Below are positions 1 through 44,741 of a stretch of DNA of 44,741 nt, one piece after another. The number at the start of each line of letters is the position of its first letter. Position 1 is the stretch's first letter. The translations under genes were made by a program, and so were the position numbers. The notes beneath the pieces were generated by a model, which made no database searches, was not told the origin of the DNA, and saw only the letters and a list, made by a program, of their open reading frames with translations. This DNA comes from Lachnospiraceae bacterium (GTDB taxonomy: Bacteria > Bacillota > Clostridia > Lachnospirales > Lachnospiraceae), in NCBI GenBank assembly GCA_017440045.1, contig JAFSIA010000056.1:1-44741 (forward strand), written 5' to 3'.

Positions 1-42
1 TCTGAAAATTTGTAAGAAATTTTCAGGGATGGTTTATCATTC

Positions 43-77
43 AGTTATCAAAGTTCTTTTCTGTCGTTTTGCGACAG
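43..77 (-). promoter_or_regulatory. rRNA-leader-like sequence (boxA-like motif and 5' hairpin)
   Basis: On the minus strand, just downstream of the promoter at 85-113, a hairpin (arms CTGTCG/CGACAG, 61-77) is followed by GAACTTTGATAACTGAAT. That string resembles the boxA-type sequence found in Firmicutes rRNA leaders and 16S-23S spacers. A second stem (CTGAAAAT/ATTTTCAG) lies at the window edge. Inference: leader of an rRNA operon whose 16S gene lies beyond base 1. Confidence 0.45.
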
Positions 78-84
78 CTCGGAT

Positions 85-113
85 ATCTTACCACTTCATT
101 TTGAAGTTGTCAA
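85..113 (-). promoter_or_regulatory. Strong sigma-A promoter reading out of the left window edge
   Basis: On the minus strand a perfect -35 TTGACA (108-113) is followed after exactly 17 bases by -10 TAAGAT (85-90). The spacer contains a perfect dyad, ACTTCA-TTT-TGAAGT (93-107). With the boxA-like leader downstream, this is a likely rrn promoter. The downstream gene itself is outside the window. Confidence 0.65.
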
Positions 114-162
114 TATCTTTTTTCAACTTATTGTCGAAATCGCAAATCTTTTGATTCGCGAA

Positions 163-248
163 CGGAGAGGGTGGGATTCGAACCCACGCGCCCTTGCGGA
201 CAAACGGTTTTCAAGACCGCCTCGTTATGACCACTTCGATACCTCTCC
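163..248 (-). tRNA. tRNA-Ser (anticodon UGA)
   Basis: The minus strand folds as a class II tRNA. The acceptor stem is GGAGAGG (242-248) with CCTCTCC (164-170), and the T arm is GTGGGTTCGAATCCCAC. The anticodon loop is CTTGAAA, with anticodon TGA complementary to 211-213. A long variable arm (around TCCGCAAGGGC) is typical of tRNA-Ser. The discriminator base is G at 163 and CCA is not encoded, so it must be added after processing. It lies downstream of ispD with its own promoter at 310-338. No T-tract terminator follows, so transcripts may run on into the presumed rRNA operon. Confidence 0.95.
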
Positions 249-309
249 ATAACCAGTTTTATTAGGTTTTTTTAAGTTTTTTGTGCCGCTCTCATCAGCG
301 GCAAGTGTT

Positions 310-338
310 ATTCTATCATCAAACATTTTAAGTGTCAA
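310..338 (-). promoter_or_regulatory. Promoter of tRNA-Ser
   Basis: The minus strand has TTGACA (333-338), a 17-base spacer and TAGAAT (310-315). The inferred start is about 50 bases upstream of the mature tRNA 5' end. A GCCGCT/AGCGGC hairpin (about 284-301) lies in the leader. Confidence 0.7.
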
Positions 339-371
339 TAACTTTTTTACTTTTTTTTAAGTTTTTTTTCG

Positions 372-1088
372 CTAGCTGTTTTTTCCTTGAATTATAGCCT
401 TTGCATACAGTAAATCCTCTGGTGTCGTAAGCTTAATATTATCATAATTCGCGTTAACAAAATGAATAGGATACTCGCCAAAAGCTTCCATAACCATGGA
501 ATCATCTGTTATATCACTTCTTCCAGACTCTATTGCCACTTTATATGCTTTATATATAGAAGAAAATTCAAAAGCCTGAGGTGTCTGTACTATCCAAACA
601 TTTCTTCTATCAGGGGTTGACTGTACCACTCCGGCCTCGTTTCCTATCTTCACTGTATCCTTAGATGGAACCGCTGCAATGCATGCTTTCTTCTCTTTTA
701 CCACATTGATTATGTTCTTCACAGTTTCTCCTGATGTAAATGGTCTTGCTCCATCATGAATAAGCACATACGTATCTTCTTCATTATATGCATTATAAGA
801 TTTTGCAATTTCTTTTAATGCCTCATATACTGACAAATACCTCTCAGCTCCTCCGGTCACAACTGCCTTCACTTTATCTATATTATATTTTTCGATTATA
901 TTTTGACGACAGTATTCTTCTTCACCCTTAGCTGCCACAACTATTATTTCATCTACATATGTCTCAAATGCCTTTAGCGAATAAAAAAGAACAGGCTTAC
1001 CCTCAAGCATAAGATACTGCTTGCTGACATCCGTACCCATTCTCTTTCCTTTGCCACCGGCAAGCATAACGCAAATAATCTTGCTCAT
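372..1088 (-). CDS. ispD: 2-C-methyl-D-erythritol 4-phosphate cytidylyltransferase
   Basis: IspD joins CTP to MEP in the non-mevalonate isoprenoid pathway, giving CDP-methylerythritol in the cytosol. The 238 residues match the usual family length. The N-terminal nucleotide-binding loop GGKGKRMG (about 11-18) is followed by KQY (23-25), both typical of IspD. HDGARPF near residue 110 is the conserved metal/CTP-site segment. It is the last gene of the long minus-strand run, 56 bases after tsaD. No clear terminator follows before the tRNA promoter. IspF is not nearby, so the pathway is dispersed. The family could be confused with TarI/ribitol-5-phosphate cytidylyltransferase. The presence of MEP-type motifs makes IspD more likely, although TarI shares many of them. 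Confidence 0.88.
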   Translation of the reverse strand: MSKIICVMLAGGKGKRMGTDVSKQYLMLEGKPVLFYSLKAFETYVDEIIVVAAKGEEEYCRQNIIEKYNIDKVKAVVTGGAERYLSVYEALKEIAKSYNAYNEEDTYVLIHDGARPFTSGETVKNIINVVKEKKACIAAVPSKDTVKIGNEAGVVQSTPDRRNVWIVQTPQAFEFSSIYKAYKVAIESGRSDITDDSMVMEAFGEYPIHFVNANYDNIKLTTPEDLLYAKAIIQGKNS

Positions 1089-1144
1089 ATATTATGCCCA
1101 CCTTTCTTTAAATCTTACATTTATATAACTATTTTCTTCCTATA

Positions 1145-2185
1145 TTAAATTCGTTCACCTAATTTTAAGTTTGGAACTGCATTTAAATCAAGTCCATGTC
1201 TCGTACCTCTGATATATTCATAATAGGCAGCAACTCCTATCATTGCAGCATTGTCAGTACAGAATATTGGAGATGGATGATAAAAACTAATATTTTCTTT
1301 CTTGCATTTTTCTTGGAACGCCATACGCAAACTAGAGTTTGAAGCCACTCCACCTGCTATTGCAAGCTTATTCATCTTATATTCTTTACACGCCATTATA
1401 GCTCTGTCAAGCAATGCATCCACAACTGATTTTTGAAATGATGCTGCTATATCTGCTTCATTTATAGCTATATCCTTCATCTGACACATATTCAAATAAT
1501 TCAACACTGCTGATTTAAGTCCACTAAAACTAAAATCAAAAGGAGCTCCTTCCACCTGTGCGCGTGGGAATTTTATGGCATCAGGATTACCCTCCTTTGC
1601 AAGCTTATCCACCTTAGGTCCTCCAGGATATCCCAAGCCGATAGCCCTTGCCACCTTATCAAACGCTTCTCCAGCCGCATCATCTCTCGTTCTACCTATA
1701 ACCTGATATTCGCCATAATCATTAACAACAACCAGATGCGTATGTCCTCCCGATACTACTAAACATATATATGGAGGTTCCAACTCCTTATTTTCTATAT
1801 AATTGGCAGAAATGTGTCCTTCTATGTGATGAACTCCCACAAGAGGCTTTTTTGCCGCAAAAGCTATAGCCTTCGCCTCAGCAACTCCAACAAGAAGTGC
1901 CCCTACGAGTCCAGGTCCATACGTAACACCTATAGCATCAATATCATCAAGTGTAACTTTTGCCTCTGCTAATGCTTCTTCTATTACTTGATTAATCTTT
2001 TCAATATGCTTCCTTGATGCTATCTCTGGCACAACGCCACCATAAAGAGTATGAAGTGCTATCTGTGATGAGATTACATTAGACAATACATCTCTTCCAT
2101 TCTTCACAACTGCTGCCGCTGTTTCATCGCAAGAACTCTCTATAGCCAATATCAATGTATCCTTATCCATGTCTTCTACTCCCAT
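1145..2185 (-). CDS. tsaD: tRNA N6-adenosine threonylcarbamoyltransferase
   Basis: TsaD transfers the threonylcarbamoyl group to A37 of ANN-reading tRNAs (t6A), acting with TsaB and TsaE, both encoded upstream in the same run. The ASKHA-fold start [14 protein letters not shown] is clear. The metal site HHIEGH has its histidines at 120 and 124, and a C-terminal CTDNAAMIG segment carries the metal-binding Asp. Length is 346 residues, normal for the family. The start overlaps the end of the upstream gene by 10 bases, suggesting translational coupling. An internal ATG (MDKDT, five codons later) is an alternative start. Confidence 0.96.
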
Positions 2186-2754
2186 TCGTTTTCCTCATAT
2201 TCCTTCCAACCAAGTATTTTCCAACGACCAGCTTCATCTTTCCTTAGTATGTACGTCTCCGGAATCTTAGTTGTCCCGTCATCAGACCTTAAAAAATATG
2301 TACAATTTATAGATGCGTATTTCTGCCCATCAACAGTCGAATAGACAATCTCCGAGTATTCATCCATAATAACACTATTAATAACCTTACCCTGTGTATG
2401 ATACAGCTCAATCTCAGCCTTCAATAACTCAAAGTAATCATCAAAGTCATTTTCATTATTTAGCTCATCATCAAAAAGCTCTGTTGCCTTATACGCAAGC
2501 TTCACTAATTCTTCTTCTGTGTATTCTTCATTATAATAGCACTTTTGAATTCTTACAAAATATTGCACTACCTCTCTGGCGGTATACGGGTATGACTCAT
2601 CTAAATCTTTATTAATTATTTTATCTACATCAGATATAAGATTTTCTTTTAAATCTTCCGGTGAATCAGATTTGTTGTTCTGAATGTAATAAAATCCAAC
2701 TACCAAAACTACCATTATTGTTACAACTAGTAGCCATCTCAATCGTTTTTGCAT
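2176..2754 (-). CDS. Membrane-anchored protein of unknown function
   Basis: Not recognised beyond a family-typical small secreted or anchored protein. The 192 residues comprise an N-terminal KRLRW basic start, one hydrophobic segment (about 7-24) without a lipobox, and an acidic soluble domain. That domain ends in a strand-rich portion ([12 protein letters not shown]...[17 protein letters not shown]), reminiscent of NTF2-like or SnoaL-type extracytoplasmic domains. An upstream RBS (GGAGGT) supports the start. It sits between rnz and tsaD with short gaps on one side and an overlap on the other, so it is co-transcribed with tRNA-maturation genes. That says nothing definite about its role. Confidence 0.75.
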
Positions 2755-2781
2755 AAGCGATACCTCCTTCCGCTTTTATCT

Positions 2782-3693
2782 CTAGTCCTCGTTAAATAAA
2801 AGTTCTATACTTCTTCCGTCCTTTGCTGCAATACTTCTAGGGAATATACTTCTGACCTCATCCATATATTCCTCCGGTTTTGTAAGTGACGGACTGTAGT
2901 GTGTAAGCCACATTTGCTCAGGATTTGCTTCCTTTGCCAGACTGGCTGCCTCATAAAAAGTCATATGCTTATATTCTTTTGCTTTTTTAAGCTTATCCTT
3001 TTCACCATACATCCCTTCCAGAATCATCAAATCCGCGCCTTTTCCCTTTTCTGCGATAATTGGCATCGGTCTTGTATCTGTACAGTACAGCACATGTAAT
3101 CCTTTTCTTTCTTCACCTAGAACCATTTCAGGTGTCAGCAGTCTGCCTTCGTATTCTATCTCTTCACCTTTTTGCAATCTGCTCCAAAGCTGCTTCGGTA
3201 TATCATTAGCTACAGCTCTGTCCACCATAAACTTACCTTTTCTAGAAAGCTTTACACTATATCCGTAGCACAAAACATTGTGATTTACCTTGAATGCCTC
3301 TATAGTTAATCCACATATATCTATAGTCTGCTCGTTTTCTGTGAGCTCTATATACTTAATCTCAAATGGAAGCTCAGGGGCAATTACTCTCAATGACGAT
3401 ACTACCCTTTGTAATCCCTTTGGACCTATCATTGTGACAGGCTCCGTTCTATCCGCATTACCCATTGTAAGCAAAAGTCCCGGCAATCCACTAATATGAT
3501 CTGCATGATAATGAGTAAAACAGATAACATCAATGGGATTAAAGCTCCAACCCTGCTCTTTTATAGCCAGCTGGGTGCCCTCACCACAGTCTATTAAAAT
3601 ACTTTTCCCGTTGTACCTTAGTATAAGTGATGTCAGCCAACGTCTTGGCAACGGCATCATTCCCGCAGTACCCAACAAACACACATCAAGCAT
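2782..3693 (-). CDS. rnz: Ribonuclease Z (tRNase Z)
   Basis: RNase Z cuts the 3' trailer of tRNA precursors, especially those lacking encoded CCA, such as the tRNA-Ser in this window. It is a metallo-beta-lactamase-fold protein with HYHADH (residues 61-66) as the zinc motif, LGTAGMMP at the N terminus and further metal ligands in the H(101-120 region)/D/H pattern near YCTDTRP and LTHYSP. Length is 303 residues, close to the ~307 of the bacterial short form. It lies inside the tsaE-to-ispD run, 21 bases after the zinc-ribbon gene. Confidence 0.92.
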   Translation of the reverse strand: MLDVCLLGTAGMMPLPRRWLTSLILRYNGKSILIDCGEGTQLAIKEQGWSFNPIDVICFTHYHADHISGLPGLLLTMGNADRTEPVTMIGPKGLQRVVSSLRVIAPELPFEIKYIELTENEQTIDICGLTIEAFKVNHNVLCYGYSVKLSRKGKFMVDRAVANDIPKQLWSRLQKGEEIEYEGRLLTPEMVLGEERKGLHVLYCTDTRPMPIIAEKGKGADLMILEGMYGEKDKLKKAKEYKHMTFYEAASLAKEANPEQMWLTHYSPSLTKPEEYMDEVRSIFPRSIAAKDGRSIELLFNED

Positions 3694-3714
3694 CTACTTT
3701 ACTCCTTGTTTCCC

Positions 3715-3963
3715 TTAAACTATTTCATTTCTTTCTTCTATATCTATTGGAATTCGAAATGTTTTTATTAATTCATCATAGCAGTTTTCACAGAAATCAA
3801 AGCTGTGAGTTTCGCCATCCTTCTTTGAAAAGTAACCCCAGCCGTAGGAGATATTTAAGCTTCCCTCCAGGGCCACCCCGTTTTCAACTTTCATTTCTTT
3901 TCCACATTTATTACAAACCATAGAAATCAATTTTTTTTTAGTTTCTTCACTGTATCTTCTCAT
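3715..3963 (-). CDS. Small zinc-ribbon-like protein
   Basis: An 82-residue protein with two CxxC pairs (C17/C20 in CNKCG and C58/C61 in CENC), spaced as in a zinc ribbon. A strong RBS (GAGGAGG, five bases before ATG) decides the start at 3963 over the internal methionine at codon 15. No catalytic motif is visible. It sits between rimI and rnz in the tRNA-modification run. A role in nucleic-acid or ribosome binding is possible but is pure inference from the fold and context. Confidence 0.78.
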   Translation of the reverse strand: MRRYSEETKKKLISMVCNKCGKEMKVENGVALEGSLNISYGWGYFSKKDGETHSFDFCENCYDELIKTFRIPIDIEERNEIV

Positions 3964-4049
3964 ATTTTCCTCCTCAATTAATAAACTTTCTTATCCCTAC
4001 TTATATTAAACTAATTAAGCAAAAAAATATATTGGAAATACATGGCTTG

Positions 4050-4505
4050 TTATCTACTTTCTAATTGCCTTTTCATTATTACTGCATCCTCTGTTGGCTT
4101 TTCATAAAAGTTCTTTCTATGCCCCAAATCAACAAACCCATTTTTTTCATATAGGGCAATTGCACTTTTATTGCTTTTTCTTACCTCAAGATTGATTGCT
4201 ACCAAATTCTTTTCCTTAGCATCAATTACTATTTTTTCTAGCAGTGACGTGGCAATACCCTTTCGTCTATATTCCGGGAGAACTGCCACATTTGTAATAT
4301 CTCCTTCATCATAGGCAATATATAATCCTACATATCCCACGATTTTTTCATCTATAGATGCTACAAAAAAGACACTATAATCTAATGCTAAAGAATCCGC
4401 AAAGGCTTTCTCGGACCATGGCATAGAAAAGCATTTTTGTTCTATTTCTACTGCACCCGGTATATCGCCAGCCGTCATTCTTCTTAAAACAACTTCATTA
4501 TTCAT
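4050..4505 (-). CDS. rimI: Ribosomal protein bS18-alanine N-acetyltransferase
   Basis: A GNAT acetyltransferase of 151 residues. The acetyl-CoA loop is PEYRRKGIATSLL, and the C-terminal SAIALYEKNGF segment is typical of RimI. It overlaps the end of tsaB by eight bases, an arrangement conserved in many Firmicutes (tsaE-tsaB-rimI). The family's best-known reaction is N-terminal acetylation of ribosomal protein S18, though substrates vary. An 86-base gap separates it from the next gene. Confidence 0.92.
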   Translation of the reverse strand: MNNEVVLRRMTAGDIPGAVEIEQKCFSMPWSEKAFADSLALDYSVFFVASIDEKIVGYVGLYIAYDEGDITNVAVLPEYRRKGIATSLLEKIVIDAKEKNLVAINLEVRKSNKSAIALYEKNGFVDLGHRKNFYEKPTEDAVIMKRQLESR

Positions 4506-5205
4506 TTGCCGCCTTTTCCTTTGCTTCTCGCTCAGCTTGTGAAAGTCTTAAATAATCCGGCTTATGCTCCGCAGCCGTCTCAGTCTTTCCATCTTCATAA
4601 TACTTCTGTCCGAGCACTGCCACTGCACCTGCTCGCTGCCTATTCATATGAGCTGGCGCATAAAAATGCTCAACTGTCAATTTTTCATCCAAATATTCCT
4701 TAAAAACAGGAATGCCATCTCCCACAAAGATAACTTTTTTTCCAATCTCGTTTATCTTAGCTGCCAACTCTTCTATTGAAATAGCACACTGTGGCATTTC
4801 AATCACAAATTCCTCATCTTCAAATCTATAAAGACCTGTGTATGTCTGACTTCTTCTAGCATCCATTATGGGACATATAACCTTATCAGTACCATACAAA
4901 TTGTAAGCCATAGCATCCACTGTAGGCACGTGAATGAGTGGTTTCCCCCACACCAGTCCTAATCCCTTGGCTGTTGCGCTTCCAATTCTCAAACCAGTAA
5001 AGGAACCCGGTCCTCCTGATATGGCTATTGCATCAATTTCACTTAAGTCAATCTCTGCCATCCTTACTATTTCATCAATCATAGGAAGCAATGTCTGAGA
5101 ATGTGTCTTTTTATGATTAATTGTATATTCAGCTGTCATTATGTCATCTTTCACCACCGCAACTGTTGCTACAAGGGAAGAAGAATCAATTGCCAATATG
5201 TTCAT
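4498..5205 (-). CDS. tsaB: tRNA threonylcarbamoyladenosine biosynthesis protein TsaB
   Basis: TsaB is the non-catalytic ASKHA-fold partner of TsaD. The N terminus MNILAIDSSS and the segment ISGGPGSFTGLRIG (about residues 63-76) are diagnostic. It is 235 residues long, as usual. It begins ten bases after tsaE and overlaps rimI, so all three should be translated from one mRNA. The C-terminal tail is rich in Ala, Glu and Lys and probably disordered. Confidence 0.95.
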   Translation of the reverse strand: MNILAIDSSSLVATVAVVKDDIMTAEYTINHKKTHSQTLLPMIDEIVRMAEIDLSEIDAIAISGGPGSFTGLRIGSATAKGLGLVWGKPLIHVPTVDAMAYNLYGTDKVICPIMDARRSQTYTGLYRFEDEEFVIEMPQCAISIEELAAKINEIGKKVIFVGDGIPVFKEYLDEKLTVEHFYAPAHMNRQRAGAVAVLGQKYYEDGKTETAAEHKPDYLRLSQAEREAKEKAANE

Positions 5206-5215
5206 ACATATACCT

Positions 5216-5665
5216 CTAATCTTTTATTGTTATCTTTCTGTAGTCAAAACCTTTTTCCAAATCCTTTTCAATAGTCACCCATACAACATCATCCGGAAGA
5301 AGCTCACCTATAAGCTTCGCCCACTCGATAAAGCAAACACCATCTCCAAAGAAATAGTCCTCATATCCGATTTCATCCATCTCCGAAATATCTCCAATAC
5401 GATACACATCAAAATGATAAAATGGTAATCTGCCCTCATGATATTCCTGAACTATAGTGAATGTAGGGCTATTTATAGGTTCATCTATATTTAAGCCCCT
5501 TGAAAATCCCTGTGTAAACACCGTTTTCCCAACACCCAAATCACCATCCAGGCAATATATGGCACCTGGCTTAGCCTGGCATCCCAGCATCTCTCCTAAC
5601 TTATATGTATCTTCAGGTGAAAATGACTCTATTTCCTTAATCATGCCTTGCCTCCTAATGGTCAA
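5216..5665 (-). CDS. tsaE: tRNA threonylcarbamoyladenosine biosynthesis ATPase TsaE
   Basis: TsaE is the P-loop ATPase that resets the TsaB-TsaD complex. The Walker A loop GDLGVGKT is near residue 41, followed by SPTFTIVQEY. FIEWAKLIGELLP near residue 112 is the Walker-B-like segment of this family. Length is 149 residues. The ATG at MIKEI (eight codons in) is an alternative start; the longer start MTIRRQG has no better RBS, so the true N terminus may be at MIKEI. Confidence 0.93.
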   Translation of the reverse strand: MTIRRQGMIKEIESFSPEDTYKLGEMLGCQAKPGAIYCLDGDLGVGKTVFTQGFSRGLNIDEPINSPTFTIVQEYHEGRLPFYHFDVYRIGDISEMDEIGYEDYFFGDGVCFIEWAKLIGELLPDDVVWVTIEKDLEKGFDYRKITIKD

Positions 5666-5686
5666 ACGAAATCTAACTACAAATAC

Positions 5687-6187
5687 TTATTTAATCTTTA
5701 TAAAACCTGCATAACAGTTTTCTTTAACTACTGCCTTTAATGTGTCCATCTGGTCTCCGATGTCTTCCTTTGGAATGACATAAGCATGGACACGGCTTGT
5801 GTAAAACATAACTAATCTCTTTGTAGATGTGACCTTTGTTATCTCATCCCATGAGCTAAAGCCTGTCTTCTCTGATTGCTTTACATCAATGCCTCTCTTA
5901 GATACTGTGTATTCCATAGGCGCTTCCTCGTATGCCTTTACCTGCTTTTTTGCGTTTCTATAAATCATAAACGGCTGAACAACAGTAAATAACATACCTG
6001 TTGCAAAAAGCATTACGATATACATAGGATTTGCACCCTCCATCTGTAACATATAGAAGAAACCTATATAACCACCTATACTTAAAACTAATCCTATAAG
6101 TCCACTGGTTGCAGAATAGGTATGAAGCATTAAAAACTCATACATCTGCTTTACAGTAAGCTGTACACTTGCCTTTACTTCCATCAT
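5687..6187 (-). CDS. YcxB-like membrane protein
   Basis: A 166-residue protein with two adjacent hydrophobic helices (about 30-52 and 55-78), followed by a basic turn (RNAKKQ) and a soluble C-terminal domain. The YTVSKRGIDV...GFSSWDEITKV pattern there resembles the YcxB-like C-terminal domain. Function of that domain is not established. It lies 25 bases after tex and 21 bases before tsaE, so it is probably in the same transcript. Confidence 0.7.
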   Translation of the reverse strand: MMEVKASVQLTVKQMYEFLMLHTYSATSGLIGLVLSIGGYIGFFYMLQMEGANPMYIVMLFATGMLFTVVQPFMIYRNAKKQVKAYEEAPMEYTVSKRGIDVKQSEKTGFSSWDEITKVTSTKRLVMFYTSRVHAYVIPKEDIGDQMDTLKAVVKENCYAGFIKIK

Positions 6188-6212
6188 TTCCTCCTAATAT
6201 ACAGTATGCACC

Positions 6213-8357
6213 TTAAACATTTTTCATAGTAAGCTGTATACGCTTCTTTGTCAAATCAACACTCATAACCTTAACTTCAACTATATCACCAACACTTACA
6301 GCCTCCAGTGGATGTTTGATGTACTTGTCTGTCATCTGTGATATATGAACAAGTCCATCCTGATGAACGCCGATATCAACAAACGCGCCAAAATCAATAA
6401 CGTTACGGACTGTTCCTTTAAGAACCATACCCGGCTGTAAATCTTCCATATCCAATACATCTGTTCTAAGTATTGGCTTAGGCATATCCTCTCTTGGGTC
6501 TCTGCCAGGTTTCTCAAGCTCCTTTACTATATCTCTAAGTGTAATCTCACCTACAGAAAGCTCTCCCGAAAGCCTGTTGTAATCCTTAACCAAAAGACTT
6601 AAGCCTACAAGCTTTCCATCCTTTAAATCCTCAAGCTTATAACCAAGCTTTTTAAGTAGCGCCTCCGCAGCATCATATGACTCTGGATGAACACTTGTGT
6701 TATCAAGTGGATTCTTACCACCACTTATACGCATAAATCCGGCACACTGCTCAAATGCCTTTGGTCCCAGCTTCGCAACCTTAAGAAGCTGCTTTCTATC
6801 TGTAAAACGACCATTTTCTTCTCTATAAGAAACAATATTCTTTGCAATAACCTTTGTAATACCAGAAATATATTCCAATAAGCTGGCAGACGCTGTATTC
6901 AAGTCCACTCCGACCTTATTTACACTGTCTTCAACCACTCCGCCAAGAGCTTCGCCTAACTTTTTCTGGTTCATATCATGCTGATACTGGCCAACACCTA
7001 TTGACTTCGGGTCAATCTTAACAAGCTCCGCAAGTGGGTCCTGTACACGTCTAGCAATTGATGTGGCACTTCTCTGACCTACATCAAAATTTGGAAACTC
7101 CTCTGTCGCAAGCTTGCTTGCTGAATAAACTGATGCTCCTGCTTCATTTGTTATAATATATGAAACTGGAGTATCAAGCTCCTTTATAAGCTCTACGATA
7201 ACAGCCTCTGACTCTCTTGATGCTGTACCATTTCCACAGGAAATAAGAGTGATTCCATATTTCTTTATAAGCTTCTTAACTACTTCCTTGGCTTCTTTTA
7301 CTTTATTCTGTGGGGCAGTTGGATAGATAACTACAGTATCAAGCACTTTTCCTGTAGGGTCTACAACTGCAAGCTTACAGCCTGTTCTAAAGGCAGGGTC
7401 CCAGCCTAAAACTGTATGGCCTGCAATAGGTGGCTGCATAAGAAGCTGTTCAAGGTTCTTTCCAAATACCTTAATCGCACCATCTTCTGCCTTCTCAGTA
7501 AGCTCACTTCTAATTTCTCTCTCTATAGATGGAGCAATAAGTCTCTTATAACTATCCTCAAGGGCTTCCTTAAGAAGTGGTGATGTATACTGATTATCCC
7601 TTGTTATAACCTGCTTTGTGAGATATGTAATAATCTTCTCCTCAGGAGCCTCAACCTTTACAGTCAGAAATTTCTCTGCCTCTCCACGATTGATTGCAAG
7701 AGTTCTATGGCCTGCTACTTTTGAAATACTCTCTGCGTAATTGTAATACATTTCATACACAGACTGTGCCTCTGCATCCTTTGCTGTCGCTGTGAGCATA
7801 CCCTCTTTAAATGTGAGATTTCTAATCTTAGTTCTATAGTCTGCCTCATCAGATATAGCTTCTGCAATAATATCCAATGCGCCGGCTATAGCTTCCTTTA
7901 CATCAGCTACTCCCTTTTCCTCTGAAATATACTGAGCAGCCTCTTCCTCTATTGGACTTGTTGCCATCTGAAGCGTAATAATATTTGCAAGTGGCTCCAA
8001 ACCTTTTTCTTTAGCTATTATAGCTCTTGTTCTCTTCTTCTGCTTGTATGGTCTATATAAATCTTCAACAAGTACAAGTGTTGCCGCATCTTCTATCTGC
8101 TTTTTTAACTCATCTGTAAGCTTTCCCTGTTCCTCAATGCTGGCAATAACAGCAGCCTTTCTATCTTCCAAATTTCTAAGATAACGAAGTCTCTCATCTA
8201 AGTTTCTTAATACCTCATCATTAAGAGAGCCTGTTACCTCTTTTCTATATCTTGCAATAAACGGGATAGTGTTTCCCTCATCAATAAGTTTTACTGTTGC
8301 TTCTACCTGTGATAACTTAATGTTAAGCTCATCACTTATGACTTTTAAAATATCCAT
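6213..8357 (-). CDS. tex: Tex-family S1 RNA-binding transcription accessory protein
   Basis: Tex is a conserved nucleic-acid-binding protein with the Spt6-like core. It has an N-terminal helical bundle, a YqgF-like RNase H-fold domain (GHTVLGWDPAFRTGCKLAVVD region, about 320-340), helix-hairpin-helix motifs (LNTASASLLEYISGI region), and a C-terminal S1 domain from about 640 (LKGTVRNVIDFGAFVDIG). The 714 residues match the family. It is preceded by an extended -10 promoter (8438-8467) and opens the run that continues to ispD. A clear Shine-Dalgarno is lacking just before the ATG, which is unusual beside its neighbours. Known roles include transcript-quality and ribosome-associated functions. 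Confidence 0.95.
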   Translation of the reverse strand: MDILKVISDELNIKLSQVEATVKLIDEGNTIPFIARYRKEVTGSLNDEVLRNLDERLRYLRNLEDRKAAVIASIEEQGKLTDELKKQIEDAATLVLVEDLYRPYKQKKRTRAIIAKEKGLEPLANIITLQMATSPIEEEAAQYISEEKGVADVKEAIAGALDIIAEAISDEADYRTKIRNLTFKEGMLTATAKDAEAQSVYEMYYNYAESISKVAGHRTLAINRGEAEKFLTVKVEAPEEKIITYLTKQVITRDNQYTSPLLKEALEDSYKRLIAPSIEREIRSELTEKAEDGAIKVFGKNLEQLLMQPPIAGHTVLGWDPAFRTGCKLAVVDPTGKVLDTVVIYPTAPQNKVKEAKEVVKKLIKKYGITLISCGNGTASRESEAVIVELIKELDTPVSYIITNEAGASVYSASKLATEEFPNFDVGQRSATSIARRVQDPLAELVKIDPKSIGVGQYQHDMNQKKLGEALGGVVEDSVNKVGVDLNTASASLLEYISGITKVIAKNIVSYREENGRFTDRKQLLKVAKLGPKAFEQCAGFMRISGGKNPLDNTSVHPESYDAAEALLKKLGYKLEDLKDGKLVGLSLLVKDYNRLSGELSVGEITLRDIVKELEKPGRDPREDMPKPILRTDVLDMEDLQPGMVLKGTVRNVIDFGAFVDIGVHQDGLVHISQMTDKYIKHPLEAVSVGDIVEVKVMSVDLTKKRIQLTMKNV

Positions 8358-8437
8358 TTAGTCCACAAAAGAAAGGTCTTCGTACACCAATCTTTCCATT
8401 CTCCTTCATATTTTTTCAAGGCAAAATACCTCATTTA

Positions 8438-8467
8438 ATTATACCACAAAAAGGCATTTGTAAGCAA
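8438..8467 (-). promoter_or_regulatory. Promoter of tex and the downstream tsa-rnz-ispD run
   Basis: The minus strand has -35 TTGCTT (8462-8467), an 18-base spacer and -10 TATAAT (8438-8443), preceded by TGG as an extended -10. The leader is about 75 bases. Confidence 0.65.
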
Positions 8468-8488
8468 CTCTTTAGAGGATTTTGAGAA

Positions 8489-8521
8489 TAAAAAAACAAC
8501 CTGTAAAAACAGGTTGTTTTT
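8489..8521 (-). terminator. Rho-independent terminator after the small membrane protein pair
   Basis: A 12-bp perfect stem (8493-8504 with 8509-8520), loop AAAA, followed on the minus strand by a T-run. It separates the paralogue pair from the tex promoter. Confidence 0.9.
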
Positions 8522-8555
8522 AACATATTATGCTTTAATCAGAAATTTATATCAC

Positions 8556-8972
8556 CTAAAACAGACCGCCAAGTGCGTTCTTTGCTGCATCTTCTGCTGC
8601 GCTCTGTAATGAACAGTTATATCCACAGATTGTGATTGTTGGAATGATACCATAAAGGATTGCAAATACACCAACGATAGCTGCAAGAGAAGCAAGCTTG
8701 CTTGCCTTACCTTCCTTCTTAATAGAAAGAATAGCCATAACTACGCCTACAACTGCAATGATTACACCAAAAATAGCTACTATCATAACTGCTGAGTTTG
8801 TGTATCCTGTTGAACCCGTTTCATATCTAGCGCTTGCGCTACATGAACAGTAAAGTGTTGAACCAAGAACTGCCATTAATAAACCAACACCTGAGCAGAT
8901 AACTGCTACAAGTTCCATAACATTAAGATTTGAAGGCTGCTTTGGAGCCTGCTGATTCATATTATAATCCAT
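8556..8972 (-). CDS. Small three-helix membrane protein, paralogue of the upstream gene
   Basis: A 138-residue protein with a Gln/Pro-rich N terminus and three hydrophobic segments (about 20-40, 60-84, 92-114). It shares CSCSAS (42-47) and CGYNC (116-120) with the 174-residue protein encoded 67 bases upstream, so the two are tandem paralogues. The alternation resembles DUF4190-type small membrane proteins, but the family cannot be fixed by eye. The paired cysteines at the ends of helices 1 and 3 could be membrane-proximal metal or disulphide sites. A terminator follows. Function unknown. Confidence 0.8.
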   Translation of the reverse strand: MDYNMNQQAPKQPSNLNVMELVAVICSGVGLLMAVLGSTLYCSCSASARYETGSTGYTNSAVMIVAIFGVIIAVVGVVMAILSIKKEGKASKLASLAAIVGVFAILYGIIPTITICGYNCSLQSAAEDAAKNALGGLF

Positions 8973-9039
8973 CTTTATTTCTCCTATCTATAATCATTTA
9001 ATACGATATTTTACTCTGAAATATTATTTTCTAAAGCAA

Positions 9040-9564
9040 CTAGCGCATCATATCGCTCATATCACCAAGCATGTCGCCTAATGAGTTCATACCTGCACCC
9101 ATTGAATCCTCATAGTTTGAGTTTAATGAGCAGTTGTATCCACAAATCATAAGTACTGGAAGGATACCGTAGATACATCCAAATACACCTACTGCTACAG
9201 CAACATATGTAAGCTTTCCAGCCTTCTTATTCTTGATTGCAATAATACCCATAACAGCACCTGCTGCTGCAATAATTGCACCAACGATAGCAAGGATAGC
9301 TACCCATGAAGTTGCATGAGTTCCTTCAACACTTGTTGCTCCGCCAGTGAGCATTCCTAAGCCTGCACCTACTAAATCACTTACATTTGTTTCAAAAGAC
9401 TTAGAAGCACTGCATGAACATGTTAAAATTGAGCCAAGAATAGCCAAGAATGCACCAACACCTGATAAAATGAGAGCTACTAACTCTGTTGTGTTAGAAT
9501 TCTTTGGAGCCTGCTGATAAACCGGCTGCTGATAAACTGGCTGCTGATTAAAATTGTTATCCAT
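9040..9564 (-). CDS. Small three-helix membrane protein with QQPVY repeats
   Basis: A 174-residue paralogue of the next gene. The N terminus has a tandem QQPVY repeat (about 7-18), then three hydrophobic segments (about 28-48, 87-110, 118-140) with CSCSAS (49-54) and CGYNC (141-145). Compared with its partner it has an extra Gly/Thr-rich insertion between helices 1 and 2 and a Met/Gly-rich C-terminal tail. A good promoter lies at 9648-9676. The repeated Q/P-rich cytosolic tail is common in Lachnospiraceae membrane proteins. No function is assigned. Confidence 0.8.
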   Translation of the reverse strand: MDNNFNQQPVYQQPVYQQAPKNSNTTELVALILSGVGAFLAILGSILTCSCSASKSFETNVSDLVGAGLGMLTGGATSVEGTHATSWVAILAIVGAIIAAAGAVMGIIAIKNKKAGKLTYVAVAVGVFGCIYGILPVLMICGYNCSLNSNYEDSMGAGMNSLGDMLGDMSDMMR

Positions 9565-9647
9565 TTTCTTATCTCCTATCTTGAAAAAAAGTTTTTTGCA
9601 AATATGTAATTTCTACAATATTATGCAATTTTTTCATTCTACGTGGC

Positions 9648-9676
9648 ATTATAACATACATTTTTTATATATGCAA
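9648..9676 (-). promoter_or_regulatory. Promoter of the small membrane protein pair
   Basis: The minus strand has TTGCAT (9671-9676), 17 bases, then TATAAT (9648-9653), leaving an 83-base leader before the ATG at 9564. Confidence 0.6.
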
Positions 9677-9741
9677 TTAAAATAATTGATACTTCTTATG
9701 TTCAATTGACCCAAAAGCTATCAACCACAATACCCATTTCA

Positions 9742-10416
9742 TCACACTACAGCATCAATGTCCTTACCCGGAACTACTGATGCATCCTGTGATTTGGCAT
9801 TTGAGCCATATCCATCGTTATTATATTTAATCATAGTTGTCGTTGTACCACCTGATACATAGGTCCTTCCGCACTCCGGACATATAGACGTGTGTATGGA
9901 TACTGCTGCCATCATCACTTTTCCATCTTCCATCATAGCTTTGTCATACGCATTGCTCACATGCTCTCCTTCATGGGCGCGAACTGCTGTCGCAGCAGCC
10001 TCTGGAGATATATGCTGTGCATTCTTAAAGGACACCATCTCATCTGAGCCATCTTGATATTTTCTATTAGCACAGGTTTCACACTCTTCACCCATGCTGT
10101 TCTCTTCTTTTTCTTCCTCTTCCTTTTCCACTTCTGTCTTTTCTGTATCAGTTTTCTCATCATCATAATTAGGTTTTGCAACAACACGGCCATCATCTGT
10201 CAGCTTAAGACCCATCTTTTCCAACATCTTTTCCTTTTCGCCTACAGCCAGCTCAAGATATTGAGTCTTTATCTTACCAGCACCAGTTAGTTCTGTTTCC
10301 TTTTCCACATCAGGTCTATGTTCTACGTTCGAAGCATTGTTTAAAATGCCATAATCCTTTTGATTCTCCAAACTATCATATCCAAAGGGCTTGTTACCAT
10401 TTATTATGTTGTCCAT
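9742..10416 (-). CDS. Putative HEGEH metallopeptidase-like protein (SprA-related)
   Basis: A 224-residue protein. The N-terminal half is charged, with a long Lys/Glu stretch (about 87-107), and is probably disordered. The C-terminal half has CETC (112-115), AVRAHEGEH (H148, E149, H152; an HExxH zinc-protease signature) and CPECG (179-183). The segment layout resembles the SprA-related family, whose catalytic activity is not established to my knowledge. No signal peptide is visible, so it is presumably cytosolic. Its own promoter (10459-10488) overlaps the terminator of the apgM operon. The two CxxC pairs could form a second zinc site. Confidence 0.72.
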   Translation of the reverse strand: MDNIINGNKPFGYDSLENQKDYGILNNASNVEHRPDVEKETELTGAGKIKTQYLELAVGEKEKMLEKMGLKLTDDGRVVAKPNYDDEKTDTEKTEVEKEEEEKEENSMGEECETCANRKYQDGSDEMVSFKNAQHISPEAAATAVRAHEGEHVSNAYDKAMMEDGKVMMAAVSIHTSICPECGRTYVSGGTTTTMIKYNNDGYGSNAKSQDASVVPGKDIDAVV

Positions 10417-10458
10417 ACAATCACCTCCATGTAATCACGAACCACTTCCTACAGTTTC

Positions 10459-10488
10459 AATATAACACAAAAAGAGATACTCTTTCAA
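10459..10488 (-). promoter_or_regulatory. Promoter overlapping the apgM terminator
   Basis: The minus strand has TTGAAA (10483-10488) inside the terminator loop and stem, an 18-base spacer, then TATATT (10459-10464). The terminator T-run forms part of the spacer. Confidence 0.4.
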
Positions 10489-10497
10489 GTATCTCCT
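10469..10497 (-). terminator. Terminator of the hom-apgM operon
   Basis: An 8-bp stem GAGATACT/AGTATCTC (10474-10481 with 10488-10495), followed on the minus strand by TTTTT. Confidence 0.85.
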
Positions 10498-10508
10498 TTA
10501 TAACTTTA

Positions 10509-11711
10509 TTATTTTTCAAAAAGGCGAATTATCGCTTCGTGTCCCTTGGCTATAAAGTTTCCTGATGCTTTTCCATCCTTCTCATTATAATTCCAGCTCT
10601 TCGATTTTTTATCTGTAGAATCATAGAGCATATATGGAACTGGAGAAGATGTATGTGTACGTACGCATATTGGTGTTGGATGGTCAGGAAGCACCATCAT
10701 TCTGTACTGGGCGCCCTTCTCATCAAGTGCTGTGGCAACTCTCTTTATAACCTTTTCATCAAGGAACTCAATTGCCTGAATCTTTCGCTCCACGCTTCCC
10801 TGATGTCCCATTTCATCTGGAGCCTCCACATGAATATATGCAAAATCATATCCATCTTCAGTAAGAGCTTTAACGGCCGCATCAGCCTTACCTTCATAAT
10901 TTGTATGAAGTGTGCCATCTGCACCTGGGACAATAATATTTGTCATAGATGCTCCCACGCCGATACCTTTAAGAAGGTCAACAGCTGATATCATAACACC
11001 TTTCTTTCCATACTTCTCTTCAAACGATGAGAGACATGGCTTAGTACCTGCACCCCAGAACCAAATTGAGTTTGCAGGGTTAAGACCCTTATTCATTCTC
11101 TCTATATTTAATGGATGGTTCGCAAGTATATCATAGCTCTTTTTCATCATCTCACGGAGGGCTTCCTCTTTTGGAAGATACTCACCTATAACTTTTCCTA
11201 ATATGTCATGAGGTGGTGTAAGGGGAACTACTGAACCCTTATCCCATATTGTAAGATGTCTGTAGCTTGTTCCAAGATAATATTTATATATATCGTTTTC
11301 AAGACCTTCTCTGACAGCCTCAAGAAGAACTGCTGCATCTTCTGTGCTAATCTCACTAGAACTATGGTCAATTATTGTTTTTTCCTCATATGGTTTATCA
11401 TCAACAGATACCGTAACAATATTACATCTGATAGCAATATCTGTATCCTTCATTGGCACACCAATACTTAGCGCCTCCAATGGTGAACGACCAGTATAAT
11501 ACTGTTTTGGGTCATAACCAAGCACCGAAAGATTAGCCGTGTCGCTTCCAGGACTCATTCCCTCCGGAATAGTGTGAACAAGACCTATCTCAGACAACTT
11601 AGAAAGTCTATCCATCTCCGGTGTATTAGCATATTCGAGTGGTGTCTTTCCACCAAGCTCTTCTATCGGTTCATCGGCCATACCATCGCCGAGTACAATA
11701 ACATACTTCAT
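10509..11711 (-). CDS. ApgM-family phosphoglycerate mutase-like protein, probable homoserine kinase
   Basis: The alkaline-phosphatase-fold protein has the archaeal-type cofactor-independent phosphoglycerate mutase layout: GDGMADEP (8-15) with metal ligand D9, the nucleophile region GSDTANLSVLGYDP with S56, and a late PDHPTP metal motif. Length is 400 residues, as expected. It lies 29 bases after homoserine dehydrogenase and is followed by a terminator. This family has a branch proposed from gene context to be an alternative homoserine kinase, and no thrB of the GHMP type is seen here. I therefore read it as the kinase of the threonine branch, with phosphoglycerate mutase as the alternative. 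The homology is firm; the substrate is inferred. Confidence 0.8.
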   Translation of the reverse strand: MKYVIVLGDGMADEPIEELGGKTPLEYANTPEMDRLSKLSEIGLVHTIPEGMSPGSDTANLSVLGYDPKQYYTGRSPLEALSIGVPMKDTDIAIRCNIVTVSVDDKPYEEKTIIDHSSSEISTEDAAVLLEAVREGLENDIYKYYLGTSYRHLTIWDKGSVVPLTPPHDILGKVIGEYLPKEEALREMMKKSYDILANHPLNIERMNKGLNPANSIWFWGAGTKPCLSSFEEKYGKKGVMISAVDLLKGIGVGASMTNIIVPGADGTLHTNYEGKADAAVKALTEDGYDFAYIHVEAPDEMGHQGSVERKIQAIEFLDEKVIKRVATALDEKGAQYRMMVLPDHPTPICVRTHTSSPVPYMLYDSTDKKSKSWNYNEKDGKASGNFIAKGHEAIIRLFEK

Positions 11712-11740
11712 ATATTTATTCCTTTCCTGTCAAGGATTCA

Positions 11741-12958
11741 TTAAGCCTCAACTCTGATTCTCTGCTTAACACCGCTAACCTTTGCTGCCGCAACATCAAA
11801 ATCAGCCTCTGTCATTATATCAGTAATAATTGCGAACTCATCTGCAACACCTTCAAGTGTTACAACCTTAACATCACCAAATGCCTTTGTAACCTCAGAC
11901 ATCTTGCTATCAACAGAACCATCAATTCTAACAAAGAATTTGTTCTTAAGTGTACTCATGCTCTCGAGAGCAAGCTTCTTATTGCTCCAGATTGTCATAA
12001 TATTTGTATTAAGATGCTTTGCCTCATCGACAATATCTGCAACTACTGCACTGGCTGTCGGATACTTACCAGCTCCAGCTCCGTAGAACATTACATCCCC
12101 GATAACATCACCCTTTACAAGAATACCGTTTAACACGCCATTTACACTGTAAAGAGGATTATCACCATCTATCATAAATGGCGCTACCATTGCGTAACAC
12201 TTATCTGCAATTCTCTTACTCTTTCCAAATAACTTAATTGAAAGTCCGAGCTTCTTAGCATACTTGAAATCTACGTCTGTAATCTTTGTGATTCCCTCTG
12301 TGTAGATATCCTCAAAATCAACATGACAACCATATGCAAGTGATGAAAGAATAGCAATCTTACGACACGCATCATATCCCTCAACATCAGCTGCCGGATT
12401 TCTCTCTGCATATCCAAGTCTCTGAGCTTCCTTTAAAACTGACTCAAATGATGAGCCTTCCTTTGCCATCTTAGAAAGGATAAAGTTTGTTGTTCCATTT
12501 AATATACCTGTAATCTCTGTAAGCTCATCAGCTGTAAGTGACTGATTAAGTGGTCTAATAATAGGAATACCACCACCAACACTCGCCTCAAAAAGGAAAT
12601 TCTTGCCCTTTGACTTAGCGATTTCAAGTAACTCTGGACCATACTTTGCAACTAACTCTTTATTAGATGTACAGTAATTCTTTCCACTCTCTAATGTCTT
12701 CTTTGCAAATGTGTATGCTGGCTCAAGTCCACCCATAGCTTCTGCAACAATATCAACCTCTGGGTCATTTACAATTGTATCGAAATCATGCACAAGCACG
12801 CTCTCCACAGGGTCACCTGGGAAATCACGTAAATCAAGTACATACTTTACATTTATTTCATCTCCAGCGCGCTTTGCAATGCTCTCCTTATTTTTTACAA
12901 GGACGTCATACACACCAGAGCCTACTGTGCCATATCCTAAAACTGCTACATTAATCAT
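11741..12958 (-). CDS. hom: Homoserine dehydrogenase
   Basis: The enzyme reduces aspartate semialdehyde to homoserine, the branch point to threonine and methionine. The N-terminal Rossmann motif is GYGTVGSGVYDVL (8-20). The catalytic domain carries GILNGTTNFILSKM and NPAADVEGYDACRK, which include the substrate-binding and catalytic Glu/Asp/Lys residues. The C-terminal ~80 residues (FFVRIDGS... to the end) look like a short ACT regulatory domain, so threonine feedback is likely. Length is 405 residues. It lies 14 bases after the ACT regulator gene and 29 before the ApgM-family gene. Confidence 0.95.
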   Translation of the reverse strand: MINVAVLGYGTVGSGVYDVLVKNKESIAKRAGDEINVKYVLDLRDFPGDPVESVLVHDFDTIVNDPEVDIVAEAMGGLEPAYTFAKKTLESGKNYCTSNKELVAKYGPELLEIAKSKGKNFLFEASVGGGIPIIRPLNQSLTADELTEITGILNGTTNFILSKMAKEGSSFESVLKEAQRLGYAERNPAADVEGYDACRKIAILSSLAYGCHVDFEDIYTEGITKITDVDFKYAKKLGLSIKLFGKSKRIADKCYAMVAPFMIDGDNPLYSVNGVLNGILVKGDVIGDVMFYGAGAGKYPTASAVVADIVDEAKHLNTNIMTIWSNKKLALESMSTLKNKFFVRIDGSVDSKMSEVTKAFGDVKVVTLEGVADEFAIITDIMTEADFDVAAAKVSGVKQRIRVEA

Positions 12959-12972
12959 AATGTTCCTCCAAA

Positions 12973-13413
12973 TTATTCTCTTGATAATATCTTCGCATAG
13001 TGTACGCCATCAGTTCCATGCAACTCATTAATCATCTCTGATATATCTCCCGTTGCCGGCATCTGTACGCTCAAGGTCAAGGATGCTACTCCATTAATAG
13101 GAATAGTTTGATGAATAGTAAGTATATTCGCCTCATATCCAGCGATAAGCTTTAAAAGGTTTGATAGCTTTCCTGGCTTATCGTCCATCTGAAGGACAAA
13201 GGTAACTGTCTGACCTTTAACATTCTCATGAAATGGAAAAATGTCATCCTTATACTTATAGAAAGAACTTCTACTAAGCCCAACCTTATCTGTAGCCTCT
13301 TGAATTGTGGATGAAGCACCTGTTTCCAACAGTCTTTTTGCCTCCAGAACCTTTAATAAAACCTCTGGTACAGCTCGCTGTTTTATCAGGTAATACTTGT
13401 TTTCTTCACTCAT
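12973..13413 (-). CDS. ACT domain-containing regulator (PheB/UPF0735 type)
   Basis: A 146-residue protein. An N-terminal helical region includes an HTH-like stretch (ATDKVGLSRSSFYKYKDDIFPF), and a C-terminal ACT domain runs from about residue 70 (VTFVLQMDDKPGKLSNLLKLI). ACT domains bind amino acids, here perhaps threonine or a pathway intermediate. A GGAGAGGGAG stretch just before ATG 13413 sets this start; a longer reading (MYFLCVQ...) has no support. As first gene of the hom operon it could sense the end product, but direct DNA binding is unproven. Confidence 0.88.
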   Translation of the reverse strand: MSEENKYYLIKQRAVPEVLLKVLEAKRLLETGASSTIQEATDKVGLSRSSFYKYKDDIFPFHENVKGQTVTFVLQMDDKPGKLSNLLKLIAGYEANILTIHQTIPINGVASLTLSVQMPATGDISEMINELHGTDGVHYAKILSRE

Positions 13414-13466
13414 CTTATCTCCCTCTCCTTGTACGCATAGGAAATACACTTGTGTTTACCAGAAAG

Positions 13467-13495
13467 ATACTATCACATTATTATATGAAGCGCAA
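13467..13495 (-). promoter_or_regulatory. Promoter of the ACT-hom-apgM operon
   Basis: The minus strand has TTGCGC (13490-13495), 17 bases, then TAGTAT (13467-13472). The leader is about 50 bases, too short for a T-box or threonine attenuator. Confidence 0.55.
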
Positions 13496-13548
13496 GCTAA
13501 AATTTTAAGAAGTTTTTATAGGTATATTAGCGGACTTTTCTTTAGAAC

Positions 13549-13582
13549 CAAAAAGAACCTTGACATATTTGTCAAAGTTCTT
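13549..13582 (-). terminator. Terminator of the secA-prfB-cheW operon
   Basis: A 15-bp stem with one mismatch (AAAAGAAC-TTGACA type arms around a TATT loop), ending on the minus strand in TTTTT. It lies 25 bases after the cheW stop. Confidence 0.85.
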
Positions 13583-13606
13583 TTGAATCACTATTATAAT
13601 TGTTTT

Positions 13607-14065
13607 TTACATTTCGCCCTTCATCTGCTGAATCTGTTCCATTTCATCATCAGATAAAAGCTTGTCAATATCAATTGTAATAATAAGTCCCTTAGATGTC
13701 TTAAGCACCTTATCAAAGTAACGTGTATCACCATTAGTTACTATAGATGGCACAACATGTACATCCTCGTCATCAATGTTGTGAATTTCATCAACATTAT
13801 CTACCTCTAATGCAATCAATGTACCATTTGTACTTACAATGATGTACTGAACCTCGTCAGATGTACTCTCTGGCATACCAAACTTTTTACGCAAGCTGTA
13901 CACCGGAATAACCTCTCCACGAAGATTCATAATACCCTTAATATAAGATGCTGTATTAGGAACTCTAACTACCTGCTGTTCCTTCTCAATACCCTGCACT
14001 CTAAGGATATCAATACCATACAACTCTTTATCAAGTCTGAATACTACTGGCTTGAACTCTAACAT
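13607..14065 (-). CDS. cheW: Chemotaxis coupling protein CheW
   Basis: CheW links CheA kinase to methyl-accepting chemoreceptors at the membrane arrays. The 152-residue single-domain protein has the SH3-like CheW fold signatures: the YGIDILRVQGIEKEQ opening, the IKGIMNLRGEVIPVYSLRKKFG core (about 43-65) and VDEIHNIDDEDVH. It lies 28 bases after prfB and before a strong terminator. The rest of the chemotaxis set is elsewhere, except cheY/cheX at 23.4-24.6 kb. Co-transcription of a chemotaxis adaptor with secA and prfB is an odd pairing. Confidence 0.95.
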   Translation of the reverse strand: MLEFKPVVFRLDKELYGIDILRVQGIEKEQQVVRVPNTASYIKGIMNLRGEVIPVYSLRKKFGMPESTSDEVQYIIVSTNGTLIALEVDNVDEIHNIDDEDVHVVPSIVTNGDTRYFDKVLKTSKGLIITIDIDKLLSDDEMEQIQQMKGEM

Positions 14066-14093
14066 ATCTTCTACCTCCTTTTTATATTCGTAA

Positions 14094-15207
14094 TTAATTA
14101 TTATTAAGTTTTATCCACTTTAAATAAGCATTTATAAATGGATTTATATTTCCATCCAGAACACTCTGAATGTTACCAACCTCTTCATTTGTTCTATGAT
14201 CCTTAACCATAGTATATGGTTGCATAACATAAGAACGAATTTGACTTCCCCAGCCATTATCAGAAACCTCGCCTCTGATGCCCGATATCTTCTCTGCATT
14301 CTCCTGCTGTGCCTTTATATAGAGCTGAGACTTCAACATCTTCATACATCTGTCTTTATTCTGAAGCTGCGAGCGCTCATTCTGGCACTGGACAACAATA
14401 CCTGTAGGTATGTGAGTTATTCTAACTGCTGATGATGTCTTATTTACATGCTGACCACCTGCGCCACTAGAGCGGTATGTATCAACCTTTAAATCATCTT
14501 CGTTTATTTCTATATCAATATCTTCATCTATATCCGGCATAACATCACATGATACGAATGATGTCTGACGCTTGCCTGCTGCATTAAACGGAGATATTCG
14601 AACAAGTCTGTGAACACCTCGCTCTGATTTTAGATATCCGTAAGCATTCTCCCCGTTTATCTGTAATGTAACTGACTTGTATCCAGCCTCATCTCCATCT
14701 AGGAAATCTAAAACTTCATACGAAAAGCCTCTTGAATCAGCCCACCTGCAATACATTCTGTACAGCATACTTGCCCAGTCACAGGACTCTGTTCCACCTG
14801 CACCTGCATGTATAGTGAGAATAGCATTGTCGCCATCATATTCATCTGACAATAAGGTTCTAACTGTCATTTCATCAAGCTGTTTATCCAGCTGTTCAAA
14901 GCTATCTTTCACCTCAGCTACTATATCCTGATCCTCTTCCTCATAGCCAAGCTCTATGAGAGTTTCAACATCCTCATAAAGAGTTTCAAGCTTCTCATAT
15001 TCTTCTATTATACTTTTAAGACTCTTCACCTGACGAATTATCTTTGCCGAATTATCGGCATCATCCCAAAAGTGCTGGTCTTCCATAGCCTTTTCCAGTT
15101 CATCTACCTTTGACCTTTTTCCAGCTAAGTCAAAGTGAATCCCTCAGTTCATTTAATGGTTTTCTTAAGTTTGACAAATTGTATTTGTACTGATCTAATT
15201 CGACCAC
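14094..15207 (-). CDS. prfB: Peptide chain release factor 2 with programmed +1 frameshift
   Basis: RF2 ends translation at UGA and UAA. The reading is in two frames. A 25-codon leader starts at GTG 15207 (AGGTG six bases before) and ends at an in-frame TGA (15132-15130). The shift site is CTTTGAC (15135-15129), with the internal Shine-Dalgarno-like AGGG starting nine bases before CTT. The +1 frame then runs from GAC 15131 to 14094, giving about 370 residues in all. GGQ is visible in SGAGGQHVNKT and the SPF-type stop-recognition motif as ISPFNAAG. Low RF2 thus stalls at UGA and raises its own synthesis. It lies 17 bases after secA. Confidence 0.95.
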
Positions 15208-15224
15208 AAAATTCACCTGCCTGT

Positions 15225-17798
15225 CTATTTATTCTTCATACAGCACTGCTTATACTTCTTGCCAGAGCCGCATGGACATGGATCATTTGGATAAACCTTC
15301 TTATCCTCTCTCTTCTTTGGTGTCTTAGCTAAAGATGCATCTTTATTTGTTCCTGTTACCTTAGCTACCTGCTCTCTCTCTATCTTCTGCTGCACCTGTA
15401 CATGTAAGAGAAGCTTAACTGTCTCCTCCTGAATTGCAGCTGTCATAGCATCAAACATATCAAATCCGCTGATTCTATACTCAACCTTTGGATCCTTGTT
15501 ACCATATGCCTGAAGACCAATTCCCTGACGAAGCTGATCCATATCATCAATATGATCCATCCACTTTCTATCAATAACCTTTAAAAGAATTACTCTCTCA
15601 AGCTCTCTTATCTGCTCCGCCTCTGGGAACTCAGCCTCCTTAGCCTCATAAAGCTTTACAGCTTCCTCCTTAAGTCTCTGGATAAGTTCATCAGCCTTTA
15701 TCTCTTTCTTTAACTCTTCCTCAGAAAGACTAACCGGCTTAAGAGGTACTACCGGAAGTAAAATCTGATTCAATTCAGTCATATTCCACTCTGAGCAATG
15801 CTGCTCATCCGCAATACATAACGAAACAAGTCTCTCTACAACATCAGTAAGCATCTTGTAGATAGTATCTCTCATGCTCTCTCCATCGAGAACTTTTCTT
15901 CTTTCCTTATATATAATCTCTCTCTGATCATTCATAACCTGATCATACTCTAAGAGATTCTTTCTTATACTATAGTTGTTATTCTCTATTTTCTTCTGAG
16001 CCTTTTCTATGGCATTTGATAAGAGCTTATGCTGAATAGCATCTGTCTCTCCAACACCAGTTGCATTAAATAACGCAACCATTCTGTCAGAACCAAAAAG
16101 TCTCATCAAATCATCATCAAGGGCAATGTAGAAACGTGATTCACCCGGATCTCCCTGACGTCCTGAACGACCACGAAGCTGATTATCAATACGTCTAGAT
16201 TCATGTCTCTCAGTACCGATAATTTTAAGTCCACCTGCAGCTCTTGCCTCTTCATCAAGCTTAATATCAGTACCACGTCCTGCCATATTTGTAGCAATTG
16301 TAACATTACCATGAATACCTGCCTCAGCTACAATCTCTGCCTCCTGCTCATGATACTTAGCATTAAGAACCCTATGCTTAATACCATTCTTTGTAAGAAT
16401 CGCACTTAATTCCTCTGATGCCTCAATAGTAATTGTACCAACAAGAACCGGCTGTCCCTTTTCTAAGCTCTCTAAAATATCCTGTACAACTGCCATATAC
16501 TTTCCTTTTTTTGACTTGTATACAGCATCATTTCTATCAATACGTGCAACCGGCTTGTTTGTAGGAATCTCTACAACATCCATACCGTAAATATTTCTAA
16601 ACTCCTGCTCTTCTGTTATGGCAGTACCTGTCATACCACACTTCTTTGTATACTTATTAAAGAAGTTCTGGAATGTGATATTAGCAAGAGTCTTACTCTC
16701 TCTCTTAATCTTAACATGTTCCTTAGCTTCTATTGCCTGATGAAGGCCATCTGAAAAACGACGTCCAGGCATAATACGTCCAGTAAACTCATCAACGATA
16801 AGCACCTGATCATCTTTAACAACATAATCCTGATCTCTAAACATAAGATTATGTGCTCTTAAAGCCAGAATAATATTGTGCTGAATCTCTAAATTCTCCG
16901 GATCGGCAAGATTTTCTATATGGAAGAATCTCTCAACCTTACTTACACCTTCTGCTGTAAGGTTTACTACCTTCTCCTTCTCATTTACGATGAAGTCTCC
17001 TTCTTCCTTTGCGTCCTCACGCATAATAATATCCATCTTTGTAAGCTCTTTAGCTGTACCTCGCTTAAGCTGACGGGCAAGAACATCACAAGCTTCATAA
17101 AGCTTTGTAGACTTTCCGCTCTGTCCTGAAATAATAAGAGGTGTTCTAGCCTCATCAATAAGAATAGAGTCAACCTCATCAATGATTGCAAAATTTAAGT
17201 CTCTCTGAACCAACTGATTCTTATATACAACCATATTATCACGAAGATAATCAAAACCTAACTCATTATTTGTAACGTATGTAATATCACAAGCATACGC
17301 CTTCTTTCTCTCTTCCTTGTCCATACTGTTCAGTACACAACCTACAGTAAGACCTAGAAACTGATGAACCTGTCCCATCCACTCAGCATCACGGTGAGCC
17401 AGGTAATCATTTACTGTTACTACATGTACACCCTTTCCCTCTAATGCATTAAGATATGCAGGAAGAAGACATGTCTGTGTCTTACCTTCACCAGTTTTCA
17501 TCTCTGATATACGTCCCTGATGAAGAACGATTCCACCCATAAGCTGAACTCTATAATGCTCCTGATTAAGGACTCTTCTGGTAGCCTCTCTAACTGTAGC
17601 ATAGGCCTCTGGAAGAATATCATCAAGTGTCTCTCCATTAGAAATTCTTTCTTTAAACTCTGCCGTTTTTCCCTTAAGTTCAGCATCGCTTAAAGACATC
17701 ATACTGTCTCTATATGACTCGATTTTTTCAACAATCGGCATAATTCTCTTTATTTCTCTCTCACTATGAGTTCCGAATATTTTTGTAACTAATCCCAT
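15225..17798 (-). CDS. secA: Preprotein translocase ATPase SecA
   Basis: SecA drives post-translational export through SecYEG. The 857 residues include MKTGEGKTQ (Walker A, about 100-108), the [23 protein letters not shown]-type segment (about 206-224), the [10 protein letters not shown] and [11 protein letters not shown] helicase motifs, and a C-terminal zinc tail [13 protein letters not shown] for SecB or phospholipid contact. Spacing and motifs are standard. It has a near-consensus promoter (17893-17921), and prfB and cheW follow in the same transcript. Confidence 0.98.
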
Positions 17799-17892
17799 GA
17801 TTATCTCCTAATATATTTTTATATAACCCTATAATAGACTCTCCCACTGCTTAAAAACAGCGCAATACGACCAATAGCCTACTAACTTTAAT

Positions 17893-17921
17893 ATTATACA
17901 ACACCCTATAAATAAATTCAA
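17893..17921 (-). promoter_or_regulatory. Promoter of secA-prfB-cheW
   Basis: The minus strand has TTGAAT (17916-17921), 17 bases, then TATAAT (17893-17898), leaving a ~90-base leader before the secA ATG. Confidence 0.7.
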
Positions 17922-17944
17922 GAAATTTCCTATATCCTATAAAG

Positions 17945-17976
17945 AACAAAAAGAGGGGGAGCTTTCTCGCTCCCCG
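17945..17976 (-). terminator. Terminator of hpf
   Basis: GC-rich stem GGGGAGC/GCTCCCC (17956-17962 with 17969-17975), then CTCTTTTTG on the minus strand. Confidence 0.9.
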
Positions 17977-17982
17977 CCCATT

Positions 17983-18510
17983 CTAATACTCCGGCTCAAT
18001 AATACCGTAAGTATTTCCTTTTCTCTTGTAAACTACGTTAATCTCATCTGTCTCTGAGTTTCTAAATACATAGAAGCTGTGTCCTAATAACTCCATCTGT
18101 AAGCAAGCTTCTTCAGGATCCATTGGCTTTACAGCAAATCTCTTAGACTTCTCAATCTTTATCGTATCATCCTCTTCATAATCCTTGTCGATAAAGTCTG
18201 GTGCAAAAACTTCTGAAGAGTGCTTTCTGTCTACAATTTTATTCTTGTATCTCTTTAACTGGCGCTCCAGTGTTTCCTGTACCAAATCAATTGATACATA
18301 CATATCACTGTTTGTTTCCTCCGCACGAAGAGTATTTCCCTTCATCGGAATAGTTACCTCTACCTTCTGTCTTTCCTTTTCAACACTTAATGTAACGTAA
18401 GCTTCTGTCTCCTCTGTAAAATACTTGTCAAGTTTACCAATCTTATCAGTAACCGCTGACTTTAAACCCTCTGTAACTTCTACATTTCTACCTTTAATTA
18501 TGTAACGCAT
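17983..18510 (-). CDS. hpf: Ribosome hibernation promoting factor, long form
   Basis: Long HPF binds the small-subunit decoding centre and dimerises 70S ribosomes in stationary phase. The N-terminal domain starts MRYIIKGRNVEVTEGLK. The C-terminal dimerisation domain (about 120-175) carries FAVKPMDPEEACLQMELLGH and FYVFRNSETDEINVVYKRK. The 175 residues match the long form of Firmicutes. A consensus promoter (18577-18605) and its own terminator make it monocistronic, next to secA as is common in this phylum. Confidence 0.97.
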   Translation of the reverse strand: MRYIIKGRNVEVTEGLKSAVTDKIGKLDKYFTEETEAYVTLSVEKERQKVEVTIPMKGNTLRAEETNSDMYVSIDLVQETLERQLKRYKNKIVDRKHSSEVFAPDFIDKDYEEDDTIKIEKSKRFAVKPMDPEEACLQMELLGHSFYVFRNSETDEINVVYKRKGNTYGIIEPEY

Positions 18511-18576
18511 GATGTCCGTCTCCTTTCACGATCGATAATAAAAGAAACCTCTCACTATCGCTTATTAGATGTTTAC

Positions 18577-18605
18577 ATTATATCATTATACAGGTTATTT
18601 TTCAA
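18577..18605 (-). promoter_or_regulatory. Promoter of hpf
   Basis: The minus strand has TTGAAA (18600-18605), 17 bases, then TATAAT (18577-18582). Confidence 0.7.
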
Positions 18606-18779
18606 GTAATTTATCGTTATATTGCAAATTTGTCAGAAAATATCGATTTTTATTGCAAATTATATATTGTCAATAGTTTTGGTGGACAAATTTACTCTTT
18701 CAAGTATAATTCGTCGTTTTGCACAAAACATAAGTTCTTATTTTCGACCTTTTTCGACTGCTTTTTCCATCGATTTTCC

Positions 18780-18849
18780 TGTGGATAACGTGGATAACTT
18801 GGTGGATTAATCGTTTTTGCCTATATTTCGCATATACAATTGTGGATAA
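18780..18849 (+). promoter_or_regulatory. Cluster of DnaA boxes
   Basis: Two exact copies of TGTGGATAA (complement TTATCCACA, the consensus DnaA box) lie at 18780-18788 and 18841-18849. CGTGGATAA (one mismatch) is at 18789-18797 and GGTGGATTA (two mismatches) at 18802-18810; the related GGTGGACAA is at 18681-18689. All point the same way, and the first two abut directly. The surrounding DNA is AT-rich. No dnaA, dnaN or rpmH is nearby, so this is more likely a regulatory or titration cluster than the origin. Confidence 0.65.
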
Positions 18850-19016
18850 CCATCATTCTTATTCACTAAAAAAACACTTTTTTGACATAGGACTTTTTTC
18901 CCCCTTTTATAAACATTGTAAATTTTGCACATAAATTAATTTGTCAACCTTTTTCATAATTATTTTTACGCTTATTCAAAAACCTTGTATTCACTAGTGA
19001 TTTTAGCTTCAAACCG

Positions 19017-19025
19017 TGTTATACT
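19017..19025 (+). promoter_or_regulatory. Extended -10 promoter of the SDR gene
   Basis: TGTTATACT is an extended -10 (TGn + TATACT). No good -35 lies 16-18 bases upstream. The inferred start is near 19032, just before the paired operator sites. Confidence 0.5.
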
Positions 19026-19039
19026 TATAAAAAGTTTTA

Positions 19040-19069
19040 TGTCTGACATTATATTTTTGTTGTCAGACG
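19040..19069 (+). promoter_or_regulatory. Paired TGTCnGAC operator-like sites
   Basis: TGTCTGACA (19040-19048) and TGTCAGACG (19061-19069) are each pseudo-palindromic, centres 21 bp apart. Together they also form a larger inverted repeat GTCTGACA/TGTCAGAC (19041-19048 with 19061-19068). Half-sites of this form are typical of GntR/FadR-family repressors. They lie directly downstream of the -10. An RNA hairpin in the leader is the alternative reading. Confidence 0.5.
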
Positions 19070-19111
19070 ATTTTAAGAGAATTTTAAATTTTATCTACAA
19101 GGAGATTATCT

Positions 19112-19837
19112 ATGAGCTACGTTCTAATTACCGGCGCATCAAGAGGTATCGGAAAAGCTACCGCCCTAAAGCTTGCTGCTGCCGGTTACAATCTTATACT
19201 TATATGCCATAAAAATACGGAACTTCTCGATGATGTCGCAAGACAATCAAAGGAGTTTGGCGTATCTGTTATCACTTTCACCGGTGACATTAGCAAGGAA
19301 GATACCTGCAATGCCATTTTGTCTTCTTTAAAGGAACAAAATATATATCCCGATATACTAATAAACAATGCTGGTATATCTCATATAGGCCTTTTCCAGG
19401 ATATGTCTCTTAGACAATGGAATGAAGTCATCGAAACCAATTTGAATTCAATGTTTTTATGTTGCAAGCTCGTCATTCCTTCAATGTTAAATAATAAAAA
19501 AGGAAAAATTATAAACATTTCCTCAGTCTGGGGAAATGTTGGTGCCTCATGCGAGGTTGCGTATTCAGCTTCAAAGGGTGCTGTCAACAGCTTTACAAAG
19601 GCATTGGCAAAGGAACTAGCGCCAAGCAACATACAAGTTAATGCTATCGCCTTCGGAGCTATAGATACCCAGATGAACAATCACCTATCACCGGAAGATA
19701 AAACCTCTCTATGTGAAGAAATCCCGATGGGACGAATGGGCACTGTTGACGAAGCCGCTAATATGATACTGTCTCTTATCTCATCCCCAGACTATCTGAC
19801 TGGACAGATTATTGCCATGGACGGCGGATGGATTTAA
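19112..19837 (+). CDS. Short-chain dehydrogenase/reductase (YmfI- or FabG-like)
   Basis: A classical NAD(P)H-dependent SDR of 241 residues. It has TGASRGIG (7-14), NNAG (85-88), and the catalytic S138, Y151 and K155 (YSASK). The stretch VWGNVGASCEVAYSASK resembles, from memory, Clostridia proteins annotated as elongation factor P 5-aminopentanone reductase (YmfI); a FabG-type 3-oxoacyl-ACP reductase is the alternative. No fatty-acid genes or efp adjoin. RBS AAGGAG precedes the ATG. The operator-like pair upstream suggests it is a regulated single gene, ending at a strong terminator. Confidence 0.85.
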   Translation: MSYVLITGASRGIGKATALKLAAAGYNLILICHKNTELLDDVARQSKEFGVSVITFTGDISKEDTCNAILSSLKEQNIYPDILINNAGISHIGLFQDMSLRQWNEVIETNLNSMFLCCKLVIPSMLNNKKGKIINISSVWGNVGASCEVAYSASKGAVNSFTKALAKELAPSNIQVNAIAFGAIDTQMNNHLSPEDKTSLCEEIPMGRMGTVDEAANMILSLISSPDYLTGQIIAMDGGWI

Positions 19838-19844
19838 TTGGACA

Positions 19845-19874
19845 AACACCCCCTAAAAGTGGGGTGTTTTTTTT
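19845..19874 (+). terminator. Terminator of the SDR gene
   Basis: Stem AACACCCC/GGGGTGTT (19845-19852 with 19861-19868), then eight T residues. Confidence 0.92.
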
Positions 19875-19926
19875 ATCCATTAGTAGTAATATCTATTGTG
19901 GAAAAATTTGTAAAGGAGTAATCATT

Positions 19927-20508
19927 ATGGACATAGGCGAAATAATTGGCGCTTGTGTCGCCGCTGCGTTCTTTTTATGTATCCCTGTTTTAATTATAAT
20001 AGGAACTGTCAAGACAAAAAGATATACAAAGAAACAAATCGAAAGCGGCGAGGACAAGAAAATCGTAATGAACTTTGCCTCAAGTATTTTCAAGCAGCCT
20101 GAGCTCTACACTTTTGCAGTAGGCAACCACATTGTGACTGAGACTCGCGGTAGAACTACCACATATTTCTACTACTCATATCTCCTTGCTTTTAACCAGC
20201 AGGAATTTCACATCGTAGGTTTTAAGGCTGTTGACCACAAGCCTGTATACCGCAATATCATTACATTTGATTTTGCAAATATGCAGCTCACTCACAAAAG
20301 AGGCAAGAAAGGGTTGGAAATCGACCTGTACATGGCTGGTCAGCGTCAGCATATAACAGTTACAGACATTGTTAAAGGAAATAATTCTGACAAATCTGAT
20401 ACACCATATGCTATAGAGCAGACAAGAGAGGTTCAATTACTTGAACAGATGCTTTTACAGTACGAGGCCCGTTCTTATCAAATGCAAATGAGCGCCAGAC
20501 CTCAATAA
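19927..20508 (+). CDS. Single-pass membrane protein of unknown function
   Basis: The 193 residues start at ATG 19927, eight bases after GGAG; a longer frame reading back through the preceding terminator is rejected. One N-terminal hydrophobic segment (about 7-29) is followed by a basic stretch (KTKRYTKKQ) and a soluble domain rich in strands (YFYYSYLLAFNQQEFHIVGF). The domain has a PH-like or YcxB-like feel, but no family is recognised. It is followed after 35 bases by another membrane protein gene, and the two are probably co-expressed. Confidence 0.78.
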   Translation: MDIGEIIGACVAAAFFLCIPVLIIIGTVKTKRYTKKQIESGEDKKIVMNFASSIFKQPELYTFAVGNHIVTETRGRTTTYFYYSYLLAFNQQEFHIVGFKAVDHKPVYRNIITFDFANMQLTHKRGKKGLEIDLYMAGQRQHITVTDIVKGNNSDKSDTPYAIEQTREVQLLEQMLLQYEARSYQMQMSARPQ

Positions 20509-20543
20509 ATTTTATTTCAACACAAAAGAAAGGATTTAAAATC

Positions 20544-21455
20544 ATGAAAAAAGTAATGCTTATTTTAGCCATTATAGCTACTGCTTTCTTAGCTTTCTGG
20601 CTTTTCACATCAACAAAGCTTGTTTATTTAAGCTTCCAGGATTCGGAAGATTTGTACGGAGAAAACTTTGATATCAAGGCTCACGGAACAGGTGGACGTA
20701 TTGTAGCAGATATCAGCTATTCACTGGGAGATTGCGCTTACGAAACTCTCACAACAACAAAGAATGGTTCAACAACATCTTCTTCAACAACTTACTACTT
20801 TGTTATCCCTGCATATTCTACAAATGATGATGTTTACTATATAGCTGTTGAAGTTAAGCAGGACGATTACAGAACCTTCAATTCAATAACAAACAACTCT
20901 TGGGAGTATCTTGAAACAGGTGATTTCTCATGTTTGGACAAGACAGTTACTGTCGAGGGTACATTAGATGATTTCGACGAAGAGCTTTACGGATATATGA
21001 TTGAGTGTTTTCAGGAAATAGACTTTTATGAAACAGACGAGGAGCTTAAAGCACATGTTCTTCCTATAGTTCTTACACCTATGAACTATGACGCTGCTAC
21101 AGGATATTTGATTACTTCTCTTGTAACTTTAGCTCTTGTAATTGTATTCTGGGCATTATTCTTTATCGCGCTCTCAAAAGAAAAGGCTAAAGAGGCCGCA
21201 TTAAAGGAGCAGTACGAGCAGTATCGTGCATTAAATCCAGGTATGGATCCTGCTATGGACCCTGCTATGAATCCTTCAGCATTTATCGTTATCGGTGGCG
21301 TTACATATCCAAAGCAGGCTGTAGCGCATATTAACACATATGTTGCCAACCACGAGACAATCGTTGCTGCAAATGAGTTAGTTTCTTTAACAGGTATAAG
21401 CCTTCCAGAAGCAACAGAAATTATTAGCAACTGGCCAAAATACTACAATAGATAA
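20544..21455 (+). CDS. Two-helix membrane protein with external domain
   Basis: The 303-residue protein has an N-terminal helix (about 3-22), an extracytoplasmic domain (about 25-180) with a Thr/Ser-rich stretch near 72-84, and a second helix (about 188-212). A cytosolic tail follows with a short MDPAMDPAMNP repeat and a C-terminal helical segment (VSLTGISLPEATEIISNW) that resembles a short DNA/RNA- or nucleotide-binding helix pair, as in SHOCT- or UBA-like tails. RBS AGAAAGGA precedes the ATG. Family unknown to me. It ends at a bidirectional terminator. Confidence 0.78.
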   Translation: MKKVMLILAIIATAFLAFWLFTSTKLVYLSFQDSEDLYGENFDIKAHGTGGRIVADISYSLGDCAYETLTTTKNGSTTSSSTTYYFVIPAYSTNDDVYYIAVEVKQDDYRTFNSITNNSWEYLETGDFSCLDKTVTVEGTLDDFDEELYGYMIECFQEIDFYETDEELKAHVLPIVLTPMNYDAATGYLITSLVTLALVIVFWALFFIALSKEKAKEAALKEQYEQYRALNPGMDPAMDPAMNPSAFIVIGGVTYPKQAVAHINTYVANHETIVAANELVSLTGISLPEATEIISNWPKYYNR

Positions 21456-21495
21456 TTAATGTAATTACACAAAAGTCAATTTAGAACTTTAAAAC

Positions 21496-21545
21496 AAAGA
21501 GAGCAAGCTCCTCGGTTATTGTGAGTAGCTTGCTCTTTGCTTTTA
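21496..21545. terminator. Bidirectional terminator between convergent genes
   Basis: Stem AGAGCAAGCT/AGCTTGCTCT (21500-21509 with 21527-21536), with T-rich flanks on both strands. It serves the plus-strand membrane gene and the minus-strand thioredoxin-like gene. Confidence 0.82.
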
Positions 21546-21899
21546 ATAAATATAATCTAGTTCAGCTTCTATTTCCTCAACAGAAGATATTATTCCTTGA
21601 GATACAATACTTCCATTAATAATCAAAGCCGGCTGCTTTCTTAGATGAAATCCATCTATGATTTTTTCATCTGTAATTACCTGAACGTCGAGATTTCTGC
21701 CTGTATTTACCAACGCCTTTTTTACGTTAGAAACCAAATCATCCAGTTCCTTATTATTCTGACCTATAACCTGAACAGACATCTTTCCGCCTGTAAACTT
21801 TTGCTGTGACTCCCTTCCTGCCGGAAGTGGTGCACCGCAGCTTAAACAACGACCTTCCGCATCGTTCATTTTATCTATGAGACCAAATGAATCTGTCAT
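21543..21899 (-). CDS. Thioredoxin-fold protein lacking its CxxC
   Basis: The 118 residues align by eye with the small redox-active disulphide / thioredoxin_3 pattern: a VQVIG strand, a helix LVSNVKKAL, the VQVIT strand, then KQPALIINGSIVSQG with the cis-Pro loop, and a final SVEEIEAEL helix. The active-site GCPKC-type motif is replaced by GQNNKE (46-51). Instead a CLSC pair (C18/C21) sits in an N-terminal extension. It begins 10 bases after the aminotransferase and is surely co-transcribed. Disulphide chemistry at the normal site is impossible; a structural, zinc-binding or relocated redox role is open. Confidence 0.75.
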   Translation of the reverse strand: MTDSFGLIDKMNDAEGRCLSCGAPLPAGRESQQKFTGGKMSVQVIGQNNKELDDLVSNVKKALVNTGRNLDVQVITDEKIIDGFHLRKQPALIINGSIVSQGIISSVEEIEAELDYIY

Positions 21900-21909
21900 A
21901 TCTACCTCT

Positions 21910-23124
21910 TTACATTACTGATTCTACTGCTTCCTTAAGAATGTTGTATGCCTTATCGCACTCTGCTTCTGTTACTATAAGTGGTGGAAGCATACGAATA
22001 ATGCTCTTTCCTACTGCTGTCACAAGAAGCTTTCTGTCGACACATGCATGCTTAATATCTGCTGAAGATAATCCTTCCTCAAATTCAACACCTACAAGAA
22101 GACCTTTTCCTCTTACTTCCTTAACCTTAGGAAGACTCTTAAGCTTATCCATAAAGTATTTACCCATCTTATCTGCATTTTCAGAAAGATTCTTATCCAA
22201 AAGCTCATCAATCTGTGCAAGGGCAGCTGCACATACAACAGGATTTCCGCTGAATGTACATCCATGAGAACCAGGTGTGAATGCCTTTGCAACCTCTTTT
22301 GTTGCACAAATTGCTCCAATTGGAAGACCTCCACCTAAAGCCTTAGCCATAGATAATATATCCGGCTTAACACCGTAATTCATATAGCCCATTACTTTTC
22401 CTGTTCTACCAAAGCCAGTCTGCACCTCATCAAAAAGGAGTAATAAGCCATTTTCATCACAAAGCTTTCTAAGACCTGTAATGAACTCCTCTGTTCCCGG
22501 GTAAACACCGCCTTCTCCCTGTACTGGTTCAACCATTATAGCAATAGTATTTTCAGTTATGGCATTTTTAAAACTATCTAAATTGTTAAATTCTGCATAT
22601 TTAAATCCTGGTGTCATATCACCGAAACCAATCTGACATGCATTATCAGGCTGACCTGTAGCCGCCATAGAGCCAAAGGTTCTTCCATGGAATGACTTCT
22701 TAGCAGTTATAATCTCAAATTTCTTTGGACCATACTTCTCAACACCATATTTTCTTGCCATCTTTATCATGGCCTCATTAGCCTCAGCTCCTGAATTCTG
22801 GAAAAAGATTTTGTCCATACCTACTGTGAGACAAACCTTTTCTGCTAATAATGCCTGTGGTATCGTATAAGGATATACAGATGTGTGCATAACATCCTGA
22901 CACTGGTCTATAATAGCCTTTACAACCTTTTCATTGCAGTTACCTGTATTGTTTACAGCTATACCCGCAAAGAAATCGAGGTATTCGTTGCCATCCGTGT
23001 CGTAGACATACATCCCCTCTGCTCTCTCTTCTATAAAATCAAATCTTGCTGCTGTATCAATAAGATATGTATTTGCCTTCTCTATTAGCTGTTCTTTTGT
23101 TAAACCTAAGTCTTTTAACTTCAT
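21910..23124 (-). CDS. argD: Class III PLP aminotransferase, acetylornithine aminotransferase-like
   Basis: A fold-type I aminotransferase of 404 residues. It shows FFAGIAVNNTGN at the N terminus, SGAEANEAMIKMAR (PLP phosphate contact), FHGRTFGSMAATGQ, FDEVQTGFGRTG (catalytic Asp) and MAKALGGGLPIGA (Schiff-base Lys). ATG 23124, preceded by AAAGGAG, is the start; a 12-codon longer reading lacks an RBS. It stands outside an arginine operon and is paired with the degenerate thioredoxin-like gene. Acetylornithine is the likeliest substrate; related amino-donor specificities (GABA, succinylornithine) cannot be excluded. Confidence 0.85.
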   Translation of the reverse strand: MKLKDLGLTKEQLIEKANTYLIDTAARFDFIEERAEGMYVYDTDGNEYLDFFAGIAVNNTGNCNEKVVKAIIDQCQDVMHTSVYPYTIPQALLAEKVCLTVGMDKIFFQNSGAEANEAMIKMARKYGVEKYGPKKFEIITAKKSFHGRTFGSMAATGQPDNACQIGFGDMTPGFKYAEFNNLDSFKNAITENTIAIMVEPVQGEGGVYPGTEEFITGLRKLCDENGLLLLFDEVQTGFGRTGKVMGYMNYGVKPDILSMAKALGGGLPIGAICATKEVAKAFTPGSHGCTFSGNPVVCAAALAQIDELLDKNLSENADKMGKYFMDKLKSLPKVKEVRGKGLLVGVEFEEGLSSADIKHACVDRKLLVTAVGKSIIRMLPPLIVTEAECDKAYNILKEAVESVM

Positions 23125-23158
23125 AGACTCACTCCTTTGCGTATATTTAATAAAGTTC

Positions 23159-23186
23159 ATTTTACACCCTGTTTAGGATAAGTCAA
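23159..23186 (-). promoter_or_regulatory. Promoter of the aminotransferase operon
   Basis: The minus strand has TTGACT (23181-23186), 16 bases, then TAAAAT (23159-23164). Confidence 0.55.
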
Positions 23187-23216
23187 TATATTTTTTATAT
23201 TATTATTGCAAATAAA

Positions 23217-23303
23217 GCGGACAAGTCCGCATCATCTCCCTAAATCCCTCTATCTAGAGGGACTTGCTCCGCTTTGGAGCGAAACGCATGTCACGAAGTG
23301 ACA
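23217..23303. repeat. Multi-hairpin intergenic element
   Basis: Four short perfect palindromes follow one another: GCGGAC-AA-GTCCGC (23217-23230), CCCTCTA-TC-TAGAGGG (23246-23261), GCTCC-N5-GGAGC (23266-23280) and TGTCAC-GAA-GTGACA (23289-23303). It is GC-richer than the flanks and non-coding, and it lies upstream of the aminotransferase promoter. It looks like a dispersed REP/BIME-style element, but no second copy exists in this window. Confidence 0.5.
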
Positions 23304-23316
23304 ATTTCCTATATGA

Positions 23317-23350
23317 TAAAAAAGCGACTGGCTAATAACCAGTCGCTTTG
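23317..23350 (-). terminator. Terminator of the cheX-cheY operon
   Basis: 11-bp stem AAAGCGACTGG/CCAGTCGCTTT (23321-23331 with 23339-23349), with a T-run on the minus strand. Confidence 0.9.
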
Positions 23351-23360
23351 TAAACTAACC

Positions 23361-23723
23361 TTATGCCCCTAATACTGTATCTAAAGCCTTCTTGATTTCT
23401 TCTTTATCAAATGGCTTTGTAACAAACTCTGAAGCTCCGTTCTTTATAGCTTCCATCATCTTATCCTTCTGGCCAGCAGCTGTTATCATGATAATCTTTG
23501 CCTCTGCGTCTGCATGCTTAATAATCTTAAGACACTCAATACCGTCCATCTTTGGCATTGTAATATCCATTGTAACTACATCCGGAGCCTTCTCCTTATA
23601 CTTTAAGTAGCCTTCCTCGCCATTCTCAGCTTCAGCTATAACCTCGTATCCATAACCTTCAAGGATACCTCTTAAAATCTTTCTAGATGTTCTTGAGTCA
23701 TCTACAATCAATACTTTCGCCAT
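23361..23723 (-). CDS. cheY: Chemotaxis response regulator CheY
   Basis: A 120-residue stand-alone receiver domain. Acidic pair D8/D9, phospho-acceptor D53 (TMDITMPKMDG), T81 (MITAAG) and K103 (TKPF) are all in place. ATG 23723 follows GGAGG; the preceding GTG would add one residue. There is no output domain. It lies 24 bases after the CheX-like gene, so the phosphatase and its target are co-expressed and probably act on flagellar switching. Confidence 0.93.
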   Translation of the reverse strand: MAKVLIVDDSRTSRKILRGILEGYGYEVIAEAENGEEGYLKYKEKAPDVVTMDITMPKMDGIECLKIIKHADAEAKIIMITAAGQKDKMMEAIKNGASEFVTKPFDKEEIKKALDTVLGA

Positions 23724-23747
23724 CACTATCTTCCTCCAAACTCTTTA

Positions 23748-24611
23748 CTATGCTGTCACAGCAAATACTAACTTTTTATTATCAACATATACTGGCACCA
23801 CACACACCTTACCAGCTACAGTCTTCTCATCTGTCACCAATTCAGGTGGCATAAGTTCCAAAATCTCACCCTTCTGGCTGAGAGCTGATGCATGTAAACC
23901 GTTAACACAATTTAAGAACTCTCCTACTGCGTCAAGTGCATCTGTATCAAGTGCTCCGAAATCCTCCTGACCGAATACACTGGCAAGCTTTAAGAGACCA
24001 CCATCTTTTTCCTCAAATGCTGTAGTATATCCCTTCGCTCCCTCAACAGCCTGTACTGCTGCCGACTTTGCAGAATAATTGTCTACTAATGTAGCTTTTC
24101 CAATATATACATGTCTGTCAACACAACGAATAATTGTACGGACAGCAACACCAATAATATCCTGATACTTGAGTGTTTCCGGTGTTAAGAATATTGGAAT
24201 AATAACCTCTGGGTCATCACTCTTTAATACTTCCATATCAGTCTTGCTAAGACTGTTCTTCTCACGATAACCATCAAAAACGCTATCTATCTCTTCCATC
24301 TTTATATAGCCCTCATTAACCAAGGCCTGTACAAATGTCATATATGTATTGCCCTGTGCCTTTAAGAGATTTCCAATCTGCTCATCTGTAAGATATCCCT
24401 TCTCAACAGCAATATCACCAAAACGCTTATCCATAACTGACTGTAAACGATTTACTTCATCTGCCTGCTCCAATGTCATCATTCCCTCAGCCACAGCAAT
24501 AAGTCCAAGCTTTACACGTGTTTTATCAAGCTGGTTAACAACCTCTGTTAACTGTCCTTCATTAATCTTACCTGTCTCAACCAAGTAATTTCCTAATATG
24601 TATTCAACCAT
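23748..24611 (-). CDS. CheX-like phosphatase with N-terminal MshEN-like repeats
   Basis: The 287-residue protein has two parts. The N-terminal ~120 residues contain repeated ILGNYLVETGKINEGQL / FGDIAVEKGYLTDEQIG units like the N-terminal repeats of PilB/GspE ATPases (MshEN-type, some of which bind c-di-GMP). The C-terminal ~150 residues look like a CheC/CheX-fold domain, with EFLN (E231, N234) matching the ExxN phosphatase signature. It is co-transcribed with cheY from a near-consensus promoter. It probably dephosphorylates CheY-P, perhaps modulated through the repeat domain; the latter is inference. Confidence 0.78.
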   Translation of the reverse strand: MVEYILGNYLVETGKINEGQLTEVVNQLDKTRVKLGLIAVAEGMMTLEQADEVNRLQSVMDKRFGDIAVEKGYLTDEQIGNLLKAQGNTYMTFVQALVNEGYIKMEEIDSVFDGYREKNSLSKTDMEVLKSDDPEVIIPIFLTPETLKYQDIIGVAVRTIIRCVDRHVYIGKATLVDNYSAKSAAVQAVEGAKGYTTAFEEKDGGLLKLASVFGQEDFGALDTDALDAVGEFLNCVNGLHASALSQKGEILELMPPELVTDEKTVAGKVCVVPVYVDNKKLVFAVTA

Positions 24612-24674
24612 ATTAAATCTCCTTTCCCCGGATAACGATATTCTGTTTTTTCACGCATTACCCATATTGACTTA

Positions 24675-24703
24675 ATTATATACAATTTCTGCCAAAATAT
24701 CAA
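24675..24703 (-). promoter_or_regulatory. Promoter of cheX-cheY
   Basis: The minus strand has TTGATA (24698-24703), 17 bases, then TATAAT (24675-24680). Confidence 0.7.
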
Positions 24704-24734
24704 GCATTTTGTTGAATTAGAGCAAATTGTTACA

Positions 24735-27371
24735 CTATTTTCCCAGATAGTTTTCTTCCATATCCTTAGATATATTTAAAATTTCCATTTCAAGCTCCCT
24801 AGCCGACATTCTCCTAGCTCCTTCACCCCAGATTATCATCTGTTCAAGGGCATCTGACGTAGCTACTGTTACATCATTTTTCTTCCCAAGCTTATGAACT
24901 GCCTTTTCAATATACTGGTCTGCGGTTTCAGCCTCCTTGGTATATATAACGTGTATATTGTTATATTTTTGTACAGAACCTCTTCCACCCTGAACCTTGT
25001 ATGCGTCAAAAACTAATATAAGAGTCATTCCCTTATACCCTTGATAATTACACATAATATCCATAAGCTTCATTCTAGCCGAATCCAGATTAAGCTTAGC
25101 CAACTCCTTAAGCTCATTCCATGCAAAAATAATATTATAGCCGTCTACCAACAGATATTTGTCTTTAGATGGCAAAGTTTTTTTATTTTTTTCTATATAT
25201 CTTTGTCTAATCTTTTCATCTAATTTTGCGTTCTCCTCTCTTAGACGTTCTCTTTCCCTCTCTAACCTGTCATATTCCTGCAGATTATTGAAATCCTTGT
25301 TTCTGTCTATAGGACCGTAGGTTCTTTCAAATATTGCCTCTAACTCCTTGTCATTGTAGGTTATCTCCGGCACCTTCTTATTTGACTTTTCTTCTATAGA
25401 ATATTCTTCTTCGCCACTCTGTCTAACAATATGTCCTTCCACATTATCCAGTTGTATATGCTTATAATTGTCAACCTCATTCCAATCCACTACAAAGCCT
25501 GCTCCATGAGCACAAAAAACCGACCCCGTTGGATTGTTAATATCTGCCTCCGGATTATATCCCTTTTCCTCTATGATTTCATCAGCATTGTGGCATGGCT
25601 CATAACCTTTAAAATTAAGAAATAGCTTCCCTCTTCCACCTGTGTATGCATTAACCTCTGACTGATATTCTCGCATAGTAGCTACTGGCGCAACTCCTGT
25701 AATAATTGCCATATCGCCTTCCATATCCGGAAGATTATTTTTCCCACACATTCTTTGAATATCAGACAATGCTCTTCCCACAGCTGTAGACGGCAGCTCC
25801 AGTCTAAATTCATATACCGGCTCTAACAGAATGCTTTCCGCCTTCCTTAGTCCCTGTCGAACCGCCCTGTATGTAGCCTGCCTAAAGTCTCCACCTTCCG
25901 TATGCTTCAAGTGTGCCTTGCCTGCCACAAGAGTTATCTTCATGTCAGTTATAGCTGAGCCCGTAAGGACACCTCTATGCTCCTTTTCATATAAATGAGT
26001 CAGAATAAGTCTCTGCCAGTTTTTACTTAATTTATCTTCACTGCAATCAACATCAAACTTAAGTCCACTTCCCGCTTCTCCTGGTTCTAACAAAAGCTGA
26101 ACCTCCGCATAGTGTCTTAGCGGCTCATAATGGCCCACTCCTATAACTTTATCTTTTATACTCTCTTTATATACAATATTTCCAGAACCAAATTCCACCT
26201 GCAAACCGAATCTTTCTGATATAAGATTTTTAAGGATTTCTATCTCTATTTCTCCCATAACATTTGCATGTATCTCTGACAACTCCTCATCCCACCTTAT
26301 GTTAAGCTGTGGTTCCTCCTCCTGAAGCTGTCTAAGCTTTAACAGCATATTATGGACATCAATCCCTGCTGGTGGTATGATTCTATAATTTAGCACCGGC
26401 TCCAAATATGGCACTGACGCTTCCTTCTCTGCACCAAGTCCAGCACCAGCTGCTGTCATAGTAAGACCTGTGACAGCGCAGACTTCACCTGCTTCCACCC
26501 TATTCACACTGGTGAATTTGTCTCCTGAATACACTCTTATCTGGTCTACTTTTTCCTTATTATTCTGGTTTTCATCTGCGGTCTCATAGGTAATGTAATC
26601 CTTTACCTTTAAACTTCCACCAGTTATTTTCATATGAGTAAGTCTATTTCCTTGGTTATCTCTTGTTATTTTAAATACTCTGGCAGCAAATTCATCGCCA
26701 TAATTTCCTGCAGCTGTATATTTTCTAAAATCTCCCAAAAATTCTTCAATACCTATCCCCTTTAATGCGGAACCAAAATAGCAGGGAAATAACTTTCTCT
26801 CTTTTATAATATGGGCTATATCTTTATCATCAATAGTACCGCTCTCAAGAAATCTTTCCATTAAATTTTCGTCAAGAACTGCTATATCCTCATAGTCTAC
26901 ATTGTCCATATCCAAGCAACCTGACGAAAGTCCCCCCTGAAGGTCCTCCATAATCTTTTCCTTACTAAGCCCCTGTTGGTCCATTTTGTTTACAAAAATA
27001 AATGTAGGAATGTTATACCTTAGAAGAAGCTTCCACAAGGTCAGTGTATGTCCTTGTATCCCATCTGCTCCGCTTACAATGAGAATTCCGTAATCTAATA
27101 CTTGAAGAGTCCTCTCCATTTCAGCAGAGAAATCCACATGTCCCGGCGTATCCAAGAGCGTATAGCTAACACCATCCATAACAAACTGGGCCTGTTTAGA
27201 AAAAATGGTTATACCTCTCTCCCTCTCTAAGCTATATGTATCCAAAAAAGTATTTTTATGGTCAACACGCCCTAAATTCCTAATACTTCCTGTCGTGTAC
27301 AAAATATTTTCCGATAATGTAGTTTTACCCGAATCAACGTGAGCAACAATGCCCACACAAATGTTTTTCAT
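24735..27371 (-). CDS. EF-G/TetM-like GTPase fused to a YacP/Rae1-type NYN nuclease
   Basis: An 878-residue fusion. Residues 1-~640 form a translational GTPase: AHVDSGKTT (10-18), DTPGH (74-78), NKMD (128-131), then EF-G-like domains II-V. The tip region of domain IV (about 484-494, GKAHLKHTEGG) lacks the TetM-type tyrosine-serine-proline loop, so tetracycline protection is unlikely. A highly charged coiled coil (about 692-730) leads to an NYN domain (738-870) with acidic residues at D743 (VDGYN), D789 (VFDAY), D818 (ETADQY) and D840 (TSD). YacP/Rae1 of Bacillus cleaves mRNA in the ribosomal A site. ATG 27371 follows GGGAG; a longer reading is unsupported. It is monocistronic. Confidence 0.88.
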   Translation of the reverse strand: MKNICVGIVAHVDSGKTTLSENILYTTGSIRNLGRVDHKNTFLDTYSLERERGITIFSKQAQFVMDGVSYTLLDTPGHVDFSAEMERTLQVLDYGILIVSGADGIQGHTLTLWKLLLRYNIPTFIFVNKMDQQGLSKEKIMEDLQGGLSSGCLDMDNVDYEDIAVLDENLMERFLESGTIDDKDIAHIIKERKLFPCYFGSALKGIGIEEFLGDFRKYTAAGNYGDEFAARVFKITRDNQGNRLTHMKITGGSLKVKDYITYETADENQNNKEKVDQIRVYSGDKFTSVNRVEAGEVCAVTGLTMTAAGAGLGAEKEASVPYLEPVLNYRIIPPAGIDVHNMLLKLRQLQEEEPQLNIRWDEELSEIHANVMGEIEIEILKNLISERFGLQVEFGSGNIVYKESIKDKVIGVGHYEPLRHYAEVQLLLEPGEAGSGLKFDVDCSEDKLSKNWQRLILTHLYEKEHRGVLTGSAITDMKITLVAGKAHLKHTEGGDFRQATYRAVRQGLRKAESILLEPVYEFRLELPSTAVGRALSDIQRMCGKNNLPDMEGDMAIITGVAPVATMREYQSEVNAYTGGRGKLFLNFKGYEPCHNADEIIEEKGYNPEADINNPTGSVFCAHGAGFVVDWNEVDNYKHIQLDNVEGHIVRQSGEEEYSIEEKSNKKVPEITYNDKELEAIFERTYGPIDRNKDFNNLQEYDRLERERERLREENAKLDEKIRQRYIEKNKKTLPSKDKYLLVDGYNIIFAWNELKELAKLNLDSARMKLMDIMCNYQGYKGMTLILVFDAYKVQGGRGSVQKYNNIHVIYTKEAETADQYIEKAVHKLGKKNDVTVATSDALEQMIIWGEGARRMSARELEMEILNISKDMEENYLGK

Positions 27372-27402
27372 ACCATTCTCCCTCACACATAAAACTAAAA
27401 CC

Positions 27403-27432
27403 ATTATACACTAAGACGAAGTTGCAACGCAA
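27403..27432 (-). promoter_or_regulatory. Promoter of the GTPase-NYN gene
   Basis: The minus strand has TTGCGT (27427-27432), an 18-base spacer and TATAAT (27403-27408). The -35 lies inside a 10-bp perfect dyad, ACGAAGTTGC/GCAACTTCGT (27416-27425 with 27429-27438). Confidence 0.55.
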
Positions 27433-27443
27433 CTTCGTTTAAA

Positions 27444-27473
27444 CAAAAGAGGAAGTCCTGATGGGCTTCCTCT
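27444..27473 (-). terminator. Terminator of carB
   Basis: Stem GAGGAAG/CTTCCTC extended by GCCC/GGAC pairs (27449-27472), then TTTTG on the minus strand. Confidence 0.85.
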
Positions 27474-27495
27474 ATCTATAATATTTTATTTCATT

Positions 27496-30400
27496 TTACT
27501 GAATGTCTGCATGGAACTCCTGAAGTGACTTAACAGGAAGTATCTCTCCATTCTTTACTGCCTTAATTCCCTCTACAGTTGCCTTAGCAGCTGCCATAGT
27601 TGTCATATATGAAACCTTATTCTTGATAGCTGCCTTTCTGATGTAACTATCATCTGTAGCACCCTTCTTACCAACAGGTGTGTTGATAATCAAATCAAGC
27701 TTACCGTTGCTGATTACATCAAGTACATTTGGTCTACCCTCATCAATCTTAGCAACCTTCTCAGCTTCAATTCCTGCTTCACGAATCATATCACAAGTTC
27801 TACCTGTAGCGATAATCTTAAATCCGCACTCATGCAATCCCTGTGCTACCTCTAAAAGCTCTGGTTTATCCCTATCACCAATACTCATAAGAACTGTTCC
27901 TGACAATGGAAGCTTGCTTTGTGTAGCTTCCTGCGCCTTAAAGAACGCCTCTCCAAAGTTAGATGACATACCAAGAACCTCACCTGTTGAACGCATTTCT
28001 GGTCCAAGTACAGGGTCTACTTCCTGGAACATATTGAATGGGAATACAGCTTCCTTAACACCATAGTGTGTAAACTTCTTCTCCTTCAAACCAACAACTG
28101 GTGATGGTCTACCTGTAATATGTGATGTCATGATATCTGTAGCTAACTTAACCATGTTGATACCACATACCTTTGATACAAGTGGTACTGTTCTTGAAGC
28201 TCTTGGGTTTGCCTCAAGTACGTATACCTTATCACCCTCTATAGCATACTGCATATTCATAAGACCAACTACGTTCATCTCCTTAGCAATACGCATTGTA
28301 TAATCCTTGATTGTAGCAATCTGCTCATCTGTAAGGCTCTTTGGTGGAATAACACAAGCTGAATCTCCTGAGTGAACACCTGCAAGCTCAATATGCTCCA
28401 TAACAGATGGCACAAATACATTCTCGCCATCACTGATAGCATCCGCCTCACACTCTGTAGCGTGATTAAGGAATCTATCAATAAGAATTGGTCTGTCAGG
28501 TGTAACACCTACAGCTGCATTCATATAGAACTCAAGCGCTTCACTATCGTACACAACTTCCATTCCACGTCCACCAAGAACATATGAAGGACGAACCATT
28601 ACCGGATATCCAATCTTCTCTGCGATAGCAATAGCTTCCTTGGCATTAACAGCCATTCCTGCCTCTGGCATTGGAATCTCAAGCTTATCCATCATATCAC
28701 GGAACAAGTCTCTATCCTCTGCAAGGTCAATTGTCTCAGGTGTTGTACCTAAGATATTAACACCAGCCTTCTTAAGGTCTGCAGCAAGGTTAAGTGGTGT
28801 CTGACCACCAAACTGTGCGATAACTCCAACTGGCTTCTCCTTGTCATGAATACTAAGTACATCCTCTAATGTAAGAGGCTCAAAATAAAGTCTGTCTGAT
28901 GTATCATAATCTGTAGATACAGTCTCTGGATTACAGTTTACAATAATTGTCTCAAATCCAAGTTCCTTCAATGCCTTTGATGCATGTACACAACAGTAAT
29001 CAAACTCGATACCCTGACCGATACGGTTTGGACCACCACCAAGAATCATTACCTTCTTCTTGCCTGTATCAGCATTCTGAACATCATCCTTAATATTGTA
29101 GCTTGAGTAATAGTAAGCTGAATCCTTTGTACTACTTACGTGTACACCTTCCCACTTCTCTACTATATTATTAGCAATTCTCATATCGCGTATTTCCTGC
29201 TCAGATACATCAAGAAGCTGGCTTAAATACTTGTCTGAGAATCCGTTCTTCTTTGCACTTAAAAGGGCATCCACTGTAGGTAGGCTTCCTGCATTCTTCT
29301 TTAATGCTTCCTCTTCCTCCACAAGCTCCTTCATCTGCTCAATAAAGTAATGCTTTACCTTTGTGCGTGAGAATATATCTTCAACTGTAGCACCTTTTCT
29401 AAGTGCCTCATACATAATGAAATGTCTTTCACTACTTGCTGTGTTAAGCATCTTAAGAAGCTCATCTACAGACTTCTTAGCAAAATCCTTTGCTCCACCG
29501 AGACCATAACGACCATTTTCAAGAGATCTTATTGCCTTCTGGAATGCTTCCTTATATGTCTTACCAATGCTCATTACTTCACCAACAGCACGCATCTGTG
29601 TGCCGAGCTTGTCCTGAGCACCCTTGAATTTTTCAAATGCCCATCTTGCAAACTTAATTACTACGTAATCTCCGTCTGGAACGTACTTATCAAGTGTACC
29701 ATACTTACCACAAGGAATCTCGTCAAGTGTAAGACCACTTGCAAGCATAGCGGATACAAGAGCGATAGGGAAACCTGTAGCTTTTGATGCAAGGGCTGAA
29801 GAACGTGATGTTCTTGGGTTAATTTCGATAACGATGATTCTATCTGAAACAGGATCGTGTGCAAACTGTACGTTTGTTCCACCGATAACCTGAACTGATT
29901 CTACAATCTTATACGCCTGCTCCTGAAGTCTCTTTTGAGTTTCTTCTGAAATAGTAAGCATAGGTGCTGCACAGAATGAATCTCCTGTGTGAACACCAAG
30001 TGGATCGATGTTTTCAATAAAGCATACTGTAATCATGTTGTTCTTTGCATCACGAACAACCTCAAGCTCAAGCTCTTCCCATCCAAGGATTGATTCCTCT
30101 ACAAGAACCTGACCTACTAAAGATGCCTGTAAACCTCTCTCACATACTGTCTTAAGTTCATCTATATTATATACAAGACCGCCGCCTGCGCCACCCATTG
30201 TGTATGCAGGACGAAGTACAACCGGATAACCAAGCTTGTCAGCAATAGCCAATGCCTCATCTACTGAATATGCAACCTCACTTCTTGCCATCTCGATTCC
30301 AAGACTATCCATAGTCTTCTTAAACTCGATACGGTCCTCACCACGCTCGATAGCATCTACCTGAACGCCGATAACCTTTACATTATACTTGTCAAGAACA

Positions 30401-30714
30401 CCTGCCTGATTTAATTCAGAACAAAGATTAAGTCCTGACTGTCCTCCAAGGTTTGGAAGTAAAGCATCTGGTCTTTCCTTAGCAATAATCTGCTCAAGAC
30501 GCTCAACATTAAGCGGCTCGATATAAGTTCTGTCCGCAGTCTCTGGATCTGTCATAATAGTTGCTGGATTTGAGTTAACAAGAACGATTTCATAGCCGAG
30601 AGCCTTTAATGCCTTACATGCCTGAGTTCCTGAGTAATCAAATTCACATGCCTGACCGATGATAATTGGGCCAGAACCGATAATTAATATTTTGTGTACA
30701 TCGTTTCTCTTCAT
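27496..30714 (-). CDS. carB: Carbamoyl-phosphate synthase large subunit
   Basis: CarB makes carbamoyl phosphate from bicarbonate, ammonia and two ATP, feeding arginine and pyrimidine synthesis. The 1072 residues show the duplicated ATP-grasp architecture: synthetase halves beginning KILIIGSGPIIIGQACEFDYSGTQ and VMILGGGPNRIGQGIEFDYC, a central oligomerisation domain, and a C-terminal MGS-like allosteric domain (about 935-1070). No carA adjoins, so the glutaminase subunit is encoded elsewhere. The promoter at 30758-30786 and its own terminator make it a single-gene unit. Confidence 0.98.
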   Translation of the reverse strand: MKRNDVHKILIIGSGPIIIGQACEFDYSGTQACKALKALGYEIVLVNSNPATIMTDPETADRTYIEPLNVERLEQIIAKERPDALLPNLGGQSGLNLCSELNQAGVLDKYNVKVIGVQVDAIERGEDRIEFKKTMDSLGIEMARSEVAYSVDEALAIADKLGYPVVLRPAYTMGGAGGGLVYNIDELKTVCERGLQASLVGQVLVEESILGWEELELEVVRDAKNNMITVCFIENIDPLGVHTGDSFCAAPMLTISEETQKRLQEQAYKIVESVQVIGGTNVQFAHDPVSDRIIVIEINPRTSRSSALASKATGFPIALVSAMLASGLTLDEIPCGKYGTLDKYVPDGDYVVIKFARWAFEKFKGAQDKLGTQMRAVGEVMSIGKTYKEAFQKAIRSLENGRYGLGGAKDFAKKSVDELLKMLNTASSERHFIMYEALRKGATVEDIFSRTKVKHYFIEQMKELVEEEEALKKNAGSLPTVDALLSAKKNGFSDKYLSQLLDVSEQEIRDMRIANNIVEKWEGVHVSSTKDSAYYYSSYNIKDDVQNADTGKKKVMILGGGPNRIGQGIEFDYCCVHASKALKELGFETIIVNCNPETVSTDYDTSDRLYFEPLTLEDVLSIHDKEKPVGVIAQFGGQTPLNLAADLKKAGVNILGTTPETIDLAEDRDLFRDMMDKLEIPMPEAGMAVNAKEAIAIAEKIGYPVMVRPSYVLGGRGMEVVYDSEALEFYMNAAVGVTPDRPILIDRFLNHATECEADAISDGENVFVPSVMEHIELAGVHSGDSACVIPPKSLTDEQIATIKDYTMRIAKEMNVVGLMNMQYAIEGDKVYVLEANPRASRTVPLVSKVCGINMVKLATDIMTSHITGRPSPVVGLKEKKFTHYGVKEAVFPFNMFQEVDPVLGPEMRSTGEVLGMSSNFGEAFFKAQEATQSKLPLSGTVLMSIGDRDKPELLEVAQGLHECGFKIIATGRTCDMIREAGIEAEKVAKIDEGRPNVLDVISNGKLDLIINTPVGKKGATDDSYIRKAAIKNKVSYMTTMAAAKATVEGIKAVKNGEILPVKSLQEFHADIQ

Positions 30715-30757
30715 CGCTAATCCTACTTTCCCTATATTTGCATTTCTGCCACATTGT

Positions 30758-30786
30758 AATATAACATAAAAATTTCTCCTTGTGAA
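30758..30786 (-). promoter_or_regulatory. Promoter of carB
   Basis: The minus strand has TTCACA (30781-30786), 17 bases, then TATATT (30758-30763) with a TG one base upstream. The leader is ~37 bases; no PyrR-type attenuator is visible. Confidence 0.6.
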
Positions 30787-30807
30787 GAGAAAGTATATAT
30801 TAAGATA

Positions 30808-30933
30808 TTAATTTTCTTTTAAACTTTTGTTCAATTCTCCAAGAATTGGCTCTAAAAAATAATCAAGAACGCGCCTTTGTCCGACATTAACCTCTACGGT
30901 ACCAGATAAGCCAGACATTAGTTTGATATCGAA
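30808..30933 (-). pseudogene. C-terminal remnant of an HlyD-family secretion adaptor
   Basis: Minus-strand codons read FDIKLMSGLSGTVEVNVGQ..., then RRVLDYFLEPILGELNKSL and a stop at 30808. This closely fits the last ~41 residues of HlyD-type ABC-exporter adaptors (beta hairpin, then an amphipathic tail after a YFLEP motif). The frame is closed by TGA just upstream, and the rest of the gene is absent. The fragment overlaps the last codons of the adjacent lipoprotein in another frame, marking a recombination junction near 30930. It has no start codon signals. Homology is by recognition of the motif, not by search. Confidence 0.7.
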
Positions 30934-31550
30934 TTTTCATCCATACTAATATGTGTTGTAACTAACTTGTCATCGTAAAAAGTGAATCGAATAATCATTT
31001 CATCACTTTGATATATATAACGGCAATCATATATTTGATCCTCCTTAATTTCAGTTGGATATCCTAGTACTTTTATAACATCTGTTGTAGATGTACCATT
31101 ATCCAAATTATATACCGATATATCATCCGTTGTTTTGAATGATATATCTACAATCATTGAATCTCTATTAACGCTTTCACTTGCAATTGCAACCATTATT
31201 TTGTTCTCGTCTCCATGATATAAATACGCTGCGCTTACTCCATCTTCTTTTACTTCGTTCGTAATATTTACGTATTTATATTCATCCCCAAGCTTATTAA
31301 GCGTCCACGGAAATTCTACAATCTTTCCGTTAATACTTATATTTTTACATACATCACTCGGATCAAAACTACCAACACTTATTGGCAATTCTGTTGTATG
31401 CTGCTCTTCTGTTCCCGATTCCCCTGCATAACTTTCTTGGTCAAATATACTCGTCTTAATATCTGCGCCTTCATCCCTGCTACAACCAAACAAACAGATT
31501 GTACTAATAGCCACAGTTAAACATCCTTTGGCAAACCCTTTCTTTCTCAT
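30918..31550 (-). CDS. Putative lipoprotein, tandem paralogue 1
   Basis: A 210-residue lipoprotein: basic start, hydrophobic stretch and lipobox LFGC with C23. Then comes a Ser/Thr/Glu-rich linker and a domain beginning VCKNISINGKIVEFPWTL shared with the gene upstream. ATG 31550 follows GGAGG; longer reading rejected. The end diverges from its paralogue and runs into the HlyD remnant, so the last few residues (after ISMDE) may be altered. It lies 10 bases after its paralogue. Function unknown; the repeated domain is common in Firmicutes lipoproteins. Confidence 0.8.
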   Translation of the reverse strand: MRKKGFAKGCLTVAISTICLFGCSRDEGADIKTSIFDQESYAGESGTEEQHTTELPISVGSFDPSDVCKNISINGKIVEFPWTLNKLGDEYKYVNITNEVKEDGVSAAYLYHGDENKIMVAIASESVNRDSMIVDISFKTTDDISVYNLDNGTSTTDVIKVLGYPTEIKEDQIYDCRYIYQSDEMIIRFTFYDDKLVTTHISMDENSISN

Positions 31551-31560
31551 TTTTATCCTC

Positions 31561-32184
31561 CTATTTCCAATCTCCAAATATGTTTATATGTGTCGCACTC
31601 AAACAATTCTCATAAAATTTAAAATCCAATTTCATTTCATCACATAAATATGTATAATGGAGAAACACTCCATCATTACTGATTTCATCAGGTTTCCCCA
31701 ATTTATTAGCAACATCATCTATAGATGCCCCTCTTCCCAAATCGTATAATGATATATCATCATCTATTGAAAATGTAACTACAACTATTGGTGAATCTCT
31801 ATTGATTTCTTCTTCTCCGATACCTACCAATATATAATTCGTTTCATTACGCTGAATGTAACCACCGCATATATTATCTCCCTCTTGTACGTTGCTAATT
31901 TTTCCATAGGTATATTCATCCCCAAGCTTATTAAGCGTCCACGGAAATTCTACAATCTTTCCGTTAATACTTATATTTTTACATACATCACTCGGATCAA
32001 AACTACCAACACTTGTTGGCAATTCTGTTGTACGCTCCTCTCCTGTTGCCGTTTCCCCAGCATAACTTTCTTGGTCAAATGTACTCGTCTCACTATCTGT
32101 ACTTTCATCCCTGCTACACCCAAACAAACAGATTGTACTAATAGCCACAGTTAAACCCACGTTGATAAACCATTTCTTTCTCAT
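31561..32184 (-). CDS. Putative lipoprotein, tandem paralogue 2
   Basis: A 207-residue lipoprotein with lipobox LFGC (C23) and an acidic Thr/Ser linker. It shares with the downstream copy an almost identical block from the signal peptide through NISINGKIVEFPWTLNKLGDE, after which the two diverge. ATG 32184 follows GGGAGG. It begins 20 bases after dtd, so it is probably transcribed from the dtd promoter. The sequence shared at DNA level (compare about 31905-32160 with 31279-31530) shows a recent duplication. Confidence 0.8.
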   Translation of the reverse strand: MRKKWFINVGLTVAISTICLFGCSRDESTDSETSTFDQESYAGETATGEERTTELPTSVGSFDPSDVCKNISINGKIVEFPWTLNKLGDEYTYGKISNVQEGDNICGGYIQRNETNYILVGIGEEEINRDSPIVVVTFSIDDDISLYDLGRGASIDDVANKLGKPDEISNDGVFLHYTYLCDEMKLDFKFYENCLSATHINIFGDWK

Positions 32185-32203
32185 TTTATCCTCCCTACAC
32201 TTT

Positions 32204-32653
32204 TTAACATATTTCCGCCGAATCAAGTATGATTGTAAATGGTCCATCATTTAGAAGCACTACCTTCATATCAGCTCCAAAAACTCCCACCTGCACATTT
32301 TCAACCTGCTTTTTACATTCTGCGATTATGTACTCATACATTTCCTCTGCCATATCCGGTTTTCCAGCTCTCACAAAGGATGGCCTGTTGCCCTTCTTAC
32401 AATCTGCATACAAGGTAAATTGTGATACCAAAAGAAGACCTCCCCCTACTGAAGCCAAATCAAGGTTTGTCTTTCCGTTCTCGTCCTCAAATATTCTCAT
32501 CCCTATAAGCTTCTTTATCATCTTATCTGCTATCTCTACAGTATCTGATTCCTCCACTCCTATTAACACCAGAAAACCTTTATCTATGGCACCTGTTGTG
32601 GTACCTTCAACTATTACACTAGCTCTGGCAACTCGCTGTATCACAAATCTCAT
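32204..32653 (-). CDS. dtd: D-aminoacyl-tRNA deacylase
   Basis: DTD hydrolyses D-amino acids and glycine wrongly attached to tRNA. The 149-residue single-domain protein carries [17 protein letters not shown] (about 78-94, with the catalytic-site Thr) and the cross-subunit NDGPFT motif (about 137-142, Gly-cisPro), as in DTD1. RBS GGAGG precedes the ATG. The two lipoprotein genes follow it closely. It is one of several tRNA quality-control genes in the window, with ybaK and the tsa set. Confidence 0.96.
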
Positions 32654-32795
32654 AGCTGTTCCTCCTGTGTTTTTTCGTGCCTGGCACTCTCATAATCTAT
32701 AATATAACACAAAATGTTCACAAATCTATGATAATTTGTTAAAGATATAATAATTGGTAATATTAGATAATATTGTCATATTGCGGGGTGAAATT

Positions 32796-33995
32796 ATGAA
32801 TGTAAATATTGAATTTTTTAGTGAAGAGGCTTTGGAAAATATAGCCACATGCTTATCTTATTCCATTGATAAGGTTATTTATGTAGGCTACTTAGATAAT
32901 ATGAAGGAAGCGGATACAAAAAAGCTTTCTTCCCTTGTAAAAGAAATATTAGATGTGAAGCATGTTGAATTCGTGTCGGTGACACGACACAGCCTCCCTG
33001 ATGCCATAAGTACCTTGGAAAATATTGTCACATCTGAACGCCAAAAAGATAATGTGTGCTACTTCGACCTGACTGGTGGAGATGACCTTATTTTAGTTGC
33101 CGGGGGTATAGTCGCTGAACGTTTAAGAGTTGCCATGCATCAGATTGACCTATCAACTGGTATCTTATATGAACATTCTCCTTTAGAAGACAAAACCAGC
33201 ATACTTTCCTTGAAGAAAAACACTCATATTTTATCAATTAATGATTATATGAGATTTCGCGGCACATGTGTGAATTCCAATATGCATAAGGATTTCAAAT
33301 CCCACATTGATGACGACGACTTTGTAAATGATATCAAGAAGCTTTGGAATATCAGCTGCCACCTAAAAAAGAAGTGGAACCTATACGGTAAGTATTTTAG
33401 AACAACCACCCTAGTTCCTATAGAGGACTATGTTTTATGCCATCTTGACAATGGCGACGATGCCAATGCTGTTTTCTCTTTCATTAAAAGGCTGGCAAAG
33501 ATTGGTGTCATCCTTGATTTAAGAATTTTTAAGCGAAGTTTTAAGTTTAAATATAAAAATCAGCGCATCAAAGACTGTTTATGCGACTCCGGTAGTATTC
33601 TTGAGTTATACACATATCTTACTGCCATGGAAACAGGATTTTTTGATTCATGTGATGTCGGTGTTCACCTAGACTGGGATGGCACTATGAACGGATGGCG
33701 CGCCGATGTAACAAATGAAATAGACGGACTTATTATGAAGAATAATATTCCTACTTTTATCTCTTGTAAAAACGGTCGAATAGATAGCTCAGCATTATAC
33801 GAGCTTGATGCTGTCACCTCTGAGCTAGGTGGAAAATACGCAAAGAAGCTTATTATATCCACACAGTATCACGACCAAGCCTTAATAGAACGGGCAAAAG
33901 AGATGGATATCGTTCTCACCAATCGCGACATATACAAGTGGAATCAGGATGAATTTGGAAAGTTCCTTACAAATATTTATAAGGATATGAATTAA
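32796..33995 (+). CDS. CARF-like / DUF1887 (Card1-Can2-like) nuclease, orphan
   Basis: The 399-residue protein has an N-terminal Rossmann-like domain (1-~135) whose FDLTGGDDL (90-98) aligns with the TGG-T/K ligand loop of CARF domains. A middle winged-helix-like part follows. The C-terminal PD-(D/E)xK-type domain has NEID (307-310), then FISCK (321-325), then ELDAVTSELGGKYAKKLII, the order of the DUF1887 endonucleases Card1/Can2. S323 occupies the usual acidic position before CK, and the ligand loop has DD instead of T/K. ATG 32796 follows GGGGTG; a 14-codon longer start is unsupported. No cas gene or CRISPR array lies in the window. The start region has a TATAAT at 32746. Confidence 0.78.
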   Translation: MNVNIEFFSEEALENIATCLSYSIDKVIYVGYLDNMKEADTKKLSSLVKEILDVKHVEFVSVTRHSLPDAISTLENIVTSERQKDNVCYFDLTGGDDLILVAGGIVAERLRVAMHQIDLSTGILYEHSPLEDKTSILSLKKNTHILSINDYMRFRGTCVNSNMHKDFKSHIDDDDFVNDIKKLWNISCHLKKKWNLYGKYFRTTTLVPIEDYVLCHLDNGDDANAVFSFIKRLAKIGVILDLRIFKRSFKFKYKNQRIKDCLCDSGSILELYTYLTAMETGFFDSCDVGVHLDWDGTMNGWRADVTNEIDGLIMKNNIPTFISCKNGRIDSSALYELDAVTSELGGKYAKKLIISTQYHDQALIERAKEMDIVLTNRDIYKWNQDEFGKFLTNIYKDMN

Positions 33996-34027
33996 ATTAG
34001 AATATATTATAGAAAGGACGAATATAA

Positions 34028-34448
34028 ATGGTAAAAATATTTTCAGACAGCACAATGGATTTATCTTCGGAGCTAAAGGAGCGTTACAACGTATCTATGC
34101 TTCCTCTCCATGTTCTCCTAGGTGAGGACGAATACTTAGATGGAGTAAATATCACTCCTGATGAAATCTACAAATGGGCTGATGCCAATAAGACTACTCC
34201 TAAAACCTCAGCTCCTTCCATAGAGGATGCTGTAGATGGTATGAGCGCAAAAGGAACAGTATAAGAACGCAAAAACTGACCGCGTATTTATCACTCATTC
34301 AGGATGTGACGATGCCACTATCGAAAATGTTCGTACATATTTAAAAGAATTGAATATATTTAAAGAAGTTTTAGTTACCAGAGCCGGAAGCGTAATATCT
34401 TCTCACTGCGGTCCCGGAACTCTGGGTGTGCTGTTTATTTCCAACTAA
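34028..34448 (+). pseudogene. DegV family protein, internally deleted
   Basis: A start ATG with RBS (AAAGGACG) gives a normal DegV N terminus (VKIFSDSTMDL, 78 codons), ending at TAA 34264. In the +1 frame the C-terminal end of DegV resumes at about 34267 (RVFITHSGCDDAT...) and finishes with SHCGPGTLGVLFI before TAA 34448. About half of a normal ~280-residue DegV, including the middle of the fatty-acid-binding fold, is gone. The stop overlaps the ybaK stop on the other strand by three bases. Confidence 0.88.
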
Positions 34449-34930
34449 TTTACAGTAACTTCTGCAAACTGACCACATACTACCTTACATAAATCGTCCG
34501 GCTTAAGTTCAATTTGTGAACCTATTCTTCCACCGCTTACCACCATAAGGGGAAGAGTTTTTGCCGACAAATCTATAGTGGTTTTATATTGTTTTTTCAT
34601 GCCAATGGCAGTACACCCACCTCTGATATAGCCTGTTACATTATTGATATCCTTAACAGGTATCATAGACAGAGCCTTTTGGCCTACTGCCTTGGCTGCT
34701 TTTTTCAAATCAAGCTCCTCGTCAATAGGTATGACAAATACAAAATACTCCTTACCTACTGACTGTGTCACAAGTGTCTTATATACAATCTTATGATCCA
34801 AGCCAAGTAAATCTGCCGTCTGACTACCATCGATAAATTCATCGCACTCATATGTATGATGATTAAACTCTATTTTATTTCTTTCCAAAATTCGCATCGC
34901 ATTTGTTTTTATATCTTTTGTCTTTGCCAT
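34445..34930 (-). CDS. ybaK: Cys-tRNA(Pro) deacylase YbaK
   Basis: YbaK clears cysteine misloaded on tRNA-Pro. The 161 residues match the family. Visible motifs are the KTLVTQ strand (about 51-56) with the conserved Lys, VTGYIRGGCTAIGMKK (about 98-113, GxxxP-type editing loop region) and VSGGRIGSQIEL. It overlaps the stop of the degV pseudogene, so deletion in degV brought the two ends together. It probably has its own promoter in the 34931-35022 divergent spacer. Confidence 0.92.
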   Translation of the reverse strand: MAKTKDIKTNAMRILERNKIEFNHHTYECDEFIDGSQTADLLGLDHKIVYKTLVTQSVGKEYFVFVIPIDEELDLKKAAKAVGQKALSMIPVKDINNVTGYIRGGCTAIGMKKQYKTTIDLSAKTLPLMVVSGGRIGSQIELKPDDLCKVVCGQFAEVTVN

Positions 34931-35022
34931 TTCTCTTTGCCTTTCACTGGTATTTCTTCATTATTATAATATTTACAAATCTATCATATTTCGACATAAA
35001 ATTCCATAATACATTAAAATCA

Positions 35023-35050
35023 TTGCTTTTTTTATTTTATGTGATATAAT
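35023..35050 (+). promoter_or_regulatory. Promoter of the glycosyltransferase gene
   Basis: TTGCTT (35023-35028), 16 bases, then TATAAT (35045-35050) with TGA just upstream (extended -10). Confidence 0.7.
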
Positions 35051-35088
35051 TTTTGCGTTGCGTCAACTGAAATTTAGGAGGTAAAACC

Positions 35089-36546
35089 ATGATAGAATTT
35101 CTGGCAAGCCTTTTTCAACCGAGTACGGTAATATATGATTTTTTAGCATTAGTCATTTCGATAAGCATCATCATAGACACCCCTTACACGGTACTAGGCT
35201 TTTTCTTTACACGAAAATTTAAACCGGCAACTAAACAACATAAATATGCGGTCTGTATTCCAGCACGAAATGAGGAAACTGTTATAGGAAACCTTATCAC
35301 CAGTATCCGAAAGCAGGATTACCCTAGCGAGCTTGTAACAATCTTTGTTGTAGCTGATAACTGTACTGATAACACTGCAAAGATTGCTAGAGAGATGGGT
35401 GCCATCTGCTACGAGAGATTTAATGATGTTGATAAGACTAAAGGATTTGCTCTGCAGTTTCTTTTTGAAAATATAAAGAAGGATTACGGTATTGAGAGTT
35501 TTGAAGGCTACTTCATCTTCGACTCAGATAACCTTTTAAAAGAAGACTACATCACAAGGATGAACGAATCCTTCGATGCCGGTGAGAAGATTATCACATC
35601 TTACCGAAACACAAAGAACTGGACAGAGAGCTGGATTGCTTCTACTTACGCTCTCCACTGGTTACGTTCAATTAGAACTCGTCATCGTGCACGTTCATTC
35701 CTGCACCTTGCAACAAATATTCAGGGAACAGGTTTCCTTTTTGCTAACGAGATTGTTAAGGATGGTTGGAAATATACATCCCTTACAGAAGACAGAGCCT
35801 TGACTGCTGACTGTGTAGTACAGGGTTATGAAATTTCATACAATGATGCTGCTGTATTCTACGATGAGCAGCCTACAAGCTTAAAAGTAGCTCTCCGTCA
35901 GAGACTTCGTTGGTCTAAGGGTCATCTCTTAGCTTTCGTAGAAAGCGGCGGCGGTCTGTTTAAAAATATTTTTATTGATAAAACAACACAGAAAAAGGAG
36001 ACTGATAAGTGGTATCACTATGTTGGACGTTCTATAAGACATAGATTTATGTCCTTTGATACATTAGCTCAGCTTCTCCCAAAGAACATTATCAACATCT
36101 CTAAGTGGATTATAGTTATGCTCATTCTTTATCCATGTGTATGTGCCTTAAACGGAATGAATGTAAATTTCTTCTCCAACAGCACACATGTTGCAAAATT
36201 CTTTGTATGGGCATTTGGAGATTGGTCATTCCACTTATCTCCTGGTATTCAAACATTATTCTTATGTGTTCTTATAAGATTATGGATGAATTTGTGGAGA
36301 CGAATATGCAACTACTTCTACAACATGCTTATGGCCGTTTACTTATTTATTATCGAGCGTAAGCGTATTCAGAAGATAAGCATTTGGAAAAAAATTCTCT
36401 ACTGCTTCACATGGCCTACATTTGATATAATCGGTAGATACACACAGTATCTTGCATTATTCAAGAAGGTAACATGGAAACCAATTCCACATAACAGTAA
36501 AATCACTATTGATGATATAAAGGAAAAAGAAGGAGTGTCCAAGTAG
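35089..36546 (+). CDS. Membrane processive glycosyltransferase, family 2
   Basis: A 485-residue GT-A enzyme of the cellulose/hyaluronan-synthase type. It has an N-terminal membrane segment (about 18-40) and a catalytic core with PARNEE (58-63), a nucleotide Asp (VVADN, D90), DSD (145-147), TED (233-235, catalytic base) and QRLRW (271-275, acceptor motif). Several C-terminal membrane helices follow from about residue 335. Such enzymes extend a polysaccharide through the membrane. No companion polysaccharide genes are adjacent, but an LTA-synthase-like gene converges on it, so a cell-surface polymer is plausible. Sugar and product cannot be read from the sequence. Confidence 0.9.
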   Translation: MIEFLASLFQPSTVIYDFLALVISISIIIDTPYTVLGFFFTRKFKPATKQHKYAVCIPARNEETVIGNLITSIRKQDYPSELVTIFVVADNCTDNTAKIAREMGAICYERFNDVDKTKGFALQFLFENIKKDYGIESFEGYFIFDSDNLLKEDYITRMNESFDAGEKIITSYRNTKNWTESWIASTYALHWLRSIRTRHRARSFLHLATNIQGTGFLFANEIVKDGWKYTSLTEDRALTADCVVQGYEISYNDAAVFYDEQPTSLKVALRQRLRWSKGHLLAFVESGGGLFKNIFIDKTTQKKETDKWYHYVGRSIRHRFMSFDTLAQLLPKNIINISKWIIVMLILYPCVCALNGMNVNFFSNSTHVAKFFVWAFGDWSFHLSPGIQTLFLCVLIRLWMNLWRRICNYFYNMLMAVYLFIIERKRIQKISIWKKILYCFTWPTFDIIGRYTQYLALFKKVTWKPIPHNSKITIDDIKEKEGVSK

Positions 36547-36560
36547 GACACTCCTTTTAA
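36530..36560. terminator. Terminator overlapping the glycosyltransferase stop codon
   Basis: 11-bp perfect stem AAGGAGTGTCC/GGACACTCCTT (36530-36540 with 36546-36556). The loop contains the stop codon TAG (36544-36546). T-rich on both sides, it can also serve the convergent gene. Confidence 0.9.
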
Positions 36561-36567
36561 AATCGTT

Positions 36568-38505
36568 TTATTCTTCTAAACTGTCGTGTACAGTATCATT
36601 TGATTTCTTCTTTTGCTTTGCCATATCTTTGAAATAATTATATCTCAATGTCAAATCATTCTTTCTTATGACAGAACCAATCTTTTCACTCATCATATCA
36701 ATATATTCCTGATTGGCTGTGCCACCGTATGTCACTTCGCCATTTTCAACATATATATTACCATCATACCATGAATAATCTGAGAAGAATACATATCCTT
36801 TATATCCATTTGCCAGTGCATCATTTCCAAGATAATGATTGCTGTTGTACTCTATTCCAAATAGATTTAATACTGTTGGAAGTATATCCGTCTGCATTGT
36901 TACAACATATTTATTTTCCGGCTCCACATCACTGCTCCATATAAAAAATGGTGTGTGATTAATCAGATTGTTCTCTGTAACCTTATATTGATCAAGAATC
37001 GTTTTGTCCTCAAGAGTGTACAGATAATGGTCTGCATATGCTACTATAACAGTATTTTCATACAATCCATTTTCTTTTAAGGCATCCATCAAAAGCCCTA
37101 TAAAGTAATCTGTCTCTCCTGCCTGAAGCTTTGCACATTCTTCCTCTGTAAGCTGCGGAATATTATCTTTGCCATACTTCTCTTCTGCCAGCATCTTTGC
37201 CACCTCTTTGTCAACAGAGAAAGGTGTGTGGGCAGAATAGGTTATAATGTAGTGAACAAACTTATCATCTCTCTTAAACATTTCATTATAAAATGTACTA
37301 TTTAAGATAAGCTCTCTATCCAAATAATGCTCTTTGTTCTTGTATTTTCTTACATCAATAAGGCCATAATAGTTGTCATAACCCCAGCTATTGTAGTTTA
37401 CTCCTCGCGAATAAAACTCACCGGAGTTCATATGAAACGCATTAACTGTATATCCAAGATTCTTAAATAATCTTGCCATAGAATAATCAAAGCTATTCTT
37501 ATGGAATGAATATACATTTTCTATATATGACATAGGTGTCGTAAATCCAGTGTTTACAGCGAATTCCGAATTGAATGTGGAACCTCCGCCTGTGTACATA
37601 GAATAGTGGTTTTTAAAGTTTATGGACTGCTTTTGTAATGCATATAAGTTAGGCATTGTCTCCTCAGTGAGTAGCCAGCTGTCTATACCCTCAAGCTGAA
37701 GAAAGATTACATTCTTCCCCTCAAACATACCTGTATATATACTCTCTGTCGCCTGATTTTCCTCACTATATATTGCGTCTAAGAATTCCTTATCCTCAGC
37801 ACTTATAACCTCCTCAGGCTTAAAAAATGTCACATATATATTCCTTAATGTGTATTCATAAAGGCCTGTAACCTTCATACATTTATTACTATCACTAAAG
37901 TCATCATACACATTTCTAGGATTCTTGAATGTATTCCATTTTAACTCACTGTTCTTAGGTCCAAGAACAACAACTGCCAATATATGAAGTATTATAAATA
38001 TGATAATACATCTTCCAAGTCTCTTCCAGTTGTTTGTCTGAAGCTTAACCTTTTTTATATATAATATAAAAATTAGAATTCCTATAACTAATGCCAATAA
38101 CAATAGCAACCAATTCCACCATGGCATGCCCAAAATAGCATCCATAATATACGCGCTTCCTTCTCCTGACAGTTCAAGAAGCGTAAAGCTAAAGCAAAAG
38201 TCTGTCATGGAAAAATACACTGAATTGACCAAAAGCATAGCAAAGCTTAAGGTAAATATGAGCCAATATAGAAATCTTCCTATAAAGCCCTTCAATGATG
38301 CAATTAAACCTATGAACAAAACTATCCAACTAAGTGTAAACATATTTGGTGCTGGATAATAAGCTGGAAAAAAATCTATATCAAGAATCAGTGTTCTTAA
38401 TATTATATCCATAAATAAAAATGGAACAGCCAAACATAGGATAAATCTATTTTCAATTGTAATATTCTTAATATATATAAGACAATCTTTTACTTTCTTG
38501 CCCAT
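36568..38505 (-). CDS. LTA synthase / phosphoglycerol transferase-like sulfatase-fold protein
   Basis: A 645-residue protein with about five N-terminal membrane helices (22-180), then a sulfatase-type extracellular domain. Ligands and nucleophile match LtaS: E272 (QLEGID), nucleophile T310 (TGGGSTFNSEF), H426 (SAHTPF) and DH (492-493). LtaS polymerises glycerolphosphate from phosphatidylglycerol onto teichoic acid. A long polar C-terminal tail ends in Lys/Asp. ATG 38505 follows GGAGG; a 23-codon longer reading is rejected. Two promoters and a perfect dyad lie upstream. OpgB/MdoB-like phosphoglycerol transferase activity is the alternative. Confidence 0.88.
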   Translation of the reverse strand: MGKKVKDCLIYIKNITIENRFILCLAVPFLFMDIILRTLILDIDFFPAYYPAPNMFTLSWIVLFIGLIASLKGFIGRFLYWLIFTLSFAMLLVNSVYFSMTDFCFSFTLLELSGEGSAYIMDAILGMPWWNWLLLLLALVIGILIFILYIKKVKLQTNNWKRLGRCIIIFIILHILAVVVLGPKNSELKWNTFKNPRNVYDDFSDSNKCMKVTGLYEYTLRNIYVTFFKPEEVISAEDKEFLDAIYSEENQATESIYTGMFEGKNVIFLQLEGIDSWLLTEETMPNLYALQKQSINFKNHYSMYTGGGSTFNSEFAVNTGFTTPMSYIENVYSFHKNSFDYSMARLFKNLGYTVNAFHMNSGEFYSRGVNYNSWGYDNYYGLIDVRKYKNKEHYLDRELILNSTFYNEMFKRDDKFVHYIITYSAHTPFSVDKEVAKMLAEEKYGKDNIPQLTEEECAKLQAGETDYFIGLLMDALKENGLYENTVIVAYADHYLYTLEDKTILDQYKVTENNLINHTPFFIWSSDVEPENKYVVTMQTDILPTVLNLFGIEYNSNHYLGNDALANGYKGYVFFSDYSWYDGNIYVENGEVTYGGTANQEYIDMMSEKIGSVIRKNDLTLRYNYFKDMAKQKKKSNDTVHDSLEE

Positions 38506-38520
38506 ATAAGTCCTCCGACT

Positions 38521-38549
38521 ATAATCCAGACTGGTTTTAGCTGGATTAT
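38521..38549 (-). promoter_or_regulatory. Operator-like inverted repeat before the LTA-synthase-like gene
   Basis: ATAATCCAG (38521-38529) and CTGGATTAT (38541-38549) form a perfect 9-bp dyad with an 11-base spacer. It overlaps the -10 of the proximal promoter (38545-38550). A dimeric regulator could bind here; the identity is unknown. Confidence 0.5.
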
Positions 38550-38574
38550 ACAAACCAAATAACCCTAATATCAA
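38545..38574 (-). promoter_or_regulatory. Proximal promoter, LTA-synthase-like gene
   Basis: The minus strand has TTGATA (38569-38574), 18 bases, then TATAAT (38545-38550). Confidence 0.55.
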
Positions 38575-38595
38575 AAATAGTCATACCAAACGAAA

Positions 38596-38624
38596 ATTAT
38601 AAACGAAAAATGACGAAAAAGCAA
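38596..38624 (-). promoter_or_regulatory. Distal promoter, LTA-synthase-like gene
   Basis: The minus strand has TTGCTT (38619-38624), 17 bases, then TATAAT (38596-38601). Confidence 0.6.
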
Positions 38625-38670
38625 TGCTATTTATATTACATCTTAATTAACTTTTAGGGAAATCAAGCCT

Positions 38671-39693
38671 TTATCTATACATCATTGCTATTTTCAGTTC
38701 TTTTTCATCCCATGTTACATGTGACATACTACCTGACACAAGTGGCATCATTGGTGGAAGATGACCTATATCAGCATCCATAATTACCGGAACATTATAC
38801 TTCTTAACAATACCAAGCACTGCTTCATATTGATTCAATCCCATTATCTCCTGTCCGTGACAATATGGTCTGCCTACAATAAATCCTTTTGCGTTTTCAA
38901 ACCACCCTGCGCTGTCAAGCTTCCACATAACACGGCGTATATCTAAGACATTTAAGTCACATGCTTCCAAGAACCATATTAAACCATCATCCTTATATTT
39001 CTCTGCAAACTCTTTTACCTTATCATATTTTGTCCCTGCAAGATTTGACAGACAATCTAAGCATCCGCCAATAAGTCTGCCTGTTATAGACACTTCCCCC
39101 TCCGGATATGCCTTTATCTGTACCAGCTCTGTAACATTGTAAGGTTCATATGGATTATCTTCATTTTTTAATGATTCTTTCTCCCACTTCTCATAGCTTG
39201 TAAGAATGTTTTTCTTCCCCTCCAAAACATCCATAGCATCATAAAGAGCCTGGTGCCATGGCTTCATTCCAAAGGTAGCAGCGCAAGGTCCATAGACAGA
39301 CGCCACATCACAGAGCGTTGTCAGTAAAAATGTCATGTTGGTATTGTCCGAATATCCCATAAACCATTTGGGTTCACTATTCTTTAGCTTATCAAAATCA
39401 ATGTAGTCAAGGGTCTCGCACATAAGCTCACCGCCACCACATGATATAAGTGCTTTATTTGAGCCATCCAGATAATAATCCATAAACTCTTTTCCACAGT
39501 CTTTTGGATTGGTACTTATTCCAATTCCATCACTCTTATAACAGTTAGGTCCAACATTTACCTTAAACCCTAAATCCTCAAATTTAGTCAATGCATTCTC
39601 AAACGCTGATTTATATGGTTCTGTTGCGCATCCAAATGACGGTGATACAAAACCTATTTTATCTTTCTCTTTTATAAAGCTTGGATATCTCAC
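38671..39693 (-). CDS. S66 family LD-carboxypeptidase / MccF-like peptidase
   Basis: The 340-residue S66 peptidase has an N-terminal domain with the catalytic Ser in GYSDNT (S115) and a C-terminal domain with E243 (FLEACD) and H311 (DIGHLPP) completing the Ser-Glu-His triad. Members trim murein tetrapeptides (LdcA) or cleave microcin C-type nucleotide antibiotics (MccF); the WFLEACD and MSGS-like endings do not settle which. It is cytosolic, with no signal peptide. It diverges from the GGDEF-EAL gene across a 185-base spacer, with a promoter at 39744-39772. Confidence 0.88.
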   Translation of the reverse strand: MRYPSFIKEKDKIGFVSPSFGCATEPYKSAFENALTKFEDLGFKVNVGPNCYKSDGIGISTNPKDCGKEFMDYYLDGSNKALISCGGGELMCETLDYIDFDKLKNSEPKWFMGYSDNTNMTFLLTTLCDVASVYGPCAATFGMKPWHQALYDAMDVLEGKKNILTSYEKWEKESLKNEDNPYEPYNVTELVQIKAYPEGEVSITGRLIGGCLDCLSNLAGTKYDKVKEFAEKYKDDGLIWFLEACDLNVLDIRRVMWKLDSAGWFENAKGFIVGRPYCHGQEIMGLNQYEAVLGIVKKYNVPVIMDADIGHLPPMMPLVSGSMSHVTWDEKELKIAMMYR

Positions 39694-39743
39694 TTTTTTC
39701 CTCCATATATGTTAAATTCTTATTATTTCAATATGACATTAAA

Positions 39744-39772
39744 AGTATACATAGCTTTCTTTAAAAAATCAA
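39744..39772 (-). promoter_or_regulatory. Promoter of the S66 peptidase gene
   Basis: The minus strand has TTGATT (39767-39772), 17 bases, then TATACT (39744-39749). Confidence 0.65.
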
Positions 39773-39818
39773 ACTTAATATATTGTTAATATTTATGTAT
39801 AGAATTACAGCTATTTAT

Positions 39819-39828
39819 ATGGTATAAT
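39819..39828 (+). promoter_or_regulatory. Extended -10 promoter of the GGDEF-EAL-LamG gene
   Basis: TGG precedes TATAAT (39823-39828), without a clear -35. The RBS ACGGGGAT is just before the ATG. Confidence 0.5.
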
Positions 39829-39878
39829 CACTTATAGATATTTCGTGTGAAAAAATTAATATAGAACGGGGATGTTGT

Positions 39879-41885
39879 ATGAATAATGGACGCAGATTAA
39901 TCCTACGAAACAAGGATTATAAAGATTTTAAGAAAAATCAGGAAGCCTCTCTAAGAGATTATCTTACAGGGCTTCCTTCTAGGCGTGCTCTCTATGAACA
40001 TTACTCAATGTTAAGTCATAATTCGACCATACATATGATGTTTATAGATATTGATAATTTCAAGCGCGTTAATGATACATATGGTCATAGCGAGGGTGAC
40101 AAGCTTTTATGTAGTGTAAGTAATCTATTAACTACTATTATGGAGGACCAACGTGTATATCGTATTGGTGGCGATGAGTTTATCGTTATGGTAGATGGTT
40201 CTGTAGCAGAGGGTGACCTTATTGAAAAGGTTGAAACCATTTTAGACACGCTTCACGATATGGATTTTAGAAAAGATATTTTATCTCTAATTTCTCTCAG
40301 CATTGGTATTGTCTTCGAGCAGAATAACAGCCAGATGCTTGATGAGGTCTTAAATAAATGTGACTCTGCCATGTACCAGGCTAAAATAGATGGAAAGAAT
40401 CGCTACGTTTTATACAGAGCCTTAGAGAAAGAGATGGAAACCAATCGTCTTTTCGAATCCGAGATGGAGACAGCATTAGCAACGGGACAGTTTAAGGTTT
40501 TCCTTCAACCAAAGGTAAATATGCTTAACTCAAAACTGGAAGGTGCCGAAGCATTGGCCAGATGGGTTCATCCACAGGATGGAGTAAGAGCTCCTATTCA
40601 GTTTATACCTTTATTTGAAAAGAATGGATTTATTATAAGACTTGATTTATTTATTTTTGAAGAGGTCTGCCGTATTAAAAATTCGTGGAAGGGAACAGAT
40701 TTGGAACATTTAAAGGTTTCCGCAAATATGTCACGACTTCATTTATATCAGCGTGACTTCCCAGATGTACTAAAGGGTATTGCTGACAAATATGACATTC
40801 CTACATGCGAACTTGAAATTGAAATCACAGAGAGCACCTTCTTCAAGGATACTGGTGAACTTATTCGCATGGTTGAATCATTGGAATATAACGGTTTTTC
40901 AGTTTCCATAGACGATTTTGGTTCTGGTTACTCTGCATTAAATATGCTTAAGGATATTCCGGTTGAAACAATCAAAATTGAACGAAATTTCCTTCGCTTA
41001 TCCTCAAATGATTTGAGAGGTAAGAAGGTTATAAAAAATATTATCATTATGTGCAAGGAGCTTAAATTAAACATTGTCGCCGAAGGTGTAGAGACAAAGG
41101 AACACATTGAATTCCTTACATCATGTGGTTGCGAAGTTGCACAGGGCTTCTATTACTCAAAGCCTGTTCCGGTTGAACAATTTGTTGAATTTTCGAAAGA
41201 ATATTTGAACAATGGATACAAGCCTACTCTCTTTACATTTAATGAGACTCTTTCGTCTGATGATGGTGAATATACAGCCTCATACCATATAGACAGTGAA
41301 AATCCTGTTAAGTATGAATTTGTACCTAGTCCATTCCGCGGAAGAAAGGCTGTACGCTTACCTGGTGGCGTTACTGAAACCAACTGTTTCTCTATACCTG
41401 AAAAGGTATTGTCCAGCGAAAATTTCACCATATCAATGTGGATTAAGATTAATGAATTAACCACTTGGGGAAGTGCGATCTACATAAAACACGAAACCGG
41501 TTTTGCATCTATTATCCCTCACGCATGGGAGGGCCACTCAACCTTCCGTATTCGTGACTCAAAGAATGTAAACGGCTGGCATGATACCGCAGGCTGTCAG
41601 TTCCCTGTAGGTGTGTGGGTTCACACAGCAGCCATATATAATGCAAAAACTGAAACCACTGTGTTTATGATAAATGGAGATGTACTTGCCACAAGCGAAA
41701 ACGTACCAACTCAGCGTTTCGTAAAGCGTATCCTTTTTGGTGGTGATGTATTCCAAAATTCCATCAAGGCAGATATATGTGAATTAAAGCTGTATAATGA
41801 TGTTAAATCTCCTGTAGAAATAAAGGAAATGTTTGAGGAATATACCTCCGAACCGGACTTTATCCAACCTTGGGAAACCGAATAA
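39879..41885 (+). CDS. GGDEF-EAL c-di-GMP enzyme with C-terminal LamG domain
   Basis: A 668-residue protein. The GGDEF domain (about 27-180) has GGDEF at 97-101, intact; the inhibitory RxxD I-site is absent (Gln in the Asp position). The EAL domain (about 190-440) has EAL (224-226), N283, E315, DDFG (345-348), K366, E402 and Q422, all present, so it should be an active phosphodiesterase. A concanavalin-like LamG domain follows (about 455-655: FTISMWIKI, WGSAIYIKHE, VWVHTAAIYN, ADICELKLYN). No signal peptide or membrane helix is visible, so the lectin-like domain seems cytosolic. Weak or absent I-site control means both activities may run without product feedback. Confidence 0.93.
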   Translation: MNNGRRLILRNKDYKDFKKNQEASLRDYLTGLPSRRALYEHYSMLSHNSTIHMMFIDIDNFKRVNDTYGHSEGDKLLCSVSNLLTTIMEDQRVYRIGGDEFIVMVDGSVAEGDLIEKVETILDTLHDMDFRKDILSLISLSIGIVFEQNNSQMLDEVLNKCDSAMYQAKIDGKNRYVLYRALEKEMETNRLFESEMETALATGQFKVFLQPKVNMLNSKLEGAEALARWVHPQDGVRAPIQFIPLFEKNGFIIRLDLFIFEEVCRIKNSWKGTDLEHLKVSANMSRLHLYQRDFPDVLKGIADKYDIPTCELEIEITESTFFKDTGELIRMVESLEYNGFSVSIDDFGSGYSALNMLKDIPVETIKIERNFLRLSSNDLRGKKVIKNIIIMCKELKLNIVAEGVETKEHIEFLTSCGCEVAQGFYYSKPVPVEQFVEFSKEYLNNGYKPTLFTFNETLSSDDGEYTASYHIDSENPVKYEFVPSPFRGRKAVRLPGGVTETNCFSIPEKVLSSENFTISMWIKINELTTWGSAIYIKHETGFASIIPHAWEGHSTFRIRDSKNVNGWHDTAGCQFPVGVWVHTAAIYNAKTETTVFMINGDVLATSENVPTQRFVKRILFGGDVFQNSIKADICELKLYNDVKSPVEIKEMFEEYTSEPDFIQPWETE

Positions 41886-41910
41886 CAAATGTAGCGTACA
41901 GCTAAATCAT

Positions 41911-41958
41911 AAAGCGACCTGAAAGATAGATTATTAATTCTAACTTTCGGGTCGCTTC
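41911..41958. terminator. Terminator-like hairpin between convergent genes
   Basis: 14-bp imperfect stem (41912-41925 with 41944-41957), loop ~18 bases, modest T content. Likely shared by the convergent genes; weaker than the others. Confidence 0.6.
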
Positions 41959-41990
41959 ACATTTAACCACTTTATACTAACAATATATTT

Positions 41991-43388
41991 CTATTCCCAC
42001 ATATCTCCCCAAACCTTATTACATAGAGATACAAGGTAATCTTTCGAATAACTTGAATCCTGCTTAATCATCGCACTTGTAAGCGATAATTCCTGTGTAT
42101 AATCACTTAACTTCATTGTATACACACCGTTTGTTCCATATGACACATGACTTACTACTGCAGTTACGCCATAATCTTTTATTATAGGGTTTCCACCCTC
42201 ATCAAGACTTATGGTTACCTCTGCCATTCCGCCCACCATACGATTGGCCTTTCCTTTTCCGCTTTCGCCAGTCCAATTGACAAAATTTCCTATAGAATAA
42301 TATACCAGCATCTGATTGCCCGTACTAGGGTCTGTTAACATTTCTATCGGTTCTATTACATGTGGATGTGTACCTATTACTAAATCCACACCATTCTCAA
42401 GAAATATTTTAGCCCATCTCTCCTGCTCGCCTGTCTGCTCCAACACATACTCAGTACCCCAATGTGGGCAAACAACTGTAAAATCAGCTATTCTTTCCGC
42501 CTCTTTAATATCTTCGATTACTTCTTCTTTCTTGAGTAAATCCACTGCAAATGGCATATCCGATGGAAGTGAAATTCCGTTTGTTCCGTATGTGTAATTT
42601 AATATGGCAATCTTTATTCCATCCTGTTCATAAACATATATCTCATCTTTCTCTTCCTGTGTTTCATTAATTCCTAATATCGCCATATGAGGATATGTTG
42701 TTTTCCAAAATTGCAGACAACTAAGCAATCCCTTACGTCCCTTATCTAAGGCATGATTTGTACCATGACAAACCACATCAAAGCCTGTCTTTACAAGCGC
42801 ATCTCCCAATTCAAATGGTGCATTAAAATTCGGATAACCGGATATACCTAGATTTTTCCCACCTATTATAACTTCCTGATTTACTATAGCTAAATCTACA
42901 GCTTTTATTTCCTCTGATACATTTTCAAAAATCGCATCATAATTATATGAGCCATCCTCCTGCACTGAGCTATCCTGCACTCTATCATGAAGCAATATAT
43001 CTCCAACCATTAGAAGTGTTATCTCCGGCTGTGAAAATGTAGCCTGCTCCGTAGGTTCTTCAGATGGATTTTTTGTGCTCACTTCTGTAGATACATCGGA
43101 TTTATCATTATTATTATCGCCTGTACCGTTTTCACTACTTGCATTATTTTCTATTGTATCATTCCCTGTTGTCTCTTTTGTTGATTCATCCCCTGTAGGA
43201 ATTGTCTGTTCATTCTCTGTAGGAATTGTCTGTTCATTCTCTGTAGGAATTGTCTGTTCAGCCTCTGTAGCATTTATATTTATTGTATCGTTTTCATCTC
43301 CACTGCACGCTGATATAGATATAAGCATAATCAACGACAGTATCACAACTGGCAGTCTTCTATATATTTTTCTATATATTTTCTTCAT
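41991..43388 (-). CDS. CapA-like lipoprotein (poly-gamma-glutamate synthesis family)
   Basis: A 465-residue lipoprotein. Basic start, hydrophobic stretch and lipobox ISAC give C28. A low-complexity Asn/Thr/Glu-rich linker (~30-120) includes three 8-residue repeats built on EQTIPTEN. A CapA/PGA_cap metallophosphatase-like domain follows (~123-455: LLMVGDILLHDRV, NQEVIIGG, GTNHALDKG, CPHWGTEYV, GTHPHVIEP). Family members act in capsule or anchored polymer synthesis, but many have other roles. ATG 43388 follows GAGGAGG. The repeat is reflected in a 24-bp DNA repeat. No capBCD partners are nearby. Confidence 0.88.
   Translation of the reverse strand: MKKIYRKIYRRLPVVILSLIMLISISACSGDENDTININATEAEQTIPTENEQTIPTENEQTIPTGDESTKETTGNDTIENNASSENGTGDNNNDKSDVSTEVSTKNPSEEPTEQATFSQPEITLLMVGDILLHDRVQDSSVQEDGSYNYDAIFENVSEEIKAVDLAIVNQEVIIGGKNLGISGYPNFNAPFELGDALVKTGFDVVCHGTNHALDKGRKGLLSCLQFWKTTYPHMAILGINETQEEKDEIYVYEQDGIKIAILNYTYGTNGISLPSDMPFAVDLLKKEEVIEDIKEAERIADFTVVCPHWGTEYVLEQTGEQERWAKIFLENGVDLVIGTHPHVIEPIEMLTDPSTGNQMLVYYSIGNFVNWTGESGKGKANRMVGGMAEVTISLDEGGNPIIKDYGVTAVVSHVSYGTNGVYTMKLSDYTQELSLTSAMIKQDSSYSKDYLVSLCNKVWGDMWE
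43193..43264. repeat. Three 24-bp tandem repeats in the capA-like gene
   Basis: Units 43193-43216 and 43217-43240 are identical; the third (43241-43264) differs in three of its last four bases. They encode EQTIPTEN-type repeats in frame, so unit number could vary by slippage without breaking the gene. Confidence 0.92.
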
Positions 43389-43444
43389 TAGTACCTCCTC
43401 TATCATTTCTCCTGTATCGTTTCTCCTCTTTCATTTCTCCATAA

Positions 43445-44440
43445 TTATTTTAATGAGCAATTTTCAAAAAGCTCTCTCACTACTTCCTTGTAAACACTCA
43501 GTTTCTCAGCTTTCTTAATCTTCTTTCCATATTTCTCTTCATCAAAAATATTAATCATATAACACCAGAGCTCTTTCATTTTAAATAGCACCGGCTTGTC
43601 ACCTGACATATATTCCTCATATCTTTCCAATACTTCGTCATGAAATTTTTTTAGAGCCTCTAACTTTGATTCTTTTTGTGTTTCTTTTTGAGGCTTACTC
43701 GTTTGCCCTTTTTTTGCCTCCATGTTATTCACATTTATACCTTGCACATCCCACGCCAAAAACGGATTCTGTAAAAAGCCTCTGCCTATCATAATTCCCG
43801 TTAAATCATTATACTTTTCAGACATTGTATCAAACTGTGCTTTTGTAACAATATCACCATTGTAACAAAGAGGATTCCTGCTATTTTTTGCGGCATAATC
43901 AAACATTTCCATGTTAGGTGTTCCTTTATAAAACTCATTTCTTATACGAGGGTGAATGATTAATTCATACACTGGAAATCTATTAAATATCTCTAAAATC
44001 TCCGGAAACTCGTCCGGATCATCCTTTCCAATTCTAGTTTTTATAGAAATCTTCATATCTGTAGTTTCATATATTTTATCCAACATGCGAAGTAACAAGT
44101 CTGTATCTCCAAGCAAGCCCGAGCCCTTCCTTTTTGCGACAACAGTGCCTGATGGACATCCAAGATTCAAATTCACTTCGCTGTATCCTAAATCTTTAAT
44201 GTATTTTGCCGCCAGTAAAAAATCATCAGGATTGTTTGCCAATATCTGCGGAACCAATACCAGTCCCTTATTGTTGTCTGGATGTATATCTCTAAGTTCC
44301 TTAGGAGTCAACGGCTGATTCACACCTGGTGAAATAAATGGTGAGAAATACTTGTCAATCCCTCTTCCAAATGCTTTATGAAAAGCATTTCTATATATAT
44401 ATCCAGTTATGCCCTCCAAAGGAGCAAAATACACTTTCAT
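43445..44440 (-). CDS. dus: tRNA-dihydrouridine synthase
   Basis: Dus reduces uridines in the tRNA D loop using FMN. The 331-residue TIM-barrel protein begins VYFAPLEGITG and has NLGCPSG with the catalytic C95. SIKTRIG, ELIIHPRIRNEFYKG and GIMIGRGFLQNPF are the FMN-phosphate region. A Lys/Glu/Gln-rich insert (about 240-255) precedes the helical C-terminal domain. ATG 44440 follows GGAGG at 11 bases; longer reading (MSVKMWYTW...) crosses the promoter and is rejected. It lies upstream of the CapA-like gene; no terminator separates them clearly. Confidence 0.95.
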   Translation of the reverse strand: MKVYFAPLEGITGYIYRNAFHKAFGRGIDKYFSPFISPGVNQPLTPKELRDIHPDNNKGLVLVPQILANNPDDFLLAAKYIKDLGYSEVNLNLGCPSGTVVAKRKGSGLLGDTDLLLRMLDKIYETTDMKISIKTRIGKDDPDEFPEILEIFNRFPVYELIIHPRIRNEFYKGTPNMEMFDYAAKNSRNPLCYNGDIVTKAQFDTMSEKYNDLTGIMIGRGFLQNPFLAWDVQGINVNNMEAKKGQTSKPQKETQKESKLEALKKFHDEVLERYEEYMSGDKPVLFKMKELWCYMINIFDEEKYGKKIKKAEKLSVYKEVVRELFENCSLK

Positions 44441-44473
44441 ACGATATAAAACCTCCGCAAAATATCTTCCCCA

Positions 44474-44502
44474 AGTATACCACATCTTTACAGACACGTA
44501 AA
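44474..44502 (-). promoter_or_regulatory. Promoter of dus
   Basis: The minus strand has TTTACG (44497-44502), 17 bases, then TATACT (44474-44479). Confidence 0.6.
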
Positions 44503-44613
44503 TCGCAGTTTATGGGTAAATCAATAGGCTTCCGACACGGGCGCTAAATGTATATATAAGAGCTACAAAAAATTAAATTTTTATTCTCCCGTTCCGTCAA
44601 ATAGATTATCTAA

Positions 44614-44708
44614 GAACCTTGCACGTTACTTTATTTGCAGGGTTCGTGACCGGCGCTTATACGGCCTCCATGCCGTAGGCGCGCCTTTTGCCAACGTCCT
44701 GTTGGCAA
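44614..44708. other. Structured three-hairpin element, possible repeat or RNA
   Basis: Hairpin A has GAACC-T-TGCA with TGCA-G-GGTTC (44614-44623/44636-44645). Hairpin B has GGCGC and TACGGC with GCCGTA and GCGCC (44652-44685). Hairpin C has TTGCCAAC with GTTGGCAA (44688-44708). The region is much richer in G+C than its surroundings. The plus strand is open through to the edge and the minus strand for the last ~27 codons, but neither has start signals. I do not recognise a known RNA family. Confidence 0.5.
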
Positions 44709-44741
44709 ATCTCTACTCCTTTATGGGGCAAGTTTCTAAGA

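Follow-up and report, generated by a model that had tools for sequence, protein, structure and literature searches.

Apparent relocation of the mRNA endonuclease Rae1 onto a translational GTPase in Lachnospiraceae

How the endonuclease Rae1 (YacP) finds the right ribosomes is, to our knowledge, an open question. A gene of a Lachnospiraceae bacterium gives this question a concrete form: in the window, by which we mean the whole stretch of 44,741 nucleotides that was analysed (contig JAFSIA010000056.1), a single open frame joins an EF-G-like GTPase to a Rae1/YacP-type nuclease (Table 1). What is such a nuclease doing at the end of a translation factor? We think it fairly probable, on the evidence of sequence comparison, that the protein represents its lineage's own Rae1, which has moved onto a translational GTPase and cuts mRNA on paused ribosomes.

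The fusion architecture as such is already known. Atkinson 2015 (PMC4342817) reported, from ten species of Clostridiales, Tet proteins that carry an NYN domain resembling YacP, as a possible resistance mechanism; the original prediction had likewise spoken of similar proteins annotated in Clostridia. These Tet-NYN proteins have the same architecture as the protein of the window and very likely belong to the same family. This is the only literature on the fusion that we found, and Leroy 2017, Condon 2018 (on Rae1 distribution), Gilet 2025, Deves 2023 and Li 2013 may mention it. The portions of the Atkinson account available to us contain no comparison with standalone Rae1 and no treatment of origin or tail loss: as far as we have seen, the pattern of replacement, relocation and tail loss described here is new.

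Table 1. Features of the fused gene and its upstream region; positions are those of the window.
Feature	Position	Strand	Remarks
Fused GTPase-NYN gene	24735..27371	-	878 aa + stop
Rae1/YacP-type NYN nuclease domain; D743, D789, D818, D840	24738..25154	-	Pfam, alignments
Charged linker, short conserved stretch around ELEAIFERTYG	25161..25457	-	Variable length among relatives
C-terminal extension of GTPase, GYxPCHN ... SVFCAHGAG ... W ... H	25458..25586	-	Conserved
EF-G domain V	25587..25829	-	Pfam
EF-G domain IV	25836..26180	-	Pfam
Domain IV tip loop GKAHLKHTEGGDF, versus TetO/TetM GLYYSPVSTPADF	25884..25922	-	Alignment; K489 at TetM/TetO Pro509
EF-G domain III	26187..26402	-	Pfam
EF-G domain II	26442..26690	-	Pfam
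G domain (GTP_EFTU); AHVDSGKTT, RGIT, DTPGH, NKMD, SAL	26727..27362	-	Pfam E 6.5e-49
Ribosome-binding site GAGGGAG	27378..27384	-	Read by eye
TATAAT -10 box, TTGCGT 18 nt upstream	27403..27408	-	By eye; predicted promoter, short leader
Terminator-like stem, then T-rich run; downstream of upstream carB-like gene	27450..27471	-	By eye

The open frame covers positions 24735-27404 of the minus strand and holds 889 residues from its first ATG, at 27404. This ATG overlaps the TATAAT box, the GAGGGAG motif lies 6 nt upstream of a second ATG at 27371, and homology begins at about the latter: the true start is thus likely the ATG at 27371, and the original prediction had the coordinates and the numbering over 878 residues right. 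Residue numbers count from this ATG unless stated otherwise; the start at 27404 adds 11. The frame is not a product of chance, since full-length relatives are numerous, at 47-60% identity: a scan of contigs confirmed 105 stretches and 80 were kept, most of them from Lachnospiraceae or from genera that we take to belong there.

Upstream of the gene, the TATAAT box at 27403-27408 is not among the promoter sites of a consensus scan, which found 9 sites against 10.0 expected over the whole stretch, and the terminator-like stem has a loop longer than the terminator scan permits. Neither inspection by eye nor the scan revealed a leader peptide or an attenuator upstream of the fusion gene. At 27416-27438, over the promoter, lies a 10-bp palindrome, perfect and with a loop of 3 bases, which was considered as an operator of the gene. 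It was rejected in that role because it recurs elsewhere in the genome, in seven near-copies with 2 to 3 mismatches (none in a reversed control), six of which lie outside open frames of at least 70 residues; the palindrome is more likely a small interspersed repeat, a shared operator being the other option.

The GTPase half has the series of domains of an EF-G-like translational GTPase, a G domain with intact motifs and domains II to V, as had been predicted from the letters of the window. Ten of the eleven G-motif positions checked are invariant in all of 111 fused frames (80 from the contig scan, 25 from a phylum sample and 6 others, not de-duplicated and with copies of the window excluded), and the Asn of NKMD is kept in 110, with one Thr. 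In an alignment of 87 sequences, counting that of the window, hardly any variation is seen in the tip loop HxKHTEGGDF or in loop I, GHxEPLRHYAEV, and the position that would correspond to His583 of EF-G holds His in 86. A second alignment holds 45 fused or split rows, and in it two genomes of one genus (G090 and G259) deviate in both domain IV loops: their copies, L140 and L143, have Gln for His in loop I and Tyr for His at the tip, keep both active sites, and are possibly a specialised version. The extension that follows domain V is 43 residues long and is also found in unfused relatives. Two Cys, one His and one Trp of the extension are present in 87 of 87 sequences; one of the Cys is kept in 42 of 45 in the second set, and one His is mostly Lys in unfused relatives. 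Together, these conserved residues might bind a metal.

The C-terminal half matches NYN_YacP in Pfam with an E-value of 1e-49 and 169 bits, against a curated cut-off of 24.6. The four conserved acidic residues that had been predicted along with this NYN domain are invariant aspartates: all 59 aligned sequences have D743, D789, D818 and D840, and so do all 111 fused frames, a count in which they are numbered D754, D800, D829 and D851. A position near D818 varies between Glu (88 of the fused frames) and Gln (23). When the nuclease half is compared by phmmer to solved structures, it matches YacP/Rae1 of Bacillus subtilis (5mq8, E 1.9e-27; also 5mq9), with which it shares NYN kinship, the acidic residues and the presence of a single copy per genome. 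The linker between the two halves is charged, as predicted, with 48% D/E/K/R in the window; for the coiled coil predicted there, the one sign is a weak leucine-zipper match in Pfam (E 0.26). Its length ranges from 52 to 149 residues in the 111 fused frames, with a median of 78.

Is the fusion a resistance protein? In the reading of Atkinson 2015, it would protect ribosomes against tetracycline, or another drug of the A site, and the nuclease would be an added mechanism of resistance. The closest solved relatives of the GTPase half are indeed TetO and TetM (phmmer, E about 1e-72), RefSeq labels several relatives as members of the TetM, TetW, TetO or TetS families, and, among the plasmid matches listed, 13 of 15 are unfused members of the subfamily on Ligilactobacillus salivarius megaplasmids. 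The likeness to Tet(M), Tet(O) and Tet(W) extends to the order of domains I-V and to about 29% identity, but the fusion has the extra C-terminal extension and a clade of its own: in a tree of the GTPases (62 rows, quick method, single model) the subfamily forms one clade, with support 99, apart from TetO/TetW and the Tet-like rows. The domain IV tip, AHLKHTEGGDF against YYSPVSTPADF, is not TetM-like, as the original prediction had it. The proline of TetM at position 509 sits in the drug site (PMC8161019); the fusion lacks it, and the corresponding position is Lys in 87 of 87 sequences, Lys (43), Ser (1) or Gln (1) in the second set of 45, never Pro, and Lys (8), Glu (2) or Val (1) in 11 unfused rows.

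The NCBIfam equivalog tet_protect gives the window's protein 430 bits against a cut-off of 775, a value that does not by itself separate the groups, since the scored set held no known Tet protein as a positive control: within the subfamily, five unfused members reach 402-431 and a further fused protein 420, and the three Tet-like neighbours that were scored lie at 453-598 (L173 being at 598), also below 775. The manner in which the gene is carried also weighs against resistance. The fusion is present in 99 of the 120 genera sampled in the family, a copy with at least 80% coverage turns up in only 2 of 72,556 plasmid records, the leader is short with no attenuator seen, and there are no conserved gene neighbours, at most 10 of the 80 loci sharing one; the largest cluster of neighbours, of 58 loci, vanished once 173 frames overlapping the fusion gene itself were dropped. 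Judged from its sequence, the GTPase is not a typical Tet protein. The score, the Lys in place of Pro509 and the wide carriage make tetracycline resistance the less likely main role, and we regard the resistance reading as a whole as quite improbable.

The distribution of the two forms fits a nuclease half that stands in for the free enzyme. A phylum sample of 398 genomes gives a YacP match in 219 and the fusion in 28, in frames of 857-937 residues retrieved by a GTPase-specific query with a wide score gap. Each of these 28 has exactly one YacP match (the nuclease is seen in the same frame for 26, and taken from the length of the frame for G361 and G268); two matches occur in only two genomes of the phylum, G205 and G300, both without the fusion. 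The window's own genome, which is 74% complete, also has a single match. A sample of the window's family, which the relatives from the contig scan suggest to be Lachnospiraceae, with one genome per genus and 120 in all, has YacP in 110 genomes. In 99 of them it is an intact fusion of 848-1095 residues, a second search confirming the GTPase next to the nuclease in 99 of 99; it is standalone in six (G435, G410, G467, G401, G430 and G441), and broken or cut in five, namely G464 and G466 at contig ends, G501 by a frameshift, G424 and G497. Two genomes show two YacP rows: in G492 they are two pieces of one domain, and in G421 one is a fused frame and the other a fragment of 139 residues at the end of a contig. 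All these counts ignore kinship, except those made on trees.

Two of the broken cases deserve a description. The frame of G497 (L158) has 690 residues, with the G domain to domain III and the NYN domain but no match to domains IV and V; either the protein occurs shortened in nature or the assembly is at fault. In G424 (L155), GTPase and NYN domain occupy two frames whose overlap falls at the linker; the gene may have split, a frameshift site may lie there, or the sequence may contain an error.

Some observations count against our reading: the tip loops of G090 and G259 are altered, and each half can also be found alone. Two genomes without a YacP match, G357 and G312, have an unfused GTPase of the subfamily, which must therefore do some work by itself, and Rae1 does not need the GTPase, since of the 191 phylum genomes that have YacP and lack the fusion only 4 possess it (G306, G178, G202 and G284). 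One could also see in the fusion two independent enzymes in one chain, an arrangement that fixes their stoichiometry or their proximity to ribosomes with no coupling to GTP hydrolysis; the linker, by varying between 52 and 149 residues, speaks against rigid positioning, and the overlapping frames of G424 point the same way. We find this unlikely, given that 99 of the 110 YacP-bearing genomes of the family have the fusion intact, that GTPase and YacP are jointly absent from all ten family genomes without YacP (no GTPase match at 1e-24), and that tail shortening, to which we return below, is confined to fusions in the sets measured.

Where did the nuclease come from? In B. subtilis, rae1 shares a transcript with rlmB (yacO), and loss of either has the same, non-additive effect (PMC6613710). 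Relatives of the window's bacterium keep rae1 after rlmB, as Bacillus does: the NYN gene directly follows rlmB in five of the six standalone relatives of the family, and lies elsewhere in G435. The window's own genome, which is the fusion genome inspected at this place, has the order ispF, cysE, cysS, mrnC, rlmB, a gap of about 50 bases, then another gene, with no rae1 after rlmB (rlmB was identified by TIGR00186, the other four by eye). Since the other fusion genomes have a single YacP match each, the place next to rlmB should be empty in them too.

A tree of the NYN domains (75 rows, careful method) agrees with the loci. Fused, split and same-family standalone copies form one clade (100/98), within which the six standalone copies are a clade of their own (99/92), and 24 of 24 phylum standalone copies fall outside; the phylogeny of fused and unfused YacP that the original prediction called for thus puts the fused group with the standalone copies of its own family. 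Tree and loci together fit a single capture of the local rae1, with the six standalone copies as either the ancestral state or later releases, and the nuclease half looks like the Rae1 of this lineage, kin of the rlmB-adjacent rae1 of its relatives. In an ancestor, rae1 would have left the row cysS-mrnC-rlmB-rae1, or been copied and then lost there, and become the C-terminal domain of an EF-G-like GTPase.

The recipient would have been a GTPase of a distinct subfamily, sister to unfused proteins of 650 residues and separate from TetO/TetW. These unfused proteins, annotated as 'translation factor GTPase family protein' on L. salivarius megaplasmids and in G306 and G178, are of the same GTPase subfamily and largely share the tip loops and the C-terminal extension with the fusion; they lack the nuclease, and form a sister clade except for one L. 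salivarius copy. In the GTPase tree the fused rows are one clade (support 100), which encloses this unfused plasmid copy and one split gene. The nesting of the megaplasmid copy suggests that its nuclease was lost after transfer. This protein, L174, is 49% identical, has the off-family tip loop KASNVHTVGGDF and carries the name tetracycline resistance. Of the six genomes with standalone Rae1, four have a sister-clade GTPase as well, either unfused or in fragments; G401 has none, and G441 only a Tet-like one.

A mobile or phage origin was considered and rejected. Two unannotated faecal records named 'Bacteriophage sp.' (MT835514 and MT835563, the latter marked UNVERIFIED) have near-full-length fusions, and are probably bacterial contigs.

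The original neighbourhood of rae1 raises another possibility. Both mrnC and rlmB, beside which rae1 lies in relatives, encode rRNA enzymes. The fusion could be a factor of ribosome assembly, or of rRNA or tRNA processing, whose GTPase brings the nuclease to the maturing ribosome; a proposal cited by Atkinson 2015 (PMC4342817) has YacP acting in rRNA and tRNA maturation. However, descriptions of Rae1 itself make it an endonuclease that acts on mRNA in the A site (PMC6613710, PMC12320835), and in the window's own genome neither mrnC nor rlmB moved with the nuclease. We give this reading little credence, and keep to a relocated Rae1 that acts on messages.

The end of the nuclease domain may also bear a trace of the relocation. 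After the TSD motif, standalone copies have a tail of at least 61 residues in 29 of 29 measured cases (23 of 24 from the phylum, one being unmeasured, and 6 of 6 from the family), the 24 phylum copies being among the best-scoring matches, a choice that favours full-length ones; among the matches listed, standalone rows reach at least position 158 of the 166 of the profile. Of the fusions, 110 were measured and one was not, and 40 of the 110 have a tail of at most 50 residues, against 0 of 29 standalone copies (Fisher p 1.6e-5, without correction for kinship), with the threshold of 50 set after the window's value was known. Mapped on the tree, where 19 of 43 labelled rows are short, the shortening requires at least 10 changes.

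In the window the tail is 38 residues long. According to the alignment, the full tail includes the position of R166 of Bacillus Rae1, and the change R166P behaves as a loss of function in B. subtilis (PMC6613710). To treat a tail with the R166 position as a criterion of the family is our own reading; such a tail is present in all measured standalone copies. In contrast to Bacillus Rae1, the window's nuclease is thus the C-terminal domain of a GTPase and does without the tail that bears R166. The loss of the tail may be neutral. The simplest reading, however, is that a role of the tail in docking or stability would have been taken over by the GTPase in fusions, and its repeated shortening fits delivery of the nuclease by the GTPase.

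How would the relocated Rae1 work? Rae1 is described as able to cut mRNA in the A site, and its cuts free the site for tmRNA (PMC6613710, PMC12320835); published targets of the Bacillus enzyme include S1025, yrzI and, among the candidates, bmrC/bmrD (PMC10632193). Factors of the Tet type occupy a place that overlaps with EF-G and with the A site, and GTP hydrolysis is believed to bring about their release (PMC8161019). A complication absent from the original prediction is that a domain IV of the EF-G/TetM type and Rae1 should not fit in the A site together. Because the two would collide, we propose that they use the site in turn, and the variable length of the linker argues against a rigid placement of the nuclease. 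The GTPase would dock where the A site is free and use its domain IV tip and C-terminal extension to read the decoding region, and GTP hydrolysis would make domain IV withdraw. The nuclease, tethered nearby by its charged linker of 52-149 residues, would then enter the A site and cut the mRNA as Bacillus Rae1 does, leaving a truncated message for decay and for tmRNA rescue. Docking by the GTPase would also make the tail of standalone Rae1 dispensable, hence free to be shortened many times. This scheme of a GTP-gated mRNA cutter, in which the GTPase inspects the A site and hydrolysis hands the site over to its own tethered Rae1, is a tentative one, which we put at somewhat less than even. The original prediction, of a ribosome-surveillance or stalled-mRNA cleavage factor whose nuclease would be positioned by GTP hydrolysis, finds partial support in the sequence comparison.

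That the fusion replaces free Rae1 in most of the genera sampled points to a delivery route, and the shortening of the tail in fusions offers a direct handle on what the tail of Rae1 does. The comparison also suggests that some genes of the fusion kind that are labelled as tetracycline resistance may be housekeeping translation factors; if so, counts of resistance genes are affected. And if the GTP-gated scheme is true, ribosome-dependent mRNA cleavage would be, throughout the family, the work of one GTPase-controlled protein, where Bacillus uses a free enzyme.
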